Positions 1 to 64,000 of a stretch of 64,000 bases of DNA are shown in pieces. This DNA comes from a virus. The DNA lies in the IMG/VR virus record IMGVR_UViG_3300031658_000004, positions 1 to 64,000 of that record, one strand, 5' to 3'. Within the stretch, counting starts at the first letter, position 1; each line of letters opens with the position of its first letter. The notes beneath the pieces were generated by a model that was given only the letters and a program-made list of their open reading frames with translations, ran no database searches and was not told the origin of the DNA. Made by a program: the position numbers and the translations under genes.

Positions 1-3000
1 TATAATTACATAGCTTCTAGATTAGACGCCGGACTAGAGAGTGAAATACATGATAATGTAGCTATGATAAGAAATATGAGTAATGAGGAATTCAGAGCTC
101 AATTTTTATACAATGAAAAGAATGATCTTACTGATTCTGAGTTGGAGACTAGAAGAAATGAGATAGCAGATGCTTTAGTTAAACGAACTGAAACTATTAA
201 GAACACTAAACAGACAGTTGATCAGTCATTTGTGAATTATGGGAGCAGTCAAAAGGATGCTATAGTACATGCTATGGCTGTATCTGAGGATGCAGACGTA
301 AGAGAGGACCAGATAATCAACTCTATAGAGGCTATTACTGGTATGACTATAGAAGGAACTGAATATGAAAATAAAGAGGAAGCTTCTCTAGAGGAAATAA
401 GAGCATCTAAAGAAAGACAAAAGAAAGTCACTGAAAGAATGCCTGCTAAATATAAAAAATCAGAGGAGAATTCCCCTGAAGGGCAGCAAATTAAAAGAAA
501 ACGAGGGATTAAAGAGTTTACAGATCCGTCCCATTTAGAAGAACTCTACAGTGTATTGCTTCAAAAGAAGCAAGACCTGCAAACTAGACTCGATCAGGTT
601 AATGCTGATGAGTCTTTAACTCCTTCAGAAAAAGATACTCAACAAGAAACTTTAGGAAAAGAATTAGATGCTATATTAGATAGAATGACATATCTAGCTA
701 CAAATATAAATACTGCTTTAGATCCAGATGTAAGTGCAATGGAGCAAGAGTACTTAGATGCTTGGAAAAAAAGTGATCCGTCAGGTTATTCTAAAAATAG
801 TGAGGAAGTTATACAAAAGTTAAAAGATGCTAGGAAATTAAGAGCTAGAAGACATAGAGCTTTATCTATGTATAACGAATTACTAGAACTTAAAGAAGAT
901 TTAGTATGGAAACCTAGTTGGAAAAAACCTTTAAACTTTGAAGGTGGCGATCCTATTGCACCACCAGAGATGATGATTCAAAGATTAGTTGGACACAACT
1001 TAAAGGAGGGTCAGATTAAACTTAATGATAAGGATCTAGAAAGATTATATAGAAGACATAAAGGAACTATTATAGAGTTTGAATATGAAACTCAGGAAGG
1101 TACTAAGACTTATAGATTTTTAGTTCAAGATACAAAAGTAGAATCCGGGGCTGATGAAGTATTAATTCAATTACCAACTTTAGAGACTTTAAAATTACTA
1201 AGAAGACAAGAAGAGTTAGAATTAGATTTAAAAATTGCAGATGAACAGAATTTAACAAGTGAGGCTTTAGGTATTAAACATAAACTAGATGCTTTAGCAA
1301 AAGAACTAGAAGCAGGGGGACATCAGTTAGGTATAAAGAAGAAGTCCTTATCCTTTATGTTAGAAGCTAAGAGTGGTATAAAAACTATTACAGGTAATGA
1401 CATTGTACAAGAATATTTACAAAGTGCTTTAGAATTTGTTAGTGAGGATTTAACATCATCATTAAATGAAACTACAGAATCTTTAGAAGGTATTCAGAAA
1501 GAGTTAGAGAAAGCTGTAGCAGATTTACAACAATTCTTAACTAATAATGTTAAAAGCGAAAAGGATCAAGAGCTGGCTAGGTCCGCACATAGTGGAACTA
1601 TTACTAAGTTACAACAAGCGGTCATTAAAACTAAGAAATCTCTTAACAGTTATCAAGCTAGAATTAAACAATTAGAAGATGACCTAAAAGTTCTACACGG
1701 TTTAAAAGAAAACAGTGAAAATATACAAGGAGAGAAAGAGGCAGAAGCGTTAGTTAATGAGATCTTTAAGAGACAATGGGGAGGAGAGAGTTCTACTATT
1801 TTAAATAAAATCTTTGGATCTATCGACAATACAGTTTTAAAGAAATTATTATATTCGAATAATCCTGAGTATACTTTACAACAGTTTCAAGCATTAGATG
1901 AGAATAAAGATCTAATTGATAATCCAGATCAAGGTACTAAATTAAGAAAACGTTGGAGAGCTTATAATAATAATAATAAAAGAAAAACATTAGGGGATAT
2001 CCTAATAGGTACTCAAGATAAAGTAATCAAACTCTTAGCTACTGTAGATCCACATGCACAGTCTCTACTTGATAGATTAGCGGAGATAGAACAAAATATA
2101 GAAGGGCTATCTAAACTATTTGAAATCACACAGAAAGGATGGGGTATTAGTAATAAAGGTAAAACTGGAGTTAGAGCAGCTAAAAAAGAATTTCTAGATC
2201 TTCAAGCAGAAAAAGAAGGTATAAATAATCAGTTGAGTCAAATGCTTAATTCATTACAGCAATCTGCTGTTAATTTAGCTACTACAATACAAGAACATGA
2301 AGACTTAACTAACCGGGTAACAACACATTATATCTATGTAAAAAATAAAATGAATGATTTAATGGACCCTGCATTTGTAGAGAAGTCTGAAACTGAGGAT
2401 AACACATTAGATACACATGGCGCTGAAACACCTTTAGAAAATTTAGCAAATCAATCTAAGGATTTAGGGATGTATTTAAATTCATCTCCTATTAGAGTTC
2501 TAGAGATGATGAAAACTACAGGTAGTCATAAGGAAGCTTTAAGGAAATATGCAGAGTTACAGGAATTATTATCTAAAGGTAAAAAAATAGATCCTATTGA
2601 ATATGCTCATGTACAATCACAATTAAGATTATTTAAAATATTACCTAAGTTATGGAGGGGTAAAAAAGGTACTTCTAATTTTAAGTATCAGATGGAAGAT
2701 TATAGATTTATGGTGGTTAATAAAAATACAATTCCTCCAGATCTACAAGATAAAGTAACTTTCTATGATATTAATAGTAAATCCTTTAAATATGCGTCTG
2801 ATATGAAGGGCAGTATATTACCTGAAGATCAAGAGACAATTAAACTAATCTTAACAGATGACCAAGGTATACCAGTATTAGTAGATGGACAGCCTATCTA
2901 TTCAGACTTACCTTCTTCAGAGTTACATAAGAAGACTAAGGATGCTAAAGGGAAAGATATAGAAGTATATAGATATGGAAAATTAGATTTAAAACCTGAG

Positions 3001-4422
3001 ACTATTGTAGAGGTTCTACTTAAGAATGGTAAAAAAGGTATTATAGGGGAGCTCACACAAGATGCTGTGAATATTCGAGATAAGCATATTACATTTAGAG
3101 AGGATGTATTACAATTAACAGTTCCAAAGTTAATTAAATTAAAAGGAGTTAGTTTTACATTATTATATAGACCAAATGGACAGGACTCTCCTCCTACTAG
3201 GGCAAGTAGATCTATAGTAGATAATAAGCATCAAGTTAAAGATATACCTGTAGGGATATCTTTGAATGGGATGGTATCGATTTCAGGGAAAGACTTCTCT
3301 GTTCCTAAAGGATTTGCATATACATATAAAGATGGGAAGTTAATTCCTATCAGAGTAAATAAACTTGCGGGACCTGCTTACCACAATGTTATGAGATTAT
3401 TTGAACTGATGGCTACGAAGCACGGTCAGATGACAAAGAGAGATATAACATATGCTGAGTCTACACTAATACAGGAAGGTAATCCTAAGACAATTTTACA
3501 AGCATTAAAAGATACACTGTACATGGGTAAACATTCATTTGAGAATGCTCCTATACACAAGAGATTAAATGTTAAAGGTAATAAAATATACTTTGGAGAA
3601 GAGGTTATAGAATTTCATCAATTATTAAATAGAGGCGATAATGTTGCTCTTAATAAACAGTTTGAGGATTTTATTAGTAACTTGCACCACCAAGTAAATT
3701 ACTTCTCTTTAAAGAAGGATATGAAATCTAGAGATGGGTTATATACTAAACACCAAAAGAATATTACTGCTTGGACAAAAAGAAAAGCTGTAGCACAGAA
3801 GGCTAAGAGAACTTTTACAGAGAAGTCTCCTGCTTACCCTACTATAGAGTATATACCTTTTATGGAATTTAAAATTGGAGAAGACATGTCAATAGAAGTA
3901 GTTAAATGGGCAAATTATACAGAGTATTTATTAGGAGATGGGAGTGCGTCTACCGCTAGAGATCTAGATCAAATGCCTGCTTACTCTAACTTAGTAGAAA
4001 CTTCTAATGAGTTGAATGCGCCTCAGTTTTTAAATTCTTTTGTTACGTTAGAAACAAATAAAAAAGTATCTGAGCTAGATGATATAGTAACTGCTAAAGC
4101 TAAAAAAGTTATTAAGAAGAAGAAAGACGAAAAAGTACCAACACAAGAACCTTCTAAAGATTTATCCTCTTTTACAGGGAAAGTTAAACAAGGACCTGAA
4201 GGCCCTAATGCAGCTCCAAGTGAACAAAAGGTACCAGAAGGACCAGAAGGACCTAATGGACCTCCGACAGGTACGGTAATGGGAACTGAAGAAGATGCAT
4301 TAGCTATTCTAGCTAGGATGAAAGGAACAGCTACAGGTAAGAAGGTAAGAGCTCCTAAAGCAGTAGGGAATTCACATAAAGTAACGGGTAAGAAAGGTAA
4401 GAAAGATGATTGTACTGACTAA
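1..4422 (+). CDS. Giant virion-associated protein upstream of the virion RNA polymerase (5' partial)
   Basis: The reading frame is open from base 1. The 21 codons before the first ATG at 64 contain no stop and read as ordinary helical protein, so the gene almost certainly starts left of the window. The visible 1473 residues are Lys/Glu-rich and mostly helical with long coiled-coil-like stretches and no enzyme motif that I recognise. The C-terminus changes character: two PEGPN-type Gly/Pro segments (nt about 4192-4275) are followed by a Lys/Gly-rich basic tail. It lies 19 bp before the virion RNA polymerase gene. In crAss-like phages the genes beside the polymerase encode giant proteins packaged in the capsid and ejected with the DNA, so a cargo or ejection role is inferred from position and size. 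Confidence 0.8.
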   Translation, partial: YNYIASRLDAGLESEIHDNVAMIRNMSNEEFRAQFLYNEKNDLTDSELETRRNEIADALVKRTETIKNTKQTVDQSFVNYGSSQKDAIVHAMAVSEDADVREDQIINSIEAITGMTIEGTEYENKEEASLEEIRASKERQKKVTERMPAKYKKSEENSPEGQQIKRKRGIKEFTDPSHLEELYSVLLQKKQDLQTRLDQVNADESLTPSEKDTQQETLGKELDAILDRMTYLATNINTALDPDVSAMEQEYLDAWKKSDPSGYSKNSEEVIQKLKDARKLRARRHRALSMYNELLELKEDLVWKPSWKKPLNFEGGDPIAPPEMMIQRLVGHNLKEGQIKLNDKDLERLYRRHKGTIIEFEYETQEGTKTYRFLVQDTKVESGADEVLIQLPTLETLKLLRRQEELELDLKIADEQNLTSEALGIKHKLDALAKELEAGGHQLGIKKKSLSFMLEAKSGIKTITGNDIVQEYLQSALEFVSEDLTSSLNETTESLEGIQKELEKAVADLQQFLTNNVKSEKDQELARSAHSGTITKLQQAVIKTKKSLNSYQARIKQLEDDLKVLHGLKENSENIQGEKEAEALVNEIFKRQWGGESSTILNKIFGSIDNTVLKKLLYSNNPEYTLQQFQALDENKDLIDNPDQGTKLRKRWRAYNNNNKRKTLGDILIGTQDKVIKLLATVDPHAQSLLDRLAEIEQNIEGLSKLFEITQKGWGISNKGKTGVRAAKKEFLDLQAEKEGINNQLSQMLNSLQQSAVNLATTIQEHEDLTNRVTTHYIYVKNKMNDLMDPAFVEKSETEDNTLDTHGAETPLENLANQSKDLGMYLNSSPIRVLEMMKTTGSHKEALRKYAELQELLSKGKKIDPIEYAHVQSQLRLFKILPKLWRGKKGTSNFKYQMEDYRFMVVNKNTIPPDLQDKVTFYDINSKSFKYASDMKGSILPEDQETIKLILTDDQGIPVLVDGQPIYSDLPSSELHKKTKDAKGKDIEVYRYGKLDLKPETIVEVLLKNGKKGIIGELTQDAVNIRDKHITFREDVLQLTVPKLIKLKGVSFTLLYRPNGQDSPPTRASRSIVDNKHQVKDIPVGISLNGMVSISGKDFSVPKGFAYTYKDGKLIPIRVNKLAGPAYHNVMRLFELMATKHGQMTKRDITYAESTLIQEGNPKTILQALKDTLYMGKHSFENAPIHKRLNVKGNKIYFGEEVIEFHQLLNRGDNVALNKQFEDFISNLHHQVNYFSLKKDMKSRDGLYTKHQKNITAWTKRKAVAQKAKRTFTEKSPAYPTIEYIPFMEFKIGEDMSIEVVKWANYTEYLLGDGSASTARDLDQMPAYSNLVETSNELNAPQFLNSFVTLETNKKVSELDDIVTAKAKKVIKKKKDEKVPTQEPSKDLSSFTGKVKQGPEGPNAAPSEQKVPEGPEGPNGPPTGTVMGTEEDALAILARMKGTATGKKVRAPKAVGNSHKVTGKKGKKDDCTD

Positions 4423-4441
4423 TAAAATATAAGACTATAAT

Positions 4442-7400
4442 ATGGGCTGTAATACCAATAACGTAAAATCCACAGAGGAATGGGCTAAAGAAGAGAAAGC
4501 TATAAACGCAGTTCTTACTATGTATAATTTACCCTATACTCCGGCGGAATTTAGAATTCAATTGAGTAGGATGAACTATCAAGATGTTAAAAACATCAAT
4601 AAACAATTAGAAGATACTACTGCTGCGGAGTTAGGTTTAACAACTGAAATGCATATAGTTGCTGCGAATCTACCTATGATAAAGAGCCTTATAGGATCCA
4701 CTAAAAGGGAGCTTAATACCTACTTAACAGAAGAAGGTGTGTCACTTGCAAATCAGAGGTATTTAAATGAAGGTATGATAACAGCTTTATTTAATGCTCT
4801 TACTACATCACTTCCTAAAGATGAATTTCTTGAAGGCGTATCCGGTACTACTGAGGAGTTAGAAGGTATGTACTTAACATATTTAAATAATAGAGCAGAA
4901 TTTCAACTGGATATATCAGAGTTGATGGATAATTCTACCGATGAAGCTGTATTGCATTCTAAAGTATCACAAGCATATGGAGGCCCTAATGTACTTGGGT
5001 CTGTATATTCTGCTATACAAGATAATTTTCATAACCTGTACAATAGAAAACTTGCCGAGTGGCAGGCAGCTGAAGAGGGTTCCTTTGCAAAGCAGATTTT
5101 AGAGGATGAATTAGACAACTTAGACCTATGGTTAGATGAAGGTGGTGTATTAGAATCCCTGTGGCCAAGTCTTGTACGTAATAACATTAGATTCCTATCT
5201 AGATTAGGTATAACTCTAAATGAAGATCACATACAAGAAGGTATAGAAAATTTATTAGAGCAGGAAGAAGATGAATCTGATAAAGATACAGCAGTGAGTA
5301 GAGACTCCCTGGGTATAACAGCTTCAAATGAAGTTAATCCTTTAACACGAGTAAAACCACATTTAAAATTATTATTAAAAACTTTACCTAAAATTAGAAT
5401 AGATGGAAGTCCTGTCACTAATAAATTAGGTGTACCTAAGTTAGCAGATTTTGGACAAACTATGTCGATCTTATATTCTACACTTGCTAATACTAATAAT
5501 AATTGGAGTAAAATACAAGCCTTAAAGGCCTTAGCTATACAAGATTTAACATACAGTGTATTGTTAGATAGACTGGGATTAAATGAAGTACAAGAACCTG
5601 CAGATTTAGAAAATTTATCTAAGAATCAGTTTGATCTTTATACTTCTTTCATGACTGCGTTTAATAATGCACAAGATGCTTATTCTTTTTTAAACATAAC
5701 TAAAGATGGAAACAGGACTATGGTTGACTCTAATGCTGAGTCCACACAGAATTTAGTTAAACTTAAATGGGGTGAGAATTTTAAGTATAATATACAAAGA
5801 GTTGAAGAGTTAGGAGAAATTATAGGAGGCAAGTCTGTGGTTAACTTAGATTATAAAGTAGGGAATAAAGCTTTAAGAGATCTTCTCGTATCTAAACTTA
5901 CTATGGAACAAAGAATGGATATTTTAGAATTAGTAGGTATCCAGTTTAAAGATAGAGAAGCTGCACAGGCTTTGATAGAGTTTGATTCAGAATTATTAGG
6001 GAGTATTAGATGGATTTTTCAATCATTATTAAATGATAGAAATGTTTCTAATTTAATGAAAGGAGATGAATCTCAAAATATTAAGAATTTAGTGCAAGTT
6101 CAAATTGATACAGACTTAAGTTCTGGGACTCTACAATTCAATAGTATAACAGGAAGGAAGAAATATGCTATTACTTTAAAAGGATTTGTAAATGTTTTAG
6201 CTGATAATCTGAATGAGGATTTTAATGAATTTACTTCTGCTTTTGGTGATAAATTAACTTCTCCTACATTTATGAACTCTCAATATATCCAAAGACTTAA
6301 AGAAGGAGAAAGAATAGAGATAGGAGTTATTGATGGATTAAGAAATGAAGAGAGCTCGAGAGGTAAAGAAATTTCTTCTACTACAAAAGGAAATATTACT
6401 TTACTACATATAGCATCTATCTTACAAGGAGCTGTACCTTTAATTAGAACGGGTAATAAGAAATTAGAACGAACTATTAAAGTAGGAGAGCCGGACTATA
6501 CTAGAGGTATGGTTAGAATGCAACGTCAAATGATTGGATACTTAGAATCAGAAGTACGTACTGCACATGCTATTAAGAAAGGAAATATAACAGATATTAA
6601 AGATCTTGATAAAGGTGTTAATTTACAATATTTTTCACATCCTTCTTTTATTGACCTTAAATCAGAAGCAGATATCTTAATAAACTCTAAGAATTTAAAT
6701 GAAGAGAAGTTAGCTAAATTTTTAAGTTCTACTACTGTGTCTGCATCTATGTTAAACTATTTAAATAAGACTGTTCAAGACACTAAGAATTTATTAGAGC
6801 AGTATGGTATTGTTAAGATTCAAGGGGGTAAGATAACTAATGTAGGACTTGATCCTAATACCTTAAAAAATATAATGGCTACTCAAACGGAGTCAGAAGA
6901 AACAGCTGAGATTTTAAATGCAGCTATAGATAAAGGTGTCTTATCAGAAGAATTCTTAGATAAGATAGCACAACAAATCACTTTTATTAGGGAAGAGGGT
7001 ATAGTTGAACAGATTAAATTATTCTTAGGACATCCTGCAATTTATGGGGATATCTTTAAAAGAACTTCAGGACTTGTATCTCCTAAAAAATACCCAGACT
7101 CTTCAGAGTCAACTATGAAGTTATTAGATACACACTATCCTAATCAAAATGGGACACATAGAAGAACTGTTCGATTTATAACTCGAGAAGAAGTAGTAGA
7201 AGATTCTATATACATTGATAAGTACAAAAAACATTTAAATACGATCGGGAGACCGGATCTTATAGACATAGTTGAAAAGACTTACTCAGATATGGAAATA
7301 TTTGATGGTGGGGGATTAATACATTTAGATTTTTATAGAAAGGTCCGAAATCTTACAGATTCTTGGAGTAATGAATTAGAAAGTGTATACCAACGGGTTA

Positions 7401-10400
7401 TAGCAGGAGAAAAAGTAGAGAAGTTTGAAGTAGCATTTGCTCCTTTAAAGCCTCAAGTACTTGCTGCTATAGACCATAAAGGTATTGATATTAGAATGTT
7501 TAATAAATTTGCATTATATCCTATACATCCGAATTTATCAAAATTGGTAGAGGATATAGAAGATGGTAATACAAATGTATTAGATAGTACTTACGAGGAT
7601 ATGGTTAAGAATGATTTAGATTATGTAGTCTTTCCTTCAGGTACTAAGTTAGGAGCTAAGTTAAATAGTCAAGGTAAATTCGAAGAGTTTGTTAATGAAG
7701 AAGGTAATTATACCCCTATAGAAGATTTATCTGCTATACAATCTTATGATTTAAAATATTTTGGGGTACAACAAGATCCTAAAAACACAAGAGGTAAGAA
7801 TGTCCCTGCAGGTACTCAGCCAGGGTCGATGTTACCTACAAATATATATGAAGATGGAATAATAGCACCGGAATATGCTGGTACTCAATTTAGTGAAGAG
7901 GAGAGCTGGGAGCAAGCTGTAGATAGATATCATAATTTGACATCTACTTTAATTGAACGAGATATGAGTAGGTTGGCTAGGCGTTTAGGGTTCAAGAAAA
8001 CACCATCAAATGATTTTGAATTGATTGATCCTACTATGTCTAAAGAGAGTATGAAACAATCTCTTATAGTAGAGATGGATAAACGAGATATGCCTTTAAA
8101 TACTAAGGTGTCAGTAGTAGCATTATTTGAGTCTACTGGAAGTACTCATATAAATCAGTTATACGAAAAGAATAAAATAGAAACTATTTTAAATGCTATG
8201 ATCACTAACACTGTGGTGCGTAGAGAGATGAATGGTGAGATGGTAGTTCTACAATCTAATTTAGGGTTGAAGTTAGAAAATAAAGCAATAAAACAAAAAG
8301 ACTCGGATATAACATTAGATAGAAAATTAAAATTTTATGATATAGATGAGACTACAGGTAAGACGACTGCTATGCAAGTGTACTTACCTCATTATTTTAA
8401 AGAGTATTTAGGAGAAGATTTTGATATTAAACAAGCTTCAAAAGAAGCTTTACAGTTAATCGGATTTAGAATTCCTACAGAGGGGTTAAATTCTATAGAC
8501 TTTATAGAGGTGGTTGGATTTCTCCCGCAGAGCGCAGGTTCTAATATTATAGTACCTTCTGAAATGGTTGCTAAAACAGGGGCCGATTTTGATATTGATA
8601 AATTAACTTTATATTTACCAAATGTTAAGGAGACAGGAGGTAAGATAGATTTAATTAAACCATTCGCATTAAGAGAGGATGGATCTTTATCAGCTTCTGA
8701 GATTAAACGATTAAGAGAGTTAGATATGGATGCATATGTATCTATAGTTAATGAAATGTTACCTCCAGCAACCGCTGCATTTAGATTAGAACAAGTAAGA
8801 AATAATGAAGAGGTGTCTGAATTTGATATGGATTTAGCAGAGTATGATGTAAGTTCTATGGGTGTGTTAGCTATACAGCCTAAACAGGTCCTACAGAATG
8901 AGTTGATTACAATGATTAAAGAAGTATTAGAGCATCCATCTAGTTTTTCACAGCTAATAACACCAGTAGGTGCATTGGATTTAGCTATTAAAGCTAAGCA
9001 GATATATGAAAGACAAAACCCAGAAGGATTAAAAGTAAAAACATTAGGAGAGCAATTATCTTTTAGAAATATAATAGATACTACATATAATATGTACCAA
9101 ACATTAGGGGGTACAGGTATTGTTGCATCTTCTATGACTCATGCTAGTAAATCACAACGCTCTGGGTTACATTGGAACGCTGAGAAAGTGCAGTTTAATT
9201 TTGCAGGTATTAATCCTGAGTATATTTCTTTATCTAAAAGTATAGACTTTAGAGGTGGTCATATAAATGCTTCTATGCAGAAATATGTATCAGCTTATGT
9301 GGATGGTGAAAAGGACCCTTTTGCAATGTATGTAAATGCAGGGAAAGATTTTGCTGCAATACATATGGTACTCTTAAGATCAGGAATTCCTTTACTTACG
9401 GTACTATCATTTATGTCTCAACCTATAATACATGAGTATATAAAACTAATTAATGATAAGAGACTAGAAGCGTCGGATATATCAGATTATAAATTTCACC
9501 CAGAGAATGATTTATATCTTAAGTACGGGGAACCTTCTAGTGTTACTCAGAAATTTACGGGAGAACATTTGAATTCTATGTTAGAGGTATCTTTTGATAA
9601 GATGAGTGCAAATGAAAAAGCTATTCAAGTTCAGGTATTACAAGATATGATACGTTATAAAGAATACTCGGTAGATTTAATGCACCTTCAACAAATTTCC
9701 TCTTATGATACGACAAAATTACAAAATGGAAATGAAGTTATTTATTTAAAAGCATTAGAAAATATTGTACAGGATAAAGAAATGTTTTTACAAGCTGAAG
9801 GTCTAACACAAGCAGTTGAAGGACGTACACAAGCATCTTTCCTTAAACCGTTAAGAGATACATTTATGAATTCTAGAAGTCTTTTAGCACAGGTAGATTT
9901 CAAAAATCATTCACCACAGATTCATCAGAAGTATGTGGAAATGGCTCAAGGGTTAATTGAAAATGGTATGTATAAAGATGATGTTATTTATCATTTAACT
10001 AGTTTTGATAATTTCTTATCTGCTTATATAATTTTACAAGAAACACAAGGATTTACTAATTTAGCTTCTGAGTTGGAACCTTTAGTTAGGGGCCCACAGA
10101 GTTTACCAAGAAGACTTAGAGCAGAAAGTCAAGGGTTAGATAATTTAGCTTTAGACAATTTACTCCCTATATTAGATGAGTACGCTGATGATAATCATAA
10201 CTCAACTGTAGATTCATTAAGATTGATAGGGAAGAAGTATGATGTAGAAGATACAAATGACATGGTAGAAGAGATGCTTACTCTTAAAGAAGAGAATCCT
10301 GGTTTATTTGAAGATTTAATTAAATTTAGTCTTATACAATCAGGTTTATCATATTCCCCATATTCATATCATAGTATATTACCTGGACAAGAAGTTTTAG

Positions 10401-11263
10401 AATTAACAGGTGAGAGGTATTCTAATTTTATCTCTAAAATTGATAATTATGGTTTTAATCAAGATTACTGGGATAAAGCTTATTCATCTTTTATATCTAA
10501 CTCTTGGAGTAATCCTAGAATTGTACCGCAGAGGTTTACTCACAGTGCTAAAATACTTGCACTATTAAATCAAGATGAAATAGCTGACTCTAAACTTCCT
10601 GGATTTTTACTTAAGGCTATAAAACAGGGTGGAGGTTATGTAACTATTACACACGTCAAAAATAAGGAAGATGGTACTTATTATTATGATATGTATCAAT
10701 TAAAAGGAGAAACGTTAGTACGACATGAAAAGCGAGGTGTTAAAAATAGATTTATAGAAACTGAAGGTAATAGTATTCCTTCAAATAATACCACGAGAGT
10801 TAGGGGCCAATTGTCATTAGGTATTAAGAACATACAAAAAATTCTTAATGGTGAAAAAACCAATCATTTAATGCCACGAGGAGGTAAGATTATAAATACA
10901 TCTGGGGAGTATAGACTACCTGATGGATCCGTCGTAGAGTTAAAGATACAACCAATTAGTATGAAAACGTTAACTGGTAAAACTAATGCCTCAAAAAAAT
11001 TAAGAAAAGAGTTAGATATATCAGATAAAAATTCTATATTTGCATTTGCAAATAGTTTAGGGTTCGCAGATGCGGCAGGTCTTAAAAAAAGTTATCCTGC
11101 TTTTTATAATTGGAGTACATTTGATGTTGCTACAATAAAGGTTTTAAGTAAAGGTACTATTAACTTATCAGAAGAGGTTAAAGGAACTGAGGAAGAAGGG
11201 TCTGTACAGACGTTATCAGGAGTAGTAAAAAAGAATTATAACAAACTTAATGAGGAGTGTTAG
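4442..11263 (+). CDS. crAss-like virion RNA polymerase (single-chain, DFDID motif)
   Basis: This 2273-residue protein carries D1382-F-D1384-I-D1386 in the context AKTGADFDIDKLTLYLP. That matches the DFDID metal-binding motif of the crAss-like phage phi14:2 gp66 family, a single polypeptide with two double-psi beta-barrel domains related to cellular multisubunit and eukaryotic RNA-dependent polymerases. The three Asp residues should chelate the catalytic Mg2+. The length is close to the roughly 2200 residues of that family. The polymerase is packaged in the virion and transcribes early phage genes after injection. The gene sits between two other giant virion proteins and ends 53 bp before the next. 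The motif and gene order are seen here; the function comes from the family. I could not place the second barrel. Confidence 0.9.
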   Translation: MGCNTNNVKSTEEWAKEEKAINAVLTMYNLPYTPAEFRIQLSRMNYQDVKNINKQLEDTTAAELGLTTEMHIVAANLPMIKSLIGSTKRELNTYLTEEGVSLANQRYLNEGMITALFNALTTSLPKDEFLEGVSGTTEELEGMYLTYLNNRAEFQLDISELMDNSTDEAVLHSKVSQAYGGPNVLGSVYSAIQDNFHNLYNRKLAEWQAAEEGSFAKQILEDELDNLDLWLDEGGVLESLWPSLVRNNIRFLSRLGITLNEDHIQEGIENLLEQEEDESDKDTAVSRDSLGITASNEVNPLTRVKPHLKLLLKTLPKIRIDGSPVTNKLGVPKLADFGQTMSILYSTLANTNNNWSKIQALKALAIQDLTYSVLLDRLGLNEVQEPADLENLSKNQFDLYTSFMTAFNNAQDAYSFLNITKDGNRTMVDSNAESTQNLVKLKWGENFKYNIQRVEELGEIIGGKSVVNLDYKVGNKALRDLLVSKLTMEQRMDILELVGIQFKDREAAQALIEFDSELLGSIRWIFQSLLNDRNVSNLMKGDESQNIKNLVQVQIDTDLSSGTLQFNSITGRKKYAITLKGFVNVLADNLNEDFNEFTSAFGDKLTSPTFMNSQYIQRLKEGERIEIGVIDGLRNEESSRGKEISSTTKGNITLLHIASILQGAVPLIRTGNKKLERTIKVGEPDYTRGMVRMQRQMIGYLESEVRTAHAIKKGNITDIKDLDKGVNLQYFSHPSFIDLKSEADILINSKNLNEEKLAKFLSSTTVSASMLNYLNKTVQDTKNLLEQYGIVKIQGGKITNVGLDPNTLKNIMATQTESEETAEILNAAIDKGVLSEEFLDKIAQQITFIREEGIVEQIKLFLGHPAIYGDIFKRTSGLVSPKKYPDSSESTMKLLDTHYPNQNGTHRRTVRFITREEVVEDSIYIDKYKKHLNTIGRPDLIDIVEKTYSDMEIFDGGGLIHLDFYRKVRNLTDSWSNELESVYQRVIAGEKVEKFEVAFAPLKPQVLAAIDHKGIDIRMFNKFALYPIHPNLSKLVEDIEDGNTNVLDSTYEDMVKNDLDYVVFPSGTKLGAKLNSQGKFEEFVNEEGNYTPIEDLSAIQSYDLKYFGVQQDPKNTRGKNVPAGTQPGSMLPTNIYEDGIIAPEYAGTQFSEEESWEQAVDRYHNLTSTLIERDMSRLARRLGFKKTPSNDFELIDPTMSKESMKQSLIVEMDKRDMPLNTKVSVVALFESTGSTHINQLYEKNKIETILNAMITNTVVRREMNGEMVVLQSNLGLKLENKAIKQKDSDITLDRKLKFYDIDETTGKTTAMQVYLPHYFKEYLGEDFDIKQASKEALQLIGFRIPTEGLNSIDFIEVVGFLPQSAGSNIIVPSEMVAKTGADFDIDKLTLYLPNVKETGGKIDLIKPFALREDGSLSASEIKRLRELDMDAYVSIVNEMLPPATAAFRLEQVRNNEEVSEFDMDLAEYDVSSMGVLAIQPKQVLQNELITMIKEVLEHPSSFSQLITPVGALDLAIKAKQIYERQNPEGLKVKTLGEQLSFRNIIDTTYNMYQTLGGTGIVASSMTHASKSQRSGLHWNAEKVQFNFAGINPEYISLSKSIDFRGGHINASMQKYVSAYVDGEKDPFAMYVNAGKDFAAIHMVLLRSGIPLLTVLSFMSQPIIHEYIKLINDKRLEASDISDYKFHPENDLYLKYGEPSSVTQKFTGEHLNSMLEVSFDKMSANEKAIQVQVLQDMIRYKEYSVDLMHLQQISSYDTTKLQNGNEVIYLKALENIVQDKEMFLQAEGLTQAVEGRTQASFLKPLRDTFMNSRSLLAQVDFKNHSPQIHQKYVEMAQGLIENGMYKDDVIYHLTSFDNFLSAYIILQETQGFTNLASELEPLVRGPQSLPRRLRAESQGLDNLALDNLLPILDEYADDNHNSTVDSLRLIGKKYDVEDTNDMVEEMLTLKEENPGLFEDLIKFSLIQSGLSYSPYSYHSILPGQEVLELTGERYSNFISKIDNYGFNQDYWDKAYSSFISNSWSNPRIVPQRFTHSAKILALLNQDEIADSKLPGFLLKAIKQGGGYVTITHVKNKEDGTYYYDMYQLKGETLVRHEKRGVKNRFIETEGNSIPSNNTTRVRGQLSLGIKNIQKILNGEKTNHLMPRGGKIINTSGEYRLPDGSVVELKIQPISMKTLTGKTNASKKLRKELDISDKNSIFAFANSLGFADAAGLKKSYPAFYNWSTFDVATIKVLSKGTINLSEEVKGTEEEGSVQTLSGVVKKNYNKLNEEC

Positions 11264-11264
11264 T

Positions 11265-11327
11265 ATGAAAATAGAATTAATTATGACTGAGGAGGATCTT
11301 ATTAAAGATTTAATTTATGGCTTGTAG
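11265..11327 (+). CDS. Possible 20-residue coupling peptide between two giant genes
   Basis: A short frame starts one base after the polymerase stop and reads MKIELIMTEEDLIKDLIYGL, then stops inside the next gene, overlapping its ATG at 11317. It is too short to assign by composition. The tight placement could couple translation of the two giant genes, or it could be chance. No known family is recognised. Confidence 0.25.
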   Translation: MKIELIMTEEDLIKDLIYGL

Positions 11328-14300
11328 AATAATTAGAGATGCTCAAGGGCAGGTGGAAACAGTATTTAATGAGAATGGTTTAGATTCTAAACTCTTTCAT
11401 GATATTAAGATGGATTTAGGGCATGACCCTGAGTCTGCGCTAGTTGCCTATTTATCAGTGGATGAGTATTTAAAATCTAATAATATACCTGAGCAAAGTA
11501 TTAACATGTCTTCTCCTTCAGTGAGAAGAATTATAGCCCCATTTAAAAGAAACCCAGATAGTTTAGAAGCGGAGACCTCGAAGCTTAAATCAGATATGTT
11601 AAAATCTAGAGTAGGGGATTCTTTGAATTACTTATTTGAGAAATTAGGAGTTGATGTAAAGGTACTAGAATCTGTTACAGATGTTAATGGGGAGGTTATA
11701 GATCAGATAGCTGCAGCGGATATAGCTAATAGAATGATTGAACTTACTAGGTCCGGTAAAGACTTATCTATCTTAACAGAAGAAGCTTCTCACTTTATAG
11801 TAGAGGTTTTAAAAGCGCAAGGACATCCTTTATATGATACTATGCGTAGAGAGGTTATAGGTACTGAGATATACAAAGAGTTGATGAATCCTAGTAGCGC
11901 TCATTTTGAATTATATAATGGTAATGAGGATTTAATTGCTAGGGAAGCAATGGGGAAACTTATTCACCAAGAACTGGTAAAAGGAGAGACTAAAGAAAAT
12001 AAAACTTTTAAAGCAAGATTAAACCGTTGGTTTACTAAAGTACTTGAACATTTAAATAGAATGTTTGGTAGAGCACATGCAGATCCTTTTGTACAGACTG
12101 CACATGATGTCTTAAATAAAAATTTAGATTCTTATTTTAACGATATGTCTAAGACAGTTGGCTTAGAAAATAACAAATTCTATAATGAAGGTACTAGACA
12201 GCAAAATATTATAGGTCAATTAAGTGAACAAGCAGATTTATATCAAATAGATAAATTAAGAATAGAAGATTTAAGTAGTAAGGAATTACGTCGTTATTTT
12301 ACTAAGCTCTCAGAGGATGGGACTATAGAAAGATATGTAGGGAAAAAAGGTACTATATATGAAGGTAAGATACTAAAACAAAGAGGATCCGATTCAACCT
12401 CATTAAAATATGGTAATAAAGGTTCTAAGTATAGAAGTGCTGCAGAGACTAAGATAATTAACGATATGCAAAATATTCGTATGAGTACTGGTACTAAAGG
12501 ACATCTTGTAATGGAAGAGTTAATTAAGAAACTTACCGGACAAGGGAATGTATCTTATGCAGATATCTTAACTCAATCGGGCCCTTTATTTACTAAGAAT
12601 CAATTTGATATATTAGTAGCTGGAGCTAAATTTTTAGTAAAAGAAGTAAAAGCTCAGCAATTAGAAATAAATAAACAGACTGGTACTACTGGTAAGTTTA
12701 AATTAATAACAGAGCAGTTTGTATCTGATGAGAAAAATAATATAGGAGGTACAATCGATATACTTGTAGTGTTTAGTGATGGATCTGCCTCTATATATGA
12801 CTGGAAATTTAAGTCTCCTAGAATAGGGTCAAATGCAGAGATGACTAAAGGAGGTATAACTATCACTGGAGATATGTATGCTAGTTCTTTAGAAGGGTAT
12901 GATAACCAAATAAATGCATATAAAAATGCATTATTATCTAAATACGGGGTAACAAAAATAAGACATTCTAGAATAGTACCTATCTCTGTTATGTTTAAGA
13001 GAGATGAGAATAATATTATGACTGATACTATTACTTATCTTGCTATGTGGACAGGCCAAGATACAGACAATAGATTTTTAGAGCACATACCTGTAGCTAA
13101 TGAAATGACTGAGGATGAAAGTATAAATAGACTTATACGATCAGAGATGAGTAGATATAATGACTTAGCACGAAAGGTTAAACATGCTCCTTATGCAGAG
13201 AGAAGTACATTAGAAAAGAAAATGTCAGATTCTAGGCTGATTATTAAGAGATTACAAATTGACCAAGAAGTTGGGGCTGGAATTGTAGAGTCTTTTAAAA
13301 TATTAAAGAAAGTACATTCAGGGTTAGGCGTTGAAGAAGAATTCACTGTAGATGAAAATGGAGAAGCGGTTTTAAATCCTATGTATCTTACTGATGAAGA
13401 ATTAAAAGAGTCTTATGAAGAGTTAATTCATTTCTTAGCTTTTTCCTCTTTACCAGAGATAAGAGCTACTTTACAACAGTCTAAATCTAAACAAGATAAA
13501 GCATTACTAGCTGAGATGATGAAAGCATCTTTTGAAATTAGTACAACTATTGAGCAGATGAAAGTTCATATGGTTAATCGAGTAGACAAGAAAGCTAGGG
13601 GTAAAAATATAAGTAATATTAAGTATAATAGAAAAGGTACTCTAGAAGCATGGATACCATCTTCTGCACATAAATCTCCTTATAGTAGGTATATTTATGA
13701 TACTATGCATAATATGAAAACTATTATGATCCGAAAAGAAAAAGAATTGGCTCAGGAGATTTATGAATATGAACAAGAATTGTTTGCATGGGGAGAGTCT
13801 AATGGATATGATAATATAAAAGTATTTGATTTATTAATTAACCCAGACACACATAATCTACATCCTAAGTATACAGAGAGTTTATATGATCTTAAAAATA
13901 GAGCTAAAAAAGATGGTAATATAGGGTGGATGAAAACGTATTACTCTGCAGATATGGAGTATTACAATAAAGAGTATAAGAATTGGGAAAATAAATCCTT
14001 TAAAGCTATAGACTCTTTAAATTTATCTAAGGAAGCTAAAGACGCTAAGAAACAACAATGGCAACAAGAGTATGATGTACTCTCTTATGATTCTGCATGG
14101 TTAGGAAATGGAGGTCAATACTTTACAAAGTTAAATACAGAAACTGCGTCGGAATTCTTAACTCCGGCTTATAAACAAATACAAGCTAATCCTGCTTTAA
14201 AGAATTTTTATGAATATCATATTAAGAAGGTAGGGGAATTTGAAAAAATGTTTGGTATGAAGTTAGGGCCAACATTCATTGCTAATGTACAACAAAGTTT

Positions 14301-16230
14301 GGTAGATAGTATATTAGAATCTGATAGTAAAATACAAGCACTAAAAGAATCTGCAATTGATTCTTTAAATGTAAGGGAAAGTAGTATGTCTTTAGGTTCT
14401 GTAGATTTAGAAGGTAATTTTATAAGAGAAATCCCTAGATTATATACTAGAGAACTTACAAACTCTGATAATGAAGTTGATAGATCACTGAGATCTAAAG
14501 AATTAGGTAGATCTTTATATTTATTAGGGAAATCTGCTATGGAGTATGAATACTTAAATAGTGTAAAGGATGATTTACTGCTTTTAGAATTAGTATTAAA
14601 AGAAGGTATGATAGGTGAGGTACAAGAAGATCTTAGAGGTAATCCTGTACAAGAAACTGTAGACCAAGCACGAAAAATATTTGGGAATGCTCAACAAAGT
14701 TCTTCAGAGTTATTTACAGATATGATAAATGAAACGTTATACGGTAAGAAGATGAAAACTACAGATGCTGTATCTGAATCAGGAGTTAGTTTTATTAAAG
14801 TAGGGTTAGCAGGTAAATCCTTTTCTTCTATTGCTGCTTTAGGTTTAAAAGTACCAGTTGCTTTAGGTGCTTTAGGAGCAGGTATAATAGGGCTTCATAT
14901 ACAAAGTGCTAAAGGAATACATTATAATGCTCAACAATTGAAAGAAGCTGAGAAGGCCCTTATCTCTAGAGATCCTAAAGTAAGAGCAATATTAGAACAT
15001 TTTGAAGTTGTCCTTATTGATATGTCTAAAAGAAGAGGAGATGAATTAGCTTCAAATTGGAAGTCTAAATATTTAACACAAGATAGATGGTTTGAGTTTT
15101 TAGCTCAAGCTGATAAGATGATCGATGCTACTTTAGCAGTAGCTATGGCGAAGAATCATGGGATAGATGAAAATGGTAACTTAAAACGTTTAGATCAATT
15201 ACCAGAAGGTACTGTATCATTATATGATTCTATTGAGGTAACTGAAAATCCTAAATGGAAGAAAGGAGCTCCTATTGATAAGTATAAGGTTAAAATCCCA
15301 TCTGAAACTGAAGATAGTTATGGATCTTTTAGAGCTAGGGTACATAGAATGAGTAGTAAAGTTAAAGGTACATCAGCACCTGAAGATTTAACTACCGCTA
15401 AACAACATCTTATTAATAGATTCTTTATGCATTATAGATCATGGTTACCAGGTATTGCTTTAGAGAGATTTGGTAAGACTAAATATGACCATGTATTAGA
15501 GACATTTGATCAAGGTACTTGGAGAGGCTTCTTTGGTAACTTCGGTCCAGAGACTGGATTTGATGATATGGGGCAATTGCTAGATGTAGAAGTAGGAGCA
15601 CATGAATACCTTATGGAAATAGGTACAGATTTAATTAAGATAGGACTTGATGCTAGTATATTTACATTTGCGAAAAAAGGTACAGCACAAATAAAAGAAA
15701 AGAAAGCAAGACATGCCTTTGAGAAACATGTCTTGGATAACGTTGGTAATGAAGAGTATAACTATAAGACTCCCGAAGCTAAGGAGCTTGCATTTCAAGA
15801 GTTCTTGAAAATGAAACAAGGAAACCTCAAAGCCATGATTGCTGAAATAAGAGCCGTTGTTTTACTCTTCTTAATGATGAGTTTCGCAGGTGGGGATTAT
15901 GATGATGATGGTAAAACAGATATTAGACAAACTTGGACGGGTAGAAAACTACATAATGTTTTAGGTAGAATTTATCGTGAGACAGCAATATTCTTAGATC
16001 CAACAGAAATGACGGGCCCAAGAGCATCCGGATTACCTATACTCTCATTAGGTAAAGATTTATCTGGGTTAGCAGCTAATAGTTTAGATGAAATAAGAGA
16101 TGCACTTTTTGGAGAAAATGATAAGAATGATTCAAAGCCTGTAGGATATCAATTAATAAAATTTGCACCAGGTATAAATGGATTAGCAAAAGCAGCGGAG
16201 ATATACCCTCAATACAAATATGCTAGGTAA
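11317..16230 (+). CDS. Giant virion protein with PD-(D/E)XK (RecB/Cas4-like) nuclease domain and membrane segments
   Basis: This is a 1637-residue protein. Residues about 465-540 match the QxxxY subgroup of PD-(D/E)XK nucleases: an Asp in GTIDILV (D481), a D-W-K core (D495, K497), then Q531-I-N-A-Y535. Near the N-terminus there is an E155-E-A-S-H159-F-I-V-E163 stretch that could be a degenerate zincin-like helix; this is weak. Gly/Ala-rich hydrophobic segments occur at about nt 14821-14900 and near the C-terminus (VVLLFLMMSF), the latter followed by an acidic Asp cluster. The position next to the virion RNA polymerase suggests a co-ejected protein. Processing host or phage DNA on entry and inserting into the cell envelope are inferences. 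The nuclease call is moderately strong; the whole-protein function is unknown. Confidence 0.75.
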   Translation: MACRIIRDAQGQVETVFNENGLDSKLFHDIKMDLGHDPESALVAYLSVDEYLKSNNIPEQSINMSSPSVRRIIAPFKRNPDSLEAETSKLKSDMLKSRVGDSLNYLFEKLGVDVKVLESVTDVNGEVIDQIAAADIANRMIELTRSGKDLSILTEEASHFIVEVLKAQGHPLYDTMRREVIGTEIYKELMNPSSAHFELYNGNEDLIAREAMGKLIHQELVKGETKENKTFKARLNRWFTKVLEHLNRMFGRAHADPFVQTAHDVLNKNLDSYFNDMSKTVGLENNKFYNEGTRQQNIIGQLSEQADLYQIDKLRIEDLSSKELRRYFTKLSEDGTIERYVGKKGTIYEGKILKQRGSDSTSLKYGNKGSKYRSAAETKIINDMQNIRMSTGTKGHLVMEELIKKLTGQGNVSYADILTQSGPLFTKNQFDILVAGAKFLVKEVKAQQLEINKQTGTTGKFKLITEQFVSDEKNNIGGTIDILVVFSDGSASIYDWKFKSPRIGSNAEMTKGGITITGDMYASSLEGYDNQINAYKNALLSKYGVTKIRHSRIVPISVMFKRDENNIMTDTITYLAMWTGQDTDNRFLEHIPVANEMTEDESINRLIRSEMSRYNDLARKVKHAPYAERSTLEKKMSDSRLIIKRLQIDQEVGAGIVESFKILKKVHSGLGVEEEFTVDENGEAVLNPMYLTDEELKESYEELIHFLAFSSLPEIRATLQQSKSKQDKALLAEMMKASFEISTTIEQMKVHMVNRVDKKARGKNISNIKYNRKGTLEAWIPSSAHKSPYSRYIYDTMHNMKTIMIRKEKELAQEIYEYEQELFAWGESNGYDNIKVFDLLINPDTHNLHPKYTESLYDLKNRAKKDGNIGWMKTYYSADMEYYNKEYKNWENKSFKAIDSLNLSKEAKDAKKQQWQQEYDVLSYDSAWLGNGGQYFTKLNTETASEFLTPAYKQIQANPALKNFYEYHIKKVGEFEKMFGMKLGPTFIANVQQSLVDSILESDSKIQALKESAIDSLNVRESSMSLGSVDLEGNFIREIPRLYTRELTNSDNEVDRSLRSKELGRSLYLLGKSAMEYEYLNSVKDDLLLLELVLKEGMIGEVQEDLRGNPVQETVDQARKIFGNAQQSSSELFTDMINETLYGKKMKTTDAVSESGVSFIKVGLAGKSFSSIAALGLKVPVALGALGAGIIGLHIQSAKGIHYNAQQLKEAEKALISRDPKVRAILEHFEVVLIDMSKRRGDELASNWKSKYLTQDRWFEFLAQADKMIDATLAVAMAKNHGIDENGNLKRLDQLPEGTVSLYDSIEVTENPKWKKGAPIDKYKVKIPSETEDSYGSFRARVHRMSSKVKGTSAPEDLTTAKQHLINRFFMHYRSWLPGIALERFGKTKYDHVLETFDQGTWRGFFGNFGPETGFDDMGQLLDVEVGAHEYLMEIGTDLIKIGLDASIFTFAKKGTAQIKEKKARHAFEKHVLDNVGNEEYNYKTPEAKELAFQEFLKMKQGNLKAMIAEIRAVVLLFLMMSFAGGDYDDDGKTDIRQTWTGRKLHNVLGRIYRETAIFLDPTEMTGPRASGLPILSLGKDLSGLAANSLDEIRDALFGENDKNDSKPVGYQLIKFAPGINGLAKAAEIYPQYKYAR

Positions 16231-16281
16231 TATTTGGATAATTAATAATAAAAAAAGGAAACATTAAATAAATAAAAAACA

Positions 16282-18690
16282 ATGAACATAACACTAAGCG
16301 TATCACTACGCAATGGAAGCACACAAAACATACAAAGTCAATATATAGTATATATGGGACCATCTAGAAATGGAGTATATACTTTAGCTTACATGGCAGA
16401 TGAGAGATTAGCTCAAATAGAGATAACAGATCTTCCATCTTCTTTAGAAAATAAAGTCTCATATTTAGCTGAGATATCTAATAATATTTTTAGTCTTATA
16501 AATTCTAATTATATATCTTCTACAGTAGATAATGGTAGTAATCAGAGGATTAAATATCAAATTCCTAATGGAAGACTTGTAGATCTAGGTACAGTAGAGA
16601 TGACTTTAAATTCTTTACATACAGAGATGAGTAAAAGTACAATTAAATCTCAGTTAGAAGCACTTATAGCAGCTAATACAAATATAACTACTGGATTAGA
16701 TAATGTTGATAATACAAGTGATATTAATAAACCAATATCATCAGCCGTACAAACAGCCTTAGATGGTAAAACTACTGAAACTTATGTAGATACACAAATA
16801 ACAAATGTAATTGCATCTGCACCTGGAGCTTTAGACACATTAAATGAATTAGCTGCTGCCCTTGGTGATGATGCTGACCTTGCAGGAACAATGACTACAT
16901 CTCTTGCAGGTAAGGTAGATGATTCACAGGTGTTGACTAACGTACCTTCTGGAGCATTGTTTACTGATACTAACACTACATACTCTGTAGGAGATGGTGG
17001 TCTGTCACAGATTAACTTTACCTCAGCAGACAATACAAAGCTAGACGGTATAGAGACAGGTGCTACAGCAGACCAAACCGCTTCACAAATTACTGCTTTA
17101 GGTATTGCAGCTACTAGTGTAACCGGGAGTCAAGCTTCTGCTATAACAGCCAACACATCCAAGGTAACTAATGCTACCCACACTGGAGATGTAACAGGTG
17201 ATACAGTTCTTACTATTGCTACTGATGCAGTAGACATAGCAATGTTATCTGCAACAGGTACAGCATCAGCTACAACTTTCCTTCGTGGAGATAATACTTG
17301 GGTTAATCCTGGTGGTGGTGTTGATGGTGGTCTTCAGACTGATGATGGTTTGGTTTTAGGTGGTACACTAAAGTCTATCACAGATGGGTCTTCTAATGCT
17401 ACAGGTTTAAAACTTGGAACAGGAACATCTATTGAAGTAACAAAAAGAATATCACAAACAGGGTTAGGTAATTCTACTCTATTTGGGGAAGATGCTGGAT
17501 TAAATGATAATGGTGCAACAAAATATAATTCGGCTTACGGATATAATTCACTAAGAGGAACTACTTCTGGAAATAATAACACCGCTACAGGTATGGATTC
17601 CCTTAGATATAATACAACCGGTTCTGACAGCTCGGCTTTTGGTAGGGGTGCTTTGAGAAATAGTATAACCGCTACTGCTAACTCTGCTTTTGGAAAGTAC
17701 GCGATGATGAATACTGTTTCGAATTATAATACTGCTTTTGGGTCTACGAGTTTATACGCTAACACTACAGGAACTAATAACGTTTCACAAGGGGAGTCGT
17801 CAATGCGAAATAGTACTACAGGTTCTGATAATGTTGCCATAGGAAAGAATGCTATTTATAATGGAACAACTGGTTCTTCTAATGTCGCGTTAGGTTCCTC
17901 AGCTTTATATAATAATCAAGGAGGAGCTTCTAATGTTGCCATAGGAGTTAGTGCTAATAGCCAAAGAGCAAATAATGTTAGTAATATAGCTATAGGACCT
18001 TGGTCTTTACAAGGGAGTAATAATTTGAATTGGGCAGTAGGTATAGGTGGTAATGCATTACGAGGTAGTAATGTTGGTCATTACAGTGTTGGAATAGGGG
18101 ATAGTGCAGGAAGGAATTCTTCAGGAAATGGTTGTGTATTTTTAGGTTACCAAGCAGGATACGGAAGCACGGTAGCTAATTCACTTTTTATTGCCAACAC
18201 AAACACATCAACGCCATTAATACATGGGAACTTTGGAACAAGTGAATTAACTATAAATGGAGAACTTACTGTAGATAGTAGAAAAATGAAATTATCCGGT
18301 GCCACTGTTGGTGCTAGTGATGGTGATGTAGTTTACTTTGGTGGTACTACAGGTATGACTATTGGTACTTTATATCACTATAAATCAGATGGAACTTGGG
18401 AACCAACAAATGCAAACGCAGTCGCAACTTGTGATGGGTTATTAGGAGTAGCATTAGGAGCTGCTTCAGATACAAATGGAATGTTATTAAGAGGTATGGT
18501 AACACTTAGTCATGACCCAGGTGCTATTGGGGATGTATTATTTTTATCCGCTGCAACCAATGGACTAACTACTGCAACTGCTCCTACTGGGAGTGCTGAT
18601 ATAGTCCGTGTTATAGGGTATCAAGTTAATCACGCATCTCAAGGAGAAATATGGTTTAATCCAGATAGTACTTACGTAGAACTAGCATAA
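16282..18690 (+). CDS. Tail/host-range fibre with YadA-like head repeats
   Basis: This 802-residue fibre protein has an N-terminal part of about 130 residues. A Thr/Asp/Ala-rich linker follows (TLNELAAALGDD, KLDGIETGATADQ), a type common in phage fibres. Residues about 393-640 hold roughly a dozen copies of a 20-25 residue unit centred on A(F/I)Gxx(A/S)L followed by TTG, as in YadA/Hia-type trimeric adhesin heads. The C-terminal 140 residues (IGDVLFLSAATNGL, QVNHASQGEIWF) form a separate globular tip. It opens the fibre cluster after the giant virion genes. An A-rich leader containing AAAAAAAGGAAAC precedes the ATG. Trimeric assembly and receptor contact are inferred from the repeats. Confidence 0.8.
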   Translation: MNITLSVSLRNGSTQNIQSQYIVYMGPSRNGVYTLAYMADERLAQIEITDLPSSLENKVSYLAEISNNIFSLINSNYISSTVDNGSNQRIKYQIPNGRLVDLGTVEMTLNSLHTEMSKSTIKSQLEALIAANTNITTGLDNVDNTSDINKPISSAVQTALDGKTTETYVDTQITNVIASAPGALDTLNELAAALGDDADLAGTMTTSLAGKVDDSQVLTNVPSGALFTDTNTTYSVGDGGLSQINFTSADNTKLDGIETGATADQTASQITALGIAATSVTGSQASAITANTSKVTNATHTGDVTGDTVLTIATDAVDIAMLSATGTASATTFLRGDNTWVNPGGGVDGGLQTDDGLVLGGTLKSITDGSSNATGLKLGTGTSIEVTKRISQTGLGNSTLFGEDAGLNDNGATKYNSAYGYNSLRGTTSGNNNTATGMDSLRYNTTGSDSSAFGRGALRNSITATANSAFGKYAMMNTVSNYNTAFGSTSLYANTTGTNNVSQGESSMRNSTTGSDNVAIGKNAIYNGTTGSSNVALGSSALYNNQGGASNVAIGVSANSQRANNVSNIAIGPWSLQGSNNLNWAVGIGGNALRGSNVGHYSVGIGDSAGRNSSGNGCVFLGYQAGYGSTVANSLFIANTNTSTPLIHGNFGTSELTINGELTVDSRKMKLSGATVGASDGDVVYFGGTTGMTIGTLYHYKSDGTWEPTNANAVATCDGLLGVALGAASDTNGMLLRGMVTLSHDPGAIGDVLFLSAATNGLTTATAPTGSADIVRVIGYQVNHASQGEIWFNPDSTYVELA
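17461..18205 (+). repeat. YadA-like coding repeats inside the fibre gene
   Basis: About a dozen imperfect in-frame units of 60-75 bp encode A(F/I)GxxxL...TTG-type segments, for example SNVALGSSALYNN and DNVAIGKNAIYNG. The copies are diverged at DNA level but keep the Gly and hydrophobic spacing, as expected for stacked beta-roll repeats. Confidence 0.7.
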
Positions 18691-18697
18691 TATAAAT

Positions 18698-19591
18698 ATG
18701 GCCTACGAGAAAATAAATAGTGTAACAAATGCCAATATGGCTAAAGTATCTAGTGTAGCGAAAGCATCATTAGGTAAATTAGTTAGCGTAGCGGCTCCTA
18801 TAGGTGACACCGCGCCTGTTACAGATGGACTTATAGGGTATTGGAGAGGAGGCGAAGGCGTGACTACTGATACGAGTGGGGGTACTACCACGGTTAGCCA
18901 ATGGGATAACATAGCAAGTGCTAAGGGTGGGGTAGCTGATCAAACTTGGCATATGACACAAAGTACAAAAGCAGATCAACCCACATACAATTCTGGTGCT
19001 GGATTACTTAATTGGGCTGGGGGCTCAGATATACAAAACTTAGTATTTGATCAAACTAAAGTGAATTATAATGTAAATTACACTGTTATAATTTTAACAG
19101 ATATATCTGCTATTGGGTTTGGAGTACATTTAGGGGGTAGTAGTGTACAAGGTTACCTGCGTACATCATCTTCTTTAAACGCTCCTTATTATAGACATGG
19201 TGGTATTGTTCTTTGGAGACCACCATACTCTACAGCAGATTCAGATTTGGTTAACAACGCTAATTTTGATTTAATAGGTTGGTCCTGGGCAGCCAACCCT
19301 TCTAACGCATCAGGATTAGGGTTTATAACAGGTCAACACTTGTTCCGCGAAAACCAAGATGCGGACCCTAGTAATGCTTCTTATTTTTCATCTCCATCAA
19401 ATAAACCTCTGTACATGTTGGGGGGATATGGAGGGCAAAGTGGAAGCGTTATTGCACAAGATATAAAAGAGGTTATGATTTTTAACAAGCAACTAAACCA
19501 AACCGAAACTACGGCTATATATAATTACTGTAATGAACTAGTAACTTTAGACGGGCCTCCTGCTAACTTGAATTACTATGGAACACCATAA
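18698..19591 (+). CDS. LamG/concanavalin-like lectin-type fibre protein, copy 1
   Basis: This is a 297-residue protein. Residues 1-33 form a short repetitive segment (KINSVTNANMAKVSSVAKAS...) that reappears in the protein at 19849. The rest looks like a LamG/concanavalin-type jelly roll: GLIGYWRGGEG near the start, an internal W-N-rich strand region, and a closing KEVMIFNKQLNQTETTAIYN segment typical of this fold. It starts 7 bp after the fibre gene, so the two are probably co-transcribed. I infer that the N-terminal segment anchors it to a shared virion component and that the jelly roll binds host glycans. No catalytic residues were identified. Confidence 0.65.
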   Translation: MAYEKINSVTNANMAKVSSVAKASLGKLVSVAAPIGDTAPVTDGLIGYWRGGEGVTTDTSGGTTTVSQWDNIASAKGGVADQTWHMTQSTKADQPTYNSGAGLLNWAGGSDIQNLVFDQTKVNYNVNYTVIILTDISAIGFGVHLGGSSVQGYLRTSSSLNAPYYRHGGIVLWRPPYSTADSDLVNNANFDLIGWSWAANPSNASGLGFITGQHLFRENQDADPSNASYFSSPSNKPLYMLGGYGGQSGSVIAQDIKEVMIFNKQLNQTETTAIYNYCNELVTLDGPPANLNYYGTP

Positions 19592-19605
19592 AAAAAAATA
19601 AACTT

Positions 19606-19845
19606 ATGTGGATATACAATACAGATAGAACAAAATTAGAAGCGGCAAATGCATCTATAGATAGTGGATTAGGATACCCAACTAGTACGACTACAACATG
19701 GGCCCAAGTTATAGAAAGTAATAGTGATACTTATATATTAAAAGTATCAGAATTTGTAAAACAATATTTAACATCTGAGCAATTGGGTTTGATAGTAAAC
19801 GATCTCCCTAGTGAATTTGTAATAGAAGAAGCTGACTTAATATAA
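19606..19845 (+). CDS. Small acidic protein of the fibre cassette, copy 1
   Basis: This 79-residue unknown protein is acidic at the C-terminus (LPSEFVIEEADLI). It sits directly after the first lectin-like gene and 3 bp before the second. A small acidic protein after each lectin-like gene fits a fibre chaperone or capping partner, but that is positional inference. An A-run (AAAAAAAATAAAC) precedes the ATG, the usual leader type here. Confidence 0.6.
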   Translation: MWIYNTDRTKLEAANASIDSGLGYPTSTTTTWAQVIESNSDTYILKVSEFVKQYLTSEQLGLIVNDLPSEFVIEEADLI

Positions 19846-19848
19846 ACT

Positions 19849-20676
19849 ATGGGATACTCAAAAATAAATAATATAACAACCGCTACTTGGTCTAAGATTA
19901 ATAATGTGGCTAAAGCGGCATTAGATAAAATAATTGATACAGCTGGCGTATTTGTTAGCTCTTGGGCGGGTAATAGTAAATCATTAGACTTTGATGGTAC
20001 TAATGATACTGCTATTAGTGCTAGTAATATAGACGTAGATGTTATGAACAGAAGGACTAAAAGTATATCTTTCTGGTTTCAATCATCAAACATTAGCGGT
20101 CACCAACATTTATTTTGTTTTGGAGCAAATGTAATGACTGTGTCTGTTATTGGCAATAATCTATACATTTATCACGCACTCACACATGCACTTAGTGATC
20201 TGAAACCTCACTGGTCTCATAGAACCAAGTGGTATAACACTGGGGCATGGGTCAACCTCACATTTACGATTAGCACTCCTGGTGGTAACGGAACGGCATC
20301 TGTGGGTAAAGTATACATCGATGCGGTTGAAGTTATATCAGCAACACACTCCCAGACTCAATCCGATTATCCTGCGGCTAAAGTAAGCGCTGGGGCACAA
20401 AATAACGGATATAATTTCTGGGCTAGTAAAATAGATGAAATTGGATGGTGGGATAATGTAGCGTTGAGTCCAGCTGAAGTGACCGCAATATATAACAGTG
20501 GAGCACCTCTGGATTTGTCTGTAGATTCTGGAAATTATAGCAGTAGTAGCTCCTTAGCACATTGGTGGAGAATGGGAGATGGAGACACGTACCCTATTAT
20601 TCAAGACAAAGTAGGTAGTCTTGATTTAACCATGACGAATATGGTTGCTGGAGATATAGTAACAGACGTACCTTAA
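19849..20676 (+). CDS. LamG-like lectin-type fibre protein, copy 2
   Basis: This 275-residue protein begins MGYSKINNITTATW...VAKAALDKI, the same anchor-like N-terminus as the protein at 18698. The body matches a LamG/concanavalin-like domain: SLDFDGTNDTAIS, then SISFWFQ, and a terminal KIDEIGWWDNVALSPAEVTA segment. The C-terminal part (SLAHWWRMGDGDTYPIIQD) resembles the ends of LamG repeats in other phage fibres. With its neighbours it forms a duplicated cassette of lectin-like gene plus small acidic gene. Surface glycan binding is inferred from the fold. Confidence 0.7.
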   Translation: MGYSKINNITTATWSKINNVAKAALDKIIDTAGVFVSSWAGNSKSLDFDGTNDTAISASNIDVDVMNRRTKSISFWFQSSNISGHQHLFCFGANVMTVSVIGNNLYIYHALTHALSDLKPHWSHRTKWYNTGAWVNLTFTISTPGGNGTASVGKVYIDAVEVISATHSQTQSDYPAAKVSAGAQNNGYNFWASKIDEIGWWDNVALSPAEVTAIYNSGAPLDLSVDSGNYSSSSSLAHWWRMGDGDTYPIIQDKVGSLDLTMTNMVAGDIVTDVP

Positions 20677-20687
20677 ATAATAAAAAA

Positions 20688-20939
20688 ATGGCCCACGAAA
20701 ATAGAAAATACGTAATATTAAATGCAGCAGACGTTATCTTGATTGATTTCTCACAAGTGCATGAAACATCTGAAAATACTCTTAGGTATTCGTTAGACAA
20801 TTCACAAACTTTTGTAAAGTTCGAAGGTGATACTCCAAGTTTTTTAAATGGTAAGACAGCATATACCCACAGTGAGATACTAGCTATTTTAGCTGGTACC
20901 GATTGGACTGAAGAATTTGATTTACCAGACGAGGATTAA
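20688..20939 (+). CDS. Small acidic protein of the fibre cassette, copy 2
   Basis: This 83-residue protein contains NSQTFVKFEGDTPSFL, YTHSEILAIL and an acidic end (EEFDLPDED). It starts 11 bp after the second lectin-like gene, parallel to the small gene at 19606, although the two are not obviously similar. The wording resembles short hypothetical proteins seen beside phage fibre genes. The role is unknown; a fibre accessory is likely from position. Confidence 0.6.
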   Translation: MAHENRKYVILNAADVILIDFSQVHETSENTLRYSLDNSQTFVKFEGDTPSFLNGKTAYTHSEILAILAGTDWTEEFDLPDED

Positions 20940-20969
20940 ATAATAATTTAAACATAAAAAATAATAGAA

Positions 20970-21161
20970 ATGACACAAGAAGAACAAATAGCACAAGACT
21001 ATTCAGCAATGTTAGATAGTGCTACCTTAATTGATTCAATGGAAGGCGTTACAGATGAAGATGGAGTAGTAGAACGCAACGTAGCACATTTGGAAATAAT
21101 GTTAGCTAAAGATTTTTGGACTACTGAGGATTTATCAGTATTTGATAAATATGTAGTATAG
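20970..21161 (+). CDS. Small acidic hypothetical protein, last gene of the fibre cluster
   Basis: This is a 63-residue acidic protein with no motif that I recognise. It has an ATG after an A-rich leader (ACATAAAAAATAATAGAA) and is the last rightward gene before the convergent terminator hairpin at 21191. The opposing early cluster begins on the other side of that hairpin. Confidence 0.55.
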   Translation: MTQEEQIAQDYSAMLDSATLIDSMEGVTDEDGVVERNVAHLEIMLAKDFWTTEDLSVFDKYVV

Positions 21162-21190
21162 GGATTAATAGAAATAGATGCACAGTAAAA

Positions 21191-21211
21191 AGGGGGGACT
21201 TAATCCCCCCT
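21191..21211 (-). terminator. Intrinsic terminator between convergent clusters
   Basis: The arms AGGGGGGA and TCCCCCCT form an 8-bp stem with a 5-base loop. Read on the minus strand the hairpin is followed by TTTTT, so it should stop leftward transcription just past the stop at 21217. It also separates the convergent fibre cluster, although the plus-strand side lacks a clean T-run. Confidence 0.75.
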
Positions 21212-21216
21212 AAACT

Positions 21217-21669
21217 TTACTTTTCTTCAACTATTGCCATCTTCAATAACAGTAAATAACCTATTAAGTCATCTACTGTGTCTTCAGTTTCATCATGAAG
21301 TCCTGTATTACTTATTCTAGATAATTTATCATCTATCCTAGCACATATAGCTTCTTTAGCACTTAACTTACTAAATACATTAGTAGGGTTTAAGGCAGTG
21401 TTGCCATAAGCTCTATTTTTACGTATTAATAGGTCGGTTATACTTCTAGTAGCATTCAAAACTTTCATTCCAAAATCTGGTTTATCTGATGTTTTAATAT
21501 CAATATCATAATCTGAACCATTTACGAGCTCAGCTTTAGGGATAAGCATCTTAGGATTTATTGGATTTGTTGCTGTTGGTGTCCATCCATTTCTACCTTC
21601 TTCATGATAGAGTGCATTATGCACTTCTTTTTTATTACTGCATCCGCAGCCTTTCTTTTTATCTGTCAT
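21217..21669 (-). CDS. Nucleotide modification associated domain 1-like protein (DUF1599 type)
   Basis: This is a 150-residue protein. The C-terminal 85 residues match the helical DUF1599/Nmad1 family: RKNRAYGNTALNPTNVFSKL, then ICARIDDKLSRISN, then EDTVDDLIGYLLLLKMA. The acidic/Arg helices recall MazG-like NTP pyrophosphatases. The N-terminus starts with a KKGCGCSNKK cysteine cluster that may bind metal. It overlaps the upstream gene by 4 bp and is last before the terminator. The family is linked by gene context to phage nucleotide modification, but no modifying enzyme is visible in this window. The exact reaction is unknown. Confidence 0.6.
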   Translation of the reverse strand: MTDKKKGCGCSNKKEVHNALYHEEGRNGWTPTATNPINPKMLIPKAELVNGSDYDIDIKTSDKPDFGMKVLNATRSITDLLIRKNRAYGNTALNPTNVFSKLSAKEAICARIDDKLSRISNTGLHDETEDTVDDLIGYLLLLKMAIVEEK

Positions 21670-22430
21670 ATTAATGGGTTTTTATTAAATTCATATACTG
21701 ATGGGTCAAAGATATCTTTTTCGAAATCTATGGCGGTTAATAATTCTGAGTCTTGTTCTATGTCTGCATTTAAATAGGTTTCTAAAAACTCCCTACGTTT
21801 AGAAGACTTGTATAATACCTGTCCTATTGAGCTATTACGGGGCATACCATGAAAACTTAAAATTCTGTCTTTATATTTAATAGAGAGTTCAGAGTATTTA
21901 CCTTTCTTTAGTTTATTCCAGTTTCTCATATGCTCTTTAGGAACATTAAAGACAAATAATACATGATACGTATCAAAATCTATCATTTCTTTATAATAAG
22001 AGAACTGTTTAACAGCTTTCTCAAATTTTAAGAATAATGGATCTCCTGAGAATCTAAACAATAGACAGATTACATTTCTTTCATCTTTATATCCAATAAA
22101 AGCATTCATAAATAGTGTATCCCAAAAGAACATAGCTTTCTTTTCTCCAAGCATAGGAAGAATATATGTACTAATCTTATTTCTTTTATCCGTGGATAAT
22201 ACATAAGTAAGTATATTATTATTCTCTCGCGCTTCTATATTATTTACAAGATATTTAGACTTTTTAACCCTAACAGTAAGGCCAGTTTGTAAGTATAACC
22301 CTTCATCTCCTTCTAAGGCAGTTATTTTACTATCGGCTTTGTGTTCAATTAACTTTTTAGTCCCTCCTGATATCCTAAAGGATAATGCATCTATAATTGT
22401 ATATACTAGAGTTTTTATTTCTATGCCCAT
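21666..22430 (-). CDS. Conserved hypothetical protein downstream of flap exonuclease
   Basis: This 254-residue protein belongs to no family I recognise. It has a mixed alpha/beta composition with a Lys-rich middle and no membrane segment or metal cluster. Its start overlaps the end of the flap exonuclease gene by 10 bp and its end overlaps the DUF1599-like gene by 4 bp, so the three are translated as one unit. A role in DNA metabolism is inferred from that coupling only. Confidence 0.6.
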   Translation of the reverse strand: MGIEIKTLVYTIIDALSFRISGGTKKLIEHKADSKITALEGDEGLYLQTGLTVRVKKSKYLVNNIEARENNNILTYVLSTDKRNKISTYILPMLGEKKAMFFWDTLFMNAFIGYKDERNVICLLFRFSGDPLFLKFEKAVKQFSYYKEMIDFDTYHVLFVFNVPKEHMRNWNKLKKGKYSELSIKYKDRILSFHGMPRNSSIGQVLYKSSKRREFLETYLNADIEQDSELLTAIDFEKDIFDPSVYEFNKNPLI

Positions 22431-23173
22431 AAGTCTTCGTCGTTTTTAAGAAGTTCTAGTTCGTTTGTTATTAAATTTGGTAGTGGTAAATTAGTTTCTA
22501 AGTATGCTTCTTCTTTAGTCCTTAATATATATACTAACTTAAATGTTTCAGCAAATCTATGAATTCCTTCGTGGTTTCCAAACTTTTCTTGATACTTTTT
22601 TAGAACAAAACCTCCCATATCTTCTTTTACCTCTGATAACCATTTATCTGCAGTCTTTTCTCCTACCTTGGGAATTCCTAGTATACCATCTGTAGAATCT
22701 CCCATTAACATTTGTTTCCAAAGGAATTTTTCTGCGTCTTCTTCACTAGTAACTATGAATTCACCTGTTCTATAATTAAAATGTCTTCCTGGTATTTGGT
22801 ACAGCACATCTTTATCAGGTGATGCTATCCCATAATTTACACAGTCTTCTCTATATATAGCTACAAGATCATCAGCTTCTAATTGAGAGAAATAGATACA
22901 CCCCCAGCGTTGTTTTAAGTATTCTTTAATTGCTGGGAAGATAATAGGCTTATCACCATGTTTTCTATTTCCTTTATACGGCCTTGTTGTAGCGCGGTCA
23001 TATCTAAAGCATTTACCTTGTGTTAGAAATCCTGCATATTTAGTAGTATTAAATGCATTTAATATAGTATGCATTCTGTTATCTATTCCTAGTAGAGCCT
23101 CTTCTAATGTTGGCTTATTCATTTCAAAATAGATTAAACTATCTGCATCTATTAGTACGGTTGTATCTTTCAT
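22421..23173 (-). CDS. 5'-3' exonuclease / flap endonuclease (PIN-FEN fold)
   Basis: This 250-residue protein has the acidic active-site ladder of FEN-type nucleases: D9 and D11 (VLIDADSLIYF), E99/D101/D102 (QLEADDLVAIY), D120/D122 (SPDKDVLY) and D159/D162 (MGDSTDG). A helix-hairpin-helix of the form GIPKVGEKTA follows. It would remove RNA primers and flaps. The DNA polymerase in this phage has no such N-terminal domain, so this separate gene supplies the activity missing from a full Pol I. It heads a three-gene overlapping unit. The upstream gene is separated from it by a terminator at 23209. Confidence 0.85.
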   Translation of the reverse strand: MKDTTVLIDADSLIYFEMNKPTLEEALLGIDNRMHTILNAFNTTKYAGFLTQGKCFRYDRATTRPYKGNRKHGDKPIIFPAIKEYLKQRWGCIYFSQLEADDLVAIYREDCVNYGIASPDKDVLYQIPGRHFNYRTGEFIVTSEEDAEKFLWKQMLMGDSTDGILGIPKVGEKTADKWLSEVKEDMGGFVLKKYQEKFGNHEGIHRFAETFKLVYILRTKEEAYLETNLPLPNLITNELELLKNDEDLWA

Positions 23174-23208
23174 CTTTTAATTTTTATTAGTAATTAGTAA
23201 AAAAGGAA

Positions 23209-23229
23209 GGGGGAAGCATAACCTCCCCC
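23209..23229 (-). terminator. Intrinsic terminator after the 23294 gene
   Basis: The arms GGGGGA and TCCCCC form a 6-bp GC-rich stem with a 9-base loop. On the minus strand the hairpin is followed by TTCCTTTTTT. It lies between the stop at 23294 and the flap exonuclease start at 23173, so it should end the transcript of the MoxR/VWA block. Confidence 0.7.
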
Positions 23230-23293
23230 AACCTATAACAATTAAACAGGGTAACAACACCCTTCACGGTGTATATCCTGAATGTACTCCTGT

Positions 23294-24325
23294 TTATTGC
23301 TCCTCCATGTACTTCCTGTATTCAGGTTTAACCTGAACTTTGAACGTATACAATTCCCGGTTGTGGATTTGTATTTGTTCCCTACATTTGACCTCTAAAG
23401 ATTTAAAACATCTTGAGTCTAACTGCCCTAACTCTTCAAAATGTCTAATAGCTTCTTCAGCATTAAATCTAGCTAGACGATTAATCTTATGTTTATCTAA
23501 CCAATATTGAACATCCTTATTTCTATTAAATTTATAACTAGCATTATCTAACATATTAGCATAATCATAAAGTAAGAAAGGTTCTCCTGTAGGATCAATA
23601 GTAGGAATTATCTTCCCAGCCATTTCTATATCCTCATCACTCGCATGGTAAACGTCTACCATCTTTTTAATGTCATCCATTAATTGTTCAGTCATAGGAA
23701 TTCTATTAGCTGATTGATTAAGGATAGTGTCAGTGGCTATCACCTCCATTTCCCCTTTCTCAATTAGATCTGCTAACACTAGTGACATGTTACTAAAGAT
23801 AAAAGAATCAAAAGGAGCACTTTCATAGTTCATATTATGCTGGTAGTGATTCTCTTGACTTCTACTTTCTAATATAACATCATTACCAGTTTTAGTGTGA
23901 TAGTCACTAGTTAAAGGCCTATGATCATGACAAAAGTATCCATTAGATAACTTAAACATCATCTTAGTCTGAGGGATATTAGCTACATTATGATACTCTT
24001 CATAAAAATTAGTATGAGGAACAATAAAATCAGCTTTCTCATAATCGTTAGTAACAGAAATCTTATGCTCTTTAAGAGAAGCTTTTAATCTATCTGTTGA
24101 CACATTATGCATAGGTAAAATAAATGCTCTTTTAACTACCGATAAATCCGCGGTAGTTTCGGTCGATAAAAGGTCTTTTACTTTATCATACTGTGCTACA
24201 GATTCAGATAGAAACATATTTTCTACATTACCTGCTACAAATCCCACAGTAATCATTTCTGTAAAGCCTAAATCAGTGATTGCTAATTCATGATCTTCTC
24301 CACAGTGTACATTCTTGCTGGCCAT
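23294..24325 (-). CDS. Hypothetical protein coupled to the MoxR ATPase
   Basis: This is a 343-residue protein of no family I recognise. It has several His-rich stretches (NVHCGEDHE near residue 5, FCHDHRPL near 150, ENHYQHNM near 180) that could bind metal, and a helical C-terminus. Its ATG overlaps the last base of the MoxR ATPase stop, which implies coupled translation and a shared function. A substrate or adaptor of the ATPase/VWA pair is a reasonable guess from position, not from sequence. Confidence 0.6.
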   Translation of the reverse strand: MASKNVHCGEDHELAITDLGFTEMITVGFVAGNVENMFLSESVAQYDKVKDLLSTETTADLSVVKRAFILPMHNVSTDRLKASLKEHKISVTNDYEKADFIVPHTNFYEEYHNVANIPQTKMMFKLSNGYFCHDHRPLTSDYHTKTGNDVILESRSQENHYQHNMNYESAPFDSFIFSNMSLVLADLIEKGEMEVIATDTILNQSANRIPMTEQLMDDIKKMVDVYHASDEDIEMAGKIIPTIDPTGEPFLLYDYANMLDNASYKFNRNKDVQYWLDKHKINRLARFNAEEAIRHFEELGQLDSRCFKSLEVKCREQIQIHNRELYTFKVQVKPEYRKYMEEQ

Positions 24326-25500
24326 TACTTCACAGTCATTTTAATGATAGCTGGATTCATCATCATCTTGTTAAACTTAGCCTTATTACCGTTGAATATA
24401 GTCCTAACTACTAAGTATTTTAAGTCATCAGTTAAATAGTCTAAAGTACAGAGCTTAATAAGACGTTCTTGCACTTTTTGAGTTACGCTGTCCGTTTTAG
24501 AGAAAGCGACTGCAAAATTGGCTATACGAACGGCTAAAAGAGATGCTATGTCCGCTCTATAGGAATCATCCTTACCAATACATTCTCTTAATTCAGATAA
24601 TACTTCGACTGGTCCCGTTACTATTTCCCGTGGTGTCACTAACTTATCAAGCTTGTTATTAATGAATGTAGTGAACATAGAAGCGAATTCATTACCTACT
24701 GACCCTTCTCCAATCATTTGAACTAATGGTAACTGGTCTTCAAACTTAGGTATACTCGAGATACTATTAAAGAACGTAGATATAGATCTTGCATTAGTCT
24801 CTTGCGTCACTAACTCAGGGTGCATCAATAAGAAATTAATACATCTAGTATCCATTCCATTCTCTTCAGCCCAACGTGCCCATACATTTATATCGAACTT
24901 TAAGTTAGCTGATATATATCTAGTCTTCTGCGCAGAATCCACACTATTAACCATGTAATCTCCATTATCAGGATTAGCGGTTAATATAATATGCCAGTCT
25001 TTAGGAAGAGTCCATGAGATATAAGTCTGTCTATCAACCAATTCCATACATGCTTGGATAAATCTTGTATCAGCTCTATTCCAGTCATCAAGTAATAATA
25101 CACCACCGGCTTTCTTGTCCGCTATCCATTCAGGAGCTGAATAACTCATTCTACTCTTCCCTGTTGTTTGGAAACCAAGCTTATGCTGTGCATCTACTGC
25201 AACCTCATCTATCCATTTACCTATTTTCTTTCCATCTTGTTCTTTCCACATTTGGAATTGTTTAATAGGAAATCCGACTAAGTCACCTAATTCTTCTATC
25301 TGTGCTAAGTTTAACTTAACAAAGTCTAGACCGTGTTTAGCAGTCATGTCCATTATACTAGTTGTTTTACCAATACCTGACTCACCTACTACCTCAATTG
25401 CTACAGGCTTCTTGCCTTGTGATTGTAAGTGACGATTGTTTGATATAATATGATCTACGAAATCGTGTAGTTCATCGATGTTTAAATTTACTTCATTCAT
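24325..25500 (-). CDS. MoxR-like AAA+ ATPase
   Basis: This is a 391-residue protein. The Walker A box is G39-ESGIGKT, the Walker B box is GGVLLLDDW (residues 132-140), and a sensor-1-type ILTANPDNGDY stretch follows. This arrangement is typical of MoxR/RavA-class AAA+ proteins, which remodel or load metal-dependent partners together with a VWA protein. The upstream gene at 25524 encodes just such a VWA protein with a zincin motif, only 23 bp away, and the pair is recurrent in crAss-like phages. The A-rich leader AATTAAACAAAATG marks the start. The client is unknown. Confidence 0.8.
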   Translation of the reverse strand: MNEVNLNIDELHDFVDHIISNNRHLQSQGKKPVAIEVVGESGIGKTTSIMDMTAKHGLDFVKLNLAQIEELGDLVGFPIKQFQMWKEQDGKKIGKWIDEVAVDAQHKLGFQTTGKSRMSYSAPEWIADKKAGGVLLLDDWNRADTRFIQACMELVDRQTYISWTLPKDWHIILTANPDNGDYMVNSVDSAQKTRYISANLKFDINVWARWAEENGMDTRCINFLLMHPELVTQETNARSISTFFNSISSIPKFEDQLPLVQMIGEGSVGNEFASMFTTFINNKLDKLVTPREIVTGPVEVLSELRECIGKDDSYRADIASLLAVRIANFAVAFSKTDSVTQKVQERLIKLCTLDYLTDDLKYLVVRTIFNGNKAKFNKMMMNPAIIKMTVK

Positions 25501-25523
25501 TTTGTTTAATTGTTTTAGTTTGT

Positions 25524-26696
25524 TTAATTTAATTGAATTTTTACGCCAGGCAAGTCTTCATTAATACTGCATTGAGTACTATGTACCCATAAAGCATTCT
25601 TTGGACAGTTGTTTGGGCTTGGAGCTTCGCCATCTGTTAGACATATAAATCCTGAATATTTATTCTTAGGATCGTTATAATGATCTACCACAGGTTGAAA
25701 ACATGTTCCACCCCTACCTTTAATTTCCCAATTCTTCTTAGGGTCAAAGACTGATACATCAGTTATATTCATGTCAAATTGTGCTACAGTGATTTGGTTA
25801 CCTGTTCTATGCATATGACATATCTCATGCATGAATTCTACTAACTCCTCACTACTAACAGATCCTGAAGTATCGACACCTACTAGCATATGATTCTTAT
25901 GCTTAATCTTCAATCCAGGATTACCAGAGTATCGCTTATTGTTCTTTCTTCTAAGCTTTTTAGTATAGATTGTAGTAGAGTTATTAATAAACCTTCTAAG
26001 ATAGGCCTTCCAATTAAATTTAGGAGGCTCTATAGTAAAGAGTCTTTCAATAAGTTCAGCTAGTTCACCAGGGATTGTACCACATTGTTTCTGTATTGTC
26101 TCTGCGGTTTGCTTCATCTGATGTTCATACTGTTTCTGTACTAACTTCTTTTCTGCTTCGGGTAAGTCACCAATTTCAGCCCATTCTTTATGGTCATATT
26201 GACTATTACCGTCCATATCTCCAAGCATTTTTTGTAGTGCTTCGTTATCTGAGTCCCCATTTTGATCACAAGTATCATTAAGTAAATCATAATACACTTT
26301 AGTACCAGCTTTCTCTGGTAAATATATACCAGGGAATGAATCTAACTGTAATCCGCCATCTGGCAACATTCTAGCATCAATATATTGGTTGATTTCTATA
26401 TCCGCCGCAATATTAAATAGCTTTTTGTTAGGGTACCTGTCTGATAATATAATATGTCCAAAAGCTATATGTAATAACTCATGTTTTAAAAGACCTTGTT
26501 GATGTTCTTCACTAAGATCCATAAAGAAGTCTGGGTTAATTACTAACCTCATACCTATACCGTGTTTTCCTACACCTGCGGTCGCACAACTCATAGTAAA
26601 TTGCTTTTGCAATCCTATAAGAAATATACCGTAGAAAGGCTCTGAAAATATCAACGTTTTTGATATTCTAGAAAGTTGTTCCTGATTTGTTCTCAT
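25524..26696 (-). CDS. Zincin-VWA fusion protein (DUF2201-like), partner of MoxR
   Basis: This 390-residue protein joins two domains. Residues 1-130 contain H72-E-L-L-H76-I-A-F-G-H81, a complete HExxHxxxxH zinc-protease helix. Residues 265-390 form a von Willebrand A domain with an intact MIDAS: D275-T-S277-G-S279, T331 in GRGGTCF, and D355 in LTDGEAP. This is the architecture of the putative metallopeptidase/VWA (DUF2201) family that is genetically linked to MoxR ATPases. The start codon overlaps the stop of a 30-residue membrane peptide (ATGA). Proteolytic activity on a phage or host target is plausible because all metal ligands are present, but the target is not visible. Confidence 0.8.
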   Translation of the reverse strand: MRTNQEQLSRISKTLIFSEPFYGIFLIGLQKQFTMSCATAGVGKHGIGMRLVINPDFFMDLSEEHQQGLLKHELLHIAFGHIILSDRYPNKKLFNIAADIEINQYIDARMLPDGGLQLDSFPGIYLPEKAGTKVYYDLLNDTCDQNGDSDNEALQKMLGDMDGNSQYDHKEWAEIGDLPEAEKKLVQKQYEHQMKQTAETIQKQCGTIPGELAELIERLFTIEPPKFNWKAYLRRFINNSTTIYTKKLRRKNNKRYSGNPGLKIKHKNHMLVGVDTSGSVSSEELVEFMHEICHMHRTGNQITVAQFDMNITDVSVFDPKKNWEIKGRGGTCFQPVVDHYNDPKNKYSGFICLTDGEAPSPNNCPKNALWVHSTQCSINEDLPGVKIQLN

Positions 26697-26785
26697 TTAT
26701 CGTCTTTTTTAAATTTAGTGAAGAATATAGCTTCTAGTATACAAATTATACATATTACTCCCCAAACTATTAATAATGTTTTCAT
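26693..26785 (-). CDS. 30-residue single-span membrane peptide
   Basis: The peptide reads MKTLLIVWGVICIICILEAI followed by FFTKFKKDDK. It is one hydrophobic helix of about 20 residues with a charged cytoplasm-like tail. Both ends are chained by ATGA overlaps, to the zinc-ribbon gene upstream (26782) and to the zincin-VWA gene downstream (26696), which strongly supports translation. It could place the VWA/MoxR complex at the membrane. No homologue is recognised. Confidence 0.6.
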   Translation of the reverse strand: MKTLLIVWGVICIICILEAIFFTKFKKDDK

Positions 26786-27036
26786 TTTTCTAATCTTTTT
26801 TCGTCCATGCGATCCTCCAAGTGAGAATCGTGCATTTTTTCTGCGTATTCATAATCCTTTTCAGGTTCTTCAAAGAAATCTTCACATGAATCACATATAA
26901 AACCTTCTTCAGGTTCTGCATGCTCTTTACATTCAGTGCAAAGTCCTTGAGAGATGTCGGACCCACAGCAATAGCTGTCCCCGTCATCATTGTCTGTGTA
27001 TTCTGCCCCACAGCATGGGCTTACTAAATCTGTCAT
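26782..27036 (-). CDS. Small zinc-ribbon protein
   Basis: This 84-residue acidic protein has four Cys pairs: SPCCG, YCCG, CTEC and CDSC. The spacing suits one or two zinc ribbons. The C-terminus is charged and helical. It is first in the chain of zinc ribbon, membrane peptide, zincin-VWA and MoxR, with an ATGA overlap to the membrane peptide. An overlapping frame of similar length lacks these motifs. Nucleic-acid or protein binding is likely, but the partner is unknown. Confidence 0.7.
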   Translation of the reverse strand: MTDLVSPCCGAEYTDNDDGDSYCCGSDISQGLCTECKEHAEPEEGFICDSCEDFFEEPEKDYEYAEKMHDSHLEDRMDEKRLEK

Positions 27037-27060
27037 AATATAATTTTAATTGGTTAACAA

Positions 27061-27085
27061 AAAAGAGCCCTGTTAAGGGCCCTTT
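27061..27085 (-). terminator. Intrinsic terminator after the PD-(D/E)XK gene
   Basis: The stem AAAG-x-GCCCT / AGGGC-x-CTTT has one mismatch and a 4-base loop, and on the minus strand it runs into TTTTTT. It begins 2 bp past the stop at 27087 and separates the nuclease block from the zinc-ribbon/VWA block. Confidence 0.75.
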
Positions 27086-27086
27086 G

Positions 27087-27518
27087 TTATAATTGTTTGA
27101 TAAGTTCTACTACTTCATCTACTTGCTTCTTATTACGAGGCATAAATAGTACATAGTTTAGATTATTATCTTTAAGGTGCTTCTTGAATAGTTTCCATCT
27201 TAATGGGAATGATTCATTTGCATAGCCTTTAGTTTCAATAACCCATTTACCTCTAGGGTCTACAAAATCAGGAGTATATGTAATAGGTCTAATTTTACTA
27301 CCTTTGTTATATAGTTTCTTTGGTGTCCCCTCATAACATGCTTGAGGATATAACAATGCATCAAATATAGTAAAGGTATATGCTTCATACTCCACTGGTA
27401 TACTGGCCTTTTCAAGTTCTTTATAACAATAGAGTTCTAAATTAGATTGGAAATTATGCCCGTCATATGTTGACTTCTTGGCATTCTTAACTTTCGAGTA
27501 CTTTTGTTTATATCCCAT
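27087..27518 (-). CDS. PD-(D/E)XK endonuclease (DUF1064/Holliday-resolvase-like)
   Basis: This 143-residue protein has N-terminal NFQSNLELYCYKEL, carrying the conserved Glu, then YTPDFVDPRGKWVIETKGY. The latter is a clear PD...ExK core with Asp in TPDF and Glu-Thr-Lys. Phage proteins of this size and pattern act as small endonucleases in recombination or branch resolution. The gene overlaps the end of the metallophosphoesterase gene by one base, so the two are translated together, consistent with a joint role in processing replication intermediates. Confidence 0.75.
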   Translation of the reverse strand: MGYKQKYSKVKNAKKSTYDGHNFQSNLELYCYKELEKASIPVEYEAYTFTIFDALLYPQACYEGTPKKLYNKGSKIRPITYTPDFVDPRGKWVIETKGYANESFPLRWKLFKKHLKDNNLNYVLFMPRNKKQVDEVVELIKQL

Positions 27519-28678
27519 TATTCTACAGTATTTACTTGGAACATTCCTTCATACCCTCTAGTACTATGATAAATATGCATTTGCCCAACACGTCTCGTGC
27601 CTACATAGGCTCTACCTTTATGCCACTCATCATTACCACATATACTTGGGATATGTCTTACTTTAGTCCCCATGATTTCGTCTACTAACTCTTTATGTAT
27701 ATGTCCTACTAATGCCTCTCTATAAAGACACTCACTCCACATAATAGGTTGTTCAGTAGCCATAAGTAAAGGTATATTCTGTCTTTTTACTTTATCTCCA
27801 TGAAAATTCAAGAACATGTTCTTCCCATACTGATAGTACTTTCTTTCATTCAGTGAATTATCAACGTTAATATTAGGGTTGTTAGCATATCTAGACTCTA
27901 ACAATTCTCCAATATAAAACATTCTTTCAAAGTCATGATTTCCTTGTACAATAACAACATCTACTGGAATCCTCTTTGATAACCATGTAATAGCTACGTC
28001 CATTAGTTGCCAATAGCCTCTAAAAGATTGTCTCCATCCCATATAATCATCTTGTGGTGTTCCCGCAGTAGTTGCTTTACTCAAACCTTCAGAATTCATA
28101 CCGTCATTACCTATAGGCATTAATAACCTCTCTATGTTAGATCCTTTTGCTTTCTCCCATAGTTCCATTACTACTTGCATATAGTGCTCTTCAATTGCTT
28201 CCGGACCTTCGCCCGTAATCTTTCCATAATGTATATCCGGTAAGGATAATACACCCAATGAAGGACTTGTTTTAGGTTTGTAAGAATATTTACTAACTTG
28301 TGGTGATTTCTTTCTTACCTGCGCTAGAAAATCTTCTTTAGCAGACTCTAATTCATGCCATCCGTTTAACGGGACAACAGAGTATCGATGATCACCTGTG
28401 CTAGTTTGCCAGAACTTAACAGACTTAACGTCCTCTAAGCTTAGACCAATATTTGATAAATGATTTTTAAAACCTTTATCATCTATCTCATTTACATTCT
28501 CATTTGAAAATTCTTGTACAGTACCTTTGTACTCTTTGTAAACATCTGCCGCTACTTCCTTTTTACATTCAGTAGCTAAGTGTAAACCAATGCCTAGCTT
28601 TTTAGCTACCCATTCATTCCCTTTCTTTAGATATCCGCGTTTCTGTTGTAGAAACTTTATCACTTCTTGTTTGTCCAT
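27518..28678 (-). CDS. Calcineurin-like metallophosphoesterase (SbcD/Mre11-related)
   Basis: This is a 386-residue protein. The dimetal core is intact: D148-I-H150 (LSLPDIHYGK), GNDGMNSEG, VQGNHDFE near residue 248, NFHGD, and LVGHIHKE. Residues 1-45 (YLKKGNEWVAKKLGI) look like a helix-turn-helix, giving a DNA-binding N-terminus. It overlaps the primase end by 65 bp and the PD-(D/E)XK nuclease by 1 bp. No SbcC-like partner is seen. It may be a nuclease or a phosphodiesterase acting in replication; the motifs do not decide which. Confidence 0.8.
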   Translation of the reverse strand: MDKQEVIKFLQQKRGYLKKGNEWVAKKLGIGLHLATECKKEVAADVYKEYKGTVQEFSNENVNEIDDKGFKNHLSNIGLSLEDVKSVKFWQTSTGDHRYSVVPLNGWHELESAKEDFLAQVRKKSPQVSKYSYKPKTSPSLGVLSLPDIHYGKITGEGPEAIEEHYMQVVMELWEKAKGSNIERLLMPIGNDGMNSEGLSKATTAGTPQDDYMGWRQSFRGYWQLMDVAITWLSKRIPVDVVIVQGNHDFERMFYIGELLESRYANNPNINVDNSLNERKYYQYGKNMFLNFHGDKVKRQNIPLLMATEQPIMWSECLYREALVGHIHKELVDEIMGTKVRHIPSICGNDEWHKGRAYVGTRRVGQMHIYHSTRGYEGMFQVNTVE

Positions 28679-29663
28679 TTATTATGTATTTAAGTATATT
28701 AAGTGAACCTCCTATACTAGAGACCAAATCAGATGGATCTTTCGATTCATACTCATCAGGGATATATACATTTACAAGATTAAACTCTTCACAGATTTTA
28801 CGTGCCATTGTTTGACCAGGATTATTAGGTTTATCATAATCATTGTCGTATAACACATATACTTCCTTAAATCTAGTTTGTAAGTCTTTTATTAATTTTT
28901 TATCAGGATTCTGCATTTCGCTTTGAAGGGCGATTGCGTTATATCCTGCAGTATAAAGACACATAACATCTTTTAAAGAAGAGGTAAGGAATACCATGTT
29001 CCCGGTATCAGGAAGTTGGTTTAGTCCTTGAATATCAGTAGATTTTACATTACTACTCCATTTAAACTTATCTCCAAAGGGAGAATAAATTTTGAAGCGA
29101 TTGCCAAATTTATAGGCATAAGTAATTGATTTACAACTGAATCTGTTTCCGTTCACCCAGTAATGAGATATTGGTTCGACGTCAAAGATAACTAAAGTCT
29201 TCTTACTTATGAAGTATTTAGTCCAAAACTTTTCATCCTCTTGCGAAAACTGCCTACGTTTCTTTAGTATAAGAGTATGAGATTCTGTTATCTTAGGTTG
29301 TCGTTGCTTATATCCCATAGCACCCATTGTAAATGCTACTTCGGATGTTTGAGCATTGAGTTTTAAATTAAAGTCGCAATCTATAATGCGTAAAGCGGAT
29401 GTAAAGTTACAAGAGAATTTATGTTGCACGTATCTGAAGCAGTTGAATGAATGATCTGAATGTCCAAAGTCTTTATATAACAACTTACCATTCCAGGCCA
29501 CAATAGATGCAGTTGGTTTTCTATCAGGTCTTAACTCACTGCAGAAAGGTTTGTTTAGTTGTTTAAAGCTAGGGCAATAATACACAAAAATGTCATACTC
29601 AGTAATTTTACTAAGTATGACATCTGTGTGTAAATAATCTTCACTGCCTCGAGCTTCTATCAT
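28614..29663 (-). CDS. DnaG-like primase with Toprim domain
   Basis: This is a 349-residue protein. The N-terminal part (YYCPSFKQLNKPFCSELRPD, then DFGHSDHSFNCFRYV) corresponds to the CHC2-type zinc region in reduced form. The C-terminal half has a Toprim fold with FLTSSLKDVMCL, IALQSEM and VYVLYDNDYDKPNNPG, where the Asp pair should bind metal. It makes RNA primers at the fork. It overlaps the candidate SSB stop by 4 bp upstream and the metallophosphoesterase by 65 bp downstream, inside the replication operon. Confidence 0.8.
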   Translation of the reverse strand: MIEARGSEDYLHTDVILSKITEYDIFVYYCPSFKQLNKPFCSELRPDRKPTASIVAWNGKLLYKDFGHSDHSFNCFRYVQHKFSCNFTSALRIIDCDFNLKLNAQTSEVAFTMGAMGYKQRQPKITESHTLILKKRRQFSQEDEKFWTKYFISKKTLVIFDVEPISHYWVNGNRFSCKSITYAYKFGNRFKIYSPFGDKFKWSSNVKSTDIQGLNQLPDTGNMVFLTSSLKDVMCLYTAGYNAIALQSEMQNPDKKLIKDLQTRFKEVYVLYDNDYDKPNNPGQTMARKICEEFNLVNVYIPDEYESKDPSDLVSSIGGSLNILKYIINGQTRSDKVSTTETRISKERE

Positions 29664-30460
29664 GCAAATGGATCAGCTTCTTCTACAGTTTGTCTTTCAT
29701 TTTGAGGTTTCTCTGGCATAGTCCAGTCATCATCCTCATTTAAAGCATCTGGAGATACTAGATCTGCAGTTGGTGAATGTTCTCCCCATTTAAGATCTGC
29801 ATTAAAGTCTGCATTGAATGTACCATAGTCATCCTTTAACATTTTAATAAACATATCATCTCTTTGTGGTTTGATTCTACCAAAGTACTTAGTATAAATA
29901 GTTTGATATTTATCATCTTTAACACCTACTAAGACTCTTACCATGTTCTCTTTTAACGCTCCTACTAAACTCTTAACTTCTTTAACGTTTCCATTAACGA
30001 TGTCTTTGATAGTCTCATAAGATACTTTACCACCTGTAGCAACATTCGCCCAAGATTTAGTAAAATGAATTAAAGTTTCTTCTCCGATGTAAGCTTTTCT
30101 TTGTCCTTCAGCACTCCACCAGTCATAGTCAGGCCCATTATCATCTGCCCATGTAGATTGACCTGTTGAGTTAATCCATTGAAATTTACCACCTGCTTTA
30201 GTCTCTCTTACTTCATTAGAAACTAAAATATCTAACTTAGTAGTTAATTCTTCATTCTTTAACCAGAATGTAATTTTAGTACGATCACCAAAACTAGTTG
30301 ATAGAGCATAACTTGGCTCTGTCTTAACATTGATACCTAATGCATGTAACTCATCCATTGTAGGGTTTACTGCAATTACTGTGAAGTTTGATATACCTGA
30401 GTATAACTGGATTCCTCCGCCTTGTACTACCTCCGTACTTTTGTTGCTTTCTATAGCCAT
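29660..30460 (-). CDS. Candidate single-stranded DNA-binding protein
   Basis: This 266-residue beta-rich protein has several aromatic positions (FQWINSTGQSTWADD, YDWWSAEGQ) and a long acidic tail ending EEADPFA. A disordered acidic tail with a hydrophobic end is the hallmark of SSBs, which use it to recruit replication partners. It lies between the primase and the Sak4-like genes, where a phage SSB is expected. Direct family assignment from sequence is uncertain. Confidence 0.55.
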   Translation of the reverse strand: MAIESNKSTEVVQGGGIQLYSGISNFTVIAVNPTMDELHALGINVKTEPSYALSTSFGDRTKITFWLKNEELTTKLDILVSNEVRETKAGGKFQWINSTGQSTWADDNGPDYDWWSAEGQRKAYIGEETLIHFTKSWANVATGGKVSYETIKDIVNGNVKEVKSLVGALKENMVRVLVGVKDDKYQTIYTKYFGRIKPQRDDMFIKMLKDDYGTFNADFNADLKWGEHSPTADLVSPDALNEDDDWTMPEKPQNERQTVEEADPFA

Positions 30461-30480
30461 TTTATTTAATTTTTATTGGT

Positions 30481-30984
30481 TTATAATTCAAAGGTGTCGA
30501 AGTCATCTTCAACAGTTTCTTCTACTTCCATCTCTTGTTCTTTAACTACTTCTAAAGTTTCTTCTATAGTAGGGGGAGTACCTAAATCATCCTCATACTC
30601 TGTCGGACTTAACATATCAATGATAGCTTCTTGTGTTTTCTGCATACTTTCATTAGCAAATGATACCTCTTCTATAGCGTCTGCTATACCCTCTTCTAAA
30701 GTTACTTGATTAGGATCTACCTCTTCTAATACCTCATCGATATTATCTACTTGGTGTCCTGAATCATCCATATCATCTATAAATGTAAATGATAACTTAG
30801 GAGAAGGTCTTCTACCCGCTAATTTAGGATTCTTAAAGATTCTATCTATTTCCCATTTTCTGATGTTATACTTCTCCATCATATCGCTTTTATTAAGCCC
30901 ACCCTTAAGATCTGCGTCGATCATAGATGTGGTAATCTGTTTTGGCGTGTCGTTTGTGTTCACGCTCTGTCTGTTTTCAATCAT
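30481..30984 (-). CDS. Acidic protein with N-terminal helix-turn-helix-like segment
   Basis: This is a 167-residue protein. Residues about 15-60 (LKGGLNKSDMMEKYNIRKW, then RIFKNPKLAGRRP) resemble a helix-turn-helix. The remaining 100 residues are strongly acidic, ending EDDFDTFEL. It is flanked by the candidate SSB and the Sak4-like gene. A DNA-mimic, loader or transcriptional role is possible, but none is shown by the sequence. Confidence 0.6.
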   Translation of the reverse strand: MIENRQSVNTNDTPKQITTSMIDADLKGGLNKSDMMEKYNIRKWEIDRIFKNPKLAGRRPSPKLSFTFIDDMDDSGHQVDNIDEVLEEVDPNQVTLEEGIADAIEEVSFANESMQKTQEAIIDMLSPTEYEDDLGTPPTIEETLEVVKEQEMEVEETVEDDFDTFEL

Positions 30985-30998
30985 GTTTGTTTAATGTT

Positions 30999-31700
30999 TT
31001 AATCTATAAATATTTCTGACCATTCTAAAGGCATGGTCTTACCCTTTAAGTGTTCACATCTACTACCAGCAACAATATCATCTAAAGAATCAAAACTAAC
31101 CATAGTTATATCATCTTCTCTGTATATGTAACCAACTGCATCTGCATTTGCACAAGTTATTTGTTTGATCTTTCCGGTAAGGTCAATATCTTTGACTGCA
31201 ACCTCTTTACCTTTCTTTTCAAGCATCTTGTCTTTTAAGTGTCCAACTAAGATTATATGATCCGCTAGTATACTCAACTTGTCTATCCATTTCTTATAGG
31301 CCATTCTTAAATATAAGTAGCCAGCGCCATTAGGCAATGCTAGAATTGACATACCAGGGTTCTTTGTCTCAAAAGTACTACCCATAGGAGTTTTCATATA
31401 AATTTGTTTACCTTCTTCTTCACACCATTCCTCTAACTTAGAGATAGTGTCGATAGCAATATATTTATATGGTCTTCCTTCCTTCATAATAGCTTGACCC
31501 AATTGGTTAAGCTCAGCTAAACTATTTACTTTTACTTTCAAAGCATCTACCATATCAGACCCATTTTCTAGGTCTATAATTAGACAGTTATCAAGTTTGG
31601 TTAATACAGAGGTCTTCCCTATTTTAGGGGCTCCATATATTATCATGTTCTTTGGCGATTTACGGCTAGCCTTTACCTTCTTCGTTGGTAATTTCATCAT
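30999..31700 (-). CDS. Sak4-like RecA-family ATPase (AAA_24 type)
   Basis: This 233-residue protein has Walker A GAPKIGKT (residues 23-30), Walker B YKYIAIDTIS, and later IILVGHLKD, the order seen in phage Sak4/AAA_24 ATPases. Sak4 proteins work with an SSB in single-strand annealing and recombination, and a candidate SSB gene is nearby. The start overlaps a 56-residue membrane-protein gene by 35 bp. Core recombination function is probable; precise biochemistry is inferred from the family. Confidence 0.75.
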   Translation of the reverse strand: MMKLPTKKVKASRKSPKNMIIYGAPKIGKTSVLTKLDNCLIIDLENGSDMVDALKVKVNSLAELNQLGQAIMKEGRPYKYIAIDTISKLEEWCEEEGKQIYMKTPMGSTFETKNPGMSILALPNGAGYLYLRMAYKKWIDKLSILADHIILVGHLKDKMLEKKGKEVAVKDIDLTGKIKQITCANADAVGYIYREDDITMVSFDSLDDIVAGSRCEHLKGKTMPLEWSEIFID

Positions 31701-31836
31701 CGAATTTTTTCATATTGGTTAATAATTTGTCATTTTGTCCTTCTCTCTTTAAGTAATCATTTAACTGTGAAGCTAAAAACATACCAAATAATATACCTAT
31801 CCCTAATACTACTATAAAAATTACTGTAGTGGTCAT
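31666..31836 (-). CDS. 56-residue membrane protein overlapping the Sak4-like gene
   Basis: The protein reads MTTTVIFIVVLGIGILFGMF at the N-terminus, a single hydrophobic helix, followed by a charged tail (SQLNDYLKREGQNDKL). Its ATG overlaps the stop of the 31833 gene (ATGA) and it ends inside the start of the Sak4-like gene, so it fits the overlapping operon style here. The function is unknown; a membrane anchor or small lysis-related role cannot be told apart. Confidence 0.55.
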   Translation of the reverse strand: MTTTVIFIVVLGIGILFGMFLASQLNDYLKREGQNDKLLTNMKKFDDEITNEEGKG

Positions 31837-32030
31837 ATTAAATCTTTCTTACTTAAGTTATTTTCTGTCATTATCTGATCTAACTTATTTTGTAGACCTG
31901 ATGCAGTAGCAGAGGGATTTGTGCTTAGGCCGCTTAAACCTTTTAAAGTATGTCGTTTCTTTGCACTCTTTATAGACCGTGTAAGATTTTTACATATCTC
32001 AAGCACTTTAGTCTTTAATTTATCTGTCAT
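31833..32030 (-). CDS. Small basic hypothetical protein
   Basis: This 65-residue Lys-rich helical protein starts 5 bp after the DnaB-like helicase stop and ends in an ATGA overlap with the 56-residue membrane protein. No motif is recognised. Its place within the replication operon is the only clue. Confidence 0.6.
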   Translation of the reverse strand: MTDKLKTKVLEICKNLTRSIKSAKKRHTLKGLSGLSTNPSATASGLQNKLDQIMTENNLSKKDLI

Positions 32031-32035
32031 TTTAA

Positions 32036-32983
32036 TTATTTTTTTCTTTCATTAATTGTAAACGTACTCATGTCAGCTTCAAACGGTATCATACCTAGTA
32101 AACCATCTCGGTTCTTTTCAATATGCACTGCTAATAAACCAACAGGATCTTGTTGACAATATAAATCTGTTATACCATACAAATCATATGGTCTTTGTAA
32201 CATCATAACAACGTGGGCATCTTGACCTATACTATCACCTCCGAATAAATCCGTTAGTAATGGTTGGTACTGTGCTTTAGCTCTATGTTCTTGTTCTATG
32301 TTTCTGTTAAGCTGTGATAAGAGTATGTTTATAACACCCATCTTAGCTTGCATCCACATACAACCTTTAGATAATCTATCTAACTTTTGTAGTTCATTAT
32401 CCGCTTTACCGGCTACTAATCTACTGTGATCAAATACATTGATTATCATTCTATCAGGTAGTGCTGCTGTCATCTCTACACATGTCTCTTTAATATAGTC
32501 TATCGTTCGAGGTATGTTATTAAATAAGATAGGGTATTTCTTGTATACACTTACCTTTTCTTTATATAATTCAAACTCATCTTGAGACAATTTAGTTTCT
32601 ACAGATAGTAGGTCTAACACTTGCTTCTTAACATCTTTAGATCCAGCCCTAAGTATTTGTTGATGCCCAGGCATTTCAAAACTCCAATATAATACTACTA
32701 CCTTCTTAGTTACGTTAGTATCTAATAAGTCAAATATAAGTTGATTTGAAAATGCTGATTTACCTACTCCAGGTCTACCGGCTATGACATACATCTTACC
32801 AGGTTGTAATCCACCTAATAAGTTAGTGTTAAGGCGCTTCCATTTAGTAGGTAGTACCTTTCTTTGTCCTAACATTCCGGTTCTTACTTCGTTGACTGAT
32901 GTTTCTACTGATTTCTTTATGCTGGAAAAACCCCTTGTTTTAAAGAGTTCTCGTAATGCGTGGTCTTTGTCCTGATTCTCCAT
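32036..32983 (-). CDS. DnaB-like replicative helicase (RecA fold)
   Basis: This is a 315-residue protein. Walker A is GRPGVGKS (residues 69-76) preceded by LLGGLQPGKMYVIA, a classic DnaB C-domain entry. Later come VLYWSFEMPGHQ (the SLEM-like step), IINVFDHSRLVAG (Walker B region) and LLSQLNRNIEQ, matching DnaB motif 3. The N-terminal primase-binding domain of bacterial DnaB is missing, so this is the short phage form. It overlaps the upstream gene by 44 bp. It should unwind DNA at the fork with the primase at 28614. Confidence 0.85.
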   Translation of the reverse strand: MENQDKDHALRELFKTRGFSSIKKSVETSVNEVRTGMLGQRKVLPTKWKRLNTNLLGGLQPGKMYVIAGRPGVGKSAFSNQLIFDLLDTNVTKKVVVLYWSFEMPGHQQILRAGSKDVKKQVLDLLSVETKLSQDEFELYKEKVSVYKKYPILFNNIPRTIDYIKETCVEMTAALPDRMIINVFDHSRLVAGKADNELQKLDRLSKGCMWMQAKMGVINILLSQLNRNIEQEHRAKAQYQPLLTDLFGGDSIGQDAHVVMMLQRPYDLYGITDLYCQQDPVGLLAVHIEKNRDGLLGMIPFEADMSTFTINERKK

Positions 32984-33506
32984 TTTCTGTTTGATTTTGT
33001 TCGTTTAAGTCTTCGTATTTTTCCCATGTATGATTGTTAATCCACACCTCTAGGTTCTGTAAATACCCTAAATTGTGCTTATCTACTAACAATTGTTTAT
33101 CTAAGCACTTCATAATATACCTGTGCTTTTGGGCGTTGTCGTTAATTACCCTCTTATATTTATCCTTAGCTTTTTGATTAGACTTAGCATCAGGATCTAG
33201 TGAGTGTAATACACGAACTCCCCGGTTAGGGGCATTGACTTTAAATGGATATGTTCCAACCAACTCTGCAAACATTGCTCCAAAATTGGATATGAAAAGA
33301 TCGATGAACTCCTGCCTAACTACATGAGTTTGAGGGGATTCACCGAGCTTTACATAACCATTCTTCTGCAACTCTACTAAACTTGGTTTTAAATTAAGGT
33401 TGTTCAAATATGTAAAACCTTTCTTATACACAATATATAGATAAGTGTAATCATCAGCAGACATTTGAGTCTCTTGAAGTGTACTAAAATCTATTTTTAT
33501 TTCCAT
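32940..33506 (-). CDS. Hypothetical protein upstream of DnaB helicase (loader candidate)
   Basis: This is a 188-residue helical, Lys/Asn-rich protein without a recognised domain. It is the first gene of the helicase/recombination operon, 41 bp below a TATATTTG promoter box, and overlaps the DnaB-like gene by 44 bp. Phage helicase loaders are often encoded immediately upstream of the helicase, so this is a positional candidate only. Confidence 0.55.
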   Translation of the reverse strand: MEIKIDFSTLQETQMSADDYTYLYIVYKKGFTYLNNLNLKPSLVELQKNGYVKLGESPQTHVVRQEFIDLFISNFGAMFAELVGTYPFKVNAPNRGVRVLHSLDPDAKSNQKAKDKYKRVINDNAQKHRYIMKCLDKQLLVDKHNLGYLQNLEVWINNHTWEKYEDLNEQNQTENGESGQRPRITRTL

Positions 33507-33546
33507 GGTATAAAGGTTTCTTTTACAGCTGAACAGAACATTACCG

Positions 33547-33554
33547 CAAATATA
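33547..33554 (-). promoter_or_regulatory. TAnnTTTG promoter box for the helicase/primase operon
   Basis: On the minus strand this reads TATATTTG, an exact match to the Bacteroidota -7 element TAnnTTTG, 41 bp before the ATG at 33506. I see no clear TTTG at the expected -33 distance. It falls in the short gap between the SF2 helicase stop and the 33506 gene. Confidence 0.45.
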
Positions 33555-33594
33555 CTAAAATTTTTCATATAACGTATCTTTATTTAATTTTTAT

Positions 33595-34749
33595 TTATAA
33601 CCATGTAACACCATTGAGTTCCCATACTGCATTCTTTAGCCATTTTTCTTCTTGACTGTCTTTAATATACAATACATAAACCTTTCCTGTCTTACCTTCT
33701 TCCCACCTTATAAGCCTACCAACTCGCTGTATCATAGATAGTGCCTTAGACGTTAGCCCACACACTATACCAAGGTTTGCATTAGGTATATCTAAGCCTT
33801 GATTAAGAGCTTTGGTAGAACATAGTACGTTCACCTCTCCCTCTTTAAATCTCCTTAAAGCTTCTACCCTTTTTTTCTTAGTAATCTTACTGTGATATAC
33901 CTCTGCTAGCGGCGCAACGCTTTTAGCTAGAGTGTCTGTGAATTCATTTAATCCCCCAAATGTAATGATTCTCTTATCTAGATTATCATATACAAGTTGT
34001 TTAAACACTTCTATCTTATTATGTGCTTTATCCACAATACTCTTGCGTTCTCTAATAGTCTTATAGAACCCTGCTGCATGAGCTTTAAGCTCATAACTAA
34101 CATTAGGGCTCCTAAGAGCTGTCTTAGCAAACTCAAAGGCATTAGGATCTAAAGCCATCTTATGAGATACAAAGAGATTGTTCACTCTTTTGTACTCTCT
34201 TCGCTCTTCAGAGGTTAACTCCAAAGGCATGCAATAGATTTCATACGGCGCAACCAACTCTTTTTCTACGCACTCATCTAAACTAATTTCATATATAGTT
34301 GGAGCAAGCTTATGAAGTTCCACCTTATACCTTGGTTCTTCTGGTAAAGTGGCTGTCATACATAATAGCTTGTCGTATGTATTATATTTAAAGAATTTTC
34401 TATACTTCTCAGATAACCCAAGATGTATTTCATCACATATAACTATGTCATAATGTTTACTTCTAAGTTTATATGCTGACTGATAGCAGATGATTTCTAC
34501 TCTATCTAAACAGTCTTTACATTCCCATTTATCAAACTCTTCTTTAAATTGATCTTGCAGCTGTATCGTAGGTACTAATACCAGAGCGCTAGTACCACCA
34601 AGAGTGTTAAGCACATGATTAACAGCCATGACGCCACACCTTGACTTACCAAACCCTGTTCCAGCGATAATGCTGCCACAATAATGATTAGCTGCCCAAT
34701 TATTAAGAGCCAACCTCTGTTCTTTATCTTTTGTTTCATGTAATTTCAT
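33595..34749 (-). CDS. Superfamily 2 DNA helicase (UvsW/RAD25-like)
   Basis: This 384-residue protein has SF2 motif I AGTGFGKS (29-36), motif II D106-E-I-H109 (VICDEIHLG), motif III MTATLP near 131, and motif VI QRVGRLIRWEEG near 349. The compact size and DEIH box fit phage branch-migration helicases such as UvsW. It would reshape forks and recombination intermediates. It starts directly after the end of the 34750 gene. Confidence 0.8.
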   Translation of the reverse strand: MKLHETKDKEQRLALNNWAANHYCGSIIAGTGFGKSRCGVMAVNHVLNTLGGTSALVLVPTIQLQDQFKEEFDKWECKDCLDRVEIICYQSAYKLRSKHYDIVICDEIHLGLSEKYRKFFKYNTYDKLLCMTATLPEEPRYKVELHKLAPTIYEISLDECVEKELVAPYEIYCMPLELTSEERREYKRVNNLFVSHKMALDPNAFEFAKTALRSPNVSYELKAHAAGFYKTIRERKSIVDKAHNKIEVFKQLVYDNLDKRIITFGGLNEFTDTLAKSVAPLAEVYHSKITKKKRVEALRRFKEGEVNVLCSTKALNQGLDIPNANLGIVCGLTSKALSMIQRVGRLIRWEEGKTGKVYVLYIKDSQEEKWLKNAVWELNGVTWL

Positions 34750-35103
34750 TTATTCTCGTTTCATTTTTAAATATTTCTCTATAGTCTTACGTATAGTAAC
34801 TACACCTATACCAAGATCTTCTGACATACGCTCCATTGTATGATTGTGATTCCTATAAAAGTAATCAATTATAACACTATCTCGTTTGCTTAGGAAGACC
34901 GTTAGATCCTTCCCATTAACAGACTTCTTGAAATAGTTATATTGTGCATCAAATTCTTTCTCTTTAAATAGATCGTAATCTGATGTTTCAGTTTCTCCAC
35001 TGTATTTCCACAATTGATCTGCAGTCTTTACAATAGGTCCATTATCTTTTTGCCATTGCTGTTCTTCTTCCATTTGCACAGCTACATGATGTCTTTCTTT
35101 CAT
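34750..35103 (-). CDS. Small protein with C-terminal helix-turn-helix
   Basis: This is a 117-residue protein. The C-terminal 50 residues (LSKRDSVIIDYFYRNHNH, then MSEDLGIGVVTIRKTIEKYL) look like a sigma-region-4 or MarR-style helix-turn-helix. The N-terminal half is charged and probably disordered. It sits immediately before the SF2 helicase. A transcriptional regulator is the most likely reading. Confidence 0.6.
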   Translation of the reverse strand: MKERHHVAVQMEEEQQWQKDNGPIVKTADQLWKYSGETETSDYDLFKEKEFDAQYNYFKKSVNGKDLTVFLSKRDSVIIDYFYRNHNHTMERMSEDLGIGVVTIRKTIEKYLKMKRE

Positions 35104-35108
35104 AACAT

Positions 35109-35348
35109 CTAGACTCGTGGTCCTGTATCTGGTGATAGGCCTCCTGAACGTGTTTTACCTCCATACTGGTCTGTAGTTGTTACAAGTTCTTTAAGCTTTT
35201 TATCTGCAACTTCTATTAAAACTTCTACTGCCCATATCTCTGCAAATCGTACTAACTGCTCTTCAGTGTACTCTTGCTTTCCTCCCGGATCAAATATTGG
35301 GTCCAACTCACTGATAATATCAGAGTGTAAGTATTCTTTTGCATCCAT
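35109..35348 (-). CDS. Small acidic hypothetical protein
   Basis: This is a 79-residue acidic helical protein (EQLVRFAEIWAVEVLIEVAD) with a Gly-rich C-terminus, lying 5 bp upstream of the helix-turn-helix gene. No family is recognised. Confidence 0.6.
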   Translation of the reverse strand: MDAKEYLHSDIISELDPIFDPGGKQEYTEEQLVRFAEIWAVEVLIEVADKKLKELVTTTDQYGGKTRSGGLSPDTGPRV

Positions 35349-35391
35349 AATTTATTACGCCTTTGTTAGTGACAAGGTCTTTAGTCTTAAT

Positions 35392-35784
35392 TTATTTATA
35401 TGTTTTAGTACCATCCTCATCAAGGAAAAATGTACCGTTATTATCTGTTGCAGTATATCCACCTTTGCTAGTTACTGTACCATTTGAAATGTCTCCACCT
35501 GTAAGAGTATCTACGTTAGTCGTAGTTCCAGTCCCACTTAGTTTATCACCTGTTAATTCTTCAACAGTTTTAGCTGGCTCATCTGAATTCAACACCTTAA
35601 ATACTTCTTCTGTCATATATTCTTGGTATTTATCCCAAAGTTCTTCCACCACATCCATCGGTGCTTCAGGAAATCTTTTTATTATAAACCTGCCAAAGTC
35701 TATACAAGTATCTTTAAAGTCTACATCTATTTTTAAGTCTTTGTAGCTATCTTCTGCCATAGCCTTAGCATCTCTTTTGTCCAT
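35392..35784 (-). CDS. Hypothetical protein with Thr/Gly-rich C-terminus
   Basis: This is a 130-residue protein. The first 75 residues are acidic and helical, while the last 45 are Thr/Gly-rich (TLTGGDISNGTVTS) and end in FFLDEDGTKTYK, unlike its neighbours. It starts just downstream of a cluster of palindromes and TTGCAC repeats (35804-35862), so it may be the first gene of a separately controlled unit. The function is unknown. Confidence 0.6.
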   Translation of the reverse strand: MDKRDAKAMAEDSYKDLKIDVDFKDTCIDFGRFIIKRFPEAPMDVVEELWDKYQEYMTEEVFKVLNSDEPAKTVEELTGDKLSGTGTTTNVDTLTGGDISNGTVTSKGGYTATDNNGTFFLDEDGTKTYK

Positions 35785-35803
35785 ATCTTTTATTTTAATT
35801 CTT

Positions 35804-35862
35804 GATTCGCGAATTGCACATTAATTGCACTATTTGCACATCTTGGTATCACAATTTGTGAT
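35804..35862. promoter_or_regulatory. Candidate operator cluster: two palindromes and three TTGCAC repeats
   Basis: A 10-bp palindrome ATTCGCGAAT (35804-35813) is followed by TTGCAC at 35814, 35825 and 35834. These are spaced 11 and 9 bp apart, close to one helical turn. The cluster ends with a perfect 15-bp dyad ATCACAATTTGTGAT (35848-35862). It lies 20 bp upstream of the leftward gene starting at 35784. Such phasing suits a dimeric repressor or activator, but the binding protein is unknown. Confidence 0.4.
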
Positions 35863-36036
35863 TTCAAGTTTTATCTCCAATAAAGTGTTCATTACACTCA
35901 ACAATATCTCCATATTTTTGTTGTTTCCATTTAACATTATAATGTGATTGTCTTGTAAATTAATGAATAAACAAGACAAATTATATGCATTTACATTCTT
36001 TAATGTGATTTTCACCTCCATTATATTTACTTGCAT
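35830..36036 (-). CDS. Small hypothetical protein
   Basis: This 68-residue frame starts at ATG 36036, with a second in-frame ATG at 36021 after a shorter leader. The sequence is hydrophobic/Asn-rich without a motif. Its 3' end coincides with the palindrome cluster at 35848, so it may be a genuine gene with an embedded operator or a fortuitous frame. Coding is plausible but not secure. Confidence 0.4.
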   Translation of the reverse strand: MQVNIMEVKITLKNVNAYNLSCLFINLQDNHIIMLNGNNKNMEILLSVMNTLLEIKLEITNCDTKMCK

Positions 36037-36055
36037 ATAGTTTAAGTTTACTCCA

Positions 36056-36105
36056 GGGTGAGCAAGAGTATTAACCTTATGGCAAAAACGCCTTTATGCT
36101 CACCC
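36056..36105 (-). other. Long hairpin after the DNA polymerase gene
   Basis: The arms GGGTGAGCA and TGCTCACCC form a perfect 9-bp stem around a 32-base loop that contains a second small hairpin (GGC/GCC). It begins about 11 bp beyond the polymerase stop at 36117. There is no T-run, so it is not a standard terminator. It could be an RNA-processing or stability element at the 3' end of the polymerase message. Confidence 0.5.
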
Positions 36106-36116
36106 CTTCGTAATGT

Positions 36117-38015
36117 TTATTTCTCCCAACATTTACTTACTGTTACTTCAGCCTTTAATAGGCCATTTGTTACTATCTCTTCAGCTGCTGTCTCCATTAT
36201 TATCTTCATAAGTATAGTCCATTCATCTAAATACTCATTACTACATATAGTATCTATTTGATCATGCACAGTCATTACTAATTTAACAGGAGCATTACTA
36301 ATAGCTATATGAGTACGCATTAATACTAAAGCACGCTTAGTCATATCTGCACTAGCTCCTTGAATAGGTGTATTCTTACTAGCTCTTTCAATTGATGAGA
36401 ACTCTTGAGAGTTTTCTCTTGAGTTATACATCTTAGGGAACCAATTAGTAAACCATCTTCTTCTATTATAAGGAGGGAAGGTTTTAATATAACCAAACTT
36501 TGTACCAAAACTGCCAAGCTTATCCAAGAATCCTTTGATTGATGGGAACGCATTGAAATAGTCTTCAATTAATTGTTCAGCATCTTTCTTATCTATTTGT
36601 AGAGTATCAGCTAATTTGCTTGCACCCATACCATAAGCAAGACCAAAGTTAATAGTCTTAACGTTAGTTCTAAGCCTCTTATGTTCTTTACACTTACATT
36701 TAGACTTGTTCTTCATATACTCACAATCAGGTTCAGCCTGATCAGTCCACTTTGAACCATAAACCAACTCAGCACATACACTATGTAAATCTTTACCTTC
36801 TTCTAATGCTTGTAACCATACAGGATCTTTTGATCCAAATGCTATAACGTTTAACTCTTGTGAGCTATAATCAGCTGAGACATACTTCCAACCTTCTGGT
36901 GCTATAAAGCAATTACGAAAGGCATTATCTGCTGGTATCTGTTGCATATTAGGACGAGCACTACTTACTCTACCTGTGTCTAGTATTTGATTGAAGCTTG
37001 TGTGTACTCTACCATCAGACTTTAAACTTGATATAAACTTTGCCCCATAAGAAGAATAGATTTTCATCTGCTCTTTATATGTTATGTAAGTCTTAATCAT
37101 CTTAAACTTGTTTACATACTTAGATATATCTTTACCATTTACATTAGTAAGCTTAGGTATAAACTGTTGAAATACATCTAGTACTTGTTTAGGACTTGTC
37201 CACTTAACATTCACTTGTCTTAATTCACTAACATCAGAGAATAAATCTCCTTGTATATGTGTAGGAATAAATTTAGTTAGTTGGTTGTCAGTTAATATAT
37301 ATTCATCTAACTCTGCTTCGCAGTCTTCAGCTTTGATAAGAGCATTTTCAGCTAATCCAAGCCATTTTTCTGTATCTAAATCTAAACCATTATATTCAAT
37401 ATCAGCAAATGCTAACACTGCTTCATTCTCTAAGTTTATTGTATTTTCTAATTTATGTAGTGCTGTGTATCCATCTTGCTTATTCTTTAAAGCAATTAAG
37501 AATTCAACATCTTTAGCTGCGTATACTAATTGAGGTACTGTGAAATCTCCTGTGTGTCCAATAAAACTAGACTGTTGAGTCTTATCCATTTGAATACCAA
37601 GGTTTCTTTCTAATGTATTTAATAGTGATACTGATAATCCTTTACCACAAGTTAATACTTTTTCTCCTAACATAGTATCATATACATTTTCACATTGTAT
37701 ATCAAAGCTAGACCTAATGAAGTTTACATCAAACTTAGCATTATGAAATATCTTTGTTATAGTTGTGCTTTCAAGTACTTCCTTTAGCTCTTGTATATCG
37801 TGTCCTCGAGTCTCTATTAAGAACTGTTTATCTTCATCTCCTATCTGAAATAGTATTACTCTGTCATCAGTGTAATCTAATCCAGTTGTTTCAGTATCAA
37901 TTGCTAAGATACTCTTATCTTTACAATAAGATACAACCTCTTCCATGGTTACATGGTCGAAGTTGTCTCTTTGTAATCTATCATTAACTAGTTGTATAGT
38001 TTTATTTATTTCCAT
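36117..38015 (-). CDS. polA: Family A DNA polymerase with 3'-5' exonuclease
   Basis: This is a 632-residue protein. The N-terminal DEDD exonuclease shows D40-T-E42 (LAIDTETTGLD), FHNAKFDVNF and the YAAKDVEFL step. Polymerase motif A is ADYSSQELNVIA (near residue 380), motif B is KTINFGLAYGMG, and motif C is VHDQIDTIC (near 584). The usual motif C is HDE; here Gln replaces Glu, leaving Asp as the metal ligand. There is no 5'-nuclease domain; that activity is encoded at 22421. It is the replicative polymerase of this phage. A 66-residue gene overlaps its start by 14 bp. Confidence 0.9.
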   Translation of the reverse strand: MEINKTIQLVNDRLQRDNFDHVTMEEVVSYCKDKSILAIDTETTGLDYTDDRVILFQIGDEDKQFLIETRGHDIQELKEVLESTTITKIFHNAKFDVNFIRSSFDIQCENVYDTMLGEKVLTCGKGLSVSLLNTLERNLGIQMDKTQQSSFIGHTGDFTVPQLVYAAKDVEFLIALKNKQDGYTALHKLENTINLENEAVLAFADIEYNGLDLDTEKWLGLAENALIKAEDCEAELDEYILTDNQLTKFIPTHIQGDLFSDVSELRQVNVKWTSPKQVLDVFQQFIPKLTNVNGKDISKYVNKFKMIKTYITYKEQMKIYSSYGAKFISSLKSDGRVHTSFNQILDTGRVSSARPNMQQIPADNAFRNCFIAPEGWKYVSADYSSQELNVIAFGSKDPVWLQALEEGKDLHSVCAELVYGSKWTDQAEPDCEYMKNKSKCKCKEHKRLRTNVKTINFGLAYGMGASKLADTLQIDKKDAEQLIEDYFNAFPSIKGFLDKLGSFGTKFGYIKTFPPYNRRRWFTNWFPKMYNSRENSQEFSSIERASKNTPIQGASADMTKRALVLMRTHIAISNAPVKLVMTVHDQIDTICSNEYLDEWTILMKIIMETAAEEIVTNGLLKAEVTVSKCWEK

Positions 38016-38202
38016 AATTTAATGTTTGAGGTTGTAGACCTTCCGAGTTACTGTTATTTAAGGTAGGTTGTTTAACACCAAACTGCATCTCAAATGTAGA
38101 TACATTAGTAATTATCTTAGGTAATTTAATGTAGTGGGATATAACTCCTTGTGTACATTCTGACTTCCCATAGATAGGGAATAATATAGTTTGTTTAGAC
38201 AT
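38002..38202 (-). CDS. Small hypothetical protein overlapping the DNA polymerase start
   Basis: This is a 66-residue protein with an ordered N-terminal half (QTILFPIYGKSECTQGVIS) and an Asn/Gln-rich tail. It overlaps the polymerase by 14 bp in another frame, consistent with coupled expression. No family is recognised. Confidence 0.6.
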   Translation of the reverse strand: MSKQTILFPIYGKSECTQGVISHYIKLPKIITNVSTFEMQFGVKQPTLNNSNSEGLQPQTLNYGNK

Positions 38203-38218
38203 GTTAGTTTTTAAATAT

Positions 38219-38259
38219 AAACAAGAGTGAATGAATTAGAGGAAACATCCACCCTTGTT
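38219..38259 (-). terminator. Possible terminator after the 38275 gene
   Basis: The stem AACAAG-x-GTG / CAC-x-CTTGTT has one mismatch and a loop of about 20 bases. The minus-strand flank is AT-rich (TATATTTAAAAA) rather than a clean T-run, so termination would be weak. Confidence 0.35.
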
Positions 38260-38274
38260 TAATTAAATGCTATG

Positions 38275-38862
38275 TTATAGCATCATACTTGTATCGAAAT
38301 CTTCTACAGCTTCCATAGTCTCTGATGCAGCAAGAGTCTTAGAGTCTGGTTGTAAGAATGTATGAAGGTTATCTGTATCTTCATTAGTTTGAATAACATC
38401 AGTATTACTAAAGATGTAATCTCCTTCACTTGTAATGAAATCTCCGTCTTTTCCTTTTCTCTTTGCAGATTGCTCAAGATTATCAGCTTGCCATTCAGAT
38501 GGCTCTGTAGTTTCTTCGATGATTACTCTGAATCTAGTTCCTTGATACTCTGGATTTAAGATATCTAACTCTAAAATTTCTCCTTTAGGAGTCATTTCCC
38601 AGTCAGCATCATTACCAAAGTTTACTCCAAATACATCAGATGCATCAGCAGGCTCAGCAGTTAACCAACATCTTCTAGCACTTGAACTAAATCTTTCGTC
38701 TGATTTGTTAAGTAAGCCTAAAGCACTCATTGGTTTAGTTGTAGCACTAATGATTTCTGCAAATTCTAAATGTATCTTGTTGTTTTTCACTTTTCTAGCA
38801 TTTACTAATAAAGTGTCTCCTTTTTTAAGTGCATCTATTGCACTCTTGTTGTTTTGTCCCAT
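38275..38862 (-). CDS. Conserved hypothetical replication-region protein
   Basis: This is a 195-residue protein. The first 120 residues are beta-rich (KGDTLLVNARKVKNNKIHL, then LELDILNPEYQGTRFRV) and could form an OB-like or nucleic-acid-binding fold. The tail is acidic and ends VEDFDTSMML. It precedes the DNA polymerase in the leftward operon. The leader AACAATTAAACAACATG is the recurrent A-rich type. A polymerase accessory role is possible but unproven. Confidence 0.6.
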   Translation of the reverse strand: MGQNNKSAIDALKKGDTLLVNARKVKNNKIHLEFAEIISATTKPMSALGLLNKSDERFSSSARRCWLTAEPADASDVFGVNFGNDADWEMTPKGEILELDILNPEYQGTRFRVIIEETTEPSEWQADNLEQSAKRKGKDGDFITSEGDYIFSNTDVIQTNEDTDNLHTFLQPDSKTLAASETMEAVEDFDTSMML

Positions 38863-38923
38863 GTTGTTTAATTGTTTTTATGGATTATTTTTGATGATTT
38901 AATAAAGGTATATCATCAACCTT

Positions 38924-39112
38924 TTATATTGTATCTTTGTGTAATACTATACTTATCTTATTATTTAGTATAAGTTTAATAAAGTCTAACATATTCTTTC
39001 GAGAGCCTTTTGCTTTGCTTATCTCCCAGTCTATTAGGTTTGTTAATCTAAATAAGTTCTTTACACTCATATTTGTAGTACATATCTTTTTGTTACGGAT
39101 TTTAATGGTCAT
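38924..39112 (-). CDS. Small basic hypothetical protein
   Basis: This is a 62-residue Lys-rich helical protein (SVKNLFRLTNLIDWEISKAK). It overlaps a possible 23-residue leader frame by 11 bp. It has no recognised family, and its basic composition suits nucleic-acid binding. Confidence 0.5.
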   Translation of the reverse strand: MTIKIRNKKICTTNMSVKNLFRLTNLIDWEISKAKGSRKNMLDFIKLILNNKISIVLHKDTI

Positions 39113-39173
39113 TTATTATGTAAGGTATTAGATAATCCTCCTGAATGCGTCGAGTATTAGTCATCAGGCGCAT
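39102..39173 (-). CDS. Possible 23-residue leader peptide
   Basis: A short frame reading MRLMTNTRRIQEDYLIPYII plus three residues ends 11 bp inside the 38924-39112 gene. The composition looks protein-like and the overlap suggests translational coupling. The length gives little statistical support. Confidence 0.35.
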   Translation of the reverse strand: MRLMTNTRRIQEDYLIPYIINDH

Positions 39174-39208
39174 GCCTTTCCGTCTTATATCGTGGGATTA
39201 TTGTGTTA

Positions 39209-39487
39209 TTAATCGTGAGAGATACTGCTATTTGGGGATAAGTATAATGCTGCCTTACTTAAACCTGATAATAATGTAAGTTTAGTGTCATCATTATCAT
39301 CTAATGTACCATCAATGTATGTTATAGCAGTTTTAAGTGCTTTTATCATATTTTGAGTAGGTCGTTCGTTTAACTTCTCGGTGGCATCTATTAAGTCTGC
39401 TCCTATACTATCTAATTGTGCAGTTAACTTAGTTATTTCCAAGTTCTTTGCTAATATCTTACTGTTTAGTTCCGTAAATTCTGACAT
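39209..39487 (-). CDS. Small coiled-coil protein
   Basis: This is a 92-residue protein. Residues 1-45 (LNSKILAKNLEITKLTAQLD) form a likely coiled coil and the remainder is helical. It is preceded on the minus strand by a 289-bp structured non-coding gap. The function is unknown. Confidence 0.6.
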   Translation of the reverse strand: MSEFTELNSKILAKNLEITKLTAQLDSIGADLIDATEKLNERPTQNMIKALKTAITYIDGTLDDNDDTKLTLLSGLSKAALYLSPNSSISHD

Positions 39488-39776
39488 TTGTCTAATTTTT
39501 AATTAATAAATTGTGTGCTCACTCTGCATTTCTCAACTAGGCTTGTGACCAGTATTGCTGCATTAAGCACGAGCTAGGGAGTTATCAACTCCAGAATTCA
39601 ATCAATGGCCTTACGACCTTTACTCTCGACACATATTATAGAGTTCAACCTCTATTATCACATATTTCTATGCATTTAACACCCCACTACAGGATATAAT
39701 ATATTACCTAAGCTCAATGACGTGAACTATTATGGCAATCTTGTGTCATAAAACAATAGATTTATTCTATTATTGT
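39488..39776 (-). ncRNA. Structured non-coding gap 1 (candidate RNA or long leader)
   Basis: The minus strand has no frame longer than 11 codons here but folds into several neat hairpins. ATAGAG/CTCTAT has a 6-base loop (39638-39655). GGTC/GGCC has a GUAA loop, a GNRA tetraloop (39607-39618). GGAGTT/AACTCC has a 3-base loop (39578-39592). A further AT-rich hairpin lies at 39751-39776 next to the stop at 39777. It precedes the coiled-coil gene, so it may be a leader or a separate RNA. Confidence 0.4.
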
Positions 39777-39962
39777 TTATGAATTCTTATCAGTTTCTAT
39801 TGTTAAATAGATGAAACTACTCACATTTGTAAGTAATCCTACGACTAGATGTCTAACTAATACCGAGATACCATTGTTTCCACTGGTACTATACTCGATT
39901 CTATCTCTAAGAGAGGCTTGCAAACCTCCCCTTGCTATCTTATTTGTAATATCTATCTGCAA
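39777..39962 (-). CDS. Small hypothetical protein
   Basis: This 61-residue frame starts inside the end of the 39940-40137 gene (23-bp overlap), matching the overlapping style of the cluster. It is hydrophobic in the C-terminal half (LVVGLLTNVSSFIYLTI). No family is recognised, and coding is likely but not certain. Confidence 0.45.
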   Translation of the reverse strand: MQIDITNKIARGGLQASLRDRIEYSTSGNNGISVLVRHLVVGLLTNVSSFIYLTIETDKNS

Positions 39963-40137
39963 TATCTTTAGACTCTCCTATCTTTAAGTCTGTTATACAT
40001 TCAATTATCCTAACTGTGCTTGACTTGCTAAATCTTCTACTAAGTTTTTTAGCAATATCATCTAATTGAGTACCACTAGTTTGATTTGCTAATATTTCTA
40101 AGGACTTAGCTATCCTTTTTGCTGTTGGTTCAGTCAT
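39940..40137 (-). CDS. Small hypothetical protein, possible helix-turn-helix
   Basis: This is a 65-residue basic helical protein (TAKRIAKSLEILANQTSGTQ, then DDIAKKLSRRF). The helical pattern is compatible with a small DNA-binding regulator. It is part of the chain of tiny leftward genes. Confidence 0.55.
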   Translation of the reverse strand: MTEPTAKRIAKSLEILANQTSGTQLDDIAKKLSRRFSKSSTVRIIECITDLKIGESKDIADRYYK

Positions 40138-40153
40138 CTCAATTATTTATTAA

Positions 40154-40366
40154 TTACCACCTATGCTGTATTTTAGGCACATCAAATACTAAATGAGCAT
40201 TATCATCCCAAGGTCTATTTGGGCATGATGTACTATCTTGTATTTGTGGTGTATCATATCTAGTTATATGTACATCTAACTCCTCTGATTCTATAACATC
40301 AGAGAAGTTATCTTGTTTAAGATACATATCTGTCGATACTATCTTATCTTCATAATTATATCTCAT
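40154..40366 (-). CDS. Small hypothetical protein
   Basis: This is a 70-residue acidic/aromatic protein with no recognised motif. Its ATG overlaps the stop of the 58-residue gene upstream (ATGA), which supports translation. Confidence 0.55.
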   Translation of the reverse strand: MRYNYEDKIVSTDMYLKQDNFSDVIESEELDVHITRYDTPQIQDSTSCPNRPWDDNAHLVFDVPKIQHRW

Positions 40367-40539
40367 GACTTAATTATATCTTTTAATACATCTACTTGTG
40401 CTTGTAGTTTAGTGTTATTTGTTTCAAGATAGTGAACTAAGGCTTCTATTTTATATAGTAAGTCTTGAGGTACAACATAAAGATGCTCTCTATGTCTTAT
40501 TATTTCTCGTTTTAATTGATTTCTTTCTAGTATATTCAT
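40363..40539 (-). CDS. 58-residue helical protein
   Basis: The protein begins MNILERNQLKREIIRHREHL and is helical throughout (LETNNTKLQAQVDVLKDIIK), probably a short coiled coil. It ends in an ATGA overlap with the 40366 gene. No homologue is recognised. Confidence 0.6.
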   Translation of the reverse strand: MNILERNQLKREIIRHREHLYVVPQDLLYKIEALVHYLETNNTKLQAQVDVLKDIIKS

Positions 40540-40553
40540 CTCTTTATTTATGT

Positions 40554-40859
40554 TTAGGTAATGATTAGTTCTTTGTATAGTTTATTTATTCTTGTTTCTT
40601 CATCATCATTTAAACCCGCTGAATTCTCTTTAGTATGACTATCTTGAAATATACCTAATTGATTCGCATCATGTAAATGTTTGAGTAAACAGATTATTGT
40701 TGTGTAATGATGATGACATATTTCAATTGATTTTGAATCACATCCATCAGCATTAGGAACATCACAACAAATAGCTTTAGCTAGTTTTGTTAATGTTACT
40801 CTAGGGTCATCCCATTTTGCATCAAATCTTGTATTACGGTCTATGCTTTTTTTACTCAT
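40554..40859 (-). CDS. Small Cys/His-containing hypothetical protein
   Basis: This is a 101-residue protein with a central Cys/His cluster (AICCDVPNADGCDSKSIEIC, then HHHYTT) that could hold zinc. Its leader (AAACTAGATAAAGACATG) is almost identical to that of the 41120 gene, so the two share a translation signal. The function is unknown. Confidence 0.6.
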   Translation of the reverse strand: MSKKSIDRNTRFDAKWDDPRVTLTKLAKAICCDVPNADGCDSKSIEICHHHYTTIICLLKHLHDANQLGIFQDSHTKENSAGLNDDEETRINKLYKELIIT

Positions 40860-40883
40860 GTCTTTATCTAGTTTAATTAATGT

Positions 40884-41120
40884 TTATGCACTGTACCAAT
40901 GAGAGCGCATTTCATACTCCAACTCAAGTGTTTCTTGTTTATGTTTGCTAATTCTATTATATTCTTTATCTGTTAAAGTTATTTCTTTATAGTCATCTGG
41001 ATAATCTGTGCAAAGTTTCTTATACTCAGCAATGCATGAAATACCTCTATTTTCTAAAAGAACTATATTATCTAAGAAACTTGTTTCTATATCCTCTATT
41101 AATATTGCTTTTTTTGCCAT
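40884..41120 (-). CDS. Small acidic hypothetical protein
   Basis: This is a 78-residue acidic helical protein with a Tyr-rich middle. It follows the second structured non-coding gap and uses the leader AAACTAAATAAAGATATG, matching the 40859 gene. No family is recognised. Confidence 0.6.
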   Translation of the reverse strand: MAKKAILIEDIETSFLDNIVLLENRGISCIAEYKKLCTDYPDDYKEITLTDKEYNRISKHKQETLELEYEMRSHWYSA

Positions 41121-41418
41121 ATCTTTATTTAGTTTAATTAGGTTGTGTTGTTAATGGTGCTTTCAGATTACTCTTAATCACACCATCATCAACTATTTGT
41201 TTAAAAATAACAGGTCAGCAGCTGTTTTATTGGTGTCACATTCCCATTATTGGGCACCACTACTGTTCGACACCAACTCTAGATGGTTATCACTAACCGT
41301 TGGGCTTATTGTTACACCTGTTATTATGTTATGTGGTTATATAACAACTCTACCGTTACCTTTAGCATAAAGCATAATCAGTAATCATTTATCAATAGAT
41401 GTTGTTATATAAGTGTTA
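41121..41418 (-). ncRNA. Structured non-coding gap 2 (candidate RNA or long leader)
   Basis: No minus-strand frame exceeds 12 codons. The strand has a perfect 12-bp inverted repeat TTATATAACAAC (41337-41348) with 41401-41412 around 52 bases. A GGTTA/TAACC hairpin has a GUGA (GNRA) loop (41285-41298). An 8-bp stem TTGGTGTC/GACACCAA (41230-41237 with 41269-41276) encloses a CCCA/TGGG hairpin. AACAG/CTGTT adds a fourth pairing. The richness of nested stems suggests a folded RNA in the leader of the 41120 gene. Confidence 0.45.
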
Positions 41419-41655
41419 TTAGTATTGAGAGTCCATCTCTTCAATTTGAGCATCACGAAATCTCCCCATAATACCAGTTAATGGTTTCTTAAGAGGTTTG
41501 TTTGGAACTAAAGCTTGTAAGATTGTATTAATAGCTGTTAATTCTTTTATCTTTAGTTCAAGTAAAGCTATCTCATGATCTTTGTTAGCTCTCATTTTAC
41601 CAGTAAACTTAACTTGATCTTTACAAGCTTGTCTAAAGTAGTCTGTTTCAGTCAT
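41419..41655 (-). CDS. Small coiled-coil hypothetical protein
   Basis: This is a 78-residue protein with a helical middle (HEIALLELKIKELTAINTIL) resembling a short coiled coil and a Lys/Pro segment after it. It ends at the border of the second structured gap. The function is unknown. Confidence 0.6.
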   Translation of the reverse strand: MTETDYFRQACKDQVKFTGKMRANKDHEIALLELKIKELTAINTILQALVPNKPLKKPLTGIMGRFRDAQIEEMDSQY

Positions 41656-41682
41656 AGTTTTATATTAAAGGGGTTAAAAAGA

Positions 41683-41835
41683 CTACCCATATATACTATG
41701 GATAGTCTTAAAGTTATTGTTATTATCATCTTGCCAATACATAGTATAGATACCATCAGCATCTGTTGATGATTGGGATATGAAGGTTAGTTCTTGATTG
41801 TTAAATCGTGTATCCGAAAGGAGTAATCTTTCCAT
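41683..41835 (-). CDS. 50-residue hypothetical protein
   Basis: The short frame begins MERLLLSDTRFNNQELTFIS and continues with an Asp/Asn-rich segment. It fills the gap between two small leftward genes, starts with ATG after a TATAGCACT leader, and ends with TAG. No family is recognised. Confidence 0.5.
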   Translation of the reverse strand: MERLLLSDTRFNNQELTFISQSSTDADGIYTMYWQDDNNNNFKTIHSIYG

Positions 41836-41941
41836 AGTGCTATAGTATTATAATGAGATTAAATTGATGAAGAGTTAAATGGTGTGTTAAACGACCGTAT
41901 AACCTCTCGCTTATGCATTCGAACACAAGCAAGAGGAAAAC

Positions 41942-41966
41942 AAAAAGGGGTTATTTATCCCCTTTT
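41942..41966 (-). terminator. Terminator overlapping the stop of the first leftward gene
   Basis: AAAAGGGG and CCCCTTTT form an 8-bp stem with an 8-base loop, and the minus-strand arm runs into TTTTTG. The stop codon of the 41951-42100 gene lies inside the loop. A longer imperfect hairpin (CCTCTxGCTT / AAGCxAGAGG, 41899-41936) follows at once. Together they could limit how much leftward transcription passes this gene. Confidence 0.65.
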
Positions 41967-42100
41967 CTTAAAAGGACTAGTCCTTTACTGTCGTTCTTAT
42001 ACCAATACTCTTCGATAGTTGGTATACCATCTTTACTCTTCATAGTGATGATAACTTTAGTGTTGTTATCATACTCTATAATGTCCATTGCTGTTTCCAT
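41951..42100 (-). CDS. 49-residue hypothetical protein, first leftward gene
   Basis: The protein begins METAMDIIEYDNNTKVIITM and ends LVLLRKGDK, a compact beta-rich small protein. It is the first gene on the left side of the divergent region, and its stop lies in the loop of a terminator hairpin. Early high-level expression as a tiny regulator or host-takeover protein is possible but unproven. Confidence 0.6.
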   Translation of the reverse strand: METAMDIIEYDNNTKVIITMKSKDGIPTIEEYWYKNDSKGLVLLRKGDK

Positions 42101-42244
42101 AATTCTCTAATTTTTATAATTAAAACTGGTTGGGGACATCCCAACTCTAAAGAACAATGGGGGTTTAGTTTTGAGGAGGTTCACACGTTCAGAAACAAAT
42201 CTTAAAATTTTTCCCCCTTTTATTTTTTTATTGGTTATTTTTTA
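42101..42244. promoter_or_regulatory. Divergent intergenic control region, leftward side
   Basis: There is no coding sequence here. It contains a 6-bp hairpin GTTGGG/CCCAAC (42129-42145), a CTAAA/TTTAG pair around it, and AT-rich DNA. On the minus strand a TAAGATTTG near 42198-42206 resembles the TAnnTTTG box with one extra spacer base and may drive the leftward genes. The evidence for that box is weak. Confidence 0.4.
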
Positions 42245-42252
42245 TATCTTTG
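42245..42252 (+). promoter_or_regulatory. TAnnTTTG promoter box for the rightward late operon
   Basis: TATCTTTG is an exact -7 match for the Bacteroidota sigma consensus and is preceded by a long T-rich tract. A clear TTTG at -33 is missing. Transcription would begin near 42258, at the start of the folded leader described next. Confidence 0.5.
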
Positions 42253-42257
42253 CAGTC

Positions 42258-42515
42258 CAATATTATCGTCCCTTGGTAACCAAAAATGGGACTAGACATC
42301 GGATTTCGAACTCTAAATAAGAGGGAAATTTTCTCCGGTAATTGGAAAAAGAGTAAGATATAAACTCTGATTTGGATAGAATGCACACAGGTACGTGCGG
42401 TGAATTAACATCAAGATCACTATCCATGGGTCCCCCCTGAAAAGAGGAGCACTGTCAGAAGGAAATTCACACTTGAAACTAAAGCCACAAGGGGGTGAAC
42501 TATATCCAATTTAGA
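42258..42515 (+). ncRNA. Structured leader RNA with interleaved pseudoknot pairings
   Basis: About 250 nt of non-coding sequence lie between a promoter box and the first rightward ATG (42519). Pairings found by hand: GTCCC+TTGG / CCAA+GGGAC (42268-42292); CTCT/AGAG (42311-42323); TTTTCTCC / GGAAAAAG (42329-42351, one mismatch); AGAGT/ACTCT (42350-42368); TGGATAG (42373-42379) with CTATCCA (42420-42426), enclosing GCAC/GTGC; GTGAATT (42400-42406) with AATTCAC (42464-42470); CCCCC (42432-42436) with GGGGG (42491-42495). The last three sets cross each other in order, a chain of pseudoknots. I recognise no known riboswitch, intron or tmRNA. Confidence 0.5.
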
Positions 42516-42518
42516 AAT

Positions 42519-42707
42519 ATGACAAAGTATAGATGTACTTGTAAAGAAACAAGAGAACTTAATAAGATGACGATGGTAGTTATTGATGATAAGGTAAGGA
42601 TTAAAGAAGCCTTATGTAAGTGTGGAGAATATATGGAGGAAGTTAACCAGGAGTTTGGAGGTTTCCCATCACTAATTCGAACCGAACCTACATTAAGTAA
42701 AAAATAA
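42519..42707 (+). CDS. Small zinc-binding protein, first gene of the rightward operon
   Basis: I place the start at ATG 42519 (MTKYRCTCKETRELNKM). An upstream GTG at 42495 would begin inside the folded leader. The 62-residue protein has CTCK and CKCGEYM cysteine pairs spaced to bind one zinc. As first gene after the pseudoknotted leader it is the natural target of any leader control. The function is unknown; a small regulator is likely. Confidence 0.65.
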   Translation: MTKYRCTCKETRELNKMTMVVIDDKVRIKEALCKCGEYMEEVNQEFGGFPSLIRTEPTLSKK

Positions 42708-42718
42708 ATCTAAAAAGA

Positions 42719-42751
42719 TTTGGTATTATAAAGGAATTATTTATATATTTG
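42719..42751 (+). promoter_or_regulatory. Full Bacteroidota-type promoter (TTTG-N21-TAnnTTTG)
   Basis: TTTG at 42719-42722 and TATATTTG at 42744-42751 are separated by 21 bp, the best match in the window to the -33/-7 consensus of Bacteroidota primary sigma factor. It lies 22 bp upstream of the GroES-like ATG at 42774, giving that gene its own start site. Confidence 0.65.
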
Positions 42752-42773
42752 CACCAACTAAAATATATATATA

Positions 42774-43043
42774 ATGAAATTTACACCAAACAATCATTGG
42801 GTAGTCCTTCCAGACCCAACAATCACAGAAACAGAGTCAGGAATCATCTTAGATGAAGCTACTTCTATTCAGAACGCTAAACGTTCGAATATATTAGAGG
42901 TTTTAGCAGTAGGTCCAGCATGCACATTCTGCAAAGTTGGGGATACGGTTATGATAGACCCTAGAACAGAAGCTGTAAAATGTAGGATAGATGATACAGA
43001 TATGCTATTAGTTGGGGAACACCAATTATTAGGTAAGTGGTAA
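42774..43043 (+). CDS. GroES-like co-chaperonin
   Basis: This is an 89-residue protein following the Cpn10 pattern: an N-terminal HWVVLPDPTITE strand, the SGIILDE step, then ILEVLAVGP, VKVGDTVMID-like (CKVGDTVMIDPRTE) and a final LLVGEHQLLGKW. Like T4 gp31, phage versions can replace or adapt host GroES so that GroEL folds the phage capsid protein. It is controlled by its own consensus promoter at 42719 and precedes the structural genes. The mobile-loop region (LDEATSIQNAKRS) differs from bacterial GroES. Confidence 0.75.
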   Translation: MKFTPNNHWVVLPDPTITETESGIILDEATSIQNAKRSNILEVLAVGPACTFCKVGDTVMIDPRTEAVKCRIDDTDMLLVGEHQLLGKW

Positions 43044-43291
43044 GTGGTACTGTCACTATAACTATAGAAGATTATCATGCTTTTATAGATCAAGCTATAG
43101 ACGTTAAAGAGAAAGAGGGTAAGTTAACCTTAGCCGCTAAAGAACTGCAAGTATTCTTATCATTTATCTGTGATCAGGTAGATATGACTAAGCATATAGA
43201 GTCTTTTAACAAACAATCTACAAGATCATCTATAGAATTTATTAATGGGAGGGCTCAAATCAAATTCAAAGGTGATAAGACTACTAAATAA
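43037..43291 (+). CDS. Small hypothetical protein (GTG start)
   Basis: This is an 84-residue helical protein. The start is GTG at 43037, overlapping the GroES-like stop by 7 bp; no ATG lies near. It contains KEKEGKLTLAAKELQVFLSF and a basic C-terminus (FKGDKTTK). No family is recognised; coupled expression with the co-chaperonin is the main clue. Confidence 0.5.
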   Translation: MVSGTVTITIEDYHAFIDQAIDVKEKEGKLTLAAKELQVFLSFICDQVDMTKHIESFNKQSTRSSIEFINGRAQIKFKGDKTTK

Positions 43292-43415
43292 ATTACTATA
43301 CATAAAACATAGGTTAGGATTCCATAATAAAAAGTGTAGAAGGCGTATATTCACTACGGAACAGGATTATCTATGTTTAAGGACTGGAAATTCACATAAA
43401 AAATTTACATTATGA
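43272..43415 (+). CDS. Small basic hypothetical protein
   Basis: This is a 47-residue frame from GTG 43272 with the segment LGFHNKKCRRRIFTTEQDYL. It overlaps both neighbours: 20 bp with the 43291 gene and an ATGA with the gene at 43412. The chained overlaps make translation plausible. The basic content suits nucleic-acid binding. Confidence 0.45.
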   Translation: MIRLLNKLLYIKHRLGFHNKKCRRRIFTTEQDYLCLRTGNSHKKFTL

Positions 43416-43639
43416 CCTATTTACAACATTTAAAGAAGACAGACAATTGTGTAGACATACGTTGGATTGTTAAATACACTAAGAAAGGTAGAGTAAGAGA
43501 AGTAAAACAAATATATAAACCATCAGAGTATTATGCTATGAACTTACATAGAGGTAAAAATGCAAGACCTTTACATAACAAGAATGCCCTGATTAAAATT
43601 TTAGAAGATGAAAAAGAAAAGAGTAACCATAAAAGCTAA
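43412..43639 (+). CDS. Small basic hypothetical protein
   Basis: This is a 75-residue Lys/Arg-rich protein (IVKYTKKGRVREVKQIYKPS). It starts in an ATGA overlap and overlaps the next gene by 32 bp. No family is recognised; nucleic-acid binding is a guess from charge. Confidence 0.6.
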   Translation: MTYLQHLKKTDNCVDIRWIVKYTKKGRVREVKQIYKPSEYYAMNLHRGKNARPLHNKNALIKILEDEKEKSNHKS

Positions 43640-43937
43640 TACTACTTATAAGTATCTACAGTTATGGAATGGTATATTCAATTTAACTGAAAAGGAGCTA
43701 ACGATCTTATCGTGCTTTATAGATGTTAGGAATACTTTAAACGTGTCTAGCCTCTGTGGTATAGATAATAAGAAAGAAGTAGCTAAGCTATTAAACATTA
43801 AAGACCCTAATACATTGAATAACTATGTAAAGAGGTTTAAAGATAAAGGTGTTATTATAAAATCGGAGAACATATACCTGTTATCACATGTATTAGAACC
43901 TGAAACAGAACAAATAATAATAAACATTAATAAATAA
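43608..43937 (+). CDS. Winged-helix DNA-binding protein
   Basis: This is a 109-residue protein. Residues about 45-85 (KKEVAKLLNIKDPNTLNNYV, then KRFKDKGVI) form a helix-turn-helix followed by a probable wing (IKSENIYLLS), as in RepL- or DnaD-like small winged-helix proteins. It may control late transcription or replication. Its end overlaps the next start by one base. Confidence 0.6.
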   Translation: MKKKRVTIKANTTYKYLQLWNGIFNLTEKELTILSCFIDVRNTLNVSSLCGIDNKKEVAKLLNIKDPNTLNNYVKRFKDKGVIIKSENIYLLSHVLEPETEQIIININK

Positions 43938-44065
43938 TGGAAGATTTAGAAAGTTTCTATGGCCTAGTAGTTTCATACTTTGATTTAGAGGAGTATGAAT
44001 TAATGGTTGTACAAGATGGAGAAGGAGAATTAATAACATTAAAAGTATTATACAATGGAAGATAA
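43937..44065 (+). CDS. 42-residue acidic protein
   Basis: The acidic peptide begins MEDLESFYGLVVSYFDLEEY. It starts on the last base of the winged-helix stop codon and overlaps the next gene by 11 bp. No family is recognised. Confidence 0.55.
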   Translation: MEDLESFYGLVVSYFDLEEYELMVVQDGEGELITLKVLYNGR

Positions 44066-44360
44066 AAAAGAAGATGAGGAAAATAAATATGTAAAACCAC
44101 CTACGACACTACAAATGATAGCTTCATTTATTAAAGACTTTGCAGTATACCTTAAAAACGGAGCTCAGAATGTTTCTATAGGAGATTATAGACAACGTCT
44201 TGGAGCATGTAATGCATGCCCTCATATAAATAAGGAGCATATGAGATGTAATTTATGTGGTTGTATGGTAGAGCATAAGGCTAAGTGGAAAAATACTACA
44301 TGCCCAGACACACCTCAAAGATGGACACCTCAAACACCTAAGTATCCTACTAATGAGTAA
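44055..44360 (+). CDS. Zinc-ribbon hypothetical protein
   Basis: This is a 101-residue protein. The C-terminal half holds CNACPHINKEHMRCNLCGC and a later TTCPDTPQRW, a likely zinc ribbon with two CxxC pairs. The N-terminal half is helical (TLQMIASFIKDFAVYL). It is found in the small-gene run before the terminase. The ribbon suggests DNA or protein contact. Confidence 0.65.
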   Translation: MEDKKEDEENKYVKPPTTLQMIASFIKDFAVYLKNGAQNVSIGDYRQRLGACNACPHINKEHMRCNLCGCMVEHKAKWKNTTCPDTPQRWTPQTPKYPTNE

Positions 44361-44559
44361 AGACTTGATAATCTATAAGATAGCTAATAAATATAACCTC
44401 CCATTAAAAAAAGTAAAGAGTATAGTAGAAGCTCAATTTGATTATGTATCAAAGATTATGAAGAAAGGGGATTTTGAAACAATACGCTTACCTTATTTTG
44501 GTAAATTCTCTGTTAACCCTAAGAGGGTAGAGCATTTAAATAAATTAAAAACAAAATGA
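44353..44559 (+). CDS. HU/IHF-like DNA-binding protein
   Basis: This is a 68-residue protein. The order is an N-terminal helix pair (IANKYNLPLKKVKSIVEAQF) and then IRLPYFGKFSVNPKR, which corresponds to the strand and start of the arm in HU/IHF proteins (LPGFGTF-type). It is shorter than the usual 90 residues and lacks most of the DNA-clasping arm. IHF-like genes lie near the terminase in crAss-like phages. It may help packaging or bend DNA at the leader region. Confidence 0.65.
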   Translation: MSKDLIIYKIANKYNLPLKKVKSIVEAQFDYVSKIMKKGDFETIRLPYFGKFSVNPKRVEHLNKLKTK

Positions 44560-45158
44560 ATCTAGTAACAGCGCGTAAAACGTCATGTGATCACTGTACT
44601 ACATATTGTAAATGTAAAGTATGTAAGAGAGAGAGGTTATTAATAAGGTGTGAGTGGTATATACGAAATATTGTAACTGGGTTTAAAACTATGTTTCAAC
44701 GTAGGCCTAAACGGAAAGTCGTAAAGGTGAGATTAAGTGAAATATTCACCCATAGTACATATGATACTGCTGATAGTAAGTACGAGTGGGGGATATTAGA
44801 GAAGACTATTAGGAAATATGGTTTAAAAGAACCTATTCATCTTATCCCAATACTAGAAGTAACTCGTGTGGAAAATGTAATAGACGAAGAGTGGATATTG
44901 AAATTGGTAAATGGATACAAGTATTTCCCCCTAGATGGGCAACATCGGACAGCGGTATTAAAATTTATACATTTAAACGACCCATTAGCATTAGTAGATG
45001 CCTGTATTATAGAGCCTAACCATATAACTGATGTTAGTAAATGGGAACACGATCGATATCCTAGTGATCACAGATACTTCACGGCTTTCTATACTCCTGA
45101 TACTTGGGATCAGAAAACAGATTATGCTGCAGTAATTCATGAACTAAACCAAAGATAA
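44556..45158 (+). CDS. ParB-like domain protein with N-terminal cysteine cluster
   Basis: This is a 200-residue protein. Residues 56-150 match a ParB/Srx-type nucleotide-binding fold: VKVRLSEIF, YGLKEPIHLIPI and PLDGQHRTAVLKFI, where D127-G-Q-H-R131 parallels the G-x-R-R/DGxHR motif. Six cysteines in residues 11-32 could bind zinc. The gene stands just before the terminase unit. A role in DNA binding or nicking during packaging is possible; no ParA partner is seen. Confidence 0.65.
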   Translation: MNLVTARKTSCDHCTTYCKCKVCKRERLLIRCEWYIRNIVTGFKTMFQRRPKRKVVKVRLSEIFTHSTYDTADSKYEWGILEKTIRKYGLKEPIHLIPILEVTRVENVIDEEWILKLVNGYKYFPLDGQHRTAVLKFIHLNDPLALVDACIIEPNHITDVSKWEHDRYPSDHRYFTAFYTPDTWDQKTDYAAVIHELNQR

Positions 45159-45160
45159 AA

Positions 45161-45685
45161 ATGAGATTAACAGATGATTTAATATATATAAAAGATGGTA
45201 AAAAAGCTATGCCTAGTGCATATGCATGTACCATCCTGGAATTCAAAGGATTACAAACTGATGAACTATCTTTTGTATACTTTATGGTGGATCATAGATC
45301 TCCATATGCAGTTTATGAATGGCAACAACGTATTATTGAAGTAAAAAATAGTATCTTTGGTGAAGAAAATAAATGGGAAGCATCAACTAAAGTCTTAGCA
45401 GCATGTGCTAAGTATGATAAACTAATAGAAACCTCAGCGGTAAGGTTATTAAAAGCAGCGAGAGAATCTATTGTGAAATTAGAGAAGTACTTTAGATTTA
45501 TAGATTTACATGAAATGGATGATAGAGGTAAACCTATTTATTCTGCTAAAGACCTTATATCTAACTTAGAAAAGATGGGGAAGGTAGTTGATGGGTTGAC
45601 CAAGTTAGAAGAGATAGTAAAAAGAGAAGAACAAGCTGCTAACACTAATAGAGGTGGAGTAGAGGTAAATAAATATAATATGTAA
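45161..45685 (+). CDS. Hypothetical protein before TerL (small terminase candidate)
   Basis: This is a 174-residue, mostly helical protein (SAVRLLKAARESIVKLEKYF, NLEKMGKVVDGLTKLEEIVK) with a Lys-rich tail. Its position two genes before the large terminase is where a small terminase subunit is expected, and the helical bundle with C-terminal coiled coil would fit. No direct sequence signature was found. Confidence 0.5.
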   Translation: MRLTDDLIYIKDGKKAMPSAYACTILEFKGLQTDELSFVYFMVDHRSPYAVYEWQQRIIEVKNSIFGEENKWEASTKVLAACAKYDKLIETSAVRLLKAARESIVKLEKYFRFIDLHEMDDRGKPIYSAKDLISNLEKMGKVVDGLTKLEEIVKREEQAANTNRGGVEVNKYNM

Positions 45686-45957
45686 TGGATTTTTTAGAAG
45701 AGATAGAATTATACAATAGTGCAATGGATAATGCATATAATCTAATCACAGGTAAGATTGATGTGGATGATATGTTTATAGAATTCGATGAAGGAGATGA
45801 TGATGCTCTGTTACCATTACCATTTAACCCCTTTATGTCAGAGAAATATTCCAATGCTCTTATAGATGTAGTTATAGAACACTTTTCTCATTATGAAGAG
45901 TATGAAAAATGTGCGGAGTTAGTAAAGATAAAAGAAATTAATGTTAAAGAACACTAA
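45685..45957 (+). CDS. Small acidic protein overlapping the large terminase gene
   Basis: This is a 90-residue acidic protein (EFDEGDDDALLPLPFNP) with helical ends. It begins on the last base of the preceding stop and overlaps TerL by 17 bp. It is unknown; tight coupling suggests a packaging accessory. Confidence 0.6.
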   Translation: MDFLEEIELYNSAMDNAYNLITGKIDVDDMFIEFDEGDDDALLPLPFNPFMSEKYSNALIDVVIEHFSHYEEYEKCAELVKIKEINVKEH

Positions 45958-47905
45958 CAGGGTTAGAGCAGCAGCTTTAGAGTTCTTAGAAACAGGTATG
46001 TATACAACAGCTATACCTGGAACTAAAGACTATTTTGAGTTTTGGGATAGAGAGAAAAAAAGATGTTTGTATGGGTATACGATTGATGACTTATCAGTCA
46101 CAGGATTCCATTACTTCTATTTAAACTACTGTCCTATAGATAGAGCTATAGATGAAATTCTTCCTGATGGCTCAGTACAATCACGACGTGAAAGAACATT
46201 CCCAGCATTCTATGATGGTGATTATTTATATTTTCATGAGATAGATAAAGCGAGATCTAATAATAAACATATGATAGTTCTAAAAGCTCGTCGTAAAGGG
46301 TATTCATATAAAGCTGGATCTATGTTAGCTAGGAATTATTTCTTTATAAGGAACTCTAAGAACTTTGTATTTGCAGGACAGAAAGAATATTTAATTGGTG
46401 ATGGACTCTTATCTAAAGCATGGGAGTTTTTATCTTTTATAGATGATCATACAGCATGGGCACAACCAAGACTTAGAGATAGAGAGATGTCTAAGATGTC
46501 TGGGTATAAGAAGAAAGTTAATGGTGTAGATATTGAGATGGGGATGAAATCTCAAATCATAGGGGTGAGTCTTAAAGACAACCCAGACAAAGTCAGAGGA
46601 AAAGCCGGAGAGTTGGTTTTCTTTGAGGAAGCTGGTTCATTCCCTGGACTACTCAAGGCATGGGAGGTAACAATGCCAACCATGAGGCAAGGATCTAAAA
46701 CATTAGGTATGATGGTAGCCTTTGGTACAGGTGGTACAGAAGGAGCAGATTTTGAAGCTATGGAAGAAATATTTTATAATCCTGCAGCATATGATTGTAT
46801 GGAATATGAAAATGAATGGGATGAAGGAGCCATGGGTACTAAGTGTGGGTATTTTATACCTATACAAAGAAACTTAGATGGGTTTATAGATGAACAAGGA
46901 AATTCATTAATGTCATCAGCTATAGAGTATGAAGAAGGTGCAAGAGAGAAAAAGAAAGGTGCAGCAGATCATAAATCTTTAGATCAGTATATAGCAGAGC
47001 ACCCATACTCTCCTCAAGAAGCTACCCTACAAGTTACGGCAAATCTATTTGATATAGGATCTTTACAGGAACAGTATAATAAGATTAAAGCTAGTAATTT
47101 ACATTCTGTAGGTACTGCAGGAGATTTTAGATATGATACTAAAGGACAAGTTAAGTTTACTATCAATGGAGATAATAGACCAATATTAAAATACCCACAT
47201 AGAAAGGATGATGCTATAACAGGTACTGTAATTATATATGAAGCTCCTTATAGGAATACAGTTGGGCAAGTACCTAGAAATCTGTATGTAATTTGTCATG
47301 ATCCATATGGACAAAATCAATCAGCTGATAGTTCTTCTTTAGGGAGTGCATATGTTTTAAAATTACCTAATAATCTTTCTAAACCAGATGATATTATAGT
47401 AGCTAGTTATGTTGGGAGACCTAAGACGACGGATGAGTATAATAGAAATCTATTTATGCTAGCAGATTATTATGGGTGTAAGATAGGATTTGAGAACGAT
47501 CGAGGAGAAGTTATAGCTTATGCTAAACGACATAGAAAGTTACATAAGTTACAAGAAGAATTTGAGATGTTGGATAAAAAAGAATTAAGATCTAAAACTG
47601 TGAAACGACAATATGGGATGCATATGACAGAAGCTAGGAAGAGGCAAGGTGAATTATATATTAGAGACTGGTTAGTTTCTCCTAGAGGTAAAGATGTTGA
47701 GGGTGTACAGTCTTTAAATCTTCATAAAATATATGATCCCGCCTTATTAACTGAGCTAATAAAGTTTAATCATAAAGGCAATTTTGATAGGGTGATGTCA
47801 TTAATGATTGGTATGTTCCATACTAAGGAGTTGTACAATGCAGAGATTAAAGATATACTAGAGGACGGTGCATCTAACGACTGGTTTGATAGAATGTACA
47901 ACTAG
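45941..47905 (+). CDS. terL: Terminase large subunit
   Basis: This is a 654-residue protein. The ATPase part has a variant Walker A at KARRKGYSYKAG (115-126), where the usual GKS/T is replaced, and Walker B ELVFFEE (224-230) followed by AGSFPG. The nuclease part shows VICHDPYGQNQSADSSS, GFENDRGEVIAYAKR and a C-terminal FDRVMSLMIG, the RNase H-like layout of viral terminases. It cuts and pumps phage DNA into procapsids docked at the portal. The next gene is the portal, as in other crAss-like phages. Confidence 0.9.
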   Translation: MLKNTNRVRAAALEFLETGMYTTAIPGTKDYFEFWDREKKRCLYGYTIDDLSVTGFHYFYLNYCPIDRAIDEILPDGSVQSRRERTFPAFYDGDYLYFHEIDKARSNNKHMIVLKARRKGYSYKAGSMLARNYFFIRNSKNFVFAGQKEYLIGDGLLSKAWEFLSFIDDHTAWAQPRLRDREMSKMSGYKKKVNGVDIEMGMKSQIIGVSLKDNPDKVRGKAGELVFFEEAGSFPGLLKAWEVTMPTMRQGSKTLGMMVAFGTGGTEGADFEAMEEIFYNPAAYDCMEYENEWDEGAMGTKCGYFIPIQRNLDGFIDEQGNSLMSSAIEYEEGAREKKKGAADHKSLDQYIAEHPYSPQEATLQVTANLFDIGSLQEQYNKIKASNLHSVGTAGDFRYDTKGQVKFTINGDNRPILKYPHRKDDAITGTVIIYEAPYRNTVGQVPRNLYVICHDPYGQNQSADSSSLGSAYVLKLPNNLSKPDDIIVASYVGRPKTTDEYNRNLFMLADYYGCKIGFENDRGEVIAYAKRHRKLHKLQEEFEMLDKKELRSKTVKRQYGMHMTEARKRQGELYIRDWLVSPRGKDVEGVQSLNLHKIYDPALLTELIKFNHKGNFDRVMSLMIGMFHTKELYNAEIKDILEDGASNDWFDRMYN

Positions 47906-47967
47906 TGATATATTATAAGTATAAGGGTAATATTTACTCTTATAGTAAAAACGAAGGTAAAATTAAC

Positions 47968-47975
47968 TAATTTTG
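47968..47975 (+). promoter_or_regulatory. Possible promoter box before the portal gene
   Basis: TAATTTTG matches TAnnTTTG, only 6 bp before the portal ATG at 47982, so a transcript would be nearly leaderless. No -33 element is visible. The match could be chance in AT-rich DNA. Confidence 0.25.
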
Positions 47976-47981
47976 TAAGCT

Positions 47982-50267
47982 ATGGGATACGAGGGAATAC
48001 CAAGACAGAAACTGTCTATAAGCAAGAAAAATAAGGAGTGGGGGGAAGCTTGTGTAGAAGCTTATATTAATTTATCAGGGAATGGTTATACACTATCATC
48101 TCGAAAAGATGATCTACAGAAATTATATGATATGTATAATGGAGTAGTAGATACTGGTGATTATAATTTAGTATTAAAACCTTATGGAAAAAGTCGTAAG
48201 AATTTTCCATCAGCCTTAAGGAATTACCCAATTATAAAACCTATTATAGATTTATTATTAGGGGAAAAAACTAAGAGACCATTTAACTTTACTGTATCAG
48301 TTCAAAACGCAGATACTGTTACAAGGAAAGAAATGGCTAAACAAGAGACGTTGTATAGAAACTTACAACAACGATTTGTTAATGCTGCTAATAAAGCAGG
48401 AGTTGAGACAGGAATAGATACTCAAGAAGTTCCAATGCCGGAACATGTAGCCAACTTATTTGAGTCTTCATATGTAGATAATAGAGCTGTTATGGGGCAG
48501 CATGCTATGTCGTATATAGAACATCATCAAGAAGTAAAAAGAAAATTAGATAAAGCTTGGTTTCATTACTTAGTTTCTGGGGAGTGTTACACACACCGAG
48601 GAGTTCGACATAACGAACCTTTCTATGATATCCTTAATCCTTTAAATGTAAATTATGATTTAGATCCGGATTTAGAATTTGTAGAAGATGGTGACTGGGC
48701 TTCAGTTACTAAGTTTGTACATGCAAGTACTTTAGTAGATCATTACTTTGATGTACTAACTGATAGTGAAATGTTAGAATTAGAATCTCCTACTCACTCT
48801 GGAAGTGATATTGGATTCTTAGCATCAATGAATTCTAAAGGAGCCAACACACAAGACTCACGATTAATTGAAGTAGTTATAGTATATTGGAAATCTAGAA
48901 AACGTATAGGATTTTTATCATTCACAGACCCTGAAACTGGAGAACCTGTTGAAGAGGATGTTGAAGATGGATTTAAAATGCCTAAAGAACTTAAAGAAAT
49001 AGGAGCTAAGTTAGAATGGATATGGGTTAATGAAGTATGGGAAGGGACTAGGATAGATAATAAATTCTATGTGAATATCAACCCTATTAAGAATCAAAGA
49101 ACATCTATGGAGAATCCATCTTTATGTAAACTACCTATTAATGGTAGAAGATATTCTGATGTGAATAGTGAAAATATTTCATTAGTATCTTTAGGTATAC
49201 CATTTCAAGTTAATTATAATATCTATAAATATAGGTTAGAACTTGCTATAGCACGATCTAAAGATATAGTTGCTCAGTTTGATATTAATATGATCCCTAA
49301 GAAATGGGATATGGATAAGTTTATGTACTTTGTAGAAGGTACAGGTATTGCTTGGGTAGATTATAATAAAGAAGGAGTTCAATTATCACCTCAACATCAG
49401 TCTGTATTAGACATGTCTATTAAAACTATAGAACAATATATAATGTTATTAAATTCTATTGTTGAAGAATGGGAGAAATTATCAGGAGTTACTAGACAAA
49501 GACAAGGTCAGATAGGAAGTTATGAAGGGAAAGCTGCTTCTCAACAAGCTATCGTACAGTCCTCACATATTACAGAAGATTTATTTAAAAAATTCGCAGG
49601 AGTCGAACAAAGAGATATGCAAGCACTATTAGATTATTCTAAAGAAGCTTGGCATGGAGGTAAAAAATCTGCTTATATGATGCCTGATGGTGTAACAGAA
49701 TTTTTAGATATAGATTCTATAGAGCATATGGAATCTAACTATGGTATATTTATGACTGATGCAGGTAAAGAGAAAGATAAGATCGATGGTATAAGACAGT
49801 TGTCTCAAGCTATGGTTCAGAATGGGGTTAAGGTATCTGCTATAGCGGAGATGATGGATGCAGATAGTTTCCCTCAAATCAAAGCTAAGATTAAACAAGC
49901 AGAGAAGAAGCAAGAGGAATTAGAGAAAGCACAACAAGAAGCTGAACAACAACAGCAACAAGCTCAATTAGAACAGCAAAAAGAACAGATGGCTCAAATG
50001 GCTGCAGATGCTGAGAAAGATCGTGAAACAAAAATTAAAATTGCAGAGATCCATGTAAGTGGACAAAAAGAAGGAGCGCAATTAAATATGCAACATGGTT
50101 TACAAGAATTAGAATTAAAAGAGGAAGAACTGGATATTAAAGAAAAGCTAGCTAACGAAGAAATAAGATCTAACAAAGCTGATGAAGCGATTGATAGGGA
50201 AAAGATAAAAGCTGACATTAAACAAACTAGAATAAGTAAAACGGATTCTAATAAGAAAAAAGATTAA
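47982..50267 (+). CDS. Portal protein
   Basis: This is a 761-residue protein. Portal-type features include the PIIKPIIDLLLGEKTKRPF start region, NVNYDLDPDLEFVEDGDW, TGIAWVDYNKEG, and a GQIGSYEGKAASQQA segment before a helical barrel. The C-terminal 130 residues are Gln/Glu/Lys-rich coiled coil (EEAQQ-type) and highly charged, a long barrel extension common in crAss-like portals. It forms the dodecameric channel for DNA. It follows TerL and overlaps the next gene by one base. Confidence 0.85.
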   Translation: MGYEGIPRQKLSISKKNKEWGEACVEAYINLSGNGYTLSSRKDDLQKLYDMYNGVVDTGDYNLVLKPYGKSRKNFPSALRNYPIIKPIIDLLLGEKTKRPFNFTVSVQNADTVTRKEMAKQETLYRNLQQRFVNAANKAGVETGIDTQEVPMPEHVANLFESSYVDNRAVMGQHAMSYIEHHQEVKRKLDKAWFHYLVSGECYTHRGVRHNEPFYDILNPLNVNYDLDPDLEFVEDGDWASVTKFVHASTLVDHYFDVLTDSEMLELESPTHSGSDIGFLASMNSKGANTQDSRLIEVVIVYWKSRKRIGFLSFTDPETGEPVEEDVEDGFKMPKELKEIGAKLEWIWVNEVWEGTRIDNKFYVNINPIKNQRTSMENPSLCKLPINGRRYSDVNSENISLVSLGIPFQVNYNIYKYRLELAIARSKDIVAQFDINMIPKKWDMDKFMYFVEGTGIAWVDYNKEGVQLSPQHQSVLDMSIKTIEQYIMLLNSIVEEWEKLSGVTRQRQGQIGSYEGKAASQQAIVQSSHITEDLFKKFAGVEQRDMQALLDYSKEAWHGGKKSAYMMPDGVTEFLDIDSIEHMESNYGIFMTDAGKEKDKIDGIRQLSQAMVQNGVKVSAIAEMMDADSFPQIKAKIKQAEKKQEELEKAQQEAEQQQQQAQLEQQKEQMAQMAADAEKDRETKIKIAEIHVSGQKEGAQLNMQHGLQELELKEEELDIKEKLANEEIRSNKADEAIDREKIKADIKQTRISKTDSNKKKD

Positions 50268-52036
50268 TGTCAGGATTATCGTCTCAAGAAAAGTTAGATA
50301 TAATTAAAGGATCTCTCACAGGGGAGGTAGATAAACCTGCCTTCCTTGCAATACAAGAGGCTGAACAACTGCTTATGGAGGAAGCTGAGGAACAAGCTAA
50401 ATCTCAAGCAGGGTCTGAACAGTCTATAGAACAACCAGAAGTAGCTTCTACTGGAGGACCCGTTACAAACGGACCTCAAGTACCGCATCCTTCCCAGGGA
50501 TCAGCACAACCCCATTTAGTTAATTCTGCATCCTCTATGGATATCGGATTTAATCAAGCAAATGGAACCTCTAGGGGAGCTACTACTCTGGGTACTCAAG
50601 GAACTTATAAGAAAGGAGGACTCTTTAAATATTATCACGGAGGCGAACATAAGAAAGAATCAGCTAATAACCACGGATATTCTCGTTCTCAAACAAAAGT
50701 TAAGAAAGGAGATAGACCTGATGCTACTTCAATACCTTTATGGGATCAAGCTAAAGGAGCATTTCAGAAAGCTGCTGGATCTTATGGGCAAGCCGGACAA
50801 TCTTATATGCAATATTTTGGGAATGCCTTATTACAGGGTACTGGTTTAGTTAAAGAGAATGAATCTTATTTTGATGTGGATGAGAAGGATCTTCGCTCAG
50901 ATGAATTAGCATCATATAAATCAATGTTAATACAGAATCTTAATAAAGGGAAAAAAGGAAAATTAGATTATAGAGATTATAGTAACAACAGTGCAATCAC
51001 TGAGGCTGGGTCATCAGAAAAGGCTAGACTTCAATTAAAGAAGAATGCTGGGTCAACAATATTAAAAGATAATACTTTCCTAGGTGGGAGTAATACTACA
51101 AAAGAAGCATTACACGGATTAACAGGAAATGCTGCATACACTATAGATGATAAAGGTAATGTACATGTTCAGGATAATTATGACTTTAACTACTCACAAA
51201 AAAATGTAAAAAAGTCTGGAACTACAATAGGTAAGATGTGGGATATATTCAGTAACTCTAAACAAGAAGGTTTTTATCAAAAAGCTCATGAAGTAGGAGA
51301 TAAGGTTAAATCTAGATTACCTGTGGATATAGCTTTAGGATCAGCAACTGATATGGGGTTATCAGAAAAAGAGATTAAATCCTTAACGAAATATAATGCA
51401 AATGCTTCAGGAATTAAAAAAGTAGGGACATGGGATCTAATTAAAAGAGCTACTGGATTTAAAACTGGGGGGTTTAAATATCAAGATGGAGGATATAAAA
51501 ATTATGAGCTACCTAAACAAGAAAAAGTAATGTCATATGAGGAGATGTTAAGGAGACAACGTTTTCAAGAATCTAGTTTTGACCATACTGCTGTAAGTCC
51601 TAAAGGAGCTACAGGTGTTGCTCAAATAATGCCTGACACTTTAGATTATGCTAAGATGAAGGGGTGGGTTCCTAAGAGTACTACTATGGAGGATGTTAAA
51701 AAGTTTGACCTAGCTGAGAAGATTCAAGTTAATTATATGAATAATCTACTAGATAGAGATTGGATTAAAGGAACTGAGAAAGTTAAGAGAGCTAAAGCTC
51801 TAATAGCGTATAATTGGGGGCCTGGACATACATTTAAGAAATTAACTGAATTAAAGAAAGATGGAGTAGATATATATTCTGATGACTTAAGTTGGTTATC
51901 CCACTTTAATGACGAAAGTAAAGAGTATGTAGGACGTATTTTACAAAATAAAGGAGACTTTGGAGCGCAATACAAACAAGGTCTTAAAAATAACATACCT
52001 AAAAAGATGAAGAAAGGAGGCACATATAAGTCATAA
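50267..52036 (+). CDS. Virion protein with C-terminal lytic transglycosylase domain
   Basis: This is a 589-residue protein. The C-terminal region (about 420-560) matches an SLT domain: E435 in QESSFDHTAVSP as the catalytic Glu, GATGVAQIMP, and ALIAYNWGPG. The first 400 residues are low in motifs, with KKGGLFKYYHGG and KTGGFKYQDGG linkers that recur in related phage virion proteins. The enzyme should cut peptidoglycan during entry. It is cotranscribed with the portal. It could also help assembly, since it lies before the scaffold. Confidence 0.8.
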   Translation: MSGLSSQEKLDIIKGSLTGEVDKPAFLAIQEAEQLLMEEAEEQAKSQAGSEQSIEQPEVASTGGPVTNGPQVPHPSQGSAQPHLVNSASSMDIGFNQANGTSRGATTLGTQGTYKKGGLFKYYHGGEHKKESANNHGYSRSQTKVKKGDRPDATSIPLWDQAKGAFQKAAGSYGQAGQSYMQYFGNALLQGTGLVKENESYFDVDEKDLRSDELASYKSMLIQNLNKGKKGKLDYRDYSNNSAITEAGSSEKARLQLKKNAGSTILKDNTFLGGSNTTKEALHGLTGNAAYTIDDKGNVHVQDNYDFNYSQKNVKKSGTTIGKMWDIFSNSKQEGFYQKAHEVGDKVKSRLPVDIALGSATDMGLSEKEIKSLTKYNANASGIKKVGTWDLIKRATGFKTGGFKYQDGGYKNYELPKQEKVMSYEEMLRRQRFQESSFDHTAVSPKGATGVAQIMPDTLDYAKMKGWVPKSTTMEDVKKFDLAEKIQVNYMNNLLDRDWIKGTEKVKRAKALIAYNWGPGHTFKKLTELKKDGVDIYSDDLSWLSHFNDESKEYVGRILQNKGDFGAQYKQGLKNNIPKKMKKGGTYKS

Positions 52037-52099
52037 ATGTTATATAATAAAGAAACCTTTAAAAAATATAAGAAGTATAAAAAATATGAATATATTTTG

Positions 52100-52107
52100 T
52101 ACTTTTG
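52100..52107 (+). promoter_or_regulatory. Possible promoter box before the scaffold/capsid genes
   Basis: TACTTTTG matches TAnnTTTG, 30 bp before the scaffold ATG (52138). The region also holds TATATTTTG. No -33 TTTG was seen. A separate start here would allow extra scaffold and capsid transcripts. Confidence 0.4.
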
Positions 52108-52137
52108 TAACTTAAACCAATAAATATATATATAGAT

Positions 52138-53253
52138 ATGAATGAACCAAATGACAAAATCCAGCTTGACGACATCTCCTTTGATGACGTTCTGCAGGAT
52201 GTACTTCCTTCGGACGGCTTGGCAGAGTTAGAGATTGATGCCCCAGAAGAAGAAGTAGATGAAGAAGAAGTAGACGAATTCCTAGATGCTAACTCTGAAG
52301 ATGAAGAAGGGGATGAAGATGATGAGGAAGATGAGGAAGATGAAGATGAAGATGAAGACGAGGATGATGAGGGAGAAGAAGAAGAAGAAGAAGATGAGGG
52401 AGAAGTTTACGATGCCTCAGTAGTAAATGAAATTCTTTCAAACCTTGGGTATGATCCTACTAATGAATATGAAGATACTGCTGATGGGTTAACAAAAATG
52501 ACTCAGGAAGTAGCTTCTAAATTAGCTGATGAAAGGATTGATGATTTATTAGAAGAGTATCCTAATGTGAAAGCACACCTAGAGTATGTTATGAACGGAG
52601 GAGAGTCTAATACTTTTCTAGAAGCTAATCACAAAGAAGGGGATTATGATCTGTTAGAAATCCGTGAGGATGATATTAACACTCAAAGAAATGTCTTAGG
52701 TAACTATCTACATTTAAAAGGACATGATAAAGATTTTATTAATGAGCTTTTAGAAGATTATGAAGATAATGGGAAGTTACTTAATAAAGCTACCTTAGCT
52801 AAGGATGCAATGTCTAAGTATCAACAGGAGCATAGAGAAAAGATACAAGAGGAGCAAAGACAAACGACTGAGCAGCAAACCGCAGACAATAATGAATTCT
52901 GGTCTGGCGTTGCAAATACCATACAAGACTCTAGAGAGTTTGCTGGTATAAAAATTACAGAGAGAGAGAAGAAAGATTTTTATAATTATATTTCTCAACC
53001 TGTAGATAAGGCTGGTAAGACCCAGCGAGATGTAGATCATTTAGAAGCTGATATGGATGTTAAATTAGCTATAGATTATCTAATGTACAAGGGATTTAAT
53101 CTTGATGAAATTGTAGGAACACGAGCTAAAACTCGAAGCACTCAATCTTTAAGAGACAAAATCTCTCGAAACGAGGAAGATTTAAAGAGCACCAAAAGAA
53201 AAAGACGTACAGTTAAAAACGTTGATTTCGATGATTTAGATCTTTCTATTTAA
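52138..53253 (+). CDS. Candidate capsid scaffold protein
   Basis: This is a 371-residue protein. Residues 30-95 are almost entirely Asp/Glu (DEDEDEDEDDEGEEEEEE type), the centre is helical, and the tail is strongly basic (TKRKRRTVKNVDFDDLDLSI). Acidic-then-basic helical proteins directly upstream of the major capsid gene are typical phage scaffolds, which bind the inner capsid through the C-terminus and are absent from mature heads. The call rests on position and composition. Confidence 0.7.
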   Translation: MNEPNDKIQLDDISFDDVLQDVLPSDGLAELEIDAPEEEVDEEEVDEFLDANSEDEEGDEDDEEDEEDEDEDEDEDDEGEEEEEEDEGEVYDASVVNEILSNLGYDPTNEYEDTADGLTKMTQEVASKLADERIDDLLEEYPNVKAHLEYVMNGGESNTFLEANHKEGDYDLLEIREDDINTQRNVLGNYLHLKGHDKDFINELLEDYEDNGKLLNKATLAKDAMSKYQQEHREKIQEEQRQTTEQQTADNNEFWSGVANTIQDSREFAGIKITEREKKDFYNYISQPVDKAGKTQRDVDHLEADMDVKLAIDYLMYKGFNLDEIVGTRAKTRSTQSLRDKISRNEEDLKSTKRKRRTVKNVDFDDLDLSI

Positions 53254-53314
53254 TTAACCGACAATACGCTGGTCAAACAGCTTTTTGTATAACTAAACTT
53301 AAAAATAAATAAAA

Positions 53315-54745
53315 ATGAACGGAACAAACATTACTGTGCAAAAAAATCATTACAATGATGCACAAATGACAGATATGAACAGTCTGTCTAACGCTTTAAT
53401 GTCCAAGCCTACTGAGCTTTCTCCTATCATTACTCATCTAGCTGGTAAAGATGATAAACGTTTTCCACTATCTTTCTTAACTGAAGGTGTTGGTAATGTG
53501 AAATCAATCGATAGATTAGAGTATGAATATAGAGTAAAAACTCACACGCTTAAGACAAGACCTGTAGCTGTAGCAACTGCTGGTGCCTCTTGGGGTGCTG
53601 CTGGAGCAACTTTTACATTAACATTTCCAGATAAATGGTTTGTATTCCCTTACGTATTAGTAAATGCGGTAGGAAATCAAGCTAGAATCATGGCTGAACC
53701 TATTCAGGTTGGTAGTGACTGGCAATATATGTGTCAATTAATTGACCCTGCTGGAGTAGCTATCACTATTGGTGGTGCTGTTGGAGATTTATGGGCTCAA
53801 ATGTATGCACCTGTAGGAGTTGACTTCTCAAGAGGAAACGCTTCTAACTGGGAAACTCCAGGAAAGGTACGTAACAAAATTGGTACTGTAAGAAAGTCTT
53901 ACCACATGTCTGGTAATGCTAAAGATTTTGTAGCTGAATTTACTTTACCAACGAAAGGAGGGAAGTCAACTAAGTTATGGATGGACTACGAAGAGTATAC
54001 TCACATGTTAAACTTCAAAGAAGAATGTGAAATGTACTACTGGTACGGACAAAAAACTTATGATGCTGCTGGACAGACTCATATGAAAGATGAAAATGGA
54101 CAGCCTGTTGTTGTTGGTCCTGGTCTTTTAGAACAAATTATCAATAAGGATACTTATTCTACTTTAACAGAGAATAAAATCAAAAACATTATTGGTGACT
54201 TATTCTATGGTATGACTGATGCATCTGCAAAACAAGTAACACTGTACACTGGTACAGGTGGTGCAAGAGAGTTTGATGAAGCTCTTAAATCTCATTTCAA
54301 CGGAGTTAACCAAGGTTGGAAAGTTGGAGGTGAGAACAGATTCATTACAGGATCCGGGAGATCATTAGGTTTAACTGGTTACTTTACAACTTATGAGCAT
54401 GTAGATGGTCATACTGTAAATGTAGTTAAGTTACCATTATTTGATCATGGACCTGTTGCACAAGCACGAGCGAAACACCCAGTTACTGGATACTCTTTAG
54501 AGTCTTACAGAATGGTATTCGTTGATCAATCTAACTATGACGGCCAAAATAATCTTCAAATGATCTCTAAGAAAGGTCGTGAAATGATGAGATGGTGTGT
54601 TGCAGGATCAGTAGTGCCTAGAGGATTTGATGCTACTTCTTCTAGAGCTTCTGATGTGGATGGTGCTTCTGTACACATGTTGAAAACTGCTGGTATTGTA
54701 TTGAGACGTTTCGATACTTCACTAGACATTCAATGTGTAGCGTAA
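53315..54745 (+). CDS. Major capsid protein (crAss-like, HK97-type fold expected)
   Basis: This is a 476-residue protein beginning after the scaffold. Features that fit the crAss-like capsid family are RFPLSFLTEGVGNVKSIDRL, KAKHPVTGYSLESYRMVF-like (ARAKHPVTGYS) and FGSGRS-like loops, with a Gly/Ala-rich core and no signal. An A-rich leader precedes the ATG, and a GC hairpin follows the stop at 54787. It forms the icosahedral shell. The identification comes from family memory plus gene order and is strong. Confidence 0.85.
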   Translation: MNGTNITVQKNHYNDAQMTDMNSLSNALMSKPTELSPIITHLAGKDDKRFPLSFLTEGVGNVKSIDRLEYEYRVKTHTLKTRPVAVATAGASWGAAGATFTLTFPDKWFVFPYVLVNAVGNQARIMAEPIQVGSDWQYMCQLIDPAGVAITIGGAVGDLWAQMYAPVGVDFSRGNASNWETPGKVRNKIGTVRKSYHMSGNAKDFVAEFTLPTKGGKSTKLWMDYEEYTHMLNFKEECEMYYWYGQKTYDAAGQTHMKDENGQPVVVGPGLLEQIINKDTYSTLTENKIKNIIGDLFYGMTDASAKQVTLYTGTGGAREFDEALKSHFNGVNQGWKVGGENRFITGSGRSLGLTGYFTTYEHVDGHTVNVVKLPLFDHGPVAQARAKHPVTGYSLESYRMVFVDQSNYDGQNNLQMISKKGREMMRWCVAGSVVPRGFDATSSRASDVDGASVHMLKTAGIVLRRFDTSLDIQCVA

Positions 54746-54786
54746 GGCATTAACGTGCGTCTATATATATTGGTTTTTAATTAGGG

Positions 54787-54812
54787 TTGTGGGGGAGTAA
54801 TCCCCCATAACT
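54787..54812 (+). terminator. GC hairpin after the capsid gene
   Basis: GTTGTGGGGGA pairs with TCCCCCATAAC (11 bp with one GU, loop GTAA). No long T-run follows, so it is more likely a partial terminator or a 3'-end stabiliser that raises capsid mRNA over the genes beyond it. Confidence 0.45.
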
Positions 54813-54880
54813 TTGGTTAAATAATTATAGGGGAGTTATTCTTTACACCCGACTAATTTAAACTTTAAAAGAACATTATT

Positions 54881-55693
54881 ATGAAAAGTAAAAAAGTATT
54901 CCTTAGAAGAAAAGAAGTAAACAATCATTTACCTAAAGAGGTACAAGCTGAGGCTGTATCCAAGTTAAGTAGTGTATATGTAAATCGTCAACCTTTAAAA
55001 GCGTTTGATCCTGAAGATGAGGACAAATATTTAAAAGGGATTTTAGATGTTAACCCTGATCATGTAGATTGGCCTAAACACTCTAAAATATTTTGGGCGG
55101 AATTGTCAGTACCTGTAGGATTTACAGGTGTTGAATTAGAAATTGGTATGGATAGTAAGGATCGTCCTATCAGTATTTTGGATTTTATTAAGTATAGATT
55201 TGCTTTAAAGCATCCACAGGTAGCTCTAACAAAAGAAGAAATGGATAAAACTACAGGCAAACGATTCTATATTCAAGATCTCTCAAGAGAAGACTCTACG
55301 AGAAATAATGAAATACAAGTATTGAAAGACTCCGATAAAGAATTCATCAAGTTGTCAGCTGATCCAGTTGCAATGAAAAGAGTGTTAAGAATATTATCTA
55401 ATGCTAATCCTGATATTTTATCAGCAGAGCAGATAGAAAATAATCTATACGCGGTTAAAAGCGCAGATCCTAAGAAGTTCTTAAGGATAGCAACAGATAC
55501 AAACCTAGCTGTTAAAGCAGATATTGAAGAAATGGTTTCGTCTGGTGTATTAAGAAGAATTGGTAATCAAGTTATCTTTATTGATGAGGTTATTGGTGAA
55601 ACTTTAGAGGATGCGGTAATTTTTATGAAAAACAAAAAGAACTCTGGTCAATTAACGATCATGAGAGCTAAACTAAAAGAACTAGCATTATAA
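54881..55693 (+). CDS. Structural protein after the capsid gene (head-completion candidate)
   Basis: This is a 270-residue protein. It has an N-terminal basic stretch, then YLKGILDVNPDHVDWPKHSK, and a helical C-terminal half with LRRIGNQVIFIDE, which resembles a small winged helix. It lies between the capsid gene and a connector candidate, where crAss-like phages encode virion proteins. The function is not decided by sequence. Confidence 0.55.
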   Translation: MKSKKVFLRRKEVNNHLPKEVQAEAVSKLSSVYVNRQPLKAFDPEDEDKYLKGILDVNPDHVDWPKHSKIFWAELSVPVGFTGVELEIGMDSKDRPISILDFIKYRFALKHPQVALTKEEMDKTTGKRFYIQDLSREDSTRNNEIQVLKDSDKEFIKLSADPVAMKRVLRILSNANPDILSAEQIENNLYAVKSADPKKFLRIATDTNLAVKADIEEMVSSGVLRRIGNQVIFIDEVIGETLEDAVIFMKNKKNSGQLTIMRAKLKELAL

Positions 55694-55694
55694 A

Positions 55695-56438
55695 ATGACT
55701 ATAGGAGAGATGCATATAGCAATTCAGCTTGGAGTGGATAAAATAAATTCATTCCAAGCTGATATGTTATTACCGGAAGAGATTGATATAGAATTAAATC
55801 AAGCTCAAATTAAATATATTAATACTAAGTATGGTAAAGGGAATAAATATCAAAAAGGATTTGAGGAATCTCAAAAACGAATTGATGATATTAGAACTTT
55901 AGTTACAGAGGCAAATTTAGTTGCCACATACAAAGAACAATTGGATGCTAGAATCTTTGTTGATTCTGTAACTCTTCCGGATGATTATATGTATTTAGTT
56001 AATTCTAGATCTAACCTTGTGTTAAACCTAAACTGTACAAGCTTCATAGGAACTGTTACAAATACCTATGGTACAACTAGAGTATCAGCAGCACCAGGTA
56101 CTTCTACAGAGCAAAGAAAAGTTAATAAGTTTGTTCAATTAGATGATCTTTACACAATGTTAAAAGACCCATTTAATACAACAACAGATGATAGACCACT
56201 ATATACTGTAAGAGGCAATCAATTAGACCTATACACTAGTGATATATTTATAATAGACAAGGTAAAAATAACATATATAAGAATACCTGCCGAGATTTCA
56301 TTATCTTTGGCGGTAAGCTGTGAACTACCCGACCACTCTCATAGAGAGATTGTGGACATGGCTGTGGGTAGTATTTTGGAAACCATAGGGGATCCAAGAT
56401 ACAAAACTCATGAAATTGAGGTAAATAAAAATGAATAA
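55695..56438 (+). CDS. Head-tail connector (ring/adaptor) candidate
   Basis: This is a 247-residue protein. The N-terminal helices (LPEEIDIELNQAQIKYINTK), the long beta-rich middle and the C-terminal CELPDHSHREIVDMAVGSIL helix match the general layout of podovirus adaptor or ring proteins that bind below the portal. It begins 1 bp after the previous gene. Exact ring assignment is not possible from sequence alone. Confidence 0.6.
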   Translation: MTIGEMHIAIQLGVDKINSFQADMLLPEEIDIELNQAQIKYINTKYGKGNKYQKGFEESQKRIDDIRTLVTEANLVATYKEQLDARIFVDSVTLPDDYMYLVNSRSNLVLNLNCTSFIGTVTNTYGTTRVSAAPGTSTEQRKVNKFVQLDDLYTMLKDPFNTTTDDRPLYTVRGNQLDLYTSDIFIIDKVKITYIRIPAEISLSLAVSCELPDHSHREIVDMAVGSILETIGDPRYKTHEIEVNKNE

Positions 56439-56461
56439 GTAATAAAAAAAATTTAGAAAAA

Positions 56462-57304
56462 ATGACAAAACAAATAATTTTTGGAGATGATGTAAGTAAT
56501 GTTACCGCAAACGGTATCGCATTTGTTGACCAAGCGGGGGCTTTATTAGCAACTCCAGCAGCTGTAATTGCTGCAAAAATGTTTAGAGTTGAAAGAGTAG
56601 GAAGCATGGTAAAATCTCCTTGGATCAATCAGAAAGATATCACATCTGTAAGTGTAGGAACTGGAGCTGCTGCTGTAGCTGAATCTTTTTCAGTAACTTT
56701 AATTGAAGATGCTGCTGCAACTGAAGATGGTACTTTTAAACTAATCAATGTAGCATCAGGGTATGAGCCTTTTGGAAGAGCTAGTTTTGAAATAGCTGTT
56801 AATGGTGCTGCTAATACTATAGCTGTAGCTTTAGCTGCTGCTATTACTGCTAACTTACCAAGTTGGGTAGCTTCTGCTACTGCTCCTGGAGCAGGTGTAT
56901 TAACTATCGTTGGTAAAGCTTATGCTGGAGGTATGACTGCTGCATCAGCTTCTCAAGTAGCTTGGGATCCTAATGGATCTGTTGCAACATGTAGTGTTCC
57001 TACTGTTGTTACTGCTGCTTCGAAAGGTACTGGTGATCAATACATAGCAATGGATTTAGAAAAAAGTCTTTTAGGTTCAGGTGTATCTGATTATGATAGA
57101 GCTACATTCTTACCTGATGGAACTACTCTTTATGCTTCTCTTGGGTTCCCTTACGAGTTAAGTACAATTACATACAACAACCCTACTGTAAATCAAATCA
57201 ACGGTGTGGATAATGAAAGAGTTCTTATATTAGCTGTAAGAAATTCTGCTGCTGCTGTTGCACCTGCAACTGCAATTGTAGATACAATTACTGCTGGTCT
57301 GTAA
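56462..57304 (+). CDS. Abundant structural protein candidate (Ala-rich, jelly-roll/tube-like)
   Basis: This is a 280-residue Ala/Thr/Val-rich beta protein (GTGAAAVAESFSVTLIEDAA). Codons are simple and repetitive, as in highly expressed capsid genes, and a strong terminator follows at 57327. It could be a head decoration or a tail-tube protein. The position after the connector candidate and the composition support a major virion component, but no family is recognised. Confidence 0.55.
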   Translation: MTKQIIFGDDVSNVTANGIAFVDQAGALLATPAAVIAAKMFRVERVGSMVKSPWINQKDITSVSVGTGAAAVAESFSVTLIEDAAATEDGTFKLINVASGYEPFGRASFEIAVNGAANTIAVALAAAITANLPSWVASATAPGAGVLTIVGKAYAGGMTAASASQVAWDPNGSVATCSVPTVVTAASKGTGDQYIAMDLEKSLLGSGVSDYDRATFLPDGTTLYASLGFPYELSTITYNNPTVNQINGVDNERVLILAVRNSAAAVAPATAIVDTITAGL

Positions 57305-57326
57305 GACAATAACAACTTTATAAGAT

Positions 57327-57361
57327 TATAGGGGGTGAAATTCCCCCTATACATCTTTTTT
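57327..57361 (+). terminator. Strong intrinsic terminator
   Basis: TATAGGGGG pairs with CCCCCTATA (9 bp, 7-base loop at 57336-57342), followed by CATCTTTTTTT. It is the best plus-strand terminator in the window and would limit transcription into the adhesin genes downstream. Confidence 0.75.
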
Positions 57362-57382
57362 TAACTTTTAAAACTTAACTAC

Positions 57383-57880
57383 ATGTCATTAAAGATTGTA
57401 TCCGTTAGACCTGATTGTCTAATGGTTTCTATAGATACTACAGACGCTTCGGGAGCAGGTATTGCCGGAGCTTTAACTATAACAAATTATGCCACCTCTG
57501 TAGTCATTACTCATCCGGTAGTTTTTACAGTACCAGGTGAAACCTTAACTAACGATATCACTTTAATCTCTAATGGCGTATACCAAGTTGAATACGCACA
57601 AGGAGGTACAACAGTATCTTCAGCAGCGTTTATAGCAAGCTGTGATATAGATTGTTGTTTATCTAAGTTAACAGAAGAACTAATTGATTGCGGGTGTGAA
57701 TGTCCTAGATGTTCTAAAGCACTTGCTAAAGCACAAAAAATATATTTATTGATTAGTTCTGCTAAAGCTTCAGCAGAACAAGTCTACATACTTGGTAATA
57801 CCGGGTATATACAAAATGCTTATAACAAGTATTTAAAAGCAAAAGAAATATGTGACCTGTCTTGCGGGTGTAATTGTTAA
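57383..57880 (+). CDS. Cys-rich structural protein before the adhesin
   Basis: This is a 165-residue protein. The first 90 residues form an Ig-like beta region (SIDTTDASGAGIAGALTITN), while the rest carries CDIDCC, CGCECPRC and the terminal CDLSCGCNC. Such Cys clusters at a helical end suit metal binding or a disulfide-free knot. It starts after the strong terminator and 10 bp before the giant adhesin, so the two probably assemble together as base and fibre. Confidence 0.6.
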   Translation: MSLKIVSVRPDCLMVSIDTTDASGAGIAGALTITNYATSVVITHPVVFTVPGETLTNDITLISNGVYQVEYAQGGTTVSSAAFIASCDIDCCLSKLTEELIDCGCECPRCSKALAKAQKIYLLISSAKASAEQVYILGNTGYIQNAYNKYLKAKEICDLSCGCNC

Positions 57881-57890
57881 AATTTTTTAA

Positions 57891-60800
57891 ATGGCATTAA
57901 AGAATGTAGTAGTTAGTGGTGGACATCAAAATCTAATAACCACAAGTGGGTATAGAGCTATTATTGTCAGTTCTGAGATTACCAATTATATCGGCCCAGT
58001 TGATACTGTTGTAAGTGTAGTTGATTTAATGTCAGGAGGTGCTACTACAACACCTGTAACTACTACTAATACTTCTCCATACGATTATATTCTTCTTAGT
58101 TATAATAATCTTGGGGCCACTGAACTTACTAGAAGTATTCGAGTAACATGGGATGATGGAGGTTATAAGGATTTTAATGTTAAATTATCTCCTACTGACT
58201 TAAATCCTGTTTGGGGTACTGCCACTAGTGGTTATACTGATTATGTATCTATTGATGGATGTAATTCTCCTTTTCAGGGGTATAGACCTTTTACTGCTAA
58301 TATTTCATATGCGGGAACAACAACTACAAGTACTAAAATAGTTAATGCTGTTGCAGGATCTAATATACCTCAAGGTGCATTTCATTACACTGTAACGATT
58401 CCAGACGCTTCTTTTAAAGATGTAAGTATAACATCTATGTCACTTGCCCATGGAGGTCCATCTGCCTTTATCACTAAAGGTCTTATAGGGGAACAACATT
58501 ATGAAACTCTTAGTACATTCGTAGCATCTGGATGGGCAGGATCTACACTACTCGCTACTACAACAGATGATGGAGGTGCTGCTTTTGACAGTACAGTTAT
58601 TGACATTGATAATCAGACTAGGATGTATAGTACTGGATCAGGTATAACTGGTAATAAAGCTCCCTGGTTACATACTCATCATTATGTAAATGATACACCA
58701 AATTGTCCCTCACCTTTAAGTTTGTGTGATGATTCTGCTAATATTAACTGGTGGGCGTATACTAATACAGAATGTGATGGTACTGCACTTCCCGCTGCTC
58801 TTATAGCAAATAATTTGTTGTTGGGCACACAAGGATGTTCAGCATGTGATTATTATAATGATAATACTTGTACTGCGGCAGACTGTTATGCGTGTTCAAA
58901 TCTTAGTATAGCCAATAGTGGATTGGTTACTGGAGTAGTAACACAACATAGTTGTTATATTTACGGAGATATTACTATTGATGTATCAGCTGCTACTGAT
59001 TCTACTGGTCCTATTGATGTATATATAATCCCAGTTCCTAATACTACAATAAATGCTGGTGTTACATGGACATCTACTAGTGGTAATGATACTATTGGAT
59101 ATGCAAGTATTACACCTATAGCAGGTCAAATTGTTATTGATGAAACTACATCCTATACCGCAAATAATAGTATAGATCCTGGAGTACTAACTATATTAAA
59201 TATAGAATCCGCTTCTACACAAAATAATACAACTGTAAATTATACAGGAACTCCAGGACTACCACTTGATGCTGGTTCGTATGTTATATTATTGGTAGAT
59301 TCAAATGGATGTATTTGGAAAAAGAAACCCCCATATCTCGTATCTACCGCTCCAACTATAACATGGTCGCAAGTACAGGCGGTTCCAACTTGTGGATCTA
59401 GTGATTTAGATATGTCAGTAACCCCATTAGGACCCCCAGCAAATGTAGCTGCAGCAACAGTTACCTGGACAGGCCCAAATGGTTTTACTCACACCGGAAC
59501 AAGTATACCATCTGGTATTATAGATTGTAGTGCCCCTTATATTGCTACTATTACAGATGTCTTAGCAGGATGTCCCCCAAATCCTTTAACCTTTAACCCT
59601 GTATATTGTATTCCAACAGCAACAGTAACGGCATCACCACAAGTAGTTACAATCTGTGAGACGGATACAACTCCTATTACGTTTACAGCGGTAGGATCTG
59701 TACCTAACTGGAGCCCTTCATGTGGTACAGGAACTTATGAATGGAGAGGCGTAGGAGGTACTCCTTTATATAGTACTAATGCAGTCTGGGGACCTAATAG
59801 TTGGGGGTCTAGTTCTGCTGGTACTTATGTGTACGAAGTAACTTATACAGAATCTTGTTCTGTAAGTCAAGGAGGATCTAATTGTACCGCTGTGGATACT
59901 GTAACAGTTATTGTAGAGAGTAGAGGCTGTACAAATCCAGTAGCTATTAATTATGATCCTGCAGCGTCGTGTGATGATGGTAGTTGTATTCTCTGTTCTA
60001 ATCTCATTAATGTAAGTTCTACTACTCCAATTACCTGTTATGGGGGTACTGATGGAACCGCGACAGTAAATACCTCTGGGGGTAGTGGTAATTATACATA
60101 CTCCTGGAATACAACTCCTGTTCAAACAACTCAGACTATTATAAATCTGCCTCCAGGAGCACTAGTCTGTACAATAGTAGATACAACTACCGGATGCTAT
60201 GAATCTGTGGTTGCAGTTGTTGCAGGAATGCCAAACATAAGTACAGTTTTACAAATTACACATAATACATGTAATAATAATGGTAGTATACAAGCCATCA
60301 TGGGTGGAGGAACAGGTACATTTACTTGGCTATGGAGTACTGGAGCTACCACTCAAACTATTAACAATCTAGCAGCAGGAACATATACCTGTCAAGCTAC
60401 CGATTCTAATTTATGTGTGGGTACTTTAATGACAGCAGTTGTTCTAGATAACGCTGTATATGGCTGTACAAATGCTGCATCCAGCAACTATAGTGTATCA
60501 GCAACCTGTGATGATGGTTCTTGTGTGGTTCCAGGTTGTACAGATGATGGACTCCAAAGTGCATCATGGTGGTCGGATCCTGCTTCTAATACAACGGGTA
60601 TAGCGTACGATGTTATAACTGGTATATCAACGTATCCGATGGCTCAACCTTCGAACTATAACTCTTTAGCTACAATAGATGATGGTTCATGTGTTTACCC
60701 TCCTGCTATAACAGGGTGTTGTCTAACTATAACTGGTTTTGGTTCTGGGATTATTACAAATTGTACACTAGCTCATTCCTCGCATTTAACTTGCGGATGG

Positions 60801-63800
60801 TCTGGGACTATAACGTTACTTAGCCAAATACATAGTGTACAATTCTGGGACCCAACTCTTAATAGTGGAACAGGAGCTTGGATAACTACAAGTTCTATAA
60901 GTGTAGCTGCTCCAAGCATTAATAGTGTGGTATCATGGGATTATGATTGTAATGCAGGAGGAGTACTGGTAGATCATTTTAATAATAACTCTATCGATGG
61001 AGAATATAGAGTTGTGATTGTGACAACTATGGGGGATGGGACAATATGTACTGCTGAATCAGCTACAACTTATATTGATTTTCCTATTTGTGGGTGTACA
61101 GATCCATTAGCTACAAATTATGATGTAACAAGTACTTGTGGTACTAATACTTGTTTATATCCAGATCCTTGTACGATGTCATTAACTATGACTCCTAATC
61201 TTTGTTATCAGAATAGTTCGGTGGTAACTGTATCTGGAGGTACTGGTCCATTTACGTATGCCTGGTATACACTTCAAAATCCTGGTGTAGTAACAGCTAC
61301 AGGGTCTACACAACATGGTTGGGTTGAAAGTCCTATAGGATCATGGACTACTATACAAGGAATTAATGTTGGGTTTCCTTTTGGTGGGAATGGAGTTTCA
61401 AATAATTTTTATTGTGTAGTTACCGATACTTCAAATGGGTGTCAAGAAACTGTAGGGGTATGGACACCAGTGTACTCTCCTTCCACTACCAGTTACATGG
61501 TTCATGCTACGGTTGGTGATGCTATGTATTGTCCTAGTAATGGAGTTCCTGCTTGTTGTGGTTCCTATCAATTATATGTAGGAGTAACAACTCCACAAGT
61601 ATCAATATTATCAGTCTCTGTTACCGGACCTAATGGTTATACATCGACTTTATTAGCAGACACCGGCCTTGATGTAGGTACTTATAACTTTTCTGCTTTA
61701 ATGAGTAATAATTGTACTTATTCCCATTACTTTGATATTTATGCAGCTCCTCAACTAGAAGGATGTACAGATCCTACCGCTTGTAATTATGATCCTATGT
61801 CTGCTTGTGATGATGGAACGTGTTTTTGGCTTAATTTAACAGCTACTCAACCAACATGTGCAGTATCAACAGGTTCTCTAACAGCAAATATTGTAACTGC
61901 TACGGGTCTCCCAGTTGATTTTCATATATATTGGACTACCCCAACTGGTGTAAACTTTAGTTATCAACCTCTATTACCTGCAAGTAGTTGGCCTATAACA
62001 GAATCAGGATTATCAACGTTTGGAACATATATTGTTACTGTATGGACTTTCCAATTAGGTATCTGTACTAAAACTATAGATTTAATTGATCCTAATCTTA
62101 TACAGGGATGTATGGATGTATTAGCTAGTAATTATAATGCTGCTGCAAATTGTGACTGTTGTTGTGTATATTGTAATATATCTATAACGGATACTATAAT
62201 TTGTTTGGACAATTCAATATCTCAGGATGGTTCAATTAATCTTGTAGTAATTGGAACCGCTCCTTTTACATTTTCCTGGACTGGACCTGGTGGATTTACT
62301 TCAACATCACAAAATATTGGAAGTTTAACAACTGCTGGTACGTATACATGTATTGTTACAGATGCTCTTGCTTGCTCTGAAACATATACAGGTGTTATAA
62401 TAGATTGTACTCCTTATATAGCCCCAACTATAACCTCTACTATAACGATAGATACATCTTGTCAAGTGTCCATGCAAATACTTACCACAGGAGGAGGAGC
62501 TATAGGACCATCCCAACTTTATTTTATTGATTCTTTAGGTAATTCTGTAGCTGGTAATTCAAGTACTGGTTATTCTATTACTCAGCCTAATCCTCAGAAC
62601 ACAACGTTTAGCATACAATGTGATGTCGTTGGACAACTTACAAATTCTATAACTAATTCTGGCCCGTGGAATCTTGTCCCAGGTCAGACTTATACTCCTG
62701 CTATTAATTATACTTTCCCAACTGGTATTACGGGAACTGCTGTAGGTCTTCCTATGGTAGTATCTATGAACGCTGCTATGGTATGTGGTTGTATGGATGT
62801 AGCAGCAGATAATACTAATGAAGATTGTAGTGGTAATACTGTAGTTCCTACATGTGATGTATGCTGTGTGACCTGCAATAATACTGTAGTATTAGGCTAC
62901 GCGCATGGTACATGTGGTAATGGAACTGATGTAACAGCTACTATAGGTAGTGGGTCTGGAACTTATGTTTGGTCTGGTACTCTTAATGGTGCAACATCTA
63001 CTACGAATATTATAACGGGAGTTATAGGTACTGGGCCTGTTACTGTTACATTTACAGATGCTGTAACTGGGTGTGAACATATAGATACATTATCATTTAC
63101 AGATCCTCAGTCTCAAGTAACTTTAGGAGAGACTCATACTTGTGCTAGTAATATAACTGAAGATAATGGGACAATTACTACAACAATAGCACCTGGTAAT
63201 CCAGTGTATATATTTTTATGGACAGCTGCTAATGGAGGAGTAGTACCTGTAGGACAGTCTACCCTTCAAAATCTTACAGCTTTAATACCTGGAGATTATA
63301 CACTTGTTATTACAGATAGTTTAGGATGTACTGATACGATTACGGTAATTATTACTAACTGTTGTGTGACAGGATGTACAGATAATATTAATTATGCATT
63401 TAATTATGATGTGACAAATATATGCACTTGTAATTCTGGTGCACCAAATGATTGTTGTGTGTACCCACTACCTGTTGCTACTTTAACTCAAGGGGTAACT
63501 AATTGTAATAATACAATTTCTTTAAGTGTAACAGATACAAATACAGATGCATTAGCAAATACGGCTAGTGCTACTTTTCAAGTTATACACGATCCTGCAG
63601 GAGTAAATACACTTTTACTTACACCATTACCTGTACCTCCTACTGGAGTAGATACTTATGGGTTTATCTTTGTTGAAGACTGTAGTAATTGGTGGCAATC
63701 TATTGACGGGGATTATGCTATTCAATATGTTATAACCTATTCGAATGGACATACAGAAACTATAATATCACCTACTGTATCTTATACTAGGAGAATTTGT

Positions 63801-64000
63801 GGGTGTACGGATACAACTGCAACAAATTATAACGCAGCAGCCACTTGTGATGACGGCTCATGTACATACCCTGGAGCTATAACATGTACTTTATCTACAC
63901 TGGTATTTACTGCCGGGTGTAATGAAACTCTTACAATAAATGCTTCTGATTCCAGTTCTAATACTATTGCAAGTTGGCAATATGATTATTTAGATCCTTT
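57891..64000 (+). CDS. Giant SprB-like phage adhesin (3' partial)
   Basis: The frame runs from ATG 57891 to the window end, at least 2036 codons, with no stop. It is Thr/Ser/Gly/Cys-rich. After an N-terminal domain of about 300 residues it alternates two kinds of module. Type A has the core SGGTGPFTYAW followed by AGTYTC and TDxxxC, as in SprB repeats (PF13573) of flavobacterial gliding adhesins. Type B is a GCTDPxAxNYDP segment ending in DDGSC. There are at least five A-type modules and nine B-type ones. It has no signal peptide, as expected for a virion fibre rather than a secreted protein. Attachment to a gliding host is inferred. Confidence 0.75.
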   Translation, partial: MALKNVVVSGGHQNLITTSGYRAIIVSSEITNYIGPVDTVVSVVDLMSGGATTTPVTTTNTSPYDYILLSYNNLGATELTRSIRVTWDDGGYKDFNVKLSPTDLNPVWGTATSGYTDYVSIDGCNSPFQGYRPFTANISYAGTTTTSTKIVNAVAGSNIPQGAFHYTVTIPDASFKDVSITSMSLAHGGPSAFITKGLIGEQHYETLSTFVASGWAGSTLLATTTDDGGAAFDSTVIDIDNQTRMYSTGSGITGNKAPWLHTHHYVNDTPNCPSPLSLCDDSANINWWAYTNTECDGTALPAALIANNLLLGTQGCSACDYYNDNTCTAADCYACSNLSIANSGLVTGVVTQHSCYIYGDITIDVSAATDSTGPIDVYIIPVPNTTINAGVTWTSTSGNDTIGYASITPIAGQIVIDETTSYTANNSIDPGVLTILNIESASTQNNTTVNYTGTPGLPLDAGSYVILLVDSNGCIWKKKPPYLVSTAPTITWSQVQAVPTCGSSDLDMSVTPLGPPANVAAATVTWTGPNGFTHTGTSIPSGIIDCSAPYIATITDVLAGCPPNPLTFNPVYCIPTATVTASPQVVTICETDTTPITFTAVGSVPNWSPSCGTGTYEWRGVGGTPLYSTNAVWGPNSWGSSSAGTYVYEVTYTESCSVSQGGSNCTAVDTVTVIVESRGCTNPVAINYDPAASCDDGSCILCSNLINVSSTTPITCYGGTDGTATVNTSGGSGNYTYSWNTTPVQTTQTIINLPPGALVCTIVDTTTGCYESVVAVVAGMPNISTVLQITHNTCNNNGSIQAIMGGGTGTFTWLWSTGATTQTINNLAAGTYTCQATDSNLCVGTLMTAVVLDNAVYGCTNAASSNYSVSATCDDGSCVVPGCTDDGLQSASWWSDPASNTTGIAYDVITGISTYPMAQPSNYNSLATIDDGSCVYPPAITGCCLTITGFGSGIITNCTLAHSSHLTCGWSGTITLLSQIHSVQFWDPTLNSGTGAWITTSSISVAAPSINSVVSWDYDCNAGGVLVDHFNNNSIDGEYRVVIVTTMGDGTICTAESATTYIDFPICGCTDPLATNYDVTSTCGTNTCLYPDPCTMSLTMTPNLCYQNSSVVTVSGGTGPFTYAWYTLQNPGVVTATGSTQHGWVESPIGSWTTIQGINVGFPFGGNGVSNNFYCVVTDTSNGCQETVGVWTPVYSPSTTSYMVHATVGDAMYCPSNGVPACCGSYQLYVGVTTPQVSILSVSVTGPNGYTSTLLADTGLDVGTYNFSALMSNNCTYSHYFDIYAAPQLEGCTDPTACNYDPMSACDDGTCFWLNLTATQPTCAVSTGSLTANIVTATGLPVDFHIYWTTPTGVNFSYQPLLPASSWPITESGLSTFGTYIVTVWTFQLGICTKTIDLIDPNLIQGCMDVLASNYNAAANCDCCCVYCNISITDTIICLDNSISQDGSINLVVIGTAPFTFSWTGPGGFTSTSQNIGSLTTAGTYTCIVTDALACSETYTGVIIDCTPYIAPTITSTITIDTSCQVSMQILTTGGGAIGPSQLYFIDSLGNSVAGNSSTGYSITQPNPQNTTFSIQCDVVGQLTNSITNSGPWNLVPGQTYTPAINYTFPTGITGTAVGLPMVVSMNAAMVCGCMDVAADNTNEDCSGNTVVPTCDVCCVTCNNTVVLGYAHGTCGNGTDVTATIGSGSGTYVWSGTLNGATSTTNIITGVIGTGPVTVTFTDAVTGCEHIDTLSFTDPQSQVTLGETHTCASNITEDNGTITTTIAPGNPVYIFLWTAANGGVVPVGQSTLQNLTALIPGDYTLVITDSLGCTDTITVIITNCCVTGCTDNINYAFNYDVTNICTCNSGAPNDCCVYPLPVATLTQGVTNCNNTISLSVTDTNTDALANTASATFQVIHDPAGVNTLLLTPLPVPPTGVDTYGFIFVEDCSNWWQSIDGDYAIQYVITYSNGHTETIISPTVSYTRRICGCTDTTATNYNAAATCDDGSCTYPGAITCTLSTLVFTAGCNETLTINASDSSSNTIASWQYDYLDP
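59925..63875 (+). repeat. GCTDP...DDGSC repeats in the adhesin
   Basis: In-frame copies begin at 59925, 60462, 60534, 61092, 61761, 62106, 62787, 63372 and 63801. All share GC(T/M)(N/D), an Asn-Tyr or Asn-Tyr-Asp and a closing Cys pair; four to five keep the full DDG(S/T)C end. Spacing varies from 72 to 681 bp because SprB-like modules sit between them. Similar modules are common in secreted Flavobacteriales proteins, from memory. Confidence 0.75.
60025..63360 (+). repeat. SprB-like repeats in the adhesin
   Basis: Modules with the SprB pattern lie at about 60025-60225, 60262-60447, 61190-61465, 62190-62407, 62892-63095 and 63121-63360. Each starts with a Cys-containing strand, has an SGG/GxG turn before an aromatic-W strand, then G(T/D)Y and TD(x)xxC. 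They are diverged at DNA level, so they are old duplications. Confidence 0.7.

What the first reader, a model, noticed from the sequence alone, without database searches (positions are those of the whole stretch)
42258..42515. Pseudoknotted leader RNA at the head of the late operon
Three long-range pairings cross in sequence order: 7 bp (42373-42379 with 42420-42426), 7 bp (42400-42406 with 42464-42470) and 5 GC pairs (42432-42436 with 42491-42495), with four local hairpins before them. The last strand lies 24 bp before the ATG at 42519. Such a fold between a promoter box and the first gene could be a phage switch sensing a ligand, protein or infection stage. I do not recognise it as any known RNA class.
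Basis: partly seen in the sequence, partly recalled or inferred. Interest (0 to 1): 0.75.

Follow-up and report, generated by a model that had tools for sequence, protein, structure and literature searches.

The report
New structured RNA in crAss-like phages
A roughly 250-letter piece of RNA, folded into ten short helices that evolution has kept by matched mutations, sits at the same spot in about 145 distinct environmental crAss-like phage sequences; it matches no catalogued RNA family, and its job is still unknown.

Summary
The region is a real, conserved structured RNA, but not the one drawn. Homologues were found in roughly 145 distinct viral sequences, always in the same syntenic slot: RNA, optional cassette gene, groES, terminase, portal, in one clade of crAss-like phages (TerL about 42% identical to gut crAss phages).

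Covariation supports ten nested helices. In 68 aligned homologues 95% of cells are paired and 30 of 49 pairs show double changes; 45 more distant sequences not used to build the model repeat this (92%, 28 of 49). The other two show no compensatory change, and an unbiased window scan finds no crossing helix. It is therefore not demonstrably pseudoknotted.

It is also not the leader of a fixed gene. The RNA has its own Bacteroidota-type promoter in 131 of 143 loci, groES has another downstream in 88 of 88, and genes on both sides change. There is no Rfam match and no hit in six reference phage genomes.

Most likely it is a stand-alone, trans-acting or protein-bound phage RNA (about 0.45); an operon-level cis element is the main rival. 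No expression data were available. Function is inferred, not shown.

The parts
42245..42252 (+). -7 promoter box TATCTTTG of the Bacteroidota type (TAnnTTTG); the -33 region here is only T-rich
   Evidence: sequence; TAnnTTTG within 40 nt upstream in 133 of 150 loci, TATCTTTG the commonest
42257..42508 (+). the structured RNA (conserved unit from P1 to the end of the conserved tail)
   Evidence: homologues; non-coding: no open frame kept in any of six frames
   Evidence: 87% paired, all 5 pairs with double changes; swap test 0/1000; weaker (56%) in distant set
42341..42345 (+). helix P1, 3' strand
42269..42291 (+). hairpin P2 (42269-42272/42288-42291) with conserved loop GGTAACCA
   Evidence: 100% paired
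42298..42339 (+). stem P3 (42298-42303/42334-42339) with terminal stem P3a (42311-42314/42320-42323), invariant loop AAATA; P3a is replaced by a long insertion in some relatives
42351..42358 (+). helix P4, 5' strand (interrupted helix with 42467-42474)
   Evidence: swap test 0/1000, perfect 7-8 bp in L154, L062, L169; scan z = 9.6
42467..42474 (+). helix P4, 3' strand
42366..42371 (+). helix P5, 5' strand (pairs with 42454-42459)
   Evidence: 97% paired, 5 of 6 pairs with double changes
42454..42459 (+). helix P5, 3' strand
   Evidence: 100% paired, 4 of 7 pairs with double changes; 100% and 5 of 7 in the distant set
42420..42426 (+). helix PA, 3' strand
42383..42398 (+). hairpin P6 (42383-42386/42395-42398), conserved loop ACAGGTAn
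   Evidence: 99% paired, one pair with double changes
   Evidence: 100% paired; covariation limited: 95/1000, 4/1000
   Evidence: swap test 10/1000, 2/1000
42489..42508 (+). conserved 3' tail AAGGGGG followed by a YTRYRTYY motif; no internal partner found, weak short hairpin possible
42519..42707 (+). cassette gene in this phage: 62-aa Cys-rich (zinc-ribbon-like) protein; replaced or absent in relatives
42719..42751 (+). separate promoter of groES: TTTGG (42719-42723) and TATATTTG (42744-42751)
   Evidence: TAnnTTTG box between RNA and groES in 88 of 88 loci
42774..43043 (+). groES co-chaperonin gene, first gene of the conserved right-arm operon
   Evidence: phrog_3188, E = 5e-11

Best explanation
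It is a previously uncatalogued structured RNA of about 250 nt, folded into a 5' domain (P1 enclosing P2 and P3/P3a) and a 3' domain (P4-P5 enclosing PA with P6 and P7, plus P8), all nested, followed by a conserved G-rich tail. SHOWN: conservation, structure by covariation, fixed genomic slot in one clade of crAss-like phages, own promoter box, separate promoter box for groES, exchangeable neighbours on both sides. INFERRED: it is transcribed from a host-type promoter as a functional RNA in its own right. It folds into a compact body with invariant loops that binds a protein or RNA partner, with the G-rich tail free for a partner in trans; where short genes flank it they ride on its transcript. 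The partner and its effect on infection are unknown. (Confidence that it is a real structured RNA with this nested fold: about 0.97; the figure below is for the whole statement including mechanism.)
For: Structure: 95.2% of cells paired, 30 of 49 pairs with double changes, slid controls 35-53%; repeated on 45 distinct distant sequences not used for the model: 91.8%, 28 of 49. Swap tests 0/1000 for P1, P2, P3, P3a, P4, P5, PA and P6. The unbiased window-pair scan returns these helices plus P8 and the local alternative hairpin, and nothing crossing. Non-coding. Stand-alone character: promoter box directly upstream in 133 of 150 loci or 131 of 143 (slightly looser motif); groES has its own box in 88 of 88; 55 of 88 have no ORF between RNA and that promoter; downstream cassettes vary: zinc ribbon, LamG-like adhesins, M15-like peptidase, kinase plus regulator; short upstream genes from several families. 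RNA-bearing loci keep synteny. One strong match per genome in six 82-88 kb genomes.
Against: No transcript has been seen. No intrinsic terminator follows the RNA in any of 55 cassette-less loci, so the transcript probably runs into groES, as a leader would. Where a cassette gene is present its start codon often lies only about 20-31 nt after the tail, so there the RNA is also a 5' UTR. No target or protein partner was identified.
Confidence: 0.45

Rival explanations
1. Operon-level cis element. The nascent RNA at the start of the rightward transcript acts on its own transcript, for example by binding the elongating host RNA polymerase and suppressing termination (as HK022 putRNA does), or by protecting or tuning the late mRNA.
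For: Lies at the switch between divergent arms where rightward transcription begins; predicted start site falls at or next to P1 in the main group; no terminator between RNA and groES in 55 loci, so transcripts probably continue. Late Crassvirales genes are thought to use host RNA polymerase (PMC10136315). HK022 putRNA shows that a nascent phage RNA can do this alone (PMC9378689).
Against: groES has its own promoter box downstream in 88 of 88 loci, so many late transcripts would lack the element. In 12 of 143 loci the RNA is not promoter-proximal. No NusG-like protein in six relatives.
Confidence: 0.3
2. Ligand-, protein- or stage-sensing switch controlling the gene immediately downstream.
For: Complex conserved fold between a promoter and, here, an ORF 24 nt further on; the tail AAGGGGG resembles a ribosome-binding site.
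Against: The downstream gene is absent in 55 of 88 loci and otherwise of unrelated kinds; spacing of the G-run to the start codon is too long for a normal ribosome-binding site; no alternative pairing of the tail covaries. One local alternative hairpin (42351-42354/42364-42367) is compatible with two states but is lost in distant members.
Confidence: 0.1
3. RNA tied to the replication origin or to packaging, for example a replication primer or regulator at the arm junction, or a packaging RNA.
For: Lies where cumulative GC skew turns and leftward replication genes diverge from rightward structural genes; groES, terminase and portal follow within about 6 kb.
Against: Skew turn is confounded with coding strand; no origin or packaging data; no sequence or family match to any known RNA.
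Confidence: 0.1
4. The pseudoknot as drawn by the first reader (helices A, B and C together) is the functional fold.
For: All three are perfectly complementary in the window.
Against: B: 66% paired, no double change; C: one-sided changes only; swap tests 753/1000 and 555/1000.
Confidence: 0.02

Closest known systems
HK022 putRNA (nascent phage RNA antiterminator)
   Same: Phage RNA element near the start of a long transcript made by host RNA polymerase; could act without a phage protein
   Different: From general knowledge put is much smaller (two hairpins) and lies in early operons; no shared sequence looked for beyond Rfam; antitermination not tested here; groES has a separate downstream promoter box
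Phage lambda late leader (lambda 6S RNA made from pR')
   Same: Short RNA made from the promoter at the head of the late region (from general knowledge)
   Different: The lambda leader ends at a terminator overcome by Q; here no terminator follows the RNA, and the conserved fold is much more elaborate
GOLLD and ROOL RNAs
   Same: Conserved ornate phage RNAs of unknown function found by comparative genomics (PMC12286853)
   Different: Those are about 660-800+ nt, often near tRNA islands; this is about 250 nt, not near tRNAs (no tRNA in the window), and does not match their Rfam models
Riboswitches and ribosomal-protein-type leaders
   Same: Multi-helix RNA with invariant loops close to a promoter
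   Different: No conserved regulated gene downstream, no covarying alternative pairing of a ribosome-binding site or terminator

Membership tests
Any Rfam 15 family (4227 models) | Score above the family's gathering threshold | tested here: not met
   No match in the window; best match at relaxed threshold is an unrelated snoRNA at 16.9 bits against a cut-off of 55; none overlapping the RNA in six homologue loci
Pseudoknotted RNA (as proposed) | Crossing helices supported by covariation | tested here: not met
   Helices B and C fail; no crossing helix in the unbiased scan
Structured RNA family | Nested helices with compensatory changes in independent homologues | tested here: met
Riboswitch or cis leader of a given gene | Conserved association with a regulated downstream gene | tested here: not met
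   Next ORF absent in 55 of 88, variable otherwise
Riboswitch or cis leader of a given gene | Expression platform (alternative terminator or sequestered ribosome-binding site) | tested here: inconclusive
   No terminator in 55 loci; tail has no covarying partner; weak short hairpin only
Riboswitch | Specific ligand binding | not testable with these tools
   Needs in-line probing or SHAPE
put-like antitermination RNA | RNA at or near the 5' end of the transcript it serves | tested here: inconclusive
   Promoter-proximal in 131 of 143 loci but groES has its own downstream promoter box
put-like antitermination RNA | Suppresses pausing and termination by host RNA polymerase | not testable with these tools
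   Needs a terminator read-through assay
Stand-alone phage non-coding RNA | Own promoter and no coding capacity | tested here: met
   (promoter inferred from motif only)
Stand-alone phage non-coding RNA | Discrete transcript with defined 3' end | not testable with these tools
   No RNA-seq; no intrinsic terminator found
Y-RNA-like partner of a TROVE (Ro) protein | TROVE protein in the same phage | tested here: not met
   0 of 6 relatives and own record; an early TROVE protein is reported for crAss001 (PMC10136315)

The most novel reading that the evidence does not exclude
A universal, trans-acting structured RNA of a whole clade of crAss-like phages, expressed from a host promoter at the arm junction, whose body and free G-rich tail capture a host RNA or protein to take over the cell: a new functional class of phage RNA.
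Probability: 0.3. Interest if true: 0.85.

Novelty: new variant of a known kind. Interest (0 to 1): 0.62.

Why it matters
crAss-like phages are among the most abundant viruses known, yet I found no paper in the held library describing a conserved structured RNA in them. This RNA was present in every groES locus of the clade with enough upstream sequence, has one strong match per genome, and has a well-resolved secondary structure with about ten helices and a usable covariance model. That makes a phage RNA of unknown function directly testable by RNA-seq, pull-down and deletion, and gives a marker for the clade.

Tried and rejected
Outer helix 42340-42345/42506-42511 of the single-sequence minimum-energy fold: not conserved (165/1000). 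Local hairpin 42351-42355/42363-42367: some covariation (0/1000, z = 5.2) but impossible in several distant members; kept only as a possible alternative state. A conserved 3' hairpin after the G-run: not supported (539/2000). A short hairpin of pyrimidines with the G-run: weak (338/2000 by duplex, 1/200 by hairpin energy). Pairing of the tail to the anti-Shine-Dalgarno sequence: considered from complementarity (AAGGGGG to CCUCCUU); L062 and L169 carry AAGGGAG, which breaks it. Coding sequence: rejected. Same RNA in bacterial genomes: 15 pattern matches in GTDB genomes, none a homologue by nhmmer. Homologue in phi14:2, four gut crAss phages and Dulem virus 41: none, while the same search rings in six relatives. 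By DNA similarity, none in 50,697 phage records. TROVE or NusG partner: none. L073 seemed to lack the RNA, but its contig ends inside a cassette region before the RNA could be reached. I first took the RNA to be always the first element on the rightward strand; one search corrected this.

Full report
WHAT WAS CHECKED. The window is part of a 66.4-kb viral record from a crAss-like phage: the terminase is about 42% identical to gut Crassvirales terminases, and groES, terminase, portal and capsid lie rightward while replication genes lie leftward from about 42 kb. The three strand pairs of the finding exist as written. In a single sequence they are weak evidence: fold z-score -0.91, and helices of 7 bp or more only modestly exceed shuffles.

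HOMOLOGUES. The groES protein retrieved 79 viral loci and the neighbouring 62-aa protein 31 more. The leader sequence is present in 72 of the 79 groES loci; the other seven are cut by contig ends before it can be reached (L073 examined). Pattern scans added more. After removal of identical sequences there are 102 in the first set and 45 in the second, more divergent set. There is no coding frame, no Rfam match, no similar DNA in 50,697 phage records, no model match in six reference phages (phi14:2, four gut crAss phages and Dulem virus 41; the same search rings in six relatives), and no homologue among GTDB pattern matches.

STRUCTURE. Covariation scoring, column counts, an alignment-free partner-swap test and an unbiased scan of all window pairs agree on one nested fold: P1 (42257-42261/42341-42345) enclosing P2 and P3/P3a; then P4 (42351-42358/42467-42474), P5 (42366-42371/42454-42459), PA (42373-42379/42420-42426) enclosing P6 and P7, and P8 (42429-42434/42446-42453). 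In 68 sequences 95.2% of cells pair and 30 of 49 pairs show changes on both sides; sliding partners by 1-3 columns drops this to 35-53%. On 45 distinct sequences that played no part in building the model the figures are 91.8% and 28 of 49 (alignment fitted to the model, but the swap tests on the same set also give 0/1000 for P1, P2, P3, P3a, P4, P5 and PA). P7 rests on weaker covariation, and P6 shows none in the distant set. Helices B and C fail: B has no double change and 66% pairing; C has one-sided changes only; swap tests give 753/1000 and 555/1000. No crossing helix appears among the significant pairs. Caveat: swap and shuffle tests do not remove all effects of shared ancestry; sequences were thinned to at most 85-93% identity to limit this, and R-scape itself could not be run.

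TAIL. After P4 comes an A-rich linker, then AAGGGGG and YTRYRTYY. No internal partner covaries; a short hairpin with upstream pyrimidines is possible but weakly supported. The function of this tail is open.

CONTEXT. A TAnnTTTG box lies within 40 nt upstream in 133 of 150 loci. From general knowledge of Bacteroidota promoters the start site would fall at or next to P1 in the main group. groES has its own TAnnTTTG box, usually with TTTGG about 20 nt upstream, in 88 of 88 loci. In 55 of these nothing but this promoter lies between RNA and groES, and no terminator-like hairpin is found there. In the rest, exchangeable cassettes sit between: the zinc-ribbon-like protein of this window, LamG-like adhesins, an M15-like peptidase, a PAS histidine kinase with response regulator (names by inspection of the sequences, not database-tested). 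In about a third of loci a short rightward gene of one of several families ends just before the RNA, and in 12 of 143 no promoter box separates them. The synteny RNA - cassette - groES - terminase - portal holds in the distant set too.

INTERPRETATION. An RNA whose neighbours change on both sides while its fold and place stay fixed is best read as a functional unit of its own, rather than as a switch for one gene. I favour a stand-alone, partner-binding phage RNA (0.45). Its lack of a terminator keeps alive an operon-level cis role such as putRNA-like antitermination (0.3; comparison PMC9378689; late genes of Crassvirales are thought to be transcribed by host polymerase, PMC10136315). A gene-specific sensor (0.1) and an origin or packaging RNA (0.1) are less likely. 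All functional statements are inference; there are no expression data.

NOVELTY. It is a new RNA family by every test available here. Orphan structured phage RNAs are a known kind (GOLLD and ROOL, PMC12286853), so I rate it a new variant of a known kind rather than categorically new.

Noticed in passing
42496-42773 in the window and the equivalent gap in L008, L013, L015, L021, L032, L062, L183, L191, L212, L221: A variable cassette site between the RNA and the groES promoter holds unrelated genes: zinc-ribbon-like protein, LamG-like adhesins, M15-like peptidase, PAS kinase plus response regulator, small membrane proteins.
   Followed up: partly
immediately upstream of the RNA in L063, L070, L072, L258, L261, L029, L181 and others: Short rightward genes of at least three families end just before the RNA: Cys-rich peptides ending CENCGS, a very basic 44-aa peptide ending YRGQGR, and a 74-aa membrane peptide ending KFVDQK.
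   Followed up: partly
L181, L198, L320, L313, L284, L271, L324 (P3a position): P3a is replaced by an insertion of about 60-80 nt, so the 5' domain has a variable arm.
   Followed up: no
41942-41967: Hairpin with T-runs on both sides (AAAAAGGGGTTATTTATCCCCTTTTC) between the leftward operon and the RNA; terminator-like on both strands.
   Followed up: no
L032 and L191, between cassette and groES: 12-bp hairpin followed by a T-run lies after the cassette, in front of the groES promoter; elsewhere such terminators are rare.
   Followed up: no
24325-26696 (- strand): Adjacent AAA ATPase-like and DUF2201 VWA/metallopeptidase-like genes in the replication arm.
   Followed up: no
42351-42367: A local hairpin competes with P4 and the base of P5 and shows some covariation of its own; it could be a folding intermediate or second state.
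   Followed up: partly
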